Source: Phycisphaerae bacterium (GTDB taxonomy: Bacteria > Planctomycetota > Phycisphaerae > UBA1845 > Fen-1342). Taken from it: a stretch of 46,084 bases of DNA. The DNA is taken from assembly GCA_028279405.1 (NCBI GenBank), contig JANQNU010000031.1:1-46084 (forward strand), given 5' to 3'. Positions within the stretch are counted from its first letter, which is position 1; each line of letters opens with the position of its first letter. The notes beneath the pieces are model-generated. The model made no database searches. It had not been told where the DNA came from and saw nothing but the letters and a program-made list of their open reading frames with translations. Shown one piece after another: positions 1-46,084 of this stretch. Made by a program: the position numbers and the translations under genes.

Positions 1-1
1 C

Positions 2-1288
2 GCGCCGTTCGGCGTCCCCCAGGCGCTTCGCTCCGACGTGATCCCGACGGCCCGTACGGTCACCGACATCGCTGATATCGCCCAGCGGATGTGTACCGAG
101 AGCGGGCTGTTCTGTGCGGCGGACGTCGGCCCCGCGGACGGCGGTGAATCGATCAACGGCTTTGACGGTGCCTGGTCGCTCCGCGCGGCGCCCGATTGCA
201 GCCTGCTGCACGTGGAGAACGTCGATGCGTTCCTTCGTTTCCGCACTTCGCCGCCGGTGCTGCTCGACGATGCCACCGCGGTCGCTGAAGCCACCAGCCT
301 GCTGCAGGCCTGGCAGCTGCTACCGGCCGACGCGCAGTTCGAGCGAACCGACTTCCTGATGCAGGGCGAAACCGAACAGGTGTCGCCGGGAGTGTTCGAA
401 GACGTGGCCGCGCTCACGTTCGATTCGGCGATTCGGGTCGTGTTCCGCCGACACCTCGATGGTCTTCCGGTCGCGGGCCCGGGCGGCGAGCTGACGATGC
501 TCTTCGGCGACGCCGGCCAGTTCGTCCGCATGATCAGCGGCCCCTGGCGTACGGTGTCGTCCGGAACGCCGGTCGACCTCGTCCCGCTCGGCGACGTGCT
601 CCAGAAGCTGGCCGATCAGGGCTCCGACGCGACGGTTGCCGGGATCACGCTCGACTTCGAAGCGATCCAGGTCAACGGATCGGAGCTCGGCTACTTCGAG
701 TACGGTTGCGATCGCGACCAGTCCATGTTGCGGCCCGTGTACCAGCTCGATGTGACGTTTACCGAAGCCGGAGGCGCGCTGATCAACGACCGGATCCATC
801 TGTACGCCGACGCGCTGCCCGTCGCGGCCGAGATCACCGGTCCGGAGAAGGACGTCTGTGTTCTGCCGGACACCGAACTCTGCTTCGAGGCCACCGCCGA
901 CTGCGGCGTGCCGCCGTTCGAGTTCGAGTGGGAGACCAGCAGCGGTGAAGCACTCGGGAGCGGCCCGGTGTTTTGTACGACGTTCGGGCAACTTGACGAT
1001 CCGGACAAGCCCCTACACCGACCGACCATCAGTGTGACCGTTACCGATTCCCTGGGTAGCGTCAGTCGCGACTCGATTCAGGTCACCGTCTCGCGCGTCG
1101 GGGACGTCAATTGCGACGGCGTCGTCTCAGTCGGCGATATCGGACCGTTCGTACTCGCGATTACGGATCCGCAAGCGTACGCCGCCCAGTTCCCCGATTG
1201 CGACCTCTGCAACGCTGATTGCACCAACAACGGCGTCGTTTCGGTCGGGGACATCAACTGCTTCGTGGCCATTTTGACAGCCGACTAG
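2..1288 (+). CDS. Secreted/surface protein with PKD-like domain and dockerin-like tail (5' partial)
   Basis: The frame is open from the first bases of the window, so the true N-terminus lies outside; an internal GTG at 38 is the first start codon but has no convincing ribosome site. The first ~260 residues match no family I recognise. Residues near the middle (AEITGPEKDVCVLPDTELCF onward, to about 80 residues later) look like a PKD/Ig-type beta-sandwich. The last 62 residues (about 1100-1285) hold two GDxNCDG/VGDIN calcium-loop-like segments separated by FPDCD, the same tail as in the proteins at 34231-35502 and 36025-38718. Such tails are common on planctomycete exported proteins and resemble dockerins; a role in surface attachment or assembly is inferred. 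Likely secreted, function unknown. Confidence 0.8.
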   Translation, partial: APFGVPQALRSDVIPTARTVTDIADIAQRMCTESGLFCAADVGPADGGESINGFDGAWSLRAAPDCSLLHVENVDAFLRFRTSPPVLLDDATAVAEATSLLQAWQLLPADAQFERTDFLMQGETEQVSPGVFEDVAALTFDSAIRVVFRRHLDGLPVAGPGGELTMLFGDAGQFVRMISGPWRTVSSGTPVDLVPLGDVLQKLADQGSDATVAGITLDFEAIQVNGSELGYFEYGCDRDQSMLRPVYQLDVTFTEAGGALINDRIHLYADALPVAAEITGPEKDVCVLPDTELCFEATADCGVPPFEFEWETSSGEALGSGPVFCTTFGQLDDPDKPLHRPTISVTVTDSLGSVSRDSIQVTVSRVGDVNCDGVVSVGDIGPFVLAITDPQAYAAQFPDCDLCNADCTNNGVVSVGDINCFVAILTAD

Positions 1289-1443
1289 CTCGGTTGGGAT
1301 AGCGGAAGCCCGCAAGTGCGGTACTCCGGACGCGGACCGATCAGGCGCTGGCGACACGCGGTGTTCGATCGGTTTCGCGCGTTTCGCACGTGGTATTTCG
1401 CGCGTACGGTCTGGGAGGTCGCGGCTCGAGACACGGGTGTGAG

Positions 1444-1472
1444 TTGGGGCTGGGACGCGTAATGGCTACAAT
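1444..1472 (+). promoter_or_regulatory. Probable sigma70-type promoter of the sigma/anti-sigma operon
   Basis: TTGGGG at 1444-1449 and TACAAT at 1467-1472 are separated by 17 bp. The expected transcription start is near 1479, about 20 nt before the GTG start at 1500. Read by eye; an additional ECF-type autoregulatory promoter was not recognised. Confidence 0.4.
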
Positions 1473-1499
1473 CGAGCCGTGTATAGCACGGAGCGACCT

Positions 1500-2045
1500 G
1501 TGGACCCGACAGACGAACAGCTCTTGGCGCGAATCGCCGACCATGATTCCGATGCATTTTCGGCGTTCTACGATCGCTATGCGCCGCGGGCGTACGGCCT
1601 GCTGCGTCGGATGCTTGCGGATCGTGAGGACGCCGACGACGTTCTACAAGAGGTGTTCTGGCAGGTTTGGCGCAATGCTCGACAGTTCGATCCCCGTCGT
1701 GGAACCGTCAAGGCCTGGCTTACGCTGATGACGCGTTCGCGGGCGCTGGATCGCCATCGCCGGCGCGGTCGCGAGGCGGGCGTCGGAGAGTTGCCGGTGC
1801 AGCTCCACGATCCGGCCGCGGTCGACGATGGCAACGAGCATGCCGAGCAGATGCATCGAGCGCGTCGCGCGTTGGAGGGTCTGCAGCAGGAGCAACGCGA
1901 CGCGATCCAATGGGCGTTCTTCGGCGGACTATCCCATAGCGAGATCGCGGCACGTGCGGGACTGCCCCTGGGAACGGTCAAGACGCGGATTCGGACCGGG
2001 ATGATGAAGTTGAGGGAAGCGTTGGCTGAAGGGGGGACACCGTGA
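1500..2045 (+). CDS. ECF-family RNA polymerase sigma factor
   Basis: About 181 residues. Region 2 starts at DEQLLARIADHDSDAFSAFY and continues through DREDADDVLQEVFWQVWRNA, the -10 recognition and core-binding part; region 4 (LEGLQQEQRDAIQWAFFGGL then SHSEIAARAGLPLGTVKTRI) is the -35 helix-turn-helix. These are classical sigma70 ECF hallmarks. The GTG at 1500 is chosen because GGAG at 1490-1493 lies 6 nt upstream; an in-frame GTG at 1479 would add 7 residues but coincides with the predicted transcription start. The stop codon overlaps the start of the cupin anti-sigma gene, so the two are translationally coupled. The pairing resembles SigK/RpoE-ChrR type systems, in which the sigma factor is held inactive until a stress signal releases it. 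Confidence 0.93.
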   Translation: MDPTDEQLLARIADHDSDAFSAFYDRYAPRAYGLLRRMLADREDADDVLQEVFWQVWRNARQFDPRRGTVKAWLTLMTRSRALDRHRRRGREAGVGELPVQLHDPAAVDDGNEHAEQMHRARRALEGLQQEQRDAIQWAFFGGLSHSEIAARAGLPLGTVKTRIRTGMMKLREALAEGGTP

Positions 2046-2617
2046 TGGCTGAGCCCTCGATCCCGCCGGATGAAGAGCTGGCAGCATTGTACGCGACCGG
2101 TGCACTCTCTGAGGCGCAACGGGCGGCGGTGGAGGCCCGGCTCGAGCAGGGCGATTCCGAGCTGGCGGAGATGATCGGTCGGTACAGTCGATCGACCGAG
2201 GCGTTGAGTGAGGCTGCGGATCCGATTGATCCGCCGCCCTCGATCAAGTCGTCGTTGATGGCGCGGGTCAGGGCGGACGTGGCCGCCAATGATGAGCCCT
2301 TTTTCTTTCAACTCGCACAGTCGGCGCAATGGGAAGAGATCGGGATCGTCGGCGCTCGCGCCCGGACGCTGTTCGTCGACCGCGAGCGGGGAATCAAGAC
2401 GTTCTTGTTGCGTCTGGAAGCCGGCAGCGAGGTGCCGCCGCATCCGCACCACGCGGCGGAAGAGTGCTACGTCATCGAAGGCGACATCGTTACCAGCGGC
2501 CGGCGGCTTGGCCCCGGCGACTACCTCCGTGCCTCGGCCGGGACGATGCATGACGCCACGCACACACGCAATGGCTGTTTGCTGTTGATCACCGCGGGGA
2601 TTGACGAACACGACTAG
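2045..2617 (+). CDS. Anti-sigma factor with C-terminal ChrR-like cupin domain
   Basis: 190 residues, with no signal peptide or membrane segment, so it is a cytoplasmic regulator. The N-terminal ~75 residues (LAALYATGALSEAQRAAVEA, then RLEQGDSELAEMI) resemble the sigma-binding helices of anti-sigma factors of the RskA/ChrR group. Residues ~85-190 form a cupin: motif 1 is PPHPHHAAEECYVIEGD (two metal-ligand-type His plus Glu) and motif 2 contains GDYLRASAGTMHD. ChrR proteins use a zinc-bound anti-sigma domain with a HxxxCxxC motif; that motif is not visible here, so sigma binding is probably zinc-independent and the cupin is the likely sensor. The start could also be GTG at 2042; both sit behind a G-rich ribosome site (2031-2036). 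It overlaps the sigma gene. Confidence 0.85.
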   Translation: MAEPSIPPDEELAALYATGALSEAQRAAVEARLEQGDSELAEMIGRYSRSTEALSEAADPIDPPPSIKSSLMARVRADVAANDEPFFFQLAQSAQWEEIGIVGARARTLFVDRERGIKTFLLRLEAGSEVPPHPHHAAEECYVIEGDIVTSGRRLGPGDYLRASAGTMHDATHTRNGCLLLITAGIDEHD

Positions 2618-2674
2618 CATCGCAGCGCTTCGACGCACGGTCGCCTGTCCTGCTTACGCATCCTACCTGTCTTT

Positions 2675-2820
2675 GTGAGGTAGGCATCTACACCGCTTCT
2701 GGTGAGGTAGGCGTCCACGCCGCGTGCTTTGGCAAGAAACCCCATCAGGGTGGGGCGGGCGTTCCACCGCGTGCTTTGGCAAGAAACCTCATCAGGGTGG
2801 GGCGGGCGTCTCGCCCGCCG
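2675..2820. repeat. REP-like repeat block between convergent genes
   Basis: Two 22-bp copies starting GTGAGGTAGGC (2675-2696, 2702-2723) are followed by two 42-bp copies (2721-2762 and 2768-2809) differing at one base, each ending in AGGGTGGGGCGGGCGT. The second runs into the palindrome GGCGGGCgtctcGCCCGCC, which recurs at 24919, 30352 and 38920. The block fills the gap between the convergent anti-sigma and lipoprotein genes. No coding signal was seen. Confidence 0.85.
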
Positions 2821-2846
2821 TTGACATTAGCGTGCCCGCACCCGCG

Positions 2847-3155
2847 TTACTGCGAATCCGGAAACATGAGGACCGGGTTCAGGTCATCGCTCGCGGTTGC
2901 GGTATCGAGCAGGGTGATGAGGTCCTTTTCTTCCAGACAGCCGTCGTCGATCCCCGACGCGAGTAACGAACGTGCGTCGGTGGCCGATGCGTCCGTCGCG
3001 TCGAGCAGGGCCTTGAGCACTTCTGTGGAGGCGCAGTTGCGGGCCGGCGTCTCGGGCACCACTACCATTGGCGGTGGACATCCCGTCGCGGCAAGCAGGA
3101 TGCATGCCATCGCCGCCGTCGCCCACCGTCGGATTCTCATGGTTTTCGTCTTCAT
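2847..3155 (-). CDS. Small predicted lipoprotein
   Basis: 102 residues. The start is the ATG at 3155 because GGAG lies about 8 nt upstream; the frame stays open further upstream but without a ribosome site and with unlikely composition. The N-terminus MKTKTMRIRRWATAAMACIL is a basic then hydrophobic signal segment ending in the lipobox LAATGC, so Cys would be lipidated and the protein anchored in a membrane facing the periplasm. The mature part is short, acidic and Ala/Asp/Leu-rich (LKALLDATDASATDARSLLA), with two further Cys. No family is recognised. It is divergent from the DUF4331 gene across about 240 bp. Confidence 0.6.
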   Translation of the reverse strand: MKTKTMRIRRWATAAMACILLAATGCPPPMVVVPETPARNCASTEVLKALLDATDASATDARSLLASGIDDGCLEEKDLITLLDTATASDDLNPVLMFPDSQ

Positions 3156-3397
3156 TCCGGTGCTCCAAGTCGTGGATGTTTCGTTCTCGTACCGATGCCT
3201 GCCTATACGACCGGAATCGCAGCGTGGATTTGGCTCGTCGTCGAAAAAAGGAAATTGGCCGGCGCACGACAAAAAATCTGCGTACCGCGGCAATCCGCAC
3301 GGCGATGACATGCGTACATCCGGGCACAGCGATCGCGACGCCCACGGACTGGTCCACGGGACCGGCCGAACGGAACAAACCACGAAAGGGAACTGGA

Positions 3398-4864
3398 ATG
3401 AATGTCGGAAATCGAGTGTGTCGCGGGATCGTCATCGGCGCCTGCCTGGCTGCGGCGTCGACGGCACAGGCCGCCAGCCACAGCGACGCACCGCTGATCA
3501 AGCAGGATCCGCAGGCCAATATCACGGACGTCTATGCATTCGTCGGTCGCAAGTACAACGATCCCAACGTCAAGGTCCTCAACGTTGCCGTACAAGTTCG
3601 TCCGTTCTCCGAGCCGGGTGACGGCCCGCACTACGAACGTTTCGCGGACGATGCGCGATACAGCATTCACATTGCCAATCCTGTGACCGGTAGGACGCTG
3701 CGTCGTTACGACTTCCACTTCTCGGCCGTCAACGGCGACGTCAAGAATCCCAACACAATCTTGTCCTACGGACTCGGACTCGAGCCCGGTCCGATCGTTG
3801 ACATCGACGACGATCGCCAGAATTTCACGCAGACCTATACGGTACGCCGGCAGATTGGTCACCGGAATCGCCGAATCGGACGCAACTTGTTCGTCGCGCC
3901 GCCGAATGTGGGTAACAACGTCACCCCGGCCTACAACAACGCCGACGGTATGGCGGTCTCGGGCGCTACCACCTTCGACGCGCTCGACAGCTACACGCAG
4001 CAGGCGATCTATGAGCTGGACTCCGGCGAAGTCGTGTTCGCCGGCCCGCGCGATGACGGGTTTTACGCGGATATCCCGGGAATCTTTGACCTGCTCAACA
4101 TCCGAATCATCGACAACAACGACAACCTCGACGACGGCCTCGGTCAAGACGGCGGCGGTGTCAACGGCTTCAAGGGTTTCAACGTACTCGCCTTCGCGAT
4201 GCAGATCCCGATCGACGACCTGCCGGCCACCAACTTCGACAGCGTGTTCTTCGGCGAGCAGACCGGCATCGGCGTCTATTCCACTGTCAGCCGCCGGGCG
4301 ATTCGCCTGCTCAAATCCAACGGAACCCGGATCAACGTGGGGCCCTGGGTGCAGGTGAACCGGATGGGCAATCCGATCTTCAACGAGGCGTTCGTCGCAT
4401 TGGCCGACAAGGACCGCTACAACCGTACCTCGCCTTCGTTCGACGCGGAGCGGTTCGCGGGCTACGCCGAGCAGCCCGAGTTGGCCGGCCTGATCAACTT
4501 CGTCCTCGGGACCGCGATCGCGACCGAAGGTCGCGCCGACCTGGTCAACGTCTTCATCCCCGACGTGTTACGCGTGATCACCACCACCGACCCGGTCACG
4601 CTCGCTGGCGAGTCCGGCTTTGACCGGCTCGGATTCCTGGGCAACGACCTGACCAGTGGCGTCTCCAGCGGCTGGCCCAACGGTCGACGATTCGGCGACG
4701 ATGTCGTCGACATCGGTCTGACCGCCCTGGCCAGCGGACCGGCATTCACCCAGATCACTGTCGTCGGCGACAACGCAGCCGAAAACGACATCCCGTTTCA
4801 CCAGGTGTTTCCGTACGCCGCGACACCGCACTCGGGAATCAACAACAGCAAGGACTCTCAGTAA
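3398..4864 (+). CDS. Secreted DUF4331 family protein
   Basis: 488 residues. The ATG at 3398 follows GAAAGGGAA and starts a typical signal peptide (RGIVIGACLAAASTAQA, cleavage before ASHSDAP). The mature N-terminus carries the DUF4331 hallmark HSDAPLIKQDPQANITDVYA, and the whole protein has the expected family length. DUF4331 proteins are exported, of unresolved biochemical function and probably all-beta; the conserved Asp-rich start may bind metal (inference). It is followed after 87 bp by the DUF4198 gene and then by a prepilin-like gene, all in the same direction, so an operon is possible. Confidence 0.85.
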   Translation: MNVGNRVCRGIVIGACLAAASTAQAASHSDAPLIKQDPQANITDVYAFVGRKYNDPNVKVLNVAVQVRPFSEPGDGPHYERFADDARYSIHIANPVTGRTLRRYDFHFSAVNGDVKNPNTILSYGLGLEPGPIVDIDDDRQNFTQTYTVRRQIGHRNRRIGRNLFVAPPNVGNNVTPAYNNADGMAVSGATTFDALDSYTQQAIYELDSGEVVFAGPRDDGFYADIPGIFDLLNIRIIDNNDNLDDGLGQDGGGVNGFKGFNVLAFAMQIPIDDLPATNFDSVFFGEQTGIGVYSTVSRRAIRLLKSNGTRINVGPWVQVNRMGNPIFNEAFVALADKDRYNRTSPSFDAERFAGYAEQPELAGLINFVLGTAIATEGRADLVNVFIPDVLRVITTTDPVTLAGESGFDRLGFLGNDLTSGVSSGWPNGRRFGDDVVDIGLTALASGPAFTQITVVGDNAAENDIPFHQVFPYAATPHSGINNSKDSQ

Positions 4865-4951
4865 CGACGCAAGCGCGCCTACGCAAGGTCGCCAGCCCGT
4901 GCCCTCCACCCCGGCCGGGCTGGCCTGCCTTGCTGGGAACGGAGGTGTATC

Positions 4952-5773
4952 GTGAAACGCTATTCTGGCGGGCTCCTGCTCGCACTCGCGGCCATCACGG
5001 CCCAAGCCCACGAATTCTGGATCGAACCCGGTGCCTACCGACTGAAAGAGCCCGGCGTCCTTCCAGTCAGCTTGTGGCTGGGCGAACGGTTCGACGGCGA
5101 GCGGTTTCCGCGAAACGAGCGACTGATCGAACGGTTCGAATTCGCCGGCCCCGATAGCGCGACGCCCGTCGTCGGTCGATCCGGCGCCGCGACGAGCATC
5201 GGGCACGCCGATCATGCAGGCGTGCACGTCGTCGTATACAAGAGTCGTCCGGTCTACCATCGGATGTCACCGCAAGCCTTCGAGCAGTACCTTCGCGCCG
5301 AAGGACTGCAGCCGATTGTTGCCGAACGCGCCAAACGAGGCGAGTCGGACACGCCGGGGCTGGAGCGCTTCCTTCGCTGTGCCAAGTCACTCGTGCGTGT
5401 CGGCGATGCCCCGGCCGATGGGTTCGATCGGGCGCTCGGGTTGCCCTTCGAGATCATTCCCGTCGACAGTCCTTTCGACGGCGATCGTCGGGCGCTCCGC
5501 GTGCGACTGCTCTACGCCGGGCGCCCCGTGGCGGGGGCCCGGGTCGTCGCGGTCCACAAACAGTTCCCCGGTCGGCACCAAGTCGCCACGAGCGACGCCG
5601 ATGGTATCGCGCAGCTTAGCCTGGAACGTTCCGGCGTATGGCTGCTGACGTCGATTCACATGCGACGCATCGCGGACGATCCGCGCGCCGAATGGGAGAG
5701 CCTATGGGCCTCCTTGACGTTCGAGCGCCCGCAAGCCGTGATCCGTGAATCCAATCGACCGCGTACGAAGTAG
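4952..5773 (+). CDS. Periplasmic DUF4198 protein
   Basis: 273 residues, GTG start with GGAGGT at 4941-4946. A short signal peptide (GGLLLALAAITAQA) is followed by HEFWIEPGAYRL, the conserved start of DUF4198 proteins. The C-terminal half contains an Ig/carboxypeptidase-regulatory-like segment (LRVRLLYAGRPVAGARVVAV, then a DADG turn and SGVWLLTSIHMRR), also typical. Family members are often linked to transition-metal uptake and processed at the His-rich mature end; a metal-related periplasmic role is an inference. It is 11 bp from the next gene. Confidence 0.82.
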   Translation: MKRYSGGLLLALAAITAQAHEFWIEPGAYRLKEPGVLPVSLWLGERFDGERFPRNERLIERFEFAGPDSATPVVGRSGAATSIGHADHAGVHVVVYKSRPVYHRMSPQAFEQYLRAEGLQPIVAERAKRGESDTPGLERFLRCAKSLVRVGDAPADGFDRALGLPFEIIPVDSPFDGDRRALRVRLLYAGRPVAGARVVAVHKQFPGRHQVATSDADGIAQLSLERSGVWLLTSIHMRRIADDPRAEWESLWASLTFERPQAVIRESNRPRTK

Positions 5774-5784
5774 GGAGGTGGAGC

Positions 5785-6699
5785 ATGGGGACGCGAAGGA
5801 CGTGCGCTGACGGATTCGCATTGTTGGAATTGCTTGTTGTCGTTTCGATCATCGCGTTGTTGATGGCGTTGTTGCTGCCGGCGGTGGGCCGCGCACGCAG
5901 ACTTGGTAGGGCAACCGTCTGCCTCGCGCATCAGCGGCAGGTCGGACTCGCGGCCCGGATGTACATGGACGATCACCGCGGCAACATGTTCCATCACCAT
6001 GAGGGCTGGGTACTCGACGACGGTACGCAGGTTGCCCAGCTGCCGGCCGACGTGAGCGCCGTACAGGGCGGTGGGACCGGTCATAGCGCAGCCGAGATTC
6101 CCTGGGTGATCCTGTTTCATCCCTATCTCAATGATCGCCAGGTCGGCTTCTGCCCGTCCGATACGACGCCCCGTTCCGCGGCGTTCGCGACCGACCTCCG
6201 ATCGTTCAACGGCGAGATTTCAAGTGTGGATGATTCACCGCCGACCGACTCCGAGTTGGCGATCGCGGAGCGCGACCATCTCACAATCCAAAGCTATCTG
6301 CTGAACTCCGTGCTCAGCCACAAGTCCGCCCGCTATGCGCTGGAAGGCGCGCTGCATGGATTCCTGAGCGATACGAAGATCGCCGGCTTGCAGAATCCCG
6401 AGATGGTCATGTTCTCGGAACGCAACAGCGAAGCGCTGAACGCCGTCGACAACCCGGAGTTCGGCAGTGTCAGCCAGGACGACTACGACGCCTGGGTCGG
6501 AGAGGCTGCGCTCGTTCGCTGGGGACCATCGGCCGGCAGCTACCGCGACGACGGTTGGATCCGCTACGACCGCCACGACGGCGCCGCCAATTACATCTTC
6601 CTCGACGGCCACGCCGAACGACGCCGCTGGAGCCGAATCCGCGACCTGCATTTTCCCGATCGGATCGTCCGGGCACCCCTGAACCAGCCGCCGGAGTAG
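5785..6699 (+). CDS. Prepilin-like protein with H-X9-DG C-terminal motif
   Basis: 304 residues, ATG preceded by AGGGAGG. The N-terminus has a prepilin cleavage site followed by a hydrophobic stretch (GFALLELLVVVSIIALLMAL), with Leu instead of Thr next to the usual Glu. The end has RHDGAANYIFLDGHAE, i.e. His, nine residues, Asp-Gly, the H-X9-DG signature of a large planctomycete/lentisphaera family of type II secretion-like pseudopilins. These are expected to be cut by a prepilin peptidase and to sit in the cell envelope. Its possible cotranscription with DUF4331/DUF4198 genes is unusual. Confidence 0.88.
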   Translation: MGTRRTCADGFALLELLVVVSIIALLMALLLPAVGRARRLGRATVCLAHQRQVGLAARMYMDDHRGNMFHHHEGWVLDDGTQVAQLPADVSAVQGGGTGHSAAEIPWVILFHPYLNDRQVGFCPSDTTPRSAAFATDLRSFNGEISSVDDSPPTDSELAIAERDHLTIQSYLLNSVLSHKSARYALEGALHGFLSDTKIAGLQNPEMVMFSERNSEALNAVDNPEFGSVSQDDYDAWVGEAALVRWGPSAGSYRDDGWIRYDRHDGAANYIFLDGHAERRRWSRIRDLHFPDRIVRAPLNQPPE

Positions 6700-6731
6700 C
6701 GAACCCCTGCAGCGAGGGTGCCGAAGCGCGC

Positions 6732-7421
6732 CTAGGCGTCCTCCGCCGAATCTCGTGCGAGGCGGAGGATGCCGGCGTGCGCGAATGCCGCCACCAGCCG
6801 CGCCAGACCGGGAACCTCCGCGTCACGCTTCGGTGGCGCGAAGCCGAACCGCTTCAACACCTCTCTGCCCAACTCGTGGAACACGCACAGCCCCATGACG
6901 AAGTTAGTGCATTGCCCGCGCAACGACGGCGTGTCCGCTTCGCCGAGCAGCGCGCCGACGATTCGACCGAACTCCAAGCGGACCGGCATCATGACATTCT
7001 GTAACAACTCGTCCAGTGCCCCCGTCGGCGATTGAAGCTCCCGCGCCATCAGTTGGCCCGCGTACGGATGGTTCGCCCGGCGCACCAGAATGATCCGCAA
7101 CATATGCTCGATAACGCGAGCCAGTGCCGCCGCCGGATCCTCCCCATCGCAAAACTGCGGTAGCGGATCTCGCTCCAGCAGCGCCCGGTGCGATCGAACC
7201 ACCACTGCCCGATAGAGCCCCTCCTTGCTGCCGAAGTGATGACGGACCGCCGAGATGTTCGCACCCGCAGATCGGCAAATCGCGCGAACATTCGTCTGCT
7301 CGTAACCCTTCGCCGCAAACAACCGACCCGCAGCATCCAACAGCCGCGCCTGCGTCGCCAACGCATCCCGCCGACTCGACGATCGCGGCTCGTCCACAGA
7401 TGAATTCGCGTCCTTGCTCAT
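6732..7421 (-). CDS. TetR family repressor, CecR-like
   Basis: About 229 residues from the ATG at 7421. An in-frame ATG at 7442 is possible; a GTG at 7487 would place an operator inside the gene and is rejected. The N-terminal helix-turn-helix (RLLDAAGRLFAAKGYEQTNV, then RAICRSAGANISAVRHHFGS) and the ligand-domain layout, with HPYAGQLMARELQSPTGALD, match the CecR/DUF1956 branch of TetR regulators. In E. coli CecR (YbiH) controls the ybhGFSR exporter; here the divergent operon encodes exactly those four proteins plus an outer-membrane factor. The twin inverted repeats in the shared intergenic region are the likely operators, so it should repress the pump and possibly itself. Confidence 0.9.
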   Translation of the reverse strand: MSKDANSSVDEPRSSSRRDALATQARLLDAAGRLFAAKGYEQTNVRAICRSAGANISAVRHHFGSKEGLYRAVVVRSHRALLERDPLPQFCDGEDPAAALARVIEHMLRIILVRRANHPYAGQLMARELQSPTGALDELLQNVMMPVRLEFGRIVGALLGEADTPSLRGQCTNFVMGLCVFHELGREVLKRFGFAPPKRDAEVPGLARLVAAFAHAGILRLARDSAEDA

Positions 7422-7452
7422 ACCAGAAGCGTAGCCGCCCATCTCTATTAAA

Positions 7453-7518
7453 TCAAACAATCGTTTGACTTTTGAGGAGTGGCTCAATAGACTCCAATGA
7501 AGTCAAACAAGTGTTTGA
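7453..7518 (+). promoter_or_regulatory. Efflux operon promoter with twin TetR operators
   Basis: Two inverted repeats with identical 6-bp arms lie at 7453-7468 (TCAAACAATCGTTTGA) and 7503-7518 (TCAAACAAGTGTTTGA), centres exactly 50 bp apart. A promoter fits between them: TTGACT at 7465-7470 overlaps the first site, TAGACT at 7488-7493 follows after 17 bp, and the expected start near 7500 puts the second site just downstream. A TetR dimer on each site would block polymerase. The ribosome site of the efflux gene (TAGGAGG) follows. Confidence 0.75.
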
Positions 7519-7532
7519 GATAGGAGGCGCGG

Positions 7533-9029
7533 ATGGTTTCCGGTCGGCATTATCGCGGCACAGCGTTCTGTTTGGCCGCCGTCACTCTGGTCACGACGGG
7601 CGGCTGTGTCGCCGTGCGCCGGCCGCAGACGTCAACGATGCGGTCGCTGGCTGATGCACCCTGGCGGAGCGTCTTGTCGGCGGATCGACTGAATGCCGCG
7701 CAAGCACCGGTGCTGTCCTGGTGGCGCGGCTTGAACGACCCGACGTTCGCCGATTTGGCGGAGCGCGCGCTGGGCGAAAACCTCGATCTGAAAATCGCCC
7801 GCGCTCGCATCGTCGAAGCACGAGCCCGGCGCGGCGTCGTGAACGCGGATCGCTTGCCGCAGCTGGATGCGGACGCGCAATATCTACGCGCCGGCTCGGG
7901 GGACGATGCGCTGGCCTTCGCTGCACCGCCACCCGGTGCCGAGACAAACCTCTTCGCAGTCGGCGTCGTTGCCGGCTGGGAGGTCGACCTCTGGGGTCGC
8001 GTCCAACAGCTGGTGCGTGCCGCGGACGCCGATTCAGCGGCAAGGACCGAAGACTACCGTGATGCTGCGGTTTCGTTGCTGGGAGAGCTCGCGCTCGCAT
8101 ACATCGATATTCGCACGCTCGAGCGACGCCTCGAGTTGGTTCTGCACAACGTTGCGTTGCAGGAGCGCCTCTTGGAGCTCGCTGCGTCGCGCCTCCGCGC
8201 CGGGAACGGACCCGAAGTCGACGTCGCTCAAGCGCGCCGTCTCTTGCAACGCACGCGCGCCCGGGTGCCCGAGTTGCAGCGCGCCCAGGCCGTCGCGGAG
8301 AACCGAATTGCGATCTTGCTGGGCGCCCGGCCCACGGACGAGTTCATTCCAGCCGGTGGACTGCCGGCGCCGATGGTTCCCGAAAGTCTGGGACTGCCGG
8401 CGGAGTTGTTGACACGCCGGCCGGACATTCGACGCGCCGCCTGGACCTATCGGTCGGCGTTGGCGCGTGCCGATGCCGCCGACCTCGAACGTCTGCCCCG
8501 ATTGGTCCTGAGCGGGTCGTTTCGTCTGTCGGCAGGCGACGCCGGCGGGCTGCTCGACCAATCGTTCGTGTACTCGGTCGGGCCGCAGGTGAGCGTACCG
8601 CTCCTCGATGGGCACCGCATCGACGCCAACGTTCGCGTGCGCGAGTCGCAAGCGGAGCAGGCGCGCCTGGTGCTCGAGCAGACGCTGCTGAGCGCGATCG
8701 AAGAGGTCGAGAACGCTGCGATCGGATTCACCCGCAAGCGCGCGCAGGCCGACGAACTCGCCGAGGCGGTCGTCGCGGCACGCCGCACGGCGCAGCTCGC
8801 GCAGCAGTTGTACGTGACTGGTCTGCGGGACCTGACCCAGTCGATCGACGCACAGCGCGAGCTGGTGGCCGTCGAGGACGAGCTTGCAATAACCCGGCAA
8901 CAGGTACTGGCACAGGCCGTCCGGCTCTATCGGGCGCTCGGTGGCGGTTGGGAGCAGATCGGTCTGGACGGTTCCGTTGCAGGTCATCGACAAACGTCAA
9001 CGATGCGCGGCGAAGGTGGCCCGCAATGA
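7533..9029 (+). CDS. Outer-membrane efflux lipoprotein (TolC/NodT type)
   Basis: 498 residues, ATG with TAGGAGG upstream. A signal peptide with lipobox (TLVTTGGC, Cys25) is followed by WWRGLNDPTFADLAERALGE, the usual start of NodT-type factors. The duplicated coiled-coil hairpin/beta-barrel organisation is visible: AGWEVDLWGRVQ in the first half and a second repeat with SVGPQVSVPLLDGHRIDANV. It forms the outer-membrane channel of the tripartite pump; the adaptor and ABC parts are encoded directly downstream. The last ~20 residues are not conserved-looking. Confidence 0.92.
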   Translation: MVSGRHYRGTAFCLAAVTLVTTGGCVAVRRPQTSTMRSLADAPWRSVLSADRLNAAQAPVLSWWRGLNDPTFADLAERALGENLDLKIARARIVEARARRGVVNADRLPQLDADAQYLRAGSGDDALAFAAPPPGAETNLFAVGVVAGWEVDLWGRVQQLVRAADADSAARTEDYRDAAVSLLGELALAYIDIRTLERRLELVLHNVALQERLLELAASRLRAGNGPEVDVAQARRLLQRTRARVPELQRAQAVAENRIAILLGARPTDEFIPAGGLPAPMVPESLGLPAELLTRRPDIRRAAWTYRSALARADAADLERLPRLVLSGSFRLSAGDAGGLLDQSFVYSVGPQVSVPLLDGHRIDANVRVRESQAEQARLVLEQTLLSAIEEVENAAIGFTRKRAQADELAEAVVAARRTAQLAQQLYVTGLRDLTQSIDAQRELVAVEDELAITRQQVLAQAVRLYRALGGGWEQIGLDGSVAGHRQTSTMRGEGGPQ

Positions 9030-9113
9030 CCGTCTTGTCTGCACCGCTGGAATGGAATGGCAATCACCAACGAGCCGGTGCATCGCCAATAGTTGGCAAC
9101 AAGGAGTAGCGTC

Positions 9114-10196
9114 GTGAGAAGAGTCGCTGTCATTGGAATCGTGCTGGTACTGGCGGTGGCGGCCGGCGCAGGCGGCTACGCATGGTGGCGCTCCCGGACG
9201 GAAACGAATGGCGAGCGTCCGCTGGTGCTGTATGGAAACGTCGAGATCCGCGACGCCTTGCTGGCGTTCGACGGCGAAGCGCATGTCGCCGAGGTGCTCG
9301 TCGAAGAAGGTGATCGCGTTGAGGGGGGCGCGGTTCTGGCGCGACTCGATACCGGTCGTCTTCGTGCGGAGATCGCACGTGCCCAAGCGGAGATCGAAAC
9401 TCAGGCTGCGATCGTTCGGCGGCTGGAGAACGGGACGCGGCGGCAGGAGATCGAACAGGCGCGCGCCGAGGTGTCGGCGGCAGAGGCGCGCGTTCGCAAC
9501 GCCCGGCGCAACGTCGAGCGGCTCGGCGAGACCGCCAGTACTGGTGCCTCGAGCGCGCAGGATCTGGATGATGCCCGCGCCCAACTCGACGTCGAAGAGT
9601 CATTTCTGGAAGTCCGTCGGAAGGCGCTCGATCTCGCACAGGAAGGCCCGCGGAAGGAGAGAATCGCCGAAGCGCGTGCGCGGCTGACAGCGCGCCGCGC
9701 CGCGTTGTCGCTACTCGAAGACCGACTCGCCGACACGACGCTCACGGCGCCCGCGGCCGGCGTCATCCAGAGTCGCATTCTGGAGCCCGGCGAGTTTGCC
9801 ACGCCGACCCGGCCGGCGTTCAGCCTGGCCCTGCTCGACCCGAAATGGGTCCGGGCCTTCGTTCCGCAGCCGGACCTCGGTCGCATCCAGGAAGGGATGT
9901 CAGCGGTTGTCTCGAGCGACTCCTTCTCCGACCGGTCGTTCCCCGGCTGGGTGGGCTTCATCGCCCCGACGGCCGAGTTCACGCCAAAGACGGTGCAGAC
10001 CACCGACTTGCGTACCAAACTCGTCTACGAAGTTCGGATCTATGTGAAGGATCCCGCCAACCAACTCCGGCTCGGCCAGCCCGTGACCGTCGAGGTGGAC
10101 AGTGCCGACAGGCAACCGACGTCCGCGCCGGGCCGTACGACGTCGTCGGAAGCCGCCGAACGTCAGCCGTCGGTCCGGAAGGGGGGTGCATCGTGA
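9114..10196 (+). CDS. ybhG: Membrane fusion/adaptor protein, YbhG-like (HlyD family)
   Basis: 360 residues. The GTG at 9114 is chosen because AAGGAG (9101-9106) sits 7 nt upstream. One N-terminal transmembrane anchor (VAVIGIVLVLAVAAGAGGYA) is followed by a lipoyl half-motif (LVLYGNVEIRDALLAF), a long coiled coil (residues ~80-205, Glu/Ala/Arg-rich) and a beta-barrel region with WVRAF and GFIAPTAEFTPKTVQTTDLR, a stretch very characteristic of YbhG. It bridges the inner-membrane ABC pump and the outer-membrane channel. Its stop overlaps the GTG of the ATPase gene by 4 bases. Confidence 0.92.
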   Translation: MRRVAVIGIVLVLAVAAGAGGYAWWRSRTETNGERPLVLYGNVEIRDALLAFDGEAHVAEVLVEEGDRVEGGAVLARLDTGRLRAEIARAQAEIETQAAIVRRLENGTRRQEIEQARAEVSAAEARVRNARRNVERLGETASTGASSAQDLDDARAQLDVEESFLEVRRKALDLAQEGPRKERIAEARARLTARRAALSLLEDRLADTTLTAPAAGVIQSRILEPGEFATPTRPAFSLALLDPKWVRAFVPQPDLGRIQEGMSAVVSSDSFSDRSFPGWVGFIAPTAEFTPKTVQTTDLRTKLVYEVRIYVKDPANQLRLGQPVTVEVDSADRQPTSAPGRTTSSEAAERQPSVRKGGAS

Positions 10197-12010
10197 GTGT
10201 AACTGCAGCGCTCGACGATCGAAGACACGCGAGCGTTCCAATTCGCGGGACAGATGTCGCCAAGCGGTTCTCGGAACGGGGCAAGGCTGTTGTTGATGCG
10301 TTGCGCGGCATCAGCTTGGAGGTGGGTCGTGGTGAGGTTGTTGGCCTGGTGGGGCCGGACGGCGCGGGAAAGACGACCCTGATCCGCTGCATCGCGGGAC
10401 TGCTGCGGCCCAGCGCCGGCACGATTTCGGTGCTCGGATTGGATGCCGTACGTGACACGCTCGCGGTCCGCAGCCGCATCGGCTACATGCCCCAGAAGTT
10501 TGGCTTGTACCAGGATTTGACTGTCCAGGAAAACCTCGATCTTTATGCCGATCTTCAGGGCGTCCCGGTTGCTGAACGTCCTGCGCGGTATGCACGGCTG
10601 ATGAAGATGACGAACTTGGCGCCATTCACGCGTCGACTCGCAGGTCGCTTGTCCGGCGGCATGAAACAAAAGCTGGGCCTGTCGTGCGCGTTGATCAAGT
10701 CGCCGGAATTGCTGCTGCTGGATGAGCCGACCGTGGGCGTCGACCCCGTCTCGCGTCGCGAACTATGGCAGATCGTCGGTGAACTGGTAAGCCAGGACCA
10801 GATCGGCGTGCTGGTCTCGACTGCCTACCTCGACGAGGCCGAACGGTGCGATCGTGTATTGGTAATGTTCGACGGACAGGTCGTCGACCGGGGCTCACCG
10901 GTCTCGTTCCGCGAGCGTCTGGTCGGACACGTCGATCAGGTGCACTGCGATGATCAGCGGATCGCACGGCGGATCCACTCTCGCGCCTGCGATCTCTCGT
11001 TGGTTGCGGATGCGACGATTCGTTCGGGGCGGGTCCGGATCGTTCGAGCCACCGCTGACGCCGCTGCGCGCCGGACGCTGGCCGACACGTTCGGGGTCGC
11101 GCTGGAGCCGGCTGCACCGACGTTCGAGGACGCGTTCATGCATATGGCGGACGCGCGTCGCGCTTCGAACGAAGACCCGGGGCACCACCCCGTGGTCGGC
11201 GGTAGCGCTTCCCATCCGGTGGATGCGGGCCGGGTCGTCGTGCGCGTGCGCGATCTCCTGAAGCGTTTCGGCGACTTCGAAGCAGTCAGCGGCGTTTCGT
11301 TCGACGTGTGCGCCGGTGAAGTCTTCGGTTTGCTGGGGCCGAACGGTGCCGGCAAGAGCACGACCTTCCGGATGTTGTGCGGACTGCTCGCGGTGAGCGG
11401 CGGCGAGGTCCGGGTTGCCGGCCACGATCTCCGCAAAACCTCGGCCCGGGCGCGCGCGCGCTTGGGCTACATGGCGCAGCAATTTTCGCTCTATTCACAG
11501 CTGAGTGTTCAGGAGAATCTCGACTTCTTCGGACGGGCCTACGGACTCACCGGGCGTCGGCTTCGCGACCGGGTGCGCTGGGCGTTCGAACACTTCGGCC
11601 TGGGACAGCGGCGCAATGCGCCGGCGGGCACGCTGCCTGGTGGCTACAAGCAGCGGTTGGCGATGGCGGCGGCGATGCTGCACGAGCCGGACTTGCTGTT
11701 CCTGGATGAGCCGACGTCGGGCGTGGACCCACTGGCGCGCCGTGAGTTCTGGCAGAGAATCAACGATTTTGCCGAAGGCGGGGTAACCGTGATCGTCACC
11801 ACTCACTTCATGGAAGAGGCCGAGTATTGCGACCGCATGCTGATTATGGCCCATGGCCGGCCGCTCGCGTTGGGCACGCCGGCGGAGATTCGGGCGCTGG
11901 CCCGGGATGACGTACACGCCGACCCGTCGATCGAGGACGCCTTTGTCGCGTTGGCTGAGGGGCGCGCGCGACCAATCGACGTTACTGCTGCTTCGGGAGA
12001 TCATGCGTGA
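10193..12010 (+). CDS. ybhF: Duplicated ABC ATPase, YbhF-like
   Basis: 605 residues with two fused nucleotide-binding domains. Domain 1: Walker A GPDGAGKTT (Asp for the usual Asn), Q-loop YMPQKF, signature LSGGMKQ, Walker B LLLLDEPTVGVDP. Domain 2 from about residue 345: GPNGAGKST, YMAQQF, signature LPGGYKQR (Pro for Ser), LLFLDEPTSGVDP, and a switch-type His in VTTHFMEEA, which in domain 1 reads VSTAYLDEA. The domain 1 switch His is therefore missing, so the two ATP sites are probably unequal. The GTG at 10193 follows GGGGGG. It powers the two permeases downstream. Confidence 0.95.
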   Translation: MSVTAALDDRRHASVPIRGTDVAKRFSERGKAVVDALRGISLEVGRGEVVGLVGPDGAGKTTLIRCIAGLLRPSAGTISVLGLDAVRDTLAVRSRIGYMPQKFGLYQDLTVQENLDLYADLQGVPVAERPARYARLMKMTNLAPFTRRLAGRLSGGMKQKLGLSCALIKSPELLLLDEPTVGVDPVSRRELWQIVGELVSQDQIGVLVSTAYLDEAERCDRVLVMFDGQVVDRGSPVSFRERLVGHVDQVHCDDQRIARRIHSRACDLSLVADATIRSGRVRIVRATADAAARRTLADTFGVALEPAAPTFEDAFMHMADARRASNEDPGHHPVVGGSASHPVDAGRVVVRVRDLLKRFGDFEAVSGVSFDVCAGEVFGLLGPNGAGKSTTFRMLCGLLAVSGGEVRVAGHDLRKTSARARARLGYMAQQFSLYSQLSVQENLDFFGRAYGLTGRRLRDRVRWAFEHFGLGQRRNAPAGTLPGGYKQRLAMAAAMLHEPDLLFLDEPTSGVDPLARREFWQRINDFAEGGVTVIVTTHFMEEAEYCDRMLIMAHGRPLALGTPAEIRALARDDVHADPSIEDAFVALAEGRARPIDVTAASGDHA

Positions 12011-13131
12011 TGTCGCGTTCGTTGCTAAGGCTTCGGGGCTTGCTACGCAAGGAGGCGCTGCAGATTCGGCGCGATCCGTCGAGCATACTGCTCGCGCTGG
12101 TGATGCCCGTGGTGTTGTTGTTTCTATTCGGCTACGGCGTGTCGTTGGATGCGGAGAACATCCCGTTGGCGATCGTGTTGCAAGACGATAGCCAGACAGG
12201 CCGCGATCTGGCCTCCCGTTTCCAGCTGTCACGATACTTCCGCGTCTCGCGCGTGACATCGCTGGCCGAAGCAGACGAGCTGATGCGCCGGCACGTCGTC
12301 GACGGGATCGTTCATCTGGATAGCGACTTCTCGGGTCGGCTCGCCCAGGGGAATGCGCCGGTTCAGCTGCTGCTCAGTGGCGTCGATTCCAATCGTGCCC
12401 GACTGATTCAGGGATACGTTCAGGGTGTCGTCGGCTCTTGGGCGACGCAGCGCGCCGACCGTGGCGAACCGGTCGCTCGGTCGCGGATTCAAGTCCGTCA
12501 ACGCGTCTGGTTCAACGAAGCGGTCCGCAGCACCAACTTCCTCGTGCCAGGACTGCTCACGCTGATCATGACCTTGATCGGCGTCCTGCTCACCGCGCTG
12601 GTCATTGCGCGCGAATGGGAGCGGGGCACGATGGAGGCCATTCTCGCCACGCCGCTCCGCGCGCGCGAGTTGCTGCTGGGCAAGGTCGTCCCGTACTACC
12701 TGCTGGGCTTGGCGGGCCTGGCCTTGTCAGTGGTGCTCGGCACGACCGTCTTCGATGTTCCGTTTCGCGGGTCGTTCGGCGCGTTGTTCATTCTCAGCTC
12801 CCTTTTTCTGTTCGCCTCTCTGGGGCTCGGGTTGTTTATCTCGGCAGCGACGCGTGTCCAGTTCATTGCGGCGCAGTTGTCGCTCATCGGGGGGTTTCTG
12901 CCAGCGTTCTTCCTATCGGGGCTGCTGTTCGATCTCGAGAGTACGCCCCGTTTCGTACAGGTCGTCAGCTACGCTGTTCCCGCGCGACACTTCGTCGCGA
13001 TCAGCCATACGTTGTTTCTCGCGGGTGATGTGCCGGGCGTCTTGGTGCCCGGCGGCTTGATCCTGTTGGGGATGGCGACATTCTTTCTCCTGATGGCGCG
13101 GCGCCGCCTCGGCCTGCGGCTGGACGCGTGA
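12010..13131 (+). CDS. ybhS: ABC-2 type permease, YbhS-like
   Basis: 373 residues from the ATG at 12010 (GTG at 12007 is equally possible); it overlaps the ATPase stop. The N-terminus RKEALQIRRDPSSILLALVM plus the first transmembrane helix (MPVVLLFLFGYGVSLDAE) is typical of ABC-2 drug exporters. A large periplasmic domain follows and then five more helices (TFLVPGLLTLIMT... region; LIARE WERGTMEAIL motif between helices). It is the first of two paired permeases that should heterodimerise. Confidence 0.92.
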   Translation: MSRSLLRLRGLLRKEALQIRRDPSSILLALVMPVVLLFLFGYGVSLDAENIPLAIVLQDDSQTGRDLASRFQLSRYFRVSRVTSLAEADELMRRHVVDGIVHLDSDFSGRLAQGNAPVQLLLSGVDSNRARLIQGYVQGVVGSWATQRADRGEPVARSRIQVRQRVWFNEAVRSTNFLVPGLLTLIMTLIGVLLTALVIAREWERGTMEAILATPLRARELLLGKVVPYYLLGLAGLALSVVLGTTVFDVPFRGSFGALFILSSLFLFASLGLGLFISAATRVQFIAAQLSLIGGFLPAFFLSGLLFDLESTPRFVQVVSYAVPARHFVAISHTLFLAGDVPGVLVPGGLILLGMATFFLLMARRRLGLRLDA

Positions 13132-13143
13132 GGAGTATCGAAC

Positions 13144-14265
13144 GTGAAAACGCTACGCCGAATCATTGCGTTGACCATCAAGGAGTTCCTTGCGATCGCG
13201 AAGGATCCGAAAAGCCGCTTCGTGGTGATCGGTCCGCCGCTGATCCAGTTCTTTGTTTTCGGTTATGCCGCCACGTTCGACGTCAAGCATGTCCGGTATG
13301 CGGTGTTCGACGAGGACCGTTCGCCGGCGTCGCGGGCGCTGCTGGCGCGCTTTGACGGCTCGGAGAGCTTCCGGTTCGAGCGGGCACTGGATCACGAGCG
13401 TGAGATTCCCGCGCTGATCGACAATCAGGAGGTTCGAATGGTGCTCCGCGTGCCCTCGAACTTCGGCGCAGACCTGGCCGCCGACCGCGCCCCGGCGATC
13501 CAGATTCTGGTCGATGGCCGCAATTCGAACGTCGCCAGCATTGCATTGGGCTATGCGAACACCATCGTCGCCGAGTTCAGCGCGCGCTGGCCTCGCGCGT
13601 CAGCCGGGTCAACCGTCTTACCGATGGCGGCTGTGGTCGATCGGGCGTGGTACAACCCCAACTTCCTGAGCCGCTGGTACATCGCGTCAGCGCTCGGCGG
13701 CGTGATCTGTACGGTTGTGGTGATGATCCTGGCCAGCCTATCGGTTGCGCGCGAGCGCGAGTTCGGTACGTTCGATCAGCTGCTGGTCGCGCCCTTCTCG
13801 CCGACCGAGATCCTCATCGGAAAGTCGATACCGGCGTTCGTGTTCGGCCTCGCGATCGCGCTGCTGCTATCGACTGCGGCGGTCTGGTGGTTCGACATCC
13901 CGTTTGAGGGCAGCGTGTCGGCGTTGCTGCTGATCCTCTCGATCTACATCCTGGCGATCGTCGGAATTGGCCTGTTCGTGTCGTCGCTCGCGATGACGAT
14001 GCAGCAAGGATTGCTGGGTTCGTTCATCGCAATCATGCCGTTCGTCATTCTTTCGGGATTCACGACGCCGATCCAGAGCATGCCGGATTGGCTCCAGTAC
14101 CTGACGCTCCTTAATCCGCTGCGCTACGTGACGGCTGGCTTGCGGCAGATTTTTCTGGAAGCTGCCGCGCTCCCCGACGTGATCCACCAGATCTGGCCGC
14201 TCGCACTGATCGCGAGTTCGACGCTGACCGTAGCAGCGTGGTTCTTCCGCCATCGCACCGGCTAG
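13144..14265 (+). CDS. ybhR: ABC-2 type permease, YbhR-like
   Basis: 373 residues, GTG with GAGGAG about 10 nt upstream. Same architecture as the preceding permease: KEFLAIAKDPKSRFVVIGPP, first membrane helix QFFVFGYAATFDV, periplasmic loop, five C-terminal helices, and the coupling motif SVAREREFGTFDQLLVAPFS. It is the last gene of the five-gene efflux operon. In E. coli the YbhFSR pump has been tied to drug and cation export; the substrate here is unknown. Confidence 0.92.
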   Translation: MKTLRRIIALTIKEFLAIAKDPKSRFVVIGPPLIQFFVFGYAATFDVKHVRYAVFDEDRSPASRALLARFDGSESFRFERALDHEREIPALIDNQEVRMVLRVPSNFGADLAADRAPAIQILVDGRNSNVASIALGYANTIVAEFSARWPRASAGSTVLPMAAVVDRAWYNPNFLSRWYIASALGGVICTVVVMILASLSVAREREFGTFDQLLVAPFSPTEILIGKSIPAFVFGLAIALLLSTAAVWWFDIPFEGSVSALLLILSIYILAIVGIGLFVSSLAMTMQQGLLGSFIAIMPFVILSGFTTPIQSMPDWLQYLTLLNPLRYVTAGLRQIFLEAAALPDVIHQIWPLALIASSTLTVAAWFFRHRTG

Positions 14266-14283
14266 CGGCGAGCAATCGGATGC

Positions 14284-14487
14284 CTGCACACGACGAGCCC
14301 CGAGCCCGAGCGAGGGGAGGGTAGTGGGGAGCAAGCTCCCTTTGCGAGGCCTCGGTGCCCCATCCCTTCCAGGGATGGGGGACTGACGAACCCCTCTTTC
14401 CGTCCCCCACCCCAAGATGGGGCGGGGCACCGCTACCGCCAAGGCTCAGCCCAACGAGCCCCGAGCGCGAGCGAGGGCATCCGGGGT
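14284..14487. repeat. REP-like repeat cluster between convergent genes
   Basis: This contains CCCCATCCCT-tcc-AGGGATGGGG (14358-14380, perfect 10-bp arms), a second CCCCACCCC...TGGGGCGGGG palindrome (about 14404-14427), and two copies of ACGAGCCCCGAGC followed by GAGCGAGG (about 14292 and 14455). The same modules recur near 24945, 30500 and 38990. It occupies the whole 249-bp gap between the convergent permease and Rrf2 genes; it probably forms strong RNA hairpins at both 3' ends. Confidence 0.85.
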
Positions 14488-14514
14488 CACGATACAACAG
14501 GCCGCGCCACCGCG

Positions 14515-14937
14515 TCACGCCTCGCACAGTGGCACCGCGGCAGACGACTCGTTCGCGATCTCGGCGATCGTCGTTTGCGCGAACGCGGACTCCATCGCCG
14601 CCGCCGCCGCGTCCAGTCGACGGTGTAAGGGGCAAAGCTGCGTCCGATGCCCGCGCAACCTCAACGGGCACTCCTTGATTCGCTGCACCGGCGAAACCGC
14701 GTTGACGACATCCAGCACCGAAACCGTCTCCGGCGAACCCTTCAACCGAAACCCGCCGCGACGCCCCGGACTCGACTCGACCAATCCGGTACGAGCCAGC
14801 ATCTGCAGGGTCTTCGACAGGTAGCCGGCCGGAACCTGCGTCGCTGCAGCCAGTTCCGACGTGCTCCACGTCCGGTCCGGATGCGTCGCCAGCCAGACCA
14901 CCGCACGCAACGCATACTCCGCCGTTTGATTGATCAT
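14515..14937 (-). CDS. Rrf2 family transcriptional regulator (NsrR-like)
   Basis: 140 residues. The ATG at 14937 is chosen because GGAG is 7 nt upstream. The N-terminal winged helix (INQTAEYALRAVVWLA, then STSELAAATQVPAGYLSKTL) is classic Rrf2. Cys90 and Cys102 with nearby His97 and His105 (KECPLRLRGHRTQLCPLHRR) are candidate Fe-S or metal ligands; only two Cys are present rather than the three of IscR/NsrR. The divergent neighbour encodes a truncated haemoglobin, and an 18-bp palindrome covers that gene's predicted transcription start, so nitric-oxide or redox sensing is a reasonable inference. Confidence 0.88.
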   Translation of the reverse strand: MINQTAEYALRAVVWLATHPDRTWSTSELAAATQVPAGYLSKTLQMLARTGLVESSPGRRGGFRLKGSPETVSVLDVVNAVSPVQRIKECPLRLRGHRTQLCPLHRRLDAAAAAMESAFAQTTIAEIANESSAAVPLCEA

Positions 14938-14984
14938 TGCCTGCTCCGAAACACGCTCAAACCAACGCCCGCGAGACAACTACC

Positions 14985-15038
14985 TTGACACCAATCCTAC
15001 CTCGCATACACTAAAATAGCAACCTGGATGTCCAGGTT
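14985..15038 (+). promoter_or_regulatory. Haemoglobin promoter with 18-bp palindromic operator
   Basis: TTGACA (14985-14990), 16-bp spacer, TACACT (15007-15012); the expected start is near 15019. Directly after it lies AACCTGGATGTCCAGGTT (15021-15038), with perfect 8-bp arms and a 2-base centre, placed where a bound repressor would block escape. The Rrf2 protein encoded divergently is the obvious candidate to bind it. Confidence 0.7.
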
Positions 15039-15069
15039 TTGATTTTGAGGTGTATTGGTGAGGTTCACG

Positions 15070-15513
15070 ATGTCATTGGAAGGTCAGCTTGATCCGCGGC
15101 ACCTGCCGTTGACGGCGCCGCGCCGTGATTCCGGTCGTGCGGTACCGGCCGACAAGGTCGATCTGGTGCCGACGCTGGTCGAAGAGTTCTATTCGGTCGC
15201 ACGCCGTGACGATCTGCTCGGCCCGGTCTTCGAGCGCTACGTCAGCGACTGGCCGGCGCACCTGGAGCGCATGGTTGCGTTCTGGTCGTCGGCGGTCTTC
15301 CGCACCGGAAGCTATTCGGGGCGGCCCTTCGAAGTGCATCGTCGCATCGTCGAGTTATCGCCGACGCACTTTGAGCGTTGGTTGGCGCTGTGGCGCGAAA
15401 CGGTTCGAGCGCATGTGCCCCAGCCGGAGGCAGGGCAGTTCGAAGCGCTCGCTGAGCGCATGGCGGTCGCGATGCAGGATCGACTCGGACGATCGGACGC
15501 GATCGGTGCCTGA
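15070..15513 (+). CDS. Group III truncated haemoglobin
   Basis: 147 residues from the ATG at 15070 with GAGG 7 nt upstream (a TTG at 15055 would add five residues). LVEEFYSVARRDDLLGPVFE, LERMVAFWSSAVFRTGSYSG and FEVHRRIVELSPTHFERWLA are the characteristic blocks of group III truncated globins; the His in FEVHRRI is the likely proximal haem ligand. Such globins bind O2/NO and often act in NO detoxification. An N-terminal extension of about 25 residues precedes the globin fold. It overlaps the next gene by 8 bases. Confidence 0.9.
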   Translation: MSLEGQLDPRHLPLTAPRRDSGRAVPADKVDLVPTLVEEFYSVARRDDLLGPVFERYVSDWPAHLERMVAFWSSAVFRTGSYSGRPFEVHRRIVELSPTHFERWLALWRETVRAHVPQPEAGQFEALAERMAVAMQDRLGRSDAIGA

Positions 15514-15982
15514 CGCGCACCGTGATCGCATTCTGTTTGTGAATCGCGGCGTCGCCAGCGTGGCGCTGGTCTACCTCGGGATGCTGGTCGGCGTCTCGTT
15601 CATTGCGACGCCGGCGAAGTTCCTGGCGCCGACGCTGCCGCTCGCTCAGGCCCTTGATGTCGGGCGTTACACATTTGGCGTCTTTGGCTGGGTTGAGTTG
15701 GCCTTGGCCGTGATCCTGGCGGTGCTGCCATTGTTTGTCGGACACCGTCTGAGCTGGATGTTGGGGATCGCGATCCTGGTCGCTGTCAGCACCCAGTTGG
15801 TATGGCTGCGTCCAGCGCTGGATGCACGGGTCGAAATCTACCTGGTCGGAGAGAAGCCGCCGCCCGCATCATTTCACACAATCTACGGCGTTCTCGACCT
15901 CCTAAAGTGTGCGTTGCTCGTGTGGCTCGCGACAGCCGCTGCCCAGCGTCCGACGATCCGCTCCGTCGATCAATCGCCGTGA
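15506..15982 (+). CDS. Small integral membrane protein, unknown
   Basis: 158 residues, GTG at 15506 inside the end of the globin gene, so the two are coupled; a later GTG at 15539 is possible. Four hydrophobic segments: VALVYLGMLVGVSFIATPAK, VFGWVELALAVILAVLPLFV, LSWMLGIAILVAVSTQLVWL and YGVLDLLKCALLVWLATAAA. A loop with LPLAQALDVGRYTFGVFG and a final SFHTIYGVLDLLK give a conserved look, reminiscent of small DUF4149/TMEM205-like membrane proteins, but I cannot assign it. Context suggests a role beside the globin in NO or respiratory redox physiology. Confidence 0.75.
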   Translation: MPDAHRDRILFVNRGVASVALVYLGMLVGVSFIATPAKFLAPTLPLAQALDVGRYTFGVFGWVELALAVILAVLPLFVGHRLSWMLGIAILVAVSTQLVWLRPALDARVEIYLVGEKPPPASFHTIYGVLDLLKCALLVWLATAAAQRPTIRSVDQSP

Positions 15983-16026
15983 AGGGCTTGAGGAGCGCGC
16001 TCGCGTAACCACCGACGGTACGCGAA

Positions 16027-16626
16027 TCACGGCTGTACGAGCATTGCGACCGCCGACCGAATGAAGGTCTCGTGCACAAACCCCGGTTGATCCGCCCGCA
16101 ACCGGATCGCGAGGCTGTGTAGTACTGCCGCCGCCAACGCGCCACGCGACCGTGGATCGCCGGAGCGCAATTCACTCCGTTCGAACGCCCGCTCGAACCG
16201 TCGTTCGAGCAATGCGTCCAACTGATGCAGCGCCGTCGTCAGGTCCGTGCGAATGTCGTTGTCTGTGGGAGATTCGTTGAGCGCGGTACAGATCGTCGCG
16301 CATCCAAGTGGCCGCGCTGCCCCCGACCGATACATTGCCACCGCCGTCGCGTAGAACCGCTCCAAGTCGTCACTCAGCCCGCCGTCCGTGAACAGCGCGC
16401 CCTTGAGTTGAGCCAGGAAGTCACGGTTGTACAGATCAATGCACCGACGATAGAGCGCCTTTTTGTCGCCAAAGGCCGCGTACAGACTCGGCCGCGCCAT
16501 TCCCGTAACAGCACCGATCTCGTCCAGACTCGCTCCCACGAACCCTCGTTCCCAGAAAACCGTAAGTGCTGCCCGCAGCGCAACTTCCGGGTCATACTGC
16601 GGCGGCCTGCCACGTCGACGAGACAA
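16027..16626 (-). CDS. TetR/AcrR family regulator
   Basis: 199 residues from a TTG at 16626, chosen because AAGGAG lies 9 nt upstream; longer frames to 16713 would swallow the operator/promoter region. After SRRRGRPPQYDPEVAL comes the helix-turn-helix (AALTVFWERGFVGASLDEIG, then AVTGMARPSLYAAFGDKKAL). The C-terminal domain contains CATICTALNESP. It is divergent from the DUF1326-DUF2182 operon, whose promoter is flanked by two inverted 15-mers, so it most likely represses that operon. Confidence 0.9.
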   Translation of the reverse strand: MSRRRGRPPQYDPEVALRAALTVFWERGFVGASLDEIGAVTGMARPSLYAAFGDKKALYRRCIDLYNRDFLAQLKGALFTDGGLSDDLERFYATAVAMYRSGAARPLGCATICTALNESPTDNDIRTDLTTALHQLDALLERRFERAFERSELRSGDPRSRGALAAAVLHSLAIRLRADQPGFVHETFIRSAVAMLVQP

Positions 16627-16632
16627 AATTAT

Positions 16633-16696
16633 GTACTCCTTCGCATAAAAAGCGTTGACAGCAATAACGACACTTCTAATATATGCGACGTAGTAC
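16633..16696 (+). promoter_or_regulatory. DUF1326 operon promoter with paired TetR-type sites
   Basis: TTGACA (16655-16660), 16-bp spacer, TAATAT (16677-16682) form a strong promoter. GTACTCCTTCGCATA (16633-16647) and, in opposite orientation, TATGCGACGTAGTAC (16682-16696) match at 12 of 15 positions when inverted and lie 49 bp apart. One covers the TetR gene's ribosome-site region, the other the -10 edge and transcription start. The geometry is like that at 7453-7518. Confidence 0.6.
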
Positions 16697-16745
16697 AAAA
16701 AGCAACGAGACACGAGTTTGGGCGCTGCATTGAGAGGTACGATCG

Positions 16746-17417
16746 ATGGATGAAGCTGTATTGAAACAGGGTCGGGGGACAGGCGGTTGGCGGATCGTCG
16801 GCGACTGGTTTGACGTCTGCTCCTGCAATGTTCCCTGCCCGTGCACGTTTGCGCAGCCGCCGACTGGCGAAACCTGCGACGTGATCTTTGCCTATCGCAT
16901 TCGCACGGGGCATTACGACGAGATCAGCCTCGCGGGGCTGAATGTCGTGCTGGTCGCGACCTTGACCGGCAACTCCTGGGAAGGCGGCGGCCTCGATGCC
17001 GGCGTTTTCTTTGACGCTTCCGCGAACGCCGATCAGCGCGAAGCGCTGGAGTTGATTTTCACCGGCCAGGTCGGGGGATGGATGGGCAGCTACGTCCCAA
17101 CGGCCTTAGGCGGGCTGCGAGGTATCGAGACCGCCGATATCTCCATCGAGATCGACGACTCCCTGGAACGCTGGCGGGTCGAGATTCCGGAAGTGCTCCG
17201 CGCCGCCGGCGAGGCGTTGACCGGGCCTACAGCCGATCCGACGCGTCGGGTCCAGACGCTCAACCCGCCGGGCAGCGAGGTCGGTCCGACCACGGCGGCG
17301 GTGACCTGGGGGAAGAGCGTCGAGGGTCGCTGGCGCGCGTTCGGGTTCTCGCAGGACATTCCCCGCGGACAGAACAGCAAGCACATCCCGTTTGAGTGGA
17401 GCGGACCGTGCAAGTGA
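16746..17417 (+). CDS. DUF1326 family protein, Cys-rich N-terminus
   Basis: 223 residues. The family hallmark is GDWFDVCSCNVPCPCTFAQP followed by GETCD: five Cys in about 20 residues, a likely metal-binding cluster. The rest (SLAGLNVVLVATLTGN; LIFTGQVGGWMG) follows the DUF1326 pattern through to the end, where SKHIPFEWSGPCK closes with another Cys. There is no signal peptide, so it is probably cytoplasmic. DUF1326 genes are often next to DUF2182 genes, as here; the biochemical role is unknown. It overlaps the next gene and is preceded by a TetR-controlled promoter. Confidence 0.85.
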   Translation: MDEAVLKQGRGTGGWRIVGDWFDVCSCNVPCPCTFAQPPTGETCDVIFAYRIRTGHYDEISLAGLNVVLVATLTGNSWEGGGLDAGVFFDASANADQREALELIFTGQVGGWMGSYVPTALGGLRGIETADISIEIDDSLERWRVEIPEVLRAAGEALTGPTADPTRRVQTLNPPGSEVGPTTAAVTWGKSVEGRWRAFGFSQDIPRGQNSKHIPFEWSGPCK

Positions 17418-18733
17418 CCGCCGAGGCGCGTCGCAATCATCCGCCCGGCAGGTTGCGATTCGATTCAGCGGCCGCCTGGTCCGTCGGGCTCGTCACCCTG
17501 GGTATTCTGGCGTGGATCGTTTCCGGGATCACGATGCCAGCGATGGACCGCGGCCCCGGGACGCCGCTCCACGGCTATCCGGCATTCGTGATGAGCTGGG
17601 TGCTGATGTTGACCGCCATGATGCTCCCCACGGAGCTCATCTACATCCGGGTCTTTGCCCAGCTTCTCGGCAACCGCGCTCGCGACAGAGATCGAACACC
17701 TTATGTCGTACTCTTCATCGCCGGGTATCTTCTGGCATGGATCGGGTATGGCACGATCGCCTTCGGGCTGGACGCTGCTGCTCGTTGGGCGGCATTTTCC
17801 TCCGTTGCCTGGAACCGCGAGGGTCCGTTGTTGGCCGGCTCCGTCCTGGTGCTGGCGGCTGCGTTCCAGGTCTCGCCGCTGAAACGCGCTTGCCTGACAC
17901 ACTGCCGTTCGCCGTTGGCATTCTACGCGCGCTATTGGCGCTTTGGCCTTCGGGGGAGCCTCTGGATGGGTTTCGGGCACGGCTTGATCTGTGTGGCTTG
18001 CTGCTGGGCGCTGATGGCCGTGATGTTCGCCGTCGGCGCCATGAACCTCGTGTGGATGGCGCTGCTGACAGCGCTCATGTTCGCAGAGAAGATCCTGCCT
18101 TACGGGCAACGGCTGGCTGTCCCGAGCGCAGCGTTGTTGATGACGATGGGCCTTTGGATCGCGATTGCTCCCGGATCCGTGCCGTTCCTGACCAATCCGC
18201 TGGCGCTCGGGAATGATCACGGCCCCGCTCGGACCACCGATATCGCGGCATCGGCCGAATCGGTGCACGCGCTTGTCGGCGAACAAGCACCGTCCTTTGC
18301 GCTCGCGGACGTCCAGGGTCTGCGTGTTTCGTTCAGCGATCTGAATCGGCACGGGCCGATCGTCATCGTCTTCTACTACGGTTATCGGTGCAGCCATTGC
18401 GTCGGTCAACTGTTCGGCTTGAGCGCGGCCATCCCACAGTTCAGACAGCGTGGCGTGACGGTCGTGGCCGTCGGCCCGGACGCGCCGCAACGGACCGCGA
18501 TCAAGTTCAGACGATACGGTGCCTTCGAATATCCAGTGCTCGCCGACGTCGACCGCAGCACAGCGCGCGCCTACGGCGTATACACCGAGGCGACCGCGTC
18601 GCGACCCGTGCTCGAGCAGCATGGGACATTTCTGGTCGATCGCGATGGGGTTGTGGTATGGGCCCACACCGGATCGGAACCATTCACGGACATCTCTGCA
18701 CTGCTTGCACGGATCGACGATCTGCCGAGGTGA
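17408..18733 (+). CDS. DUF2182 membrane protein fused to an AhpC/TSA-like redoxin domain
   Basis: 441 residues; the GTG at 17408 follows GGAG by 6 nt (GTG at 17396 or 17414 also possible). Residues ~15-265 are a DUF2182 multi-helix membrane domain (MSWVLMLTAMMLPTELIYIR; LKRACLTHCRSPLAFYARYW; MGFGHGLICVACCWALMAVM; FAEKILP), whose Cys/His/Glu are suspected metal ligands. Residues ~285-441 form a thioredoxin-fold domain of the AhpC/TSA type: GEQAPSFALADVQG, FYYGYRCSHCVGQL with C328-S-H-C331, then VVAVGPDA and QHGTFLVDRDGVVVWAHTG. I am not aware of this fusion as a standard architecture. It suggests that the membrane part supplies or uses redox equivalents. Confidence 0.85.
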   Translation: MQVTAEARRNHPPGRLRFDSAAAWSVGLVTLGILAWIVSGITMPAMDRGPGTPLHGYPAFVMSWVLMLTAMMLPTELIYIRVFAQLLGNRARDRDRTPYVVLFIAGYLLAWIGYGTIAFGLDAAARWAAFSSVAWNREGPLLAGSVLVLAAAFQVSPLKRACLTHCRSPLAFYARYWRFGLRGSLWMGFGHGLICVACCWALMAVMFAVGAMNLVWMALLTALMFAEKILPYGQRLAVPSAALLMTMGLWIAIAPGSVPFLTNPLALGNDHGPARTTDIAASAESVHALVGEQAPSFALADVQGLRVSFSDLNRHGPIVIVFYYGYRCSHCVGQLFGLSAAIPQFRQRGVTVVAVGPDAPQRTAIKFRRYGAFEYPVLADVDRSTARAYGVYTEATASRPVLEQHGTFLVDRDGVVVWAHTGSEPFTDISALLARIDDLPR

Positions 18734-18772
18734 ATTCAGCTTCGCACCGCGCCCCGGCGATCGTCCCCGTGA

Positions 18773-21439
18773 CTACGGGCACGGTCTTCCGGCCAAGCGC
18801 TGCAGGATGGCTGCGTCGCGGAGGTCCGAGTCGCCGTCGCCATCCAGGTCGCGGCCCGCGCATGCATTGTCGAGCGGATTGTCAGGACCCGCTGTGCACT
18901 CCACGTGCGCCAGGTAATCGACCCCGCAGACCAGGAATCCGGCCAGGCACGCCGCGTCGTTCGCGTCCGCCAGGCCGTCACCGTCGAGGTCCACGGGATC
19001 CAGCAGGAACGCTGTCCGGTCGTCGGCGTCAACCATCCCGTTCCGGTCGACGTCGAACGGCCGGTAGAATGCTGCGAGCCATTCGATCTCGGTATCGGAA
19101 AGACTCCGATCGAAGATCAACACGTCGTCCACCCGTCCGTCCAGCGGTCGGTTGCGTTCCGGCTGGTTACCGATCGCGGCCGGCACGACCGGATCGGTTG
19201 CCACACGTCCGGACTTGGCGGTCACGCCGACGAGTATGCCGTCCTGCCAGATTCGCATCGCGGCGCCATCATAGGTGGCCGCGACGTGCGTCCAAGTCCC
19301 GGTGGACAGGGCCCTATCCGCGATCAGGGTCGTCGTGCCGCCGTTGGTGGTCTTCAGTCGAAATCGCAGAACATGATCGCCACCTGCCGCCAGCGTGCTC
19401 AGCATCCACCAGTGATCGTCGTCCGCAACGCCGGACGCTTTGCTGAGGATTCGTCCGTCCATTTGCTCGAAGTCGTCGAATTGCACCCACGCACTGAGCG
19501 TCAGCGCTTCGCTGTCGATATCGAGGAAACCCAGGTCAATTACGTCATCGATCCCGTCGAATGCGGCTGCGAACTTCGCGTCGGGGGTTCGGCCGTCCGC
19601 CCAGACCGGGCCGTCGAACGTGCCGTGGTGGCTGCCGCGGGCCGTGTCGAGCGCGATCGGCCCGGCCCCCTCGTCGAATCGCCACGCAACGATCGGTCCG
19701 TCATCCAGCCGGTCGAGGCACGGCACCACGAACAGCGTCACGGTATCTTTGGAAACGCTGAGTTCGTCAGCGAGTTCGTATTCGAAGGTGTACCGACCCG
19801 TCTCGGTCGGTGTGAAGTACGCAACCGTTTCGTCGTCGTTCAGCAGCGCGACCGGCGTTCCCGTGACCTGCCGCCATCCATCGACCAGCAGCAGTTCGTC
19901 GGTGTCCGGATCGACCGAAGCGGTTCCGCTCAGGTACGCCTGCTCACCCACGACAACGGTACGATCCGCGCCAGCATTCGCGATCGGCGGTTGATTGCAA
20001 GTCGCGTCCGCGCAGATCGCGTAAAACGCCTCGACGATCGGACTGGGTGCGAGATCCGGTGCGTATCCCCGCGCCCGGATCGTCGTCGATTCGGTCAGCA
20101 TGATCGGGGCTACGTACAACGCGCTCTGTTCTGTCGGCGGGCTGCCGTCCAGCGTGTAACGAATGACGGCGTCGGGTGTGGTAGCAGAGAGTGTGACCGT
20201 GACCGACTCCAGATAGCTCCCCGCCATGGGCGCGAAGCGGGGGGCGGACACCGACGACGCGCCGGTGAACCGAATGCGGTGCACGCGCCCGTTGAACGTC
20301 TGGTAGGTCGTGTACATGTAGTAGAGATCCCCGTCGGGCCCGATCCGGATGTTGACCGGCTTGATGACGTCGTCTGCAAACCGTTCGGTCGTCAGATCGG
20401 TTTCCGACCGTACGGTGTTGATCACGCCGGTCGGGCTGCCGTTGCTACCCCAATGGCACACGAACAGGCGTCCGTCGTACTCAGGCGGCAGGGTACCGCT
20501 GCTACCGTCGTACCAGGCCCCGCCGGTAATCAGCTTGTCCGCATTGCCGCCGCTGATCGAGGTGTTGTGCCAAGCGCCGCGCTCGACGCCGATTCCGTTG
20601 AACCCCTGGTGACCGAAGTTCGCGCCGGCTTCGACTCGCAGAACGTTGGTCTTGCTGGGCCCGTTGGCCTCGTTGACGTAGAGCGTACCTGTTGCCGAGT
20701 TGTAGGTCATTGAGAACGGATTGCGCAGCCCGAGGCAATAGATCGCGCGCAATGCCCCGGTCGCCTGATTGTAGAACGGGTTGTCCGTCGGGATCGTACC
20801 GTCGGGGTTGATTCGGTAGACCTTGCCGGTGTACGTGCCGAGCGATTGCACGTTGGCGCCGCCGTTCCAGCCGTCGCCGGTTGCGATGTAGAGCGTGCCG
20901 TCGCTTCCGAAGTCAACGGCACCGCCGTTGTGGCTGCCGCTGGATGCCGTGGAGTTGAATGGAAACTCCATGAGCAGTGTTTCGCCGGGCAGGGCGCGCC
21001 GTTCGTCGAGCGGGCCCTGCTGAACGCGCACCAGTCGGTTGTGCCGTGGATTGTGTTTCATGTAGAAGACATAGATATACCCGTTGGTTGCAAAGTCCGG
21101 ATCGAACGCGAAGTCGCGCAGCCCCGACGAGCGGTGCGCCGTCGGCATGCCGTTCTCGTCCACCGGCACGTCGAACGTCGCGTACGGTTGTGCGTCAACG
21201 ATCCACTGGTCAAGGCCAGCGTCATAGGTCGCCGTGCGCAGGGCACCCAGCACGCGCTCTGAGAAGAACAGCCGCCCGTCCGGCGAGAATTTGAAACCGC
21301 TCGGGGAGTCTATCCCGCCAAGCACCTGCTCATCGATGAAACCGTTCGGCGGCGCCCCTCGCGCCACGCCAAGTGCACCGATCAGCAACCCCCAACCTGC
21401 TATCCGTGGAATCAATCCCAGACCCATCCGAGTTTCCAT
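18773..21439 (-). CDS. Secreted PQQ-type sugar dehydrogenase-like protein with CHB_HEX, PKD, LamG and dockerin-like domains
   Basis: 888 residues. The ATG at 21439 has GGAGG 5 nt upstream; the signal peptide is IAGWGLLIGALGVARG. Domains by eye: glucose/sorbosone dehydrogenase beta-propeller (~28-395: GIDSPSGFKFSPDGRLFFSE, HNGGAVDFGSDGTLYIATGD, LGLRNPFSMTYNSATG); a chitobiase-like C-terminal fold (~400-470: IRYTLDGSPPTEQSALY); PKD (~485-570: PPIANAGADRTVVVG); concanavalin/LamG (~581-790: AWRFDEGAGPIALDTARGSH, LTLSAWVQFDDFEQ); and an EF-hand/dockerin-like tail (FDVDRNGMVDADDRTAF, DLDGDGLADANDAACL). It probably oxidises or binds sugars outside the cytoplasm and is surface-attached. It is convergent with the DUF2182 gene. 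Confidence 0.88.
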   Translation of the reverse strand: METRMGLGLIPRIAGWGLLIGALGVARGAPPNGFIDEQVLGGIDSPSGFKFSPDGRLFFSERVLGALRTATYDAGLDQWIVDAQPYATFDVPVDENGMPTAHRSSGLRDFAFDPDFATNGYIYVFYMKHNPRHNRLVRVQQGPLDERRALPGETLLMEFPFNSTASSGSHNGGAVDFGSDGTLYIATGDGWNGGANVQSLGTYTGKVYRINPDGTIPTDNPFYNQATGALRAIYCLGLRNPFSMTYNSATGTLYVNEANGPSKTNVLRVEAGANFGHQGFNGIGVERGAWHNTSISGGNADKLITGGAWYDGSSGTLPPEYDGRLFVCHWGSNGSPTGVINTVRSETDLTTERFADDVIKPVNIRIGPDGDLYYMYTTYQTFNGRVHRIRFTGASSVSAPRFAPMAGSYLESVTVTLSATTPDAVIRYTLDGSPPTEQSALYVAPIMLTESTTIRARGYAPDLAPSPIVEAFYAICADATCNQPPIANAGADRTVVVGEQAYLSGTASVDPDTDELLLVDGWRQVTGTPVALLNDDETVAYFTPTETGRYTFEYELADELSVSKDTVTLFVVPCLDRLDDGPIVAWRFDEGAGPIALDTARGSHHGTFDGPVWADGRTPDAKFAAAFDGIDDVIDLGFLDIDSEALTLSAWVQFDDFEQMDGRILSKASGVADDDHWWMLSTLAAGGDHVLRFRLKTTNGGTTTLIADRALSTGTWTHVAATYDGAAMRIWQDGILVGVTAKSGRVATDPVVPAAIGNQPERNRPLDGRVDDVLIFDRSLSDTEIEWLAAFYRPFDVDRNGMVDADDRTAFLLDPVDLDGDGLADANDAACLAGFLVCGVDYLAHVECTAGPDNPLDNACAGRDLDGDGDSDLRDAAILQRLAGRPCP

Positions 21440-21584
21440 CCCAGCCTCCATCTCAGCGCTTTCATCCCCGCGTCCATCCCATCCAGATCCTACCATACGA
21501 TCGTTCGGCGGCCGCGGATGCTGCGCAAACCGTCGCAGGCGCCCTGATTGTACTCGGATACGTCGTTTCACGGAGATACTCGGT

Positions 21585-21610
21585 GCCCCACCCCATCCTG
21601 GGGTGAGGGA
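21585..21610. repeat. REP-like palindrome
   Basis: GCCCCACCCCATCCTGGGGT followed by GAGGGA belongs to the CCCCACCC/GGGTGGGG hairpin family found elsewhere in the window. It is the only copy seen in a divergent (5'-5') gap, about 90 bp before nadB. Confidence 0.7.
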
Positions 21611-21700
21611 CTGACAATCACGGTGGATGAATGAAGCATGTAGCGCCAATATCGGATCATCCCCATGCCTTGTTTGCGCTCTGACGCTACAGTCTTGTAG

Positions 21701-23401
21701 ATGAATGCGCTCTTTGACGAACGACGCTACCTGATCCCGTTCAAGTCGCGACTGTTGCCGCAGATTTTCACGGACACACTCGTCATTGGCGCCGGCGTCG
21801 CCGGTCTGCGCGCCGCGTTGAGTGCCCATGCACATGGAGAGGTGATCGTACTTGGCAAGGCCGGCCCCACGGGCACCAGCTCTGCATGGGCGCAGGGTGG
21901 TGTCGCAGTGCCGATCGGACCGAGCGACTCTCCGCGGTCCCACGCGCGTGATACCGTGAACGCTGGTGCGGGCCTTTGCGACGCGTCCGCCGTTCGGCTG
22001 GTCGTCGATGGCGCGGCCGAGCGCATTCGCGAATTGCTCGATTGGGGACTTCAGCTGGATCGTGGCCCGGACGGGGCGCTGGCTTTCGGGACGGAAGCGG
22101 CGCATGCTCATCCGCGCGTGCTGCACGCCAATGGTGACGAAACCGGTCGTGAACTCGTCCGATGCCTCTACGACCGCGTCTGCCGAACGGACGCCATCCG
22201 GTTCTTCGACGGGTGTTTCGCGATCGACCTGCTGTCGGCATCATCGGAGCCGGGTGCCCCGGTCCTGGGGGCGCTCACCCATCATGCTCGTTTCGGGCTC
22301 CAGGTCATCTGGGCCCGCGCGACGATTCTCGCGACTGGCGGTGCCAGCACCATGTTTCGCGAGACAACCAACCCCACTGGAACCACCGGCGATGGCCTTG
22401 CGATGGCCTTCCGCGCGGGTGCGTACGTGGCCGACATGGCCTTCGTGCAGTTCCATCCAACGGCACTCTACATCGCAGGGGCGCCACGCGCGCTCATCAG
22501 CGAGGCCGTGCGCGGCGAAGGCGCCCACCTCGTCGACCATGACGGTACGCGGTTCATGCTCGATGCCGACCAGCGGGCCGAGCTGGCCCCGCGCGATGTC
22601 GTCAGTCGGGCTATTGCCGGCCACCTCCGCGCTGTACGCGCAACGCACGTCTTTCTCGACGCGCGTCACCTGCGCAACTTTGCCCGACGATTCCCGGCCA
22701 TCACCGCCTTGCTCCGCTCGTACGAGCTCGATCCCGCCAGCGACCTGATCCCGATCAAGCCGGCTGCGCACTACGTCATCGGCGGCGTCCACACCGATCT
22801 CGCGGGTCGTACCAACGTGCCCGGGCTTTACGCCGCCGGCGAAGTCGCATCCATTGGCCTGCACGGCGCCAACCGCCTCGCCAGCAACTCACTGCTGGAG
22901 GGACTCGTGATGGGCGAGGTTGCGGGCCGTGCCGCGCGTGAAAGCGTGCTCGACGACGGTCCTCCGACCGATCTCCCGCCGAGTCCCTGGACCGTTTCCG
23001 CCTCTGCCACGCCACCGGCGATCGAGAGTCGGCTGCGGCCATCCGATCGCGGCGAGCTCGACATCGCGGACGTGATCAGCTCGTTGCGCTCTGCCTTGTG
23101 GCGCAACGCCGGCGTCGAGCGCAGCGGCGTTCGCCTGCGTGATGTCGCCGACATGATCGATTTCTGGGCCCGCTATACTCTCGACAAGGTGTTTAACGAT
23201 CCGTCGGCCTGGCAAGCGCAGAACCTGCTGCTGGCCGGGGCGCTGCTGAGCCGTGCTGCCGTCTGGCGCGAAGAATCGCGCGGCTGCCACTGGCGTGAGG
23301 ATACGCCCGAGCCGTGCGACGTCTTTCGCGTCCACGACCTCTGGCGCCGAGGCGATGCGAAACCGACGATCCGAGCCGTGGACACCGCCGACGACGTGTA
23401 A
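21701..23401 (+). CDS. nadB: L-aspartate oxidase
   Basis: 566 residues. FAD-binding motif VIGAGVAGLRAALSAHAHGE at the N-terminus, then GPTGTSSAWAQGGVAV, RVLHANGDETGREL, MAFVQFHPTALYIAGAPRAL, EAVRGEGAHLVD and ASIGLHGANRLASNSLLEGL, the full set of NadB/fumarate-reductase flavoprotein landmarks; the C-terminal helical domain is present. It converts L-aspartate to iminoaspartate, the first step of de novo NAD synthesis, and hands the unstable product to NadA, encoded 23 bp downstream. No nadC is present in the window. Confidence 0.95.
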   Translation: MNALFDERRYLIPFKSRLLPQIFTDTLVIGAGVAGLRAALSAHAHGEVIVLGKAGPTGTSSAWAQGGVAVPIGPSDSPRSHARDTVNAGAGLCDASAVRLVVDGAAERIRELLDWGLQLDRGPDGALAFGTEAAHAHPRVLHANGDETGRELVRCLYDRVCRTDAIRFFDGCFAIDLLSASSEPGAPVLGALTHHARFGLQVIWARATILATGGASTMFRETTNPTGTTGDGLAMAFRAGAYVADMAFVQFHPTALYIAGAPRALISEAVRGEGAHLVDHDGTRFMLDADQRAELAPRDVVSRAIAGHLRAVRATHVFLDARHLRNFARRFPAITALLRSYELDPASDLIPIKPAAHYVIGGVHTDLAGRTNVPGLYAAGEVASIGLHGANRLASNSLLEGLVMGEVAGRAARESVLDDGPPTDLPPSPWTVSASATPPAIESRLRPSDRGELDIADVISSLRSALWRNAGVERSGVRLRDVADMIDFWARYTLDKVFNDPSAWQAQNLLLAGALLSRAAVWREESRGCHWREDTPEPCDVFRVHDLWRRGDAKPTIRAVDTADDV

Positions 23402-23424
23402 CGCCGCTGAATGGGACCGCAATA

Positions 23425-24753
23425 ATGATCAACGATCACCGCGACCACGCGAACGCTGCCTTCCAGTTGCTTCCGGCGCTGCCGATCTGTCAGACCGACT
23501 TGCCGCTCGACTGGTACCAGCCCGCGTTCCGTCCCTACGCCGAGGAATATATGGCGCTCCCCGATCGTTTGCCGGAAACCGTGCTGCCGTGGCTCGACGG
23601 CTACGTCCGGCCTGCCATCGATGCCTTCGGGGACTCGCTTCTGCTCGTCGCGCACTACTACATGGGCGGTGAGATCGTCAAGCTCGTCGAGCGCTACGGC
23701 GGTCGCGTCGCCGACAGCTACGAACTCGCACTCCAGGCCCGGCGCCATCCCGAGAAAAAACTAATTGTCGAGTCGGCCGTTCATTTCATGGCCGAGGCCA
23801 TCGCGATTCTGGCGAACGACGATCAACAGGTGTGGATCACCAACCCGAAGGCCGGATGCACGATGGAGATGTGGGCCAAAGATGACATGGTCCTGCCGAT
23901 CGTCGACCAGTTGCAGGAACGCTACGGCGACGAGTTGGTCGTCGTTGCCTACATGAACACTTCGGGCCGGCTCAAGGCGCTCGCCGGACGCACTCGTGGA
24001 GCCGTGTGTACCAGCTCGAATGCACACCAGGTCATGCAGTGGGCACTGCGCCAGGGTCGACGGGTCCTCTTCCTGCCGGACGAACACCTCGGACGAAACA
24101 CCGCTCGCGGACTCGATGTTCCTTCGGACGAAATCGTTCTGCTACCCGATCCGCGCGTCGGGCTTGCGCGTATCGACGACCGAACCATCGCCGGCGGGCT
24201 CGAGCGGTTGGATCGCGCACGGGTCCTCCTCTGGGGTTCATCGTGCGGCGTCCATACGATCTTCACCCCCGAGATGGTCGAGTGGCACCGCGCGCAAGGC
24301 CGCCAGGTGCTGGTGCACCCGGAGTCGCCGTTCGACGTCGTCACGGCCGCTGACGGCGTCGGTAGTACCAAGTACCTGTGGCAACGGATCATGGACGCGC
24401 CCGCGGGGACGTTCTTCGCGGTCGGCACCGAAGGGCATTTTGTTCGCAACGCTCGCGCCCAAGCCAGCGCTCGCGGCGTCGATGTGTGTCACCTCGCCGA
24501 GGTCCCGGGCGCTACCCAGGGCGGGTGCGGCTGCGCGACGATGAGTCGCAACGATCCCCCCCATCTGGCCGCCATGCTCGACCTGCTCCGTCGCGGTGAA
24601 CCACCCGAGATCAATCGCGTGTTGCCGGGCGACGCCGTCAACGAACGAACCATGCAGCGCGACCGACTCGACCCGGAAGAGCGCGCGACACTGACGCGCG
24701 AAGCGCGCCAGGCGATCGAACGCATGATCGAGATCGTCGAGTCCACGCCCTGA
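23425..24753 (+). CDS. nadA: Quinolinate synthase
   Basis: 442 residues from the ATG at 23425. The repeated Rossmann-like motifs of NadA are visible (LLLVAHYYMGGEIVKL; GRVADSYELA; AVCTSSNAHQVMQWAL; LFLPDEHLGRNTA). Three conserved Fe-S cysteines are likely C145 (NPKAGCTMEMW), C274 (WGSSCGVHTIF) and C368 or C370 (QGGCGCATM). It condenses iminoaspartate with dihydroxyacetone phosphate to quinolinate. It is longer than the E. coli enzyme, with N-terminal and C-terminal extensions. It forms an operon with nadB. Confidence 0.94.
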   Translation: MINDHRDHANAAFQLLPALPICQTDLPLDWYQPAFRPYAEEYMALPDRLPETVLPWLDGYVRPAIDAFGDSLLLVAHYYMGGEIVKLVERYGGRVADSYELALQARRHPEKKLIVESAVHFMAEAIAILANDDQQVWITNPKAGCTMEMWAKDDMVLPIVDQLQERYGDELVVVAYMNTSGRLKALAGRTRGAVCTSSNAHQVMQWALRQGRRVLFLPDEHLGRNTARGLDVPSDEIVLLPDPRVGLARIDDRTIAGGLERLDRARVLLWGSSCGVHTIFTPEMVEWHRAQGRQVLVHPESPFDVVTAADGVGSTKYLWQRIMDAPAGTFFAVGTEGHFVRNARAQASARGVDVCHLAEVPGATQGGCGCATMSRNDPPHLAAMLDLLRRGEPPEINRVLPGDAVNERTMQRDRLDPEERATLTREARQAIERMIEIVESTP

Positions 24754-24780
24754 AACGCCGCCGTCGACCCAGCCGCGACC

Positions 24781-25144
24781 CGCGCCCCGAATCACCGATG
24801 ACCCTGCGAGGACTCGCGCCCCGAATCGACGCCGATGATCCTATGATGGCCCGCGCCCCGAATCGCTGTTGACCCGACGACGGCCGGTCACAGCGATCCT
24901 GCATTAACAGGTGGGTGGGGCGGGCGTCTCGCCCGCCGTTTCACCGCTCGCTCGCGCTCGTGGCTCGTACTCGGGTGGCACTGGCGGCTTGCCCGCCAGT
25001 GGTAGGGTGCGTTTCCATCATGGAATGCATCTCGGTCGTGGTGCCCCACCCTTCTAGCGTGGGTGAGGCAGTCCTCGCTTTGCGCTCGGGCCTTGTTCTT
25101 GGGTTTCACTGGCGCGCGGTGCTCCACCCTTCTAAGGTGGGGGA
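24781..25144. repeat. Intergenic repeat cluster between convergent nadA and hydrolase genes
   Basis: This 412-bp gap holds no gene that I can support. It contains three copies of CGCGCCCCGAATC (24781, 24815, 24852) within degenerate 34-37-bp units; the palindrome GGCGGGCgtctcGCCCGCC (24919-24937); CACTGGCGG/CCGCCAGTG (24979-25001); and two CCCCACCC-type hairpins (25043-25069 and 25121-25144). The last, CCACCCTTCTAAGGTGGGGG, is nearly identical to the reconstructed insertion site of the IS110 element at 39057-40392. Confidence 0.85.
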
Positions 25145-25165
25145 CGTGTCTTGTTGCAGGCAAAC

Positions 25166-26944
25166 CTATCGGTCGGGATAGCGGAGCGGGGTCTCCGTCC
25201 CCTCGTCGCTCAGAAGCGGTGCCAGCGATACGTCTCGCAGGAGCACGTCGACGCGCGTTGGTCGCCCGTTGACGCTGGCGTCGCGCGCTACCAGCCGAAC
25301 GCCGTGACTGTAGTCGACGTAATGCGCCCCATGCACGGTTGTCAGTGGCTGGATGACTTGGCCGTCCGGATGATGCCAGCCGTAGATCGCGACATGATCT
25401 GGTCTTTTCCGCAGGCCCATGGACAGCACGACATCTTTCTTGGTCCCCGCGACCAGATCGACACCGAGTCGGTTCCGGAGCTGGCCGTGTACGAGCCGGT
25501 CGTGCTCGAGAAAGGTGACAATCGCGGTCCGTGGCTCCCCCATGGGGCGCGGCGCAAGCTTGTACCGGGCGGCGGCGTGGATCGCGTCGACCAGCCGCGA
25601 GGTCGGTAGCATGCAATCGAGCCCGTCGGCGATCCGCTGCGCCGTAGCCGGCGCCATCGGAACCCGAACCGCGTCGCCCGCGGATCCCACCGCGAGATAG
25701 TCGCGCGCCACGTGCAGCAGCACGGACACCCGCTTGCCCTCTTTGCCGGGGCCTGCAATGAGTACAGCAGACATCCGCCGCAAGTCCTCTGGTACGTTTC
25801 CCGAGCGGAATGCCTGCTCGATCTCGTGCTGTTGCCGGTCAAAGTCGAGATTGGCCAGCGAGGTCATCCAGGTCGTTCCGCGCGACGCACCTTCCGACCG
25901 ATTGACGAAGGGCAGCGGCCGGCTCGAGTCGCGCCGCGTCGTCGGAGTCGACTGGATCCAATCCGTGTACCGAACCGGCCCACCAAGTTCACCCCAGGTG
26001 CCTGCGTGGCGCTTCCCATATGTCAGCGAGAACAGGAATCCGGAGAAGTCACCGACCAGACGCGTGTGCAGGATCTTGTTATCGGGGTTCGGGTGAATCA
26101 GAAAGATGGCTTGTCCGTTTTCGGTTAGCCATGTGTCGAGCTCGCCTTGCCGCTTCTGCGAAAGTGCCTCGGTCTTGCCGAAGTGCGCTAGCATTCTGTG
26201 GGTCGCACGCCACGTACCGCCCGTTGGACCGACGACTTTCTTGCCATCGAGTTGGATCTCACGGTCATCGTACGCGAGGACCACTAGCCGACGCCGATCG
26301 TCTCCTCTGAGCCATGCGTCGATCTTCTCTCCGTGCCCGTCCTCATTCGAGTAGCTGTAATTGGAATCGAGGTACGCAATCCGCGTGATGCCGTCAGGAA
26401 TCACATCCCCGGCGTTGAGCAACCCCGTGGTAAAGCTGCCACCGCCGCTGTGTCCTGTGAGCGTGATCTCGCGCCGGCGAACATCATGCGGCACCAATCG
26501 CACCAGGTCGTCGATCAGCCGTACGATTCGTTCGCCCGCGTCGGCGCGTGCGGCACGCCAGCGCGGCCACGATAACCCGTCCGCCTCCAGCAGTAACAGC
26601 ACCGTATTCTGGGTCGGCGTGACCGTTCGCAGCAACCGCGTTTGAGCGCCGATGTGTTGAATCTGGTGCCGCCAGTGCAGCCCGTCGCGCGCGCGACACC
26701 CCAGCGTTTGCTCGATCGTGTTGCCATTGGGTAACGCATAGAAGACAAAATGAGTCGAACGCTGCGCGTCGAAAGCAGCGGCACTCGGTGCGTTGATCAG
26801 CACGCGGATCCCGTCCGCGACCCGCAGTTCGACCTGCTGTTCGTCGAAATGCGTCGCCGAGACGAAGCCCGGGATGAGATCGCCGCTCGTCGTCACGCTC
26901 GCGAACAGCGCGACCGTCGTAACCGCGGAGATGATCGATCTCAT
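25166..26944 (-). CDS. Secreted alpha/beta hydrolase with uncharacterised C-terminal half
   Basis: 592 residues. The N-terminus MRSIISAVTTVALFASVTTS is a signal peptide. LVLLYA-like strands and the nucleophile elbow TGHSGGGSFTTGLL identify an alpha/beta hydrolase core (residues ~25-330); the catalytic Ser is in GHSGG. After about residue 330 there is no recognisable domain: an extended Arg-rich link (TTRRDSSRPLPFVNRSEGAS), a helical part, and a beta-rich end with YGWHHPDGQVIQPLTTVHGA and YVDYSHGVRLV. The end is His/Asp/Tyr-rich and may be catalytic or metal-binding. It lies 16 bp behind the methyltransferase gene, probably in one transcript. Confidence 0.8.
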   Translation of the reverse strand: MRSIISAVTTVALFASVTTSGDLIPGFVSATHFDEQQVELRVADGIRVLINAPSAAAFDAQRSTHFVFYALPNGNTIEQTLGCRARDGLHWRHQIQHIGAQTRLLRTVTPTQNTVLLLLEADGLSWPRWRAARADAGERIVRLIDDLVRLVPHDVRRREITLTGHSGGGSFTTGLLNAGDVIPDGITRIAYLDSNYSYSNEDGHGEKIDAWLRGDDRRRLVVLAYDDREIQLDGKKVVGPTGGTWRATHRMLAHFGKTEALSQKRQGELDTWLTENGQAIFLIHPNPDNKILHTRLVGDFSGFLFSLTYGKRHAGTWGELGGPVRYTDWIQSTPTTRRDSSRPLPFVNRSEGASRGTTWMTSLANLDFDRQQHEIEQAFRSGNVPEDLRRMSAVLIAGPGKEGKRVSVLLHVARDYLAVGSAGDAVRVPMAPATAQRIADGLDCMLPTSRLVDAIHAAARYKLAPRPMGEPRTAIVTFLEHDRLVHGQLRNRLGVDLVAGTKKDVVLSMGLRKRPDHVAIYGWHHPDGQVIQPLTTVHGAHYVDYSHGVRLVARDASVNGRPTRVDVLLRDVSLAPLLSDEGTETPLRYPDR

Positions 26945-26960
26945 TCGTTGGACCTGGCTT

Positions 26961-27833
26961 CTAACCCTGCTTCTCGAAAAGGACGACCAGCTGGTCGCCG
27001 AGCCGGCTCTGTACCCGACTCAGCCTGCGCTCCAGCCACCGTAGCGGTCGTGGAAGGTCGCGGACGCGGCCCAGGGTGAGGACTTTCAGTGCAAGTCGTA
27101 GTGTCCAGAGTGCTCGAAATGCTGGGGAGTAGACCGCGTACCCGAGTGTCTTCAGGTTGTCTGGCGCAAGAGCTCGCAGCTTGTGATACGGGTAGTGACG
27201 GTGCCAGGGAATCTGATCTGTTGAGAAGTCTGCGATCATTCCCTGTTCGGATCGGCGTCCACTTCCGAATCGTGCGTTGTAATAGTCCTTCTGACCAAGC
27301 AGGCGTCGATGGATGAAGCGGTGCACGCCGGGCGCGACGAACTTGAAGTTACCGGGGTCGAGGAACGTCAACAGTCCGCGGTGGGGCGTCGTGAGGAGCA
27401 ACCGACCTTGCGGCTTGAGCACCCGCGCCAGTTCCACAAGCACGGCGTTCTCGTCCGTGACGTGCTCGATCACGTCCAGAATCGTCACCGTGTCGAACGT
27501 CGCATCCTCGAACGGCAGTCGGTCGCCGGAGGTGATGGGGCGTGCAGTGATTCCCGCGTGCCGCCCGGCGGCTTCGACCTTCTCAGCATCGATATCGACG
27601 GCATAGCGTGCCGTGCAGCGCTTCGCAATTCGTTCGAGAAAGGCCCCGTTGCCGCAGCCGTAGTCCAGCACCGCGCCAAGCGGGTAATCCAGCCATGCTT
27701 CCGCGTAGTCATGCCAATTCAGCGGGCGCTCGGGATGCAGTGATCGGACGCTCGCAATGCTGGGAATGACGCGATCGGTGCGATCGAGAGCCCCATGGGC
27801 ACGATCAGCAGCGCAGACGGCCGGGCTGCCCAT
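26961..27833 (-). CDS. Class I SAM-dependent methyltransferase
   Basis: 290 residues; the ATG at 27833 is preceded by GGGAGG. The Rossmann SAM motif I is VLDYGCGNGAFLERIAKR, followed by the acidic AVDIDAEKVEAAG, the GDRLPFEDATFDTVTILDVI block and ELARVLKPQGRLLLTTPHRG, typical of type 11/UbiE-like methyltransferases of small molecules or lipids. The C-terminal third is Arg-rich with a long amphipathic segment (FRALWTLRLALKVLTLGRVR), suggesting membrane association. The substrate is unknown. It is upstream of the hydrolase gene and divergent from the zinc-ribbon gene. Confidence 0.88.
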   Translation of the reverse strand: MGSPAVCAADRAHGALDRTDRVIPSIASVRSLHPERPLNWHDYAEAWLDYPLGAVLDYGCGNGAFLERIAKRCTARYAVDIDAEKVEAAGRHAGITARPITSGDRLPFEDATFDTVTILDVIEHVTDENAVLVELARVLKPQGRLLLTTPHRGLLTFLDPGNFKFVAPGVHRFIHRRLLGQKDYYNARFGSGRRSEQGMIADFSTDQIPWHRHYPYHKLRALAPDNLKTLGYAVYSPAFRALWTLRLALKVLTLGRVRDLPRPLRWLERRLSRVQSRLGDQLVVLFEKQG

Positions 27834-28124
27834 CCTCCCCTCCCAACGTCAAGTCCGCGGACGGTGACAACCAACGACGTTGAATCCGTCGCGCAGTAGC
27901 GAACACCATTATCCGATCCTAGGTCAGCATAATCGATCCCGACAATGATAACTGTCGATTTTCCAATCGGACGGAAGATTGCTCGCAGTAGCCGGATTTC
28001 GTCGTGCGCCCAATTGGACCACGGATACGATCCGTCCGAAAATATCGAAAGAGCGATTGTATAGACTACGTCGCATACGGCCGCGGATTCCCGGACGCTC
28101 TGCCCCGGATTTCGGAGAGATTCG

Positions 28125-28847
28125 ATGCAACTGCACTGCCCCCATTGCGGCGACGCCATTCAGGCCGACGACGTCAACCTCGAGCGTGAAATCGCCAAAT
28201 GCCGCGAATGTCACGCCGTCTTCAGCTTTGCCGGCGCGCTCGGCCAGCGCGAAGGGCCGACCGCGCGGTCCAAGGCACGGGAGGCGCTGTCGCAGGCGCC
28301 GCCGCGCGGCTTCAAACTCGACGAAACCGGGCCCAACCTGGTCATGGTCCGCCGATGGTTCTCGCCGCTCTATTTCGGTTTGTTGATCTTCTGTGTTCCA
28401 TGGATCGGGTTCCTGGTCTTCTGGTACTCAATGGCGCTCGGGCGCGACGTACCGTGGATCATGGTCATATTCCCGATCGGGCATGTCGCGGTCGGCGTCG
28501 GTCTGGCCTACGTGACGATCTGCGGCTTCGTTAACTCGACCACCATCACCGTCGGCGACGGCCAGCTCAGCATCCAGCACGGTCCGTTGCCGTGGATGGG
28601 AAACCAGACCCTCGACTCGAGCCAGATCGAACAGCTCTACTGCCGCGAGCGCACGTACCGCACCAAGCACGGCACGCGCACGCGCTACGAGTTGCACGCG
28701 GTCACGCGCCATGCCGGATCACGCAAATTGCTCAGCGGATTCGACGAGCCCGAGCACGTGCTCTACATCGAACAGCAACTCGAAACCCGTCTGCGGATCA
28801 AGGACGCGCCCGTCCGAGGCGAATGGGGGCGCACGTCAGCGGTCTGA
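28125..28847 (+). CDS. Zinc-ribbon membrane protein, unknown function
   Basis: 240 residues, ATG with GGAGAG upstream. The N-terminal zinc ribbon has C5-P-H-C8 and C26-R-E-C29. Two transmembrane segments follow (PLYFGLLIFCVPWIGFLVFW and PWIMVIFPIGHVAVGVGLAY), then a beta-rich, PH-like soluble part (STTITVGDGQLSIQHGPLPW; YRTKHGTRTRYELHAVTR). This zinc ribbon + two helices + PH-like layout is seen in many uncharacterised bacterial proteins. It sits beside a parS-like site but shows no link to partition. Confidence 0.8.
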   Translation: MQLHCPHCGDAIQADDVNLEREIAKCRECHAVFSFAGALGQREGPTARSKAREALSQAPPRGFKLDETGPNLVMVRRWFSPLYFGLLIFCVPWIGFLVFWYSMALGRDVPWIMVIFPIGHVAVGVGLAYVTICGFVNSTTITVGDGQLSIQHGPLPWMGNQTLDSSQIEQLYCRERTYRTKHGTRTRYELHAVTRHAGSRKLLSGFDEPEHVLYIEQQLETRLRIKDAPVRGEWGRTSAV

Positions 28848-28865
28848 CCACGCGCGTGACAACCG

Positions 28866-28881
28866 TGTTTCACGTGAAACG
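28866..28881. other. Probable parS centromere site (ParB binding)
   Basis: TGTTTCACGTGAAACG contains a perfect 14-bp palindrome GTTTCACGTGAAAC (28867-28880) and matches the widely conserved parS consensus TGTTTCACGTGAAACA at 15 of 16 positions. It lies in the 67-bp gap between convergent genes. parS sites recruit ParB and usually cluster in the origin-proximal part of the chromosome. No parA/parB genes are in the window and no second copy was found. Confidence 0.85.
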
Positions 28882-28914
28882 CCGTTGCGCCGAGAAGCGG
28901 TCCGCGCTCTGAGA

Positions 28915-29964
28915 TCAGAGTCGAACGTCGCGCGAGTCGGGGCCGACGCGGATGATCTTGCGCGTCAGGTCGTGAAATGCCCGGATATAGCGTACCGTTC
29001 GGGAGCGCGCCCGCATGACGATCGAGTGCGTCGTGGCGATGTGTCCGGAGACGCGCACACCCGCCAGCAAAGCGCTATCCGTGATCCCCGTCGCTACGAA
29101 GACGATCCCGTCGCCACGTGCCATATCCTCGGAGGTGTAGGTTCGTTCGAGGTGTTCCTCGTACCCGTCGTCGAGAAGCTGCTTGCGTTCCTCGTCGTCG
29201 CGGGGCCACATCCGCGCCAGCATCTCCCCGCCGAGGCACTTGATCGCGGCTGCGGCCAGTATCGCTTCCGGCGAGCCGCCGATACCCATGTAGACATCGA
29301 CCGGACTGTCCGGCATGCACGGACCGATCGCGCCCGCAACGTCGCCGTCACCGATCAGCCGAATCGATGCGCCCGTCCCGCGTACGTCGTTGATCAGTTT
29401 TTCGTGCCGTGGACGATCGAGGATGCATACCACGAGGTCCCGGACGCGCTTGCCCAGTTTGAGCGCGATCAATTCAAGGTTCTGCTCGACCGGCGCGTCG
29501 AGTCGTAGTGTCCCCGTCCCTTCCTTGACCTGCGGTCCGACGGCGATCTTCTCCATATACACGCTCGGCACCGCGGCCAGCGCCCGCTCGTCAGGCGACT
29601 TGGTATTTGCCGCTGCAAGCACGCTGATCGCGCCGGGCAGCCCCTTCGCGGTCAGGGTCGTGCCGTCGATCGGGTCGAGCGCGATGCTGACGGCCGGCGA
29701 GTCGTCCACCCATGTACCGAGCGTTTCGCCGACGAAAATTCCCGGCGCCTGATCCTTGATCCCTTCGCCAATCGTGCACGTACCGCGCATGTCGATGAGA
29801 TTCAGCATTCCGCGGATGGCATCGGTCGCGGCGGCGTCGGCCGCGTTCTTGTCCCCTTTGCCGATCCAGCGAAAGACGTTGAGCGATGCTGCCTCGCAGG
29901 CGCGTACCAGATCGAGCCCGATCAACCGTTCGGTTCCGACCCCTGGTTTACGTTCGGCTGACAT
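28915..29964 (-). CDS. glpX: Class II fructose-1,6-bisphosphatase
   Basis: 349 residues. It carries the GlpX signatures: GKGDKNAADAAATDAIRGML, the metal-site motif IGEG, ALDPIDGTTLTAKG (DPIDGTT of the Li-sensitive phosphatase superfamily), IGGSPEAILAAAAIKCLGGE and VATGITDSALLAGV. It removes the 1-phosphate of fructose-1,6-bisphosphate (in some bacteria also sedoheptulose-1,7-bisphosphate) in gluconeogenesis. It is slightly longer than the E. coli protein because of the C-terminal end. It stands alone, downstream of a 580-bp repeat-filled gap. Confidence 0.95.
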   Translation of the reverse strand: MSAERKPGVGTERLIGLDLVRACEAASLNVFRWIGKGDKNAADAAATDAIRGMLNLIDMRGTCTIGEGIKDQAPGIFVGETLGTWVDDSPAVSIALDPIDGTTLTAKGLPGAISVLAAANTKSPDERALAAVPSVYMEKIAVGPQVKEGTGTLRLDAPVEQNLELIALKLGKRVRDLVVCILDRPRHEKLINDVRGTGASIRLIGDGDVAGAIGPCMPDSPVDVYMGIGGSPEAILAAAAIKCLGGEMLARMWPRDDEERKQLLDDGYEEHLERTYTSEDMARGDGIVFVATGITDSALLAGVRVSGHIATTHSIVMRARSRTVRYIRAFHDLTRKIIRVGPDSRDVRL

Positions 29965-30546
29965 GATGCGTGATCTCCTTCAGACCGCGTGGAAGCCCGA
30001 CCCCACCCGTGTCGGGTCACTGCGAACATACGGAAAACCACGCCACTTGTCCACGCGGGGGGCTCTTTCACTGAGGCAGGCGTCTGCACGGTGCCGTTGG
30101 GTTTGCCCAGGGGGACGCATCGACTCGACGAGCGATAATGCGTCCCCCACCCTAAAGGGTGGGGCATCTGGCGCGGGGTCGTGCATGCGCCAGGCTGAGA
30201 CGTTCGGCGCTACAAGCCGCCGGTGCCATTCATCGGTCGTTTGCCCTACACCAGGGTGGGGCAGGCGTCTCGCCTGGGCAGCAAGCTGCCTTGATGAGGC
30301 AAGCGTCTACGCCGCTTGCCCCGGTAAGGCCGGTCCCTAGAACACAGGGTGGGGCGGGCGTCTCGCCCGCCATTGCCGCTCGCTTGCGCTCGGGCTCGTT
30401 GTGTGGGCGAGGGGCGCCAGTGCGAGCGGGGGAGCAAGCTCCCTTTGCGAGGGCCGTGTCTACGCCACGTGCCCCAGCACGAACCAGAGACCAAACACAA
30501 CGAGCCGCGAGCGCGAGCGAGCGGTTCAAAGGGCGCTGTCGAACCC
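29965..30546. repeat. 582-bp gap filled with REP-like repeats
   Basis: No gene is supported. It contains CCCCACCCTaaAGGGTGGGG (30145-30164, perfect 9-bp arms), AGGGTGGGGCAGGCGTCTCG (from 30253), a module with GAGGCAAGCGTCTACGCCGC (about 30296-30315) resembling the copies at 2675-2723, AGGGTGGGGCGGGCGTCTCG (from 30346), and GCTCGCTTGCGCTCGGGCTC (about 30368) with its near-inverse near 30500. It separates the 3' end of the large secreted gene from glpX, both on the minus strand, so it could act as a transcription or mRNA-decay barrier. Confidence 0.85.
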
Positions 30547-33500
30547 TCACCGCGGCCCGGACCAGTTCTCCGCGAAGATTTCGACGTCGTCGCGGTCAAT
30601 GTCGCGGTCCGCGTCGAAGTCGAGGATGGTTCCGAGCCCGTCGATCCAGAAGATCCCGCTGCCGGTAAACTGGTGCTGCAGGGCCGCCGCGTCGTGCAGA
30701 TCGATGTCCAGATCGAGGTCGGCGTCCGCGGTGCCGCCGAGGTCGCCGACGGTCGAGGCGACGCGCAGGCCGAAGTTCGCGCCACCCGCGTCGAGGTTGA
30801 AGTCGAGATCGAAGGTGCTGCCGGCCAGGACCGCTCCGTTTGCGAAGTCGCCGCCCAGCGCTCGGCGCGTCGGTAACGGCGGATCGCCGACGATTGGCGT
30901 TCCGGGGGTGTCGCACCATTCGAATACATTGCCCGCCATGTCGTATGCGCCCCACGGGCTGCGGGCACCGGCGCTGCCGACGGTGGAGACATTGCCGCAA
31001 ACGTTCTGAAACGGCGGTTCACAGGTGCCGTTCCAGTCGGCGCCGCGAGCCAGCGTCGCTGTGTTCGGGCCCGGGTTCGTGACGTTGCCGCTCGCGTCGG
31101 TCTCCGACAGTTCCGGGATCTCGTCGTGCCGCGTCGGGTAGCGCCAATAGTCCGGCGTGCCGCTCGCGTCTGCGCCGGGATCGAACGGATCGTAGTAGGC
31201 AGCCTTGTACCATTCGTCGTCGGACGGCATGAACCAGCGCGCACCCGGGTTACGCACGACATGCTCCGGCGGGTGGTTCAGATCGTACGCGCCCGTTTCG
31301 GTCGTGTCCGGACCCTGTGGTCCCTGCGGCCGGCCGTTGTGCAGCCAGTTGCAGAAGCGGGCTGCTGTCAGCCAGTTGAAACCGTTGGCCGGCTTGTTTG
31401 CGAAGTTCGGCTTTGCCGAATACGTGAAGCTACCCGGGCTGCCGTTACGCACGACGCCGCCGCGCAGGCTGGTGGTCATCAGCGGATCGTAGAGCCCGTT
31501 CAGGTCTTCCGCCGCAACCGCGTTGAGGAACGCGACGAACTCGGCATTGGTGATTTCGAACCGTCCGATGCGCCGCGGCCGCGCCACGTGGCCCCGACCG
31601 TTGGTATCCGGCGAGTTATTGGCGGCCGCCACAACGACGGAATCGACCGCGTCGTCCACGAAATCCTCCGGCACCGCAAGGAAGATCGCTTCGGCACCGT
31701 TCGTCAGAGACGCGCGGAATGCAACCTGGTCGACGTCGTTCAGCGTTCGCGGCTTGCCGTCCTGGCCGCCGGAGCTGCCGATTCCGAGCATCATGTGCAG
31801 GTTGCTGAGCACGAGATCGCCTGGACTGTCGGCCTCGTCGATGACGCGGTTCAGGGTCACGCCGTCGAAGAGGTAGATACCTTCGTTGCCGACACCGTCG
31901 GCGTAGCGCGCGGTGAACACCACGTTCCCGTGCCGGTTTACTGCGAAGCTGCCCGCGGACGTGAACCGCGCCCCGGGTTGTCCGGGCACGGGATCGTGGA
32001 AGTCCACGACCGTGCGCAATCCTGTGCTCGACGCGATGAAAATGCCCGCGTCTGCCAGCCCGGCGCCGTACACGCCGGGGAATACGACATCGCCGACCGC
32101 GTTGATTGCGGGGAAACCCAGTTCGAGGAAACGCGTGCCGGGTCGACCGGGGACCTCGTAAGCGGCCGAGTTGTCGACGACGGTCGCAAGTTGGCCGGCG
32201 CTGTCGGCAACAAACACGCCTTGATTCCCCATCCCGCCGGTGTAGCGAGCGAAGAAAACGATGGTTCCGGCGCGATTGATGCTCGGGAACGAGCCGACAG
32301 TCGTGAACGATGCCGTTGCCGGCTGGTCCGGCGGCGTCAGCGTACTGTCTGCGACGACGACGACCGTGCCCATTTCATCGTCGTAGCGATATAGCCCGTC
32401 GGTTCCAGTGCCGCCGGTGAGAACCGCTCGGAACGCGAGCACGTTCTCATCATTCAACGCCATGAACGGGTCGAAATCGGTGTACCGTGCGCCGTTCGGC
32501 TGGCCCGGCGGGGCTTGCGTCGTGTCGGCGACACGAACGATCCCGGTCGCGGGATCGCCCAGGTAGATGCCGGTTTGCTCGACGAAGGCCGCGTCGCGGA
32601 AGGTCGCGATCGTGACGCCGGCGTTCGCGTTGTTCAGCAGCGGCAGGATGCCGGCGAGAAACGGAAAGGTCGTGAAGCCGAAGGCGTCCGGGTGACCGGG
32701 CACCGACAGCGTCGGATTGTCGTCGAAGATGAGCCTGACGCCCTCGCGGTCGTGCAGGTAGAGGCCCTGACTGTTGTCGCCGAACGAGAAGTTGCCGCGG
32801 AAGAGCACCGCTCCGGCTGTGTTGATGGCGGACGGTCCGAAGGCCGACCAGGTTGTCGCTCCACTTTGCCCCGGCGGACGAAAGTCGAAGCTGTCATCGA
32901 CGAGCCGTTCCAATACACCGTTGCTGAATCGGTACAGGCCCTCGTTGCCGGACGCCGGCCCATCGAAGTTGGCTTTGAAGGAGACCTCGCCGCGATGGTT
33001 GATCGCGGGATCGCTGGCAGCGAACGTGGTGAAATGGTCGCCGACGCGGCCCGGCACCTCGTCGCCGGTCGCTGCGACGGGCGTGATCGCGAAGCGCATC
33101 TCGGTACGACATTGCGACAGTCGCACCTCGACGGCCCGACTGACGACGCTCCCGCACGTATCGGTCACGACCACGTCATAGAGCCCCATATCGTCGAGCC
33201 GAGCGCTCGCGATCGCGAGCGTGGGGGCCGTTGCTCCGGAGACCGGGCGCCCGTTGCGTCGCCATTCAAAGGAAACGGGCGAGACGGCATCGACGCCGAC
33301 CGTGAGGGTGATGGCGTCGCCGACACACGCAACGGTGCCCGTCGGCTGTTCAGTGATGGCGGGGACAGTGCGTGTTGTGAGTTGCGCGCCGGTGCTGGTG
33401 ACAACGCCGCAATCGTCTTGCACGACGACGTCGTACGAACCTTCATCCGTGGAGGTGACAGCAGGTACGACAAGTGTACTGCTCGTTGCGCCCGGCAGGT

Positions 33501-34113
33501 CGACCCCGTTACGGCGCCATTGGTATTGCAACGTGCCGAGTCCGGTCGCCACCACTGAAAAGACGGCGTCGCTCCCGGTACAGACTGTCTGGTCGTCCGG
33601 CTGGACGCTGATTTCCGGCGCGCAGTCGAGCGTCACACGGAGCACATACGGAGCGTTTGGTTCCGGCGGCGCCCACGGCGGCGTCGGGCGCGCGGTCCCG
33701 ACCTCGACCCAGTAGCTCCGTCCCGCGTCGAGTTGCACTGTGACGACCGGATCGGCGCTCGGTGGCGAGCCCGGACACTCATCGTCGGCGATCACGAGTT
33801 CGTCCCCGTCTGCCCAGCCGCAGCCGTCGATGTACACGCGCAGAAACGCATCCGCGGTGCTGCCGCACATATCGAACGTGTAGTCCCCGGTGAAGGTGCA
33901 GTCGTAACGGTAGAACGTATCGAAGTAGGGACGATCGACCATATCGTTCGCGCAACCGTATACACCGACGTGCGTGAACGGCAGATCGTCCAGCGTAAAC
34001 GTGATTGCTTGCGCGCACCGCTCGTTCGGTGCATCGACGCATTGCGCCGACGTCCGCGGTGCCAGTCCGAGTACGCATGACACAAAGACCGCGCAGCTAC
34101 GCAGTATCATCAT
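30547..34113 (-). CDS. Large secreted protein: PPC-like, two Ig-like domains, DUF7453-like repeats, sulfatase-modifying-factor fold, Asp-rich tail
   Basis: 1188 residues. The ATG at 34113 has AAGGAG 7 nt upstream; the signal peptide ends APRTSA. By eye: a prepeptidase-C-like sandwich (~24-155, FDMCGSTADAFLRVYIDGCG), two Ig-like domains (~158-330; YQWRRNGVDLPGATSSTLVV and FEWRRNGRPVSGATAPTLAI), five to seven repeats with AxNxxGxVxFxAxxxG...GxY pattern (~338-815; propeller-like, as in DUF7453), and an SUMF1/FGE-type domain (~849-1121: RIGRFEITNAEFVAFLN, RFCNWLHNGRP, WFMPSDDEWYKAAYYD, WGAYDMAGNVFEW, FGLRVAS). The final DLDLDIDLHDAAAL and DFDADRDIDRDD segments are dockerin-like. The active-site Cys pair of true formylglycine enzymes is not visible, so a binding role is more likely. 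Extracellular. Confidence 0.85.
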   Translation of the reverse strand: MMILRSCAVFVSCVLGLAPRTSAQCVDAPNERCAQAITFTLDDLPFTHVGVYGCANDMVDRPYFDTFYRYDCTFTGDYTFDMCGSTADAFLRVYIDGCGWADGDELVIADDECPGSPPSADPVVTVQLDAGRSYWVEVGTARPTPPWAPPEPNAPYVLRVTLDCAPEISVQPDDQTVCTGSDAVFSVVATGLGTLQYQWRRNGVDLPGATSSTLVVPAVTSTDEGSYDVVVQDDCGVVTSTGAQLTTRTVPAITEQPTGTVACVGDAITLTVGVDAVSPVSFEWRRNGRPVSGATAPTLAIASARLDDMGLYDVVVTDTCGSVVSRAVEVRLSQCRTEMRFAITPVAATGDEVPGRVGDHFTTFAASDPAINHRGEVSFKANFDGPASGNEGLYRFSNGVLERLVDDSFDFRPPGQSGATTWSAFGPSAINTAGAVLFRGNFSFGDNSQGLYLHDREGVRLIFDDNPTLSVPGHPDAFGFTTFPFLAGILPLLNNANAGVTIATFRDAAFVEQTGIYLGDPATGIVRVADTTQAPPGQPNGARYTDFDPFMALNDENVLAFRAVLTGGTGTDGLYRYDDEMGTVVVVADSTLTPPDQPATASFTTVGSFPSINRAGTIVFFARYTGGMGNQGVFVADSAGQLATVVDNSAAYEVPGRPGTRFLELGFPAINAVGDVVFPGVYGAGLADAGIFIASSTGLRTVVDFHDPVPGQPGARFTSAGSFAVNRHGNVVFTARYADGVGNEGIYLFDGVTLNRVIDEADSPGDLVLSNLHMMLGIGSSGGQDGKPRTLNDVDQVAFRASLTNGAEAIFLAVPEDFVDDAVDSVVVAAANNSPDTNGRGHVARPRRIGRFEITNAEFVAFLNAVAAEDLNGLYDPLMTTSLRGGVVRNGSPGSFTYSAKPNFANKPANGFNWLTAARFCNWLHNGRPQGPQGPDTTETGAYDLNHPPEHVVRNPGARWFMPSDDEWYKAAYYDPFDPGADASGTPDYWRYPTRHDEIPELSETDASGNVTNPGPNTATLARGADWNGTCEPPFQNVCGNVSTVGSAGARSPWGAYDMAGNVFEWCDTPGTPIVGDPPLPTRRALGGDFANGAVLAGSTFDLDFNLDAGGANFGLRVASTVGDLGGTADADLDLDIDLHDAAALQHQFTGSGIFWIDGLGTILDFDADRDIDRDDVEIFAENWSGPR

Positions 34114-34230
34114 AGGACGGCTCCTTGGCGAAGCCGCGACCACCAAACGTGGGGCGTTCGGCGGTCGGGCCACGCTGGGTTGCAACTGTCGTGCAGTTGG
34201 TCAATCGCCCCTCACGGGGTCGGTTTCGGA

Positions 34231-35502
34231 TTAGCCACCGGTTACGAGTGCGACGAAGCAGTTGATGTCGCCGACGCTGACCTGTTCGTCGTCTGAGCAG
34301 TCTCCGTTGAGGATGTCGCAATCCGGGAACTGCGCCGCGTAGGCAGCGGGGTCGGTCAAGGCGAGCACGAACGGGTTGATGTCCCCGACGGAAACAACTC
34401 CGTCGCAGTTGAGGTCACCGAGCAAGCCGCCTGATGGCAGGTGTGCCGCCAGCGCAGTCCCGGCGGCCGACTTTGCGCCGACGACGTCGATGAGCGCTTC
34501 GATGGCGGCGTGTGAATCGAGCACGTCAAAGCCCATGATCTCGCCTTCGCTGGCTTTGAGGGCCGCATCGCTGAAGAATACGTCGCCGTCATACACGATT
34601 TCAACTAGTTTGGTCACCGGATCCAGGGAGAAGATCTGACCGTTCGCGATATGCGTCGGAGCCGGATCGTCGAGCTGATCGAGCCAGTATTCAGTGCCTT
34701 CCGAGGCGGAGATGAGCAGCTCTTCGGTGACGAGTTCATCGACGCCGCGCATCTGACCGGCGTTGAAACTGGGAATATCATCGCCGGAGAAGAGTCCGAC
34801 AAAGAAGAGGTCCGCCCCGATCTGCTTGGCGTTCGCTACCGGCGGGTCGAAGCCTTCCGTGTGCGCCAGGTCCAGCACGCCCTTGCTGGCGCTGGAGACG
34901 CCGTCTTCCGCGAGGAAGTTGCCCGAGCCGCTTGACCAAACCAGTGTGTCGTCGGCGAGCACTGCGACGCCCCACAGGTCGGCGCTGGTCAGTACCGGGT
35001 CGGCCAGCGTTCCGGTCCCCGGAGCGCCTTCGTTGAACACGCGCTCCAACGTCATGTTGGTGATGAATCCATCGGTGACGGCCGTGTGCGCCATCCGCAT
35101 GAGATCACCGTCTGGGAATGGGCCGAAATCGAAGCCGGTCGTGGTCGAGTCGTCATAGGTTAACAGGAACGTGCCGGTACCGATTTCGAAGTGCAGACCA
35201 CGCAACTCGTTGCGGTTGTCGTCGTTGCCGTTGGGGCCCGCGACCGGACCGCTGTCCCAGATGCGGAAGAATTGTCCGGTCTGGGTCAGGTCAACCATCC
35301 CCTCGCCGTCCAACGTCGGTAGCCACAGGATGATGTCGTCCGTTCCGGCCATCGTGACGCCGTCTCGCAGGATCTGCCCGTCGCGCTCGCCTTGCACGAA
35401 CAGCACCGGCGCTTCGCCGCGAAGCAGATCGATCGGCGAGCCGGCCATTGCAAGCTTGGCGCCGAGTGTGAAGACCATTGCGATCGTAAGAAAAAGACGC
35501 AT
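34231..35502 (-). CDS. Secreted protein of unknown function with dockerin-like tail
   Basis: 423 residues; the ATG at 35502 follows AAGGAGG. The signal peptide is LFLTIAMVFTLGAKLAMAG. The main part (residues ~20-360) is beta-rich with statements like VLADDTLVWSSGSGNFLAED and EYWLDQLDDPAPTHIANGQI, suggesting a propeller-type fold, but no family is recognised. The last 62 residues (GDLNCDGVVSVGDINPFVLA onward) are almost identical to the tails of the proteins ending at 1288 and 38718. Its own promoter should lie in the 522-bp gap shared with the protease gene. Confidence 0.82.
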   Translation of the reverse strand: MRLFLTIAMVFTLGAKLAMAGSPIDLLRGEAPVLFVQGERDGQILRDGVTMAGTDDIILWLPTLDGEGMVDLTQTGQFFRIWDSGPVAGPNGNDDNRNELRGLHFEIGTGTFLLTYDDSTTTGFDFGPFPDGDLMRMAHTAVTDGFITNMTLERVFNEGAPGTGTLADPVLTSADLWGVAVLADDTLVWSSGSGNFLAEDGVSSASKGVLDLAHTEGFDPPVANAKQIGADLFFVGLFSGDDIPSFNAGQMRGVDELVTEELLISASEGTEYWLDQLDDPAPTHIANGQIFSLDPVTKLVEIVYDGDVFFSDAALKASEGEIMGFDVLDSHAAIEALIDVVGAKSAAGTALAAHLPSGGLLGDLNCDGVVSVGDINPFVLALTDPAAYAAQFPDCDILNGDCSDDEQVSVGDINCFVALVTGG

Positions 35503-36024
35503 TCCGACCTCCTTAGCCAAACAAATCCGGCGCGGGAAGTAGGGCCGAAACGGCATTGTCTCGAAGAAAAAACCCGACCTCGCGCGCAGCCAACCCTCTC
35601 GGATTGCGGTCGGACCGGGCCGCGGCGTGTCGGTGACGGATCACCCCGTAACAACTGAAAACTCATCGTAGCTATTTGCGAATCGCCGATCAACACGAAT
35701 GCGCTATCCCGCACAGGCCTCTGTTGCAACGCATGCAAGGTCGCGCCTCGGTCTCTTCGCTCAAGCCTTGTATTATAGGACCATCGGCGTGATCACGCTG
35801 GGTCCGGTTTTTTTTTGGTCGGTCGATTTGCTAGGATGGTCGAGCTACGATTGGATAGGAAGCTCGCGCTGGGGCTCACTCCGACAGGCCTGTCGGCGCG
35901 CGTTTGGCACCGCTCTTTGTAGCCAACCAACTTCCAACCGCCAGCGCATCATAGGTGCAGTGCTTACCGGGAGCCTGCGCTTGCGATCGGACCCCCCGGA
36001 TCGATCAAGCCTGAGGAGGCACGC
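35503..36024. other. 522-bp divergent intergenic region with a 16-bp perfect palindrome
   Basis: No gene is supported here. CCGACAGGCCTGTCGG (35881-35896) is a perfect 16-bp palindrome about 130 bp before the protease start, a good candidate operator. The stretch has local AT-rich runs (TTGTATTATAGG near 35768, a run of nine T near 35811) unlike the GC-rich surroundings. No convincing -35/-10 pair was found. No REP-like element is present. Confidence 0.5.
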
Positions 36025-38718
36025 ATGCGAATGAATCGGCTAATGGGCTTTTGTTGCGGCTGTATGTTGGTTACAGCCGGCTTCGTCGGCGTCGTCCGCG
36101 CTGTGGCGCCCGACTCCGCACCGGTTGTGACCCCCGACAACACCCCTCCCAACTTCCACGACCAGGCGCTGGATGCGTTTGGCGTCGGCACCGCGGACTT
36201 CCAGTCATTGACGATCGCTGAGATTCCCGGGCAGTACATGTTGACCGAACTGAACATCAACGGGGCGCCGCTGACGCTCGAGATGTTCACTCATTCCGTG
36301 CGGTCCCTGAACTACCAGGTACGCGTGCAGCTCGCGGACGGTTCGATCGAAATGCGTGAGCCGGGGCCGGTGCGGACGATGCGCGGCTCGTTTCTCGAGT
36401 TGACGGGTTCGCTGGCGGCGGGCTCGATGCTCGACGATGGGCTGTATGCGATGGTGATCATGCCGGACGGCGAGAAGTATTGGGTCGAGCCGATCGCTTC
36501 GAAGGTCCCTGGCGCCCCGGCGGATGAGCACATCATCTATCAGGCTGCGGACGTGACGACGCCCAACGGTGACTGCGGCACGCCGGACGAAGTCCCGGCG
36601 ATAAGCGGTGACGGCGTAGCGACGGTGCAGCCGGAGATCCGAACGCAGCCCGACGAGAGCGGCATCATCAACGGCATGGTCGACGGCAATGAGCTGTTCA
36701 TCGCCGAGCTTGCCTGCGACGCGGACGTTCAGTTTCGCAACATCTACGGCGTGGCTGGAGCGGAGAATCGAATCAACGCCATCATCAATACGCTCAACAT
36801 CGAATACGAGCGCGACGTCGAAATCCGCCACGAGATCGTCGACATCATTATCCGTACCGCAGAACCGGATCCCTACACGTCCAACGATAGCAATACATTG
36901 CTCTCACAGTTTCGTGCGGAGTGGATCACCAACCAGGCGGCCATCAGTCGCGATGTTGCCAAGCTGTTCACCGGCCGCAACATCAACGGCACGATCATCG
37001 GTCAGGCCTGGACCATCGGTGGCATCTGCCCGCGCAGCACCGCCTACTGCTACTCGCAGGACCTCGGCAACTTCAACTGCATGACCGATCTCGCTTCACA
37101 CGAACTCGGCCACTTGTGGAATGGTATCCACTGCGCGTGCAACGGAACGATGCGGACTCCGCTGGGATGTTTCAACCAGTTCGTTGACAGCAGCGTTGCC
37201 CGGATCCTCCAGCACCGTGACTCGCGCACCTGCCTGCAGGTGATCGGGGTTCCGCCGACCAACGACGACTGCTCGTCGGCGATCACGATCTTCAACGGAT
37301 CGACGAACTTCACGACCGAACTGGCGACGACCGACGGCCCGACGATCGATACCTGTACTGGCGGCGGTGACAACCAGGTCGGTTCCGACGTCTGGTTCAG
37401 CTACTCCGCGACCTGTGACGGCGACATCACTGTCGATCTTTGCGGCAGCACGTTCGATACCAAGGTTGCAATCTATGCCGGTACCTGCCCGTCGAACCCG
37501 GAAACCGCCATTGCTTGCAACGACGACTTCGACTGCAACGGCAATAGCAATCCGAACGACGACGGCGGCGCTTCGCGGGTTACGTTCCAGGGCGTGCTCG
37601 GTACAAACTACCTGATTCGGATCGGCGGTTTCCAAGGGGACCAGGGCGACGTCAACATGACCATCAGCGCGTCGGGCCAGGTTCCGTCGCTTCCGTGCTG
37701 CCAGACGGCGTCTGACGGTACATCCTGTGCCGGTGTTGATCTCTCCTGGGGCGCGGCCTTTGGCGCGACCAACTACATCATCTTCCGCGATGCGAACGGA
37801 AGCACCCAGACGGCGCAGATTGTGGGCGAAACGTCGTCCCTCAACTTCACCGACACCACCGCGAACCCCGAGCAGGTTTACACCTACTGGGTCCGCTCCG
37901 AAAACAGCTGCGGCATCGGGAACTTCCCCGGCGGTACGACTGGGTTCCGCTCCTCCGGGCTGCCGACTGCACCGACGAACGTCGCGGCGTCGCTCGGCAC
38001 GAACTGCGACGGCGTCGATGTGACCTGGGATGCGGTCGCCGGAGTCGACAACTATGCGGTCTATCGCAGCGTGGACATCTCGTTCGCCAACGCGCAGCTC
38101 ATCGGCGAGACGGCCGACACCAGCTTCGAGGACGCCGCTGCACAGCAGGGTGCGGTGTTCTTCTACTACGTGCTGGCCATCAACGAATGCGGCAGCAGCC
38201 TTCCCGGCCTGCCCGCGGCCGGAACGCGCGGCGACTTCGCCGACGTGCCCGAGGATGTCTCCGCTTCCGACGGCGATGCCTGCGACCGCGTGACCGTCAG
38301 CTGGACGGACGTCGCGGGAGCCGACTCGTACCAGATCTTCCGCAACACCGTCGACAACAAGAACAGCGCGACGATGGTCGGAATGGCCCCGGGTACGCCG
38401 TTCGACGACACGACCGTCGCTGAGTCGACGACGTACTTCTACTGGGTGACGTCCGTCAACAACTGCGGCGCCAGCGACTTCAGCGCCGCCGACCAGGCGT
38501 CCACCATCGCATGCGTCGGCAATCTGGCTGGTGACATGAACTGCGACGGTCAGGTCACGGTCGGCGACATCAACGGCTTCGTACTGGCGCTGACCGACCC
38601 GCAGGGGTATCAGGACCAGTTCCCCGATTGCGACCTGCTCAACGCTGACTGTTCCGGCGATCAGCAGGTGACCGTGGGCGACATCAACTGCTTCGTCGGA
38701 CTCGTGACCGGCGGCTAG
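36025..38718 (+). CDS. Secreted metzincin-like metalloprotease with PPC-like, FN3 and dockerin-like domains
   Basis: 897 residues, ATG behind GAGGAGG. Signal peptide (residues 1-26), a propeptide-like region to ~210, and a catalytic domain with zinc motif H359-ELGH-LWNGI-H369, a metzincin pattern HExxHxxxxxH in which the usual Gly at the eighth position is Asn (the next residue is Gly). Paired Cys around it (GGICPRSTAYC, NFNCM, IHCACNG) suggest disulfides as in reprolysin-like (M12B) enzymes. Then comes a PPC-like domain (~410-555, VDLCGSTFDTKVAIYAGTC), three fibronectin III-like repeats (~560-830) and the shared 62-residue GDMNCDGQVTVGDIN tail. Probably an exported, surface-anchored protease. 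Confidence 0.87.
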   Translation: MRMNRLMGFCCGCMLVTAGFVGVVRAVAPDSAPVVTPDNTPPNFHDQALDAFGVGTADFQSLTIAEIPGQYMLTELNINGAPLTLEMFTHSVRSLNYQVRVQLADGSIEMREPGPVRTMRGSFLELTGSLAAGSMLDDGLYAMVIMPDGEKYWVEPIASKVPGAPADEHIIYQAADVTTPNGDCGTPDEVPAISGDGVATVQPEIRTQPDESGIINGMVDGNELFIAELACDADVQFRNIYGVAGAENRINAIINTLNIEYERDVEIRHEIVDIIIRTAEPDPYTSNDSNTLLSQFRAEWITNQAAISRDVAKLFTGRNINGTIIGQAWTIGGICPRSTAYCYSQDLGNFNCMTDLASHELGHLWNGIHCACNGTMRTPLGCFNQFVDSSVARILQHRDSRTCLQVIGVPPTNDDCSSAITIFNGSTNFTTELATTDGPTIDTCTGGGDNQVGSDVWFSYSATCDGDITVDLCGSTFDTKVAIYAGTCPSNPETAIACNDDFDCNGNSNPNDDGGASRVTFQGVLGTNYLIRIGGFQGDQGDVNMTISASGQVPSLPCCQTASDGTSCAGVDLSWGAAFGATNYIIFRDANGSTQTAQIVGETSSLNFTDTTANPEQVYTYWVRSENSCGIGNFPGGTTGFRSSGLPTAPTNVAASLGTNCDGVDVTWDAVAGVDNYAVYRSVDISFANAQLIGETADTSFEDAAAQQGAVFFYYVLAINECGSSLPGLPAAGTRGDFADVPEDVSASDGDACDRVTVSWTDVAGADSYQIFRNTVDNKNSATMVGMAPGTPFDDTTVAESTTYFYWVTSVNNCGASDFSAADQASTIACVGNLAGDMNCDGQVTVGDINGFVLALTDPQGYQDQFPDCDLLNADCSGDQQVTVGDINCFVGLVTGG

Positions 38719-38766
38719 ATGCCGACCATTGAGCGGCGGTTACGCCGACCCAACTCGTGATGATCG

Positions 38767-38802
38767 ATGCCCCACCCCTCATACGGGTGGGGCATTGTTT
38801 TT
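38767..38802 (+). terminator. Rho-independent terminator of the protease gene
   Basis: ATGCCCCACCC (38767-38777) and GGGTGGGGCAT (38785-38795) form a perfect 11-bp stem with a 7-nt loop, followed by TGTTTTT. It lies about 50 bp after the stop codon. The stem is itself a member of the REP-like CCCCACCC/GGGTGGGG family, here with a T-tract. Confidence 0.85.
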
Positions 38803-38839
38803 CCCGATCCGTCAATACCATGGTGGGCAACGCCCAGGG

Positions 38840-39056
38840 GTGAGTAAGACCCAGGTGAGTAAACCCCATGTGAGCAAGATCAGTGGTGAGCAAGATCAGG
38901 GGTGAGCAAGATCAGGGTGGGGCGGGCGTCTCGCCCGCCGGTTGACCGCTCGCTTGCGCTCGCGGCTCGCATTGGCACCCTCGGCCGCACAACGAGCCCC
39001 GAGCGCGAGCGAGGGGATCAAGGGGCGCGAGACGATCGCGGTGCCCCACCCTTCTA
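38840..39056. repeat. Tandem GTGAG(C/T)AAG repeats followed by REP-like modules
   Basis: Five short units beginning GTGAGYAAG start at 38840, 38855, 38870, 38886 and 38902 (15-16-bp period), the last three reading GTGAGCAAGATCAG. They run into AGGGTGGGGCGGGCGTCTCG (from 38914), the palindrome GGCGGGC/GCCCGCC, the GCTCGCTTGCGCTCGCGGCT module (from about 38948) and its inverse near 38992, and end with the left half of a CCCCACCCTTCTA palindrome (39044-39056) interrupted by the IS element. Confidence 0.85.
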
Positions 39057-39063
39057 GATTGGG

Positions 39064-39076
39064 ATGAACGTCCGTT
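39064..39076 (+). repeat. Left subterminal inverted repeat of the IS
   Basis: ATGAACGTCCGTT; it matches the right repeat at 12 of 13 positions when inverted. It overlaps the 5' arm of the hairpin in front of the transposase gene. Confidence 0.75.
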
Positions 39077-39141
39077 GCTCCTTGGCTGGTATAACGACCA
39101 GCCGAGGAGTTTTGAAGTTGCCTTCAAAAGGAGCAACGGAC
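39070..39141 (+). promoter_or_regulatory. Predicted three-way-junction leader that hides the transposase ribosome site
   Basis: GTCCGTTGCTCCTT (39070-39083) is perfectly complementary to AAGGAGCAACGGAC (39128-39141), which contains the ribosome site and ends immediately before the ATG at 39142. Between the arms are two hairpins: GGCTGGT-ataacg-ACCAGCC (39084-39103) and TTTGAAG-ttgc-CTTCAAA (39111-39128, sharing one base with the outer arm). Transcripts entering from outside would fold and be poorly translated; a transcript starting inside the first arm would not. Confidence 0.6.
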
Positions 39142-40176
39142 ATGTGTCATTCTACGGTTTCAACAGCAGGTACGCAGGTGGTTTACGTGGGTCTGGACTA
39201 CGCGACAACGGTCGTGCAGGTATGCGTGCTGGATCGGTCGGGGAAGCTGCTGGCCAATCGAGCCTGTGCGAACGACGGGCGTGAGATCGCGCAGCTCGTG
39301 AGTCGCTTCGGCCAGCGGGTTCAGGGCGCGATCGAAGCGTGTACGGGCGCGTCCGACTTGGCCGAGGAACTGCTGCAGCGGGCCGGCTGGTCGATCCATC
39401 TGGCCCATCCCGGCTACGTGCATCGGATGAAGCAGAACCCCGACAAGAGCGATTTCACGGACGCCCGGATGCTGGCCGAACTGGTTCGCGTCGGCTTTCT
39501 GCCACGGGTCTGGCTGGCGCCGCAGACGATCCGCGAGTTGCGCCGACTGGTGCGACATCGCCAGGATTTGGTGAACCGCCGCCGGGCAGTGAAGTTGCAG
39601 GTCGGCGCGTTGTTGCGGGATCACCGGGTGGTCGCTCCACCGGGCGGCAGCTGGACCAAACGGTGGCGGTCCTGGCTGGGGCTGCAGGCCTTACCCAGTG
39701 AGACGCGTTGGGTGATCGACGAGCGTTGTCACGAGTTTGACGAACTCGTTGGTCGTATCGCCCGGGCCGAAGCCCGCTTGGCACAGGTCACCGCATCAGA
39801 CGTCGTCGTGCAGCGGCTGCTCGACTTGCGTGGCGTGGGCCTGGTGACCGCATGCCTGATTCGGGCGGAGATCGGCGACGTCACACGGTTCCGCACGGGA
39901 AAGCAGTTGGCGCGGTATTGCGGCCTGACCCCACGGAACGCCTCCAGTGGGCTGCGGATCGCGGACGCCGGGCTGATTCGAGCCGGCAATCGCCACCTCC
40001 GCGCCGGCGTGATCGAGACCGGTCATCGGCTGATTCGATTCGACGAAGGCTGGAAGGCGTTTGCCGCAGAACTGGAGTCGCGCGGCAAAAAGCGTTGCGT
40101 GGTCGTCGCCGCGGTGGCCAATCGCTGGATGCGCCGGTTGTTCCACGAACTGATGAACATCGCGCGGGCCGCGTAG
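39142..40176 (+). CDS. IS110/IS1111 family transposase
   Basis: 344 residues from the ATG at 39142 (AAGGAG 39128-39133). The N-terminal RuvC-like DEDD domain shows VYVGLDYATTVVQVCVLD (first Asp), GAIEACTGASDLAEEL (Glu) and KQNPDKSDFTDARMLAELV (two Asp). A coiled linker follows, then the C-terminal transposase_20 domain with LLDLRGVGLVTACLIRAEIG, FRTGKQLARYCGLTPRNASS and the conserved SSG containing the catalytic Ser of IS110 enzymes. Such recombinases use an RNA guide encoded in the element's non-coding end to choose target and donor. The gene appears intact. Confidence 0.95.
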   Translation: MCHSTVSTAGTQVVYVGLDYATTVVQVCVLDRSGKLLANRACANDGREIAQLVSRFGQRVQGAIEACTGASDLAEELLQRAGWSIHLAHPGYVHRMKQNPDKSDFTDARMLAELVRVGFLPRVWLAPQTIRELRRLVRHRQDLVNRRRAVKLQVGALLRDHRVVAPPGGSWTKRWRSWLGLQALPSETRWVIDERCHEFDELVGRIARAEARLAQVTASDVVVQRLLDLRGVGLVTACLIRAEIGDVTRFRTGKQLARYCGLTPRNASSGLRIADAGLIRAGNRHLRAGVIETGHRLIRFDEGWKAFAAELESRGKKRCVVVAAVANRWMRRLFHELMNIARAA

Positions 40177-40376
40177 AGCCCAGCGTGATCCATACGCACA
40201 GGAGTCTGCCGTCGTGTCTCGTTGATGATGACCCGCTCGTCCCACCCTTGGGCTGATCGCTCGTTTCTAGATGGAGCCGTCATCATCCCTCGAAAAACCC
40301 ACTGGGGCTAGCCGAATCAAACCGGCGACGCTCGGATAGAAGAATGGGGCCCGGCGGCAGGCACCACTTGACAGAA
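40177..40376 (+). ncRNA. Candidate guide RNA (bridge/seekRNA) region of the IS element
   Basis: This 200-nt non-coding 3' end lies where IS1111-type elements encode their guide RNA. GATGATGAC (40224-40232) pairs with GTCATCATC (40279-40287), enclosing a 46-nt loop containing CCCACCCTT (40241-40249), identical to nine bases of the target left half (39045-39053). Further on, GACGCTCGGATAGAAG (40327-40342) equals the element's right end GACGCTC-ATAGAAG (40381-40394) apart from two inserted bases. These two matches would be the target and donor guide segments. RNA ends and strand are inferred; a decayed REP copy could also explain the first match. Confidence 0.5.
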
Positions 40377-40389
40377 AACGGACGCTCAT
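40377..40389 (-). repeat. Right subterminal inverted repeat of the IS
   Basis: AACGGACGCTCAT on the + strand, the inverse of the left repeat except for one base. It is immediately preceded by an outward-facing TTGACA (40368-40373), which could pair with left-end sequence as a junction promoter when the element circularises. Confidence 0.75.
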
Positions 40390-40481
40390 AGAAGGGTGGG
40401 GGATGCACTCGACCTATGCTTGGCTGCCCCCCACGGTGGCACCCTGGGGCACCACATCACCGCCAGGGACACCCAAATGCG

Positions 40482-41582
40482 TTACGCGCTGCCCGCTTTC
40501 GGCGGGCGCGTGAATCCCGCCACGTTGGCCAGCACGGCCGTGACGATCGCGACCGCCACGAAGAGAGCCAGTGCCGCGCGACCGGACAGCGGAATCACGA
40601 ACAACCCAACCACCACGAACAACAGAGCGACTGCGTAGCAGATCAAGGCGGTCTGACGCACCGAGTACCCGCGCTGCACGAGCTGGTCGTAGAAGTGGCT
40701 TCGATCGCCTTCGAAGATCGGCTTGCCGCTCCGCCAACGCCGCGTCATCGCCAAGGCCGCGTCGAACACGGGGAGCGTAAAGATCATCAGGGCCCCTAGC
40801 ACCCACCGCAGTGTCCCTTGATCGGCGAACAACAGGATCAACATACCCGACAGAAAGCCCAGCAACAGACTGCCCGTGTCGCCCATGAAGATCCGTGCCG
40901 GGTTGAAGTTCCAGAGCAGAAACCCGATCGCCGACCCGCACATCGCGATCGCCAGCGCCAGCCGCAACGCATCACGTGCATTCGGCTGATCCGCAGCCAG
41001 ATACGCTGCCAGGGCAAAGAACCCGAACGCGATCACCGCCTTCGTGCCGGCACAAAGGCCATCCAGTCCATCAATCAAGTTGGTTGCGTTGCATGCCCCC
41101 AATACCACAAACGCCCCCAACAACAACGACAGCGCCCGCCCAAGCGCCGACGGTAGCACGATCCCGAACTCCTGGGCCACCACGTCCGCCAAGCCGAGCC
41201 CGACATCTCCAAACCACATCACCGCCAGTACGATCAGGCCCGAGAGCGCAAGCCGCAACTTCGCCGGGATATGCCGCACGTCGTCCGCCAAGCCCAGGAC
41301 CGCGATCAACAGACCGCCGCCCAGAATCGGCGCGACCTCCGGCAATTCCAGCAGCCCCCGCCAGACCGCGACCACCACGCCAACGAGCCAACCGCACGCA
41401 ATCGCAGCACCACCCAAGTACGGAGTGGGCCGTGCGTGAGGCTTGAGCACTTGGTCCGGATGGTCCATCACGTCAAACCGACGAGCGGCAATGATCGCGA
41501 GTGGAGTAGCGGCAGCCGCGACCAACGCGGCCAATGCACCGATCGGTACATACATCCCAACGACATTCAGCAACTCATTCAC
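40482..41582 (-). CDS. MraY/WecA-family phospho-N-acetylhexosaminyl transferase (GT4-like)
   Basis: 366 residues, polytopic (about ten hydrophobic helices). Family motifs: DVMDHPDQVLKPHARPTPYL then GGAA, VLGLADDVRHIPAKLR (DD), NATNLIDGLDGLCAGTKAVI, WNFNPARIFMGDTGSLLLGF and the late loop GDRSHFYDQLVQRGYS. These enzymes transfer a sugar-1-phosphate from a UDP-sugar to undecaprenyl phosphate at the cytoplasmic face. The HPDQ and SHFYD forms are closer to WecA/TagO-like than to MraY, pointing to exopolysaccharide or O-antigen-type glycan rather than peptidoglycan. The start overlaps the end of the acyltransferase gene by 8 bp. Confidence 0.9.
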   Translation of the reverse strand: MNELLNVVGMYVPIGALAALVAAAATPLAIIAARRFDVMDHPDQVLKPHARPTPYLGGAAIACGWLVGVVVAVWRGLLELPEVAPILGGGLLIAVLGLADDVRHIPAKLRLALSGLIVLAVMWFGDVGLGLADVVAQEFGIVLPSALGRALSLLLGAFVVLGACNATNLIDGLDGLCAGTKAVIAFGFFALAAYLAADQPNARDALRLALAIAMCGSAIGFLLWNFNPARIFMGDTGSLLLGFLSGMLILLFADQGTLRWVLGALMIFTLPVFDAALAMTRRWRSGKPIFEGDRSHFYDQLVQRGYSVRQTALICYAVALLFVVVGLFVIPLSGRAALALFVAVAIVTAVLANVAGFTRPPKAGSA

Positions 41583-42477
41583 GTGGATCGCTACCTTCCG
41601 ATCCCGCTGTGGTGCGCCGCGGGTCCGGCCGCAACGGACGGCGCCAGCCGTTCTGCCGCGCGCGCCCCGGCCCCGTCACGTTGGCGAACGCCGGGAAGGA
41701 CTGCGTCACCTGTGCATAGGGATGAACGACGCACCCTTCACCCAGGGTCACACTTGGAAGCAGGATCGAGGCAAAACCAACCGACGCATAATCCTCGATC
41801 ACAACCGGGCCTTCGGTCGTGTGCTGCATCTCGGGTGGCGCCATATGCGAGAAGCTGATCAACATCCCCGGCCGCGCGAGGTCGAGAATCTGATTGCTGG
41901 CACTGTAGACGTGAACACCCGCTTGAAGACTGACAAGGTCGCCGATCGTCACACCGCCACGGGCCGCAACATGGCAGCGCGGACCGAGGTGGGTGAAGTT
42001 GCCGACCACGAGCCGACCGTGCTGGGCATGCCCCGCTTCACCGGCCGCCAGCCGAACGTTCGTGTCCAGGTGGCAACCCGCGCCAATCTCGATGTTCGCA
42101 GCGCCCCAGATTTCGACGCCCCGGTCGATCAGCGTGTCGGTGCCCAGTCGCCGAAGTCGCGCTTTCCAGTACGCGGCGCGCAGGAAAAAGCCCAGGGAGC
42201 CCCGACGCCAATGTGTGATCGTCGGTTCGAGCAAGCCGTGCACGACCGGGATCGACGCGAGCAGCATGATGAGCGCCTGGGCCAGCGCCAGAACCGCCCG
42301 CACCAGCGACACGGCGAACACCCAAGCCGCGCTGCGGTTTACCGGACCTGGATCTTCTCGCTTCCCTTGCAAGACGCGGAGCATTGCTTCCTGGCTGAAC
42401 ACCAGCCAATCGTTCGGCGGCACGGGCTTGGGCGGGATGTACCACGCCGAGCGGAGCTCTTCTGCGGACGGCTGCAC
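41575..42477 (-). CDS. Membrane-attached hexapeptide-repeat (left-handed beta-helix) acyltransferase
   Basis: About 300 residues from a GTG at 42477 with a weak ribosome site; the true start may differ. A membrane segment (AAWVFAVSLVRAVLALAQAL to VHGLL, residues ~50-80) precedes the beta-helix, seen as hexapeptide steps: GVEIWGAANIEIGAGCHLDT, GNFTHLGPRCHVAARGGVTI, GDLVSLQAGVHVYSASN, VVIEDYASVGFASILLPSVT. It most resembles O-acetyltransferases of polysaccharide and colanic-acid-type gene sets. Translationally coupled to the glycan phosphotransferase gene; the two probably decorate or start the same surface glycan. Confidence 0.85.
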   Translation of the reverse strand: MQPSAEELRSAWYIPPKPVPPNDWLVFSQEAMLRVLQGKREDPGPVNRSAAWVFAVSLVRAVLALAQALIMLLASIPVVHGLLEPTITHWRRGSLGFFLRAAYWKARLRRLGTDTLIDRGVEIWGAANIEIGAGCHLDTNVRLAAGEAGHAQHGRLVVGNFTHLGPRCHVAARGGVTIGDLVSLQAGVHVYSASNQILDLARPGMLISFSHMAPPEMQHTTEGPVVIEDYASVGFASILLPSVTLGEGCVVHPYAQVTQSFPAFANVTGPGRARQNGWRRPLRPDPRRTTAGSEGSDPRE

Positions 42478-42631
42478 CAGGGACAGATCCCATACCGGGG
42501 AAGATCGACGAAAGCGACGCTCGACGAACGAGGCCGCTCATCGTCAGTATAGGGCATGCATTGTCCGCGCATAGCCGCCCGAAGACAGTTTCTGGCGCCA
42601 CCACATACGTGTCGACCGGCGCACCGAGCAC

Positions 42632-42673
42632 GTAAAAAGAAAACGGGTGGCGCCACGCTCGTCGCACCACCCG
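42632..42673 (-). terminator. Rho-independent terminator, minus strand
   Basis: On the minus strand CGGGTGG (42667-42673) pairs with CCACCCG (42644-42650) around a GC-rich loop and is followed by TTTTCTTTTTACG. It lies about 45 nt after the stop of the gene at 42718-43896 and before the acyltransferase gene, separating the two transcripts. Confidence 0.75.
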
Positions 42674-42717
42674 ATGGTTGTTAGCAGCTCGCTGCTTCAG
42701 CTAGCGCGTTAGCGCCT

Positions 42718-43896
42718 TCACTTCCGCGCTTGAATGGCGCGTTCCGCCGAACGTAGCGGCTTGCGGAACGGATGATGACCTTCGGCACGGATCTGCTCGA
42801 TGAGCGGGAGGTCGGTCACCTTACCGTGCCGACCGATCAAGCGAATCGCATCCCGACGAACGATCTCCGGCTGACTGCCATCGGCCGCCACATCGCGATA
42901 CACTTCGCCACCCGCCGCGCCGAGCAGTCGGTCCAGCACGCGCAGGCCATACTTCTTCAACACCGCTTCACGGTCCGACCGGATGATCTCGAGAAACAGC
43001 GGCAGCATGTCATCGTGCGGATCGGCGCTCAACCGCCGAGCCCAGTCAGCCTGTTCCGCCAACGTGCCATCACCGCTATCGAGTTCCCGGAGGAGCTGCC
43101 GGCGTTCTGCCGGATCAAGCTCGTTCCCGGTAAGCGCCTTCGGCTTCGGCGGAATCGGCAACGGGTTGTCCAGCTTAACCTTGTGGACCGGCACCTCGAG
43201 GACCTCGCCCGTGGGGCGCGCCAGACGCAACATCGGGACGTGGTCCTGAAGGCGGCGTTCGACGCGCTGGACGTACTCCTCGGCACCAACCGAATAGTCA
43301 CGATGCTTCTGCAGCTCTTCGAACAAGACCGTATCGCCGTCACCCTGGAAGTAGAAAGTCGCACTCGATCTCGAGTCGCGCTTCACTCCAAGCATGTCGA
43401 TCTCCGGCGTTGCTACCTCCGCACCGAACGTAGCCACTCCCGGTTCCTGCAACGAATTCCAGATGTCCAGCAGGTGATTCGTCTTGGACTCGGCGCTCTC
43501 GTCCGTTTCGGTAACGACGACCACCACCAAATTGCGCCAGCGAAGATACGCCGATCGCGCGATCAGCATGCACTCGTCCGCCGGGCAAAACAGCGGCGAA
43601 CGAACTACGGAGGCCATCGAACGCATCATCGCGTCACGGGCACCGTCTACGTCCGGATAGATTCCGACCGTGATCTGAACAACCTCGCCACCGTTCGTGT
43701 ATTTGCGCGCGACGCCAGGATGGACCAACATCGCTTTTTCGTCCATCGGCTTGAGGCCCCCGAGCAAGCCGGCCGCGAGCCGTTCGTGATTTACCGCGAT
43801 GATCCGATCGGCAGCCTCGTCGGCGTAGCTACCGGTGACGCCCATGATCGCGACGAGCGTTCCGGCGACGAGTCCGGGCCAGAGGATTCGAGTCAT
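42718..43896 (-). CDS. Secreted protein of unknown function, HEAT-like C-terminus
   Basis: 392 residues; the ATG at 43896 has AGGAG 7 nt upstream. The signal peptide is ILWPGLVAGTLVAIMGVTGS. The first half (ADRIIAVNHERLAAGLLGGL; VQITVGIYPDVDGARDAMMR) is alpha/beta; the last ~130 residues look like a short helical repeat array (QADWARRLSADPHDDMLPLF then LEIIRSDREAVLKKYGLRVL). No family is recognised. It is 74 bp downstream of the transglutaminase-like gene and ends at a clear terminator, so the two form an operon; it may be a partner of that surface protein. Confidence 0.75.
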   Translation of the reverse strand: MTRILWPGLVAGTLVAIMGVTGSYADEAADRIIAVNHERLAAGLLGGLKPMDEKAMLVHPGVARKYTNGGEVVQITVGIYPDVDGARDAMMRSMASVVRSPLFCPADECMLIARSAYLRWRNLVVVVVTETDESAESKTNHLLDIWNSLQEPGVATFGAEVATPEIDMLGVKRDSRSSATFYFQGDGDTVLFEELQKHRDYSVGAEEYVQRVERRLQDHVPMLRLARPTGEVLEVPVHKVKLDNPLPIPPKPKALTGNELDPAERRQLLRELDSGDGTLAEQADWARRLSADPHDDMLPLFLEIIRSDREAVLKKYGLRVLDRLLGAAGGEVYRDVAADGSQPEIVRRDAIRLIGRHGKVTDLPLIEQIRAEGHHPFRKPLRSAERAIQARK

Positions 43897-43970
43897 CTGA
43901 AAGCTCCTATTACGTAAGGAATTATACCTTTTCATTCACACACCTGGTTCGAATTTCCCACGATCGATTG

Positions 43971-46084
43971 TTACGGGCCACACGGCACGGCAGCCGGACA
44001 GCCCGGTGCGCCGGCATCCCAGCCGTGTGCATCGACCCAAGTGCAAATGTTCTGGGCTGTGTAGAACGAAGTACGATTTAGCAGCACCGCACCTATTCCC
44101 GTGCATTGGTGCGACGACGTAGCAGCCCCGGTAGTTCCGTAGGACGGGTCATAGTACGTCCCGCTCACCAACGTCTGCACGTGGAAGGTAAAGTGCGCCA
44201 TGTTGTTCGCCTCGTCATGGGCACCGTTTGTCGTACGCATACTCGACCTACCAGCCGCCCCAGGACCGTATCGGAAGAACTCTACCCGATGCGGAGCGGC
44301 CGCTAATCCGCCGTAGAAGTAGCGAAGGCTGGCACTAATGCCCGTACTCCGCATGAGGTAGCGCAGCAACCGGGCATTGTGGGCGCAGTGGCAGGTTGGC
44401 GATCCATAGATCGACAGCGGATGCCCAGCAGGATCGCTCGGGTCGTAGCAGATTTCCTGGTCGATGCAGGTATTGCTATTGCCCGCAATCGTGCCAATCG
44501 CCGTTTCTCCGTTGGCGTAGGCGTAGCAAACCTTCTCCAGCGCCAAGTCGTAGAGCGGCGACTCCAGCGGGGTGTTGTACGTGCAATAAATCCGCTCGTG
44601 GCTGCTCGTATTGATGGTGATTGCCTGGGTCCAGGCCGGCCAGGAGCCATCGACCTTGCGAACGATGTACTGCCACTGAATATCGAGTGGTGAGTAAGCG
44701 CCGTTGTAGGCCGGTATTGGATCGGACTCAAGCGAAAGAGCAGCCGCAGCACTTGGCCAAGTCTGAACCGCTGCCTCGTCGTACTCGAACGGCAACGTAC
44801 CCTGACCGCGAACGCGAATGGTCGTCGAGTTGGTCAGGTTGTCGCTTGCCTGCAGCTGCGGTTCTGCCTTGGCCTTGCTGTCCGTGCCTGTCACACTTCG
44901 CTTGTAGGCAGCCGGATCGTCCTTGGTCTCCGCGCCGCCGAAGGTCTTGATCCAGACGGGGTCGGTAATGGCGGCTCCGCCCGACGGATCAGCCCACTTC
45001 CGCATGGGGAAGTCGTCCTTGAACGAGATGCGGACCACTTCCGGCTTGACCACCTTGATCGTCCGCTTCGCTTCGCAGGTCTTGCCGTTGACGGTCGCGC
45101 GAATTCGCATTCGAACGGTGCCTTCGCTGGTGACCGTACTCTTGAAGACGCGCAGGTTGCCCTGCTGGACGCCGGTTCCAGAAGCCGGCGTGCCGCTTCC
45201 TGCCTCGTACGCAAAGTTCCACTGGACAGCGGAGTGCGGGATGGACGCGGGCTTCTCGAGCAAGGCCTTCCACTCGATCTCCTGACCGAGCAGGTAGACG
45301 TCGTTGTTCGCCATCGGGTTCGGGATCGTGAGCTTCACCGTACGGATCGTGATCTGCGATTTCACCGTCGGCACACCGTCGCCCTCGACGCCCGGCGGAC
45401 CATCCGGACAGACCTCCGGATCCGGATCGACTTCCGCCTCGACAACCTGCTCACCGACGGTAACGCCAGTAATGTCGAACGTCGCCGTGCCGTCATGCCA
45501 AGTATGATGTCCGCAGCCCGAGTGGCCCGGCTCAACCACCTGAACCTGTGAACCGAGCGTGTACGGCGATCCGTTGAACTTGAACGTCACGATCCCGTTG
45601 TTGCCGCTGATGTGGGTGAGCTTCAGCTTGCCATACAGGTCACGCGCCCGCGGCGTCTCGTGGGTCACGATCCGGTGCGTGATATTGAAGTTATCCGTGA
45701 CCGCCAGCGAGTCCGGCGACGGAATGCAGGCAACGAAGACGCTCCCGCCACCTTGCAAAACCGCCTCGCCAGTGTTCGGCGTCCAGAGCGGGTTGCAGCA
45801 GCAGTCGTTCCCGTTGTCGTCGTTGTTGTCGTCATCGTCGTCGTTGTTATCGTCGTCGTCGTCGTTGTTATCGTCGTCGTCGTCGTTGTTATCGTCATCG
45901 TCGTCGTTGTTATCGTCATCGTCGTCGTTGTTATCGTCATCGTCGTCGTTGTTATCGTCGTCGTCGTCGTTGTTATCGTCGTCGTCGTCGTTGTTATCGT
46001 CGTCGTCGTCGTTGTTATCGTCGTCGTCGTTGTTATCGTCGTCGTCGTTGTTATCGTCGTCGTCGTCGTTGTTATCGTCGTCGT
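43971..46084 (-). CDS. Surface protein with Asp/Asn tandem repeat, Ig-like part and transglutaminase-like domain (5' partial)
   Basis: The frame stays open to the window edge, so the N-terminus is missing; a TTG at 45758 is only an internal codon. The first ~90 visible residues are an in-frame Asp/Asn repeat, followed by a short Cys-rich linker (NDCCCNPLWTPNTGEA), beta-rich Ig-like sequence (VTFKFNGSPYTLGSQVQVVE; VRMRIRATVNGKTCEAKRTI), and at the end a papain/transglutaminase-like core: Cys in SPTCHCAHNARLLRYLMRST, His in NNMAHFTFHVQ and Asp in TYYDPSYG, the expected order C-H-D. It may crosslink or cleave extracellular protein. Same operon as the gene at 42718. Confidence 0.78.
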   Translation of the reverse strand, partial: DDDNNDDDDDNNDDDDNNDDDDNNDDDDDNNDDDDDNNDDDDDNNDDDDDNNDDDDDNNDDDDDNNDDDDDNNDDDDDNNDDDDDNNDDNGNDCCCNPLWTPNTGEAVLQGGGSVFVACIPSPDSLAVTDNFNITHRIVTHETPRARDLYGKLKLTHISGNNGIVTFKFNGSPYTLGSQVQVVEPGHSGCGHHTWHDGTATFDITGVTVGEQVVEAEVDPDPEVCPDGPPGVEGDGVPTVKSQITIRTVKLTIPNPMANNDVYLLGQEIEWKALLEKPASIPHSAVQWNFAYEAGSGTPASGTGVQQGNLRVFKSTVTSEGTVRMRIRATVNGKTCEAKRTIKVVKPEVVRISFKDDFPMRKWADPSGGAAITDPVWIKTFGGAETKDDPAAYKRSVTGTDSKAKAEPQLQASDNLTNSTTIRVRGQGTLPFEYDEAAVQTWPSAAAALSLESDPIPAYNGAYSPLDIQWQYIVRKVDGSWPAWTQAITINTSSHERIYCTYNTPLESPLYDLALEKVCYAYANGETAIGTIAGNSNTCIDQEICYDPSDPAGHPLSIYGSPTCHCAHNARLLRYLMRSTGISASLRYFYGGLAAAPHRVEFFRYGPGAAGRSSMRTTNGAHDEANNMAHFTFHVQTLVSGTYYDPSYGTTGAATSSHQCTGIGAVLLNRTSFYTAQNICTWVDAHGWDAGAPGCPAAVPCGP
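45816..46084 (-). repeat. In-frame 21-bp (some 18-bp) tandem repeat coding Asp-Asn-Asn-Asp-Asp-Asp-Asp
   Basis: At least twelve consecutive units, each marked by GTTGTTATC on the + strand, 21 bp apart except two 18-bp units near 46030-46065; all lengths are multiples of three. Third-position variants (GTC versus ATC, both Asp on the minus strand) occur in several units. The array continues beyond the window. It encodes a strongly acidic linker and is prone to slippage. Confidence 0.9.

What the first reader, a model, noticed from the sequence alone, without database searches (positions are those of the whole stretch)
40177..40401. 3' end of an IS1111-type element carries sequence identical to its own insertion site and right end: candidate guide RNA
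Seen: within the non-coding 3' end, a 9-bp stem (40224-40232 with 40279-40287) encloses CCCACCCTT, identical to nine bases of the left half of the disrupted target (39045-39053). About 80 nt later GACGCTC-GG-ATAGAAG repeats the element's right end GACGCTC-ATAGAAG. Known: IS110-family recombinases use a bridge RNA (IS110 group) or seekRNA (IS1111 group) with separate target-binding and donor-binding segments, and in IS1111 elements the RNA lies 3' of the gene. Inference: these are the two guides, so the target code of this element can be read directly.
Basis: partly seen in the sequence, partly recalled or inferred. Interest (0 to 1): 0.8.

Follow-up and report, generated by a model that had tools for sequence, protein, structure and literature searches.

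The report
Guide RNA of an IS1111-type transposon
The non-coding tail of this bacterial jumping gene encodes a two-part guide RNA that spells out both where the element lands and its own end; the guides change in step with the landing site in relatives, so it is a well-supported new member of an already known class of RNA-guided transposons.

Summary
The element (39056-40394) is an IS1111-type IS. Its downstream non-coding region encodes a conserved two-module RNA (40214-40359), each module a stem, internal loop and apical hairpin. In 16 related elements with different insertion sites, the 5' guide of module 1 is complementary to the element's own RIGHT flank: 85/96 positions, 11 of 16 perfect hexamers, 0 of 200,000 shuffles. 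Two more elements, found with the RNA model alone, matched 6/6. The 3' guide equals the LEFT flank (43/56 positions, 0 of 100,000 shuffles). Corrections: (1) CCCACC-CT (40241-40248) reads the right half of the target; its identity to the left half is a by-product of a near-palindromic REP target, and the left-half guide is TTCT-AG (40265-40270). (2) Only ATAGA-AG (40336-40342) is the donor guide; the preceding GACGCTC match is structural or coincidental. The core dinucleotide (AG, TG, CG) changes together in ends and RNA. In the own genome at least seven copies sit in one REP type and orientation; empty sites read CCCACCCTTCT-AG-GGTGGGG. Mechanism class known since 2024; no RNA data for this element.

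The parts
39056..40394 (+). IS1111-type insertion sequence, written with the shared AG dinucleotide at both ends (39056-39057 and 40393-40394); one AG belongs to the target
   Evidence: Comparison with intact sites CCCACCCTTCTAG|GGTGGGG elsewhere in the genome and 5 further left ends plus 6 further right ends
39142..40176 (+). DEDD transposase/recombinase gene, 344 aa
   Evidence: Pfam DEDD_Tnp_IS110 and Transposase_20; NCBIfam NF033542 'IS110 family RNA-guided transposase'; aligns with IS621 8wt6 over RuvC and Tnp domains, GLTPRNASSG motif
39064..39076 (+). left subterminal inverted repeat ATGAACGTCCGTT
   Evidence: 12/13 complementary to 40377-40389 (I9); equivalent pair in relatives
40377..40389 (+). 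right subterminal inverted repeat AACGGACGCTCAT
   Evidence: I9
40214..40359 (+). guide (seek/bridge) RNA, two modules; model R1 match, 121 bits, the only match in the genome (the sequence is itself a member of the model)
40224..40287 (+). target-reading module: outer stem 40224-40232/40279-40287, inner GCTC/GAGC stem, apical stem TGGGC/GCTCG
   Evidence: Consensus fold; outer-stem pairs with many two-sided changes
40241..40248 (+). 5' target guide CCCACC-CT, complementary to AG-GGTGGG of the right flank (40393-40400)
   Evidence: In 16 relatives own flank 85/96 vs 33.7 shuffled, 0/200,000; automated version 118 vs 67.7, 0/200,000
40265..40270 (+). 3' target guide TTCT-AG, identical to left flank and core (39052-39057)
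   Evidence: 14 elements, 43/56 positions vs 17.4 shuffled, 0/100,000
40289..40348 (+). donor-reading module: CTCG/TGGG-type closing stem, apical GGGC/GCTC hairpin with covarying distal stem
   Evidence: helices 3-5
40336..40342 (+). donor guide ATAGA-AG, identical to the last bases of the right end (40388-40394)
   Evidence: 15 of 18 elements identical at all 7 positions, changing together in L101, L160-L163; 0/200,000 shuffles
40298..40301 (+). tentative second donor guide CCCA, could pair with TGGG of the left end (39060-39063)
   Evidence: Inference from the module layout; only one relative (L101, GCCA/TGGC) shows a matching change
39044..39057 (+). left half of the disrupted REP-like target, CCCCACCCTTCT-AG
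   Evidence: Same at all six left ends
40393..40403 (+). right half of the target, AG-GGTGGGGGA
   Evidence: Same at all seven right ends
40368..40373 (+). TTGACA, -35-like box just inside the right end, where the circle-junction promoter of ISEc11 has its -35 element; conserved in most relatives
   Evidence: Sequence; junction promoter role from PMC11187229, inferred here
39070..39141 (+). leader hairpin: left sTIR region 39070-39083 pairs with the ribosome-binding site 39128-39141
   Evidence: I4; fold z -7.38; covaries in 20 elements

Best explanation
The interval encodes the guide RNA (seekRNA/bridge RNA) of an IS1111-type element. Module 1 is an internal loop whose 5' side (CCCACC-CT) pairs with the top strand of the right half of the target and whose 3' side (TTCT-AG) pairs with the bottom strand of the left half. 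Module 2 carries ATAGA-AG, which reads the element's right end at the circle junction, and probably CCCA, which reads its left end. The recombinase would use both modules to align the circular element with the REP-like site and exchange strands at the shared AG, inserting in one orientation with no duplication beyond that dinucleotide. Shown here by sequence: the conserved structure, guide-flank covariation, core covariation, fixed site and orientation. Inferred: RNA production, binding to the recombinase, recombination chemistry.
For: The 5' guide matches the own right flank in relatives: 85/96, 0/200,000 shuffles, and by a register-free script 118 vs 67.7, 0/200,000. Two held-out elements found by RNA model alone matched 6/6. 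The 3' guide matches the left flank, 43/56, 0/100,000. The core AG/TG/CG changes in concert: right end = donor guide and left end = target 3' guide in 12 of 12. The donor guide matches the right end in 15 of 18. The structure has 60 two-sided changes vs 17.8 in shuffles and collapses when slid. Multi-copy genomes keep the guided bases while the sequence outside varies: five copies in G682 all have AG-CCACCC, then diverge. In the own genome 6 left and 7 right ends all sit in the same site and orientation, and empty sites are CCCACCCTTCTAGGGTGGGG. The recombinase has IS110-type domains and motifs.
Against: No transcript data. L096 does not match its right flank at all (0/6), L160 only 4/6, and L097 and L103 match only if a 1-nt deletion or a 3-nt shift at the right end is allowed. 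The guide hexamers were read off by eye in register with the core, although the automated version agrees. The second donor guide is weak. For the window element alone the palindromic target leaves the reading of CCCACC ambiguous without relatives.
Confidence: 0.95

Rival explanations
1. One reading: CCCACCCTT is a guide for the left half of the target (identical to it, pairing with the bottom strand), in the IS621/IS110 order.
For: Nine-base identity to the left half in the window; the target is nearly palindromic so both pairings are physically possible.
Against: In relatives with non-palindromic sites the segment is complementary to the right flank, and the left flank is read by the other side of the loop. 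Published IS1111 order is the same (PMC11187229).
Confidence: 0.04
2. The match is a decayed REP copy or chance inside a non-functional tail; no guide RNA exists.
For: The genome is rich in such REPs (44 perfect-arm copies); the single-sequence fold is unexceptional; the 9-nt match has about 0.5% chance probability.
Against: The same aligned columns hold different sequences in relatives, each matching that relative's own flank, within a covarying structure.
Confidence: 0.01
3. The guides are real but this copy is dead: the RNA or recombinase is no longer active.
For: Activity cannot be seen in sequence; several relatives are truncated.
Against: Intact reading frame with conserved motifs; at least six further copies whose ends are identical over 91-98 bp, implying recent spread.
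Confidence: 0.1

Closest known systems
IS1111-family seekRNA elements (ISEc11, ISPa11, ISKpn4, ISPst6; Siddiquee et al. 2024, PMC11187229)
   Same: Downstream NCR, subterminal inverted repeats, DEDD recombinase with GL-P----SG motif, RNA with top-strand complement 5' of bottom-strand complement, fixed target, ISPa11 also targets a REP; natural reprogramming between relatives.
   Different: Recombinase only about 30-33% identical to the best plasmid-borne matches; another target; a donor module is readable here, whereas the parts of that paper read here describe target matches only.
IS621 bridge RNA (IS110 group; Durrant et al. 2024 PMC11208160; Hiraizumi et al. 2024 PMC11208158)
   Same: Two-module RNA, each with stem, internal loop with two guides, and apical hairpin; a core dinucleotide shared by target and donor; REP target.
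   Different: RNA lies downstream rather than upstream of the gene; guide order reversed; long subterminal inverted repeats; core NG (AG, TG or CG) instead of CT.
IS1111 bridge RNA predictions in Durrant et al. 2024 (PMC11208160, Fig. 6)
   Same: Bridge RNA predicted in the right end with target and donor complementarity.
   Different: They report that in many IS1111 elements the donor-binding bases lie in a multiloop; here the consensus places the donor guide in a simple internal loop.

Membership tests
IS1111 family / group | DEDD (RuvC) plus C-terminal Transposase_20 domain with GL-P----S(T)G motif | tested here: met
   GLTPRNASSG in P0001
IS1111 family / group | Subterminal inverted repeats of 11-13 bp | tested here: met
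   13 bp, 12 matching; equivalents in relatives
IS1111 family / group | Terminal extensions of 7 bp left and 3 bp right | tested here: inconclusive
   With the shared AG the boundary is ambiguous; 7+4 or 8+3 fit the empty site
IS1111 family / group | Long non-coding region downstream of the transposase gene | tested here: met
   200 nt between stop codon and right sTIR; 84 nt from the shared AG to the start codon
IS1111 family / group | Guide RNA with top-strand complement 5' of the bottom-strand complement | tested here: met
IS1111 family / group | RNA from the NCR is made and co-purifies with the recombinase | not testable with these tools
   Needs RNA sequencing and protein purification
IS110 group (IS621-like) | Long non-coding region upstream, short right end | tested here: not met
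IS110 group (IS621-like) | Bottom-strand guide precedes top-strand guide | tested here: not met
Bridge RNA in the wider sense (two guide modules for target and donor) | Separate target-reading and donor-reading modules with covariation to their DNA | tested here: met
   Target both halves; donor right-end half; donor left-end half weak
Rfam families | Match to a curated RNA family | tested here: not met
   No match up to E = 1 in 39000-40450

The most novel reading that the evidence does not exclude
In this clade the IS1111 guide RNA is a complete two-module bridge RNA with a simple internal-loop donor module, and natural lineages have switched the core dinucleotide (AG, TG, CG) in concert in both element ends, the target guide and the donor guide. 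The published short (about 82 nt) and long (about 154 nt) seekRNA forms would then correspond to the target module alone and to target plus donor modules.
Probability: 0.6. Interest if true: 0.45.

Novelty: new member of a known kind. Interest (0 to 1): 0.35.

Why it matters
It shows that the target and donor code of an uncharacterised IS1111 clade can be read from sequence and checked against natural insertions, including naturally reprogrammed core dinucleotides. That gives a set of orthologues with testable predicted targets and bears on how the seekRNA and bridge RNA descriptions fit together. The mechanism itself is established.

Tried and rejected
Rfam search of the region: nothing. Single-sequence folding: no better than shuffles, uninformative. 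Search for the palindromic empty site CCCCACCCTTCTAGAAGGGTGGG implied by the two flanks: absent, because the real empty site is CCCACCCTTCTAGGGTGGGG. Relatives in genome contigs: best-segment identity at most 42%, not used further. Tandem duplication of the two modules: both contain TGGGC...GCTCG, but pairwise alignments rarely beat shuffles, so not claimed. Second donor guide CCCA: only one covarying case, left as tentative. RNA-model hit L182 (40 bits): no recognisable ends, treated as a relic or chance.

Full report
What is there. The window holds one complete IS1111-type element. The gene 39142-40176 encodes a 344-aa protein with the DEDD_Tnp_IS110 and Transposase_20 domains, the NCBIfam model 'IS110 family RNA-guided transposase', and alignment to the solved IS621 recombinase over both domains, including the acidic motifs and the GLTPRNASSG serine motif. 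A 13-bp subterminal inverted repeat lies at 39064-39076 and 40377-40389.

Site and copies. The own genome contains the window copy plus five left-end and six right-end fragments at contig ends, identical over 91-98 bp, as expected for recent copies that the assembly could not join. All six left ends read GGTGCCCCACCCTTCT-AG-ATTGGGATGAACG and all seven right ends GACGCTCATAGA-AG-GGTGGGGGA, so one orientation only. Uninterrupted sites are REP-like sequences: 22 exact copies of CCCACCCTTCTAGGGTGGGG among 44 sites with perfect arms. Empty and filled sites share only AG at the junction, so AG is taken as the exchanged core and there is no longer duplication.

Relatives. A protein search of related genomes gave elements 40-63% identical with the same layout. 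Their non-coding tails align well and give one consensus fold of two modules. The named structure has 96% of cells paired, 60 cells with two-sided changes against 17.8 in shuffles, and loses its signal when partners are slid by one column. Each module is a closing stem, an internal loop and an apical hairpin whose base is TGGGC-like on one side and GCTC(G) on the other.

Target guides. The internal loop of module 1 has a variable 5' side followed by CT or CG, and a variable 3' side followed by AG, TG or CG. Reading six bases of the 5' side in register with the core, the reverse complement matches the element's own right flank at 85 of 96 positions over 16 elements, 11 of them perfect; the mean over shuffled pairings is 33.7 and none of 200,000 reaches the observed value. 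A stricter count that allows no shift at the right end gives 77, again never reached. A script that picks no register and scores only the longest complementary run gives 118 against 67.7, none of 200,000. Four bases of the 3' side match the left flank at 43 of 56 positions against 17.4, none of 100,000. In genome G682 the copies share AG-CCACCC and then diverge, the length of the guide.

Held-out test. A covariance model built from the 18 RNAs found further loci without reference to flanks. Two of them with recognisable right ends, L177 with a decayed gene and L181 with no gene nearby, have guides that predict TGGCAC and CCACCC; the flanks read TGGCAC and CCACCC.

Donor guide. ATAGA-AG in module 2 equals the last bases of the right end in 15 of 18 elements, and departures from the consensus occur together: ATAGATG in L101, ATGGAAG in L160, ATAGACG in L161-L163; no shuffle of 200,000 does as well. 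The core dinucleotide agrees between right end and donor guide, and between left end and target 3' guide, in 12 of 12 elements where both can be read. On the window sequence alone this right-end match is not significant (7% of shuffles).

Correction on which half is read. In the window the target is almost palindromic, so CCCACC could read either half. The relatives settle it: the segment is complementary to the right flank. This is also the order published for IS1111 elements, top-strand complement first (PMC11187229), and the reverse of IS621 (PMC11208158).

Mechanism and status. Best explanation: the recombinase with this RNA aligns the circular element, read by module 2 at the RE-AG-LE junction, with the REP-like site, read by module 1, and exchanges strands at AG. 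Sequence evidence supports the guides, core and site; expression, binding and chemistry are inferred from the characterised family. Elements that fail (L096 0/6, L160 4/6) may have been rearranged or have decayed after insertion; this is not resolved.

Novelty. RNA-guided IS1111 and IS110 elements, natural reprogramming and REP targeting are published (PMC11187229, PMC11208160). Within that, the readable donor module in a simple internal loop and the concerted core changes in this clade are additions, not a new kind. That the modules have about the sizes of the published 82-nt and 154-nt ISEc11 seekRNA forms suggests, but does not show, that the short form is the target module alone.

Noticed in passing
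39070-39083 and 39128-39141: The left subterminal repeat region is perfectly complementary (14 bp) to the ribosome-binding site of the transposase gene, forming a leader hairpin (fold z -7.38). In 20 elements own arms pair better than shuffled ones (188 vs 144.7, 0/100,000), so the repeat may also limit translation.
   Followed up: partly
L181 1430-1700: In genome G675 a guide RNA and right end without any transposase gene lie just downstream of an enolase-like gene; its target guide still matches the flank (CCACCC). A remnant or a non-autonomous element.
   Followed up: partly
L013 1501-1524 (G000:C11:10906-10929): One REP-like site reads TAGATTGGGGGACG where others read TAGGGTGGGGGACG; the ATTGGG equals the element's left extension. 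Either a REP variant or a scar of an excised copy.
   Followed up: no
40368-40373 and equivalents in relatives: TTGACA just inside the right end is conserved in most relatives, in line with a promoter formed at the circle junction as reported for ISEc11.
   Followed up: no
L104, L157, L158 (G234): Left core TG but right core AG; the RNA carries TG in the target guide and AG in the donor guide, suggesting exchange between the two core bases or a tolerated mismatch at the first.
   Followed up: no
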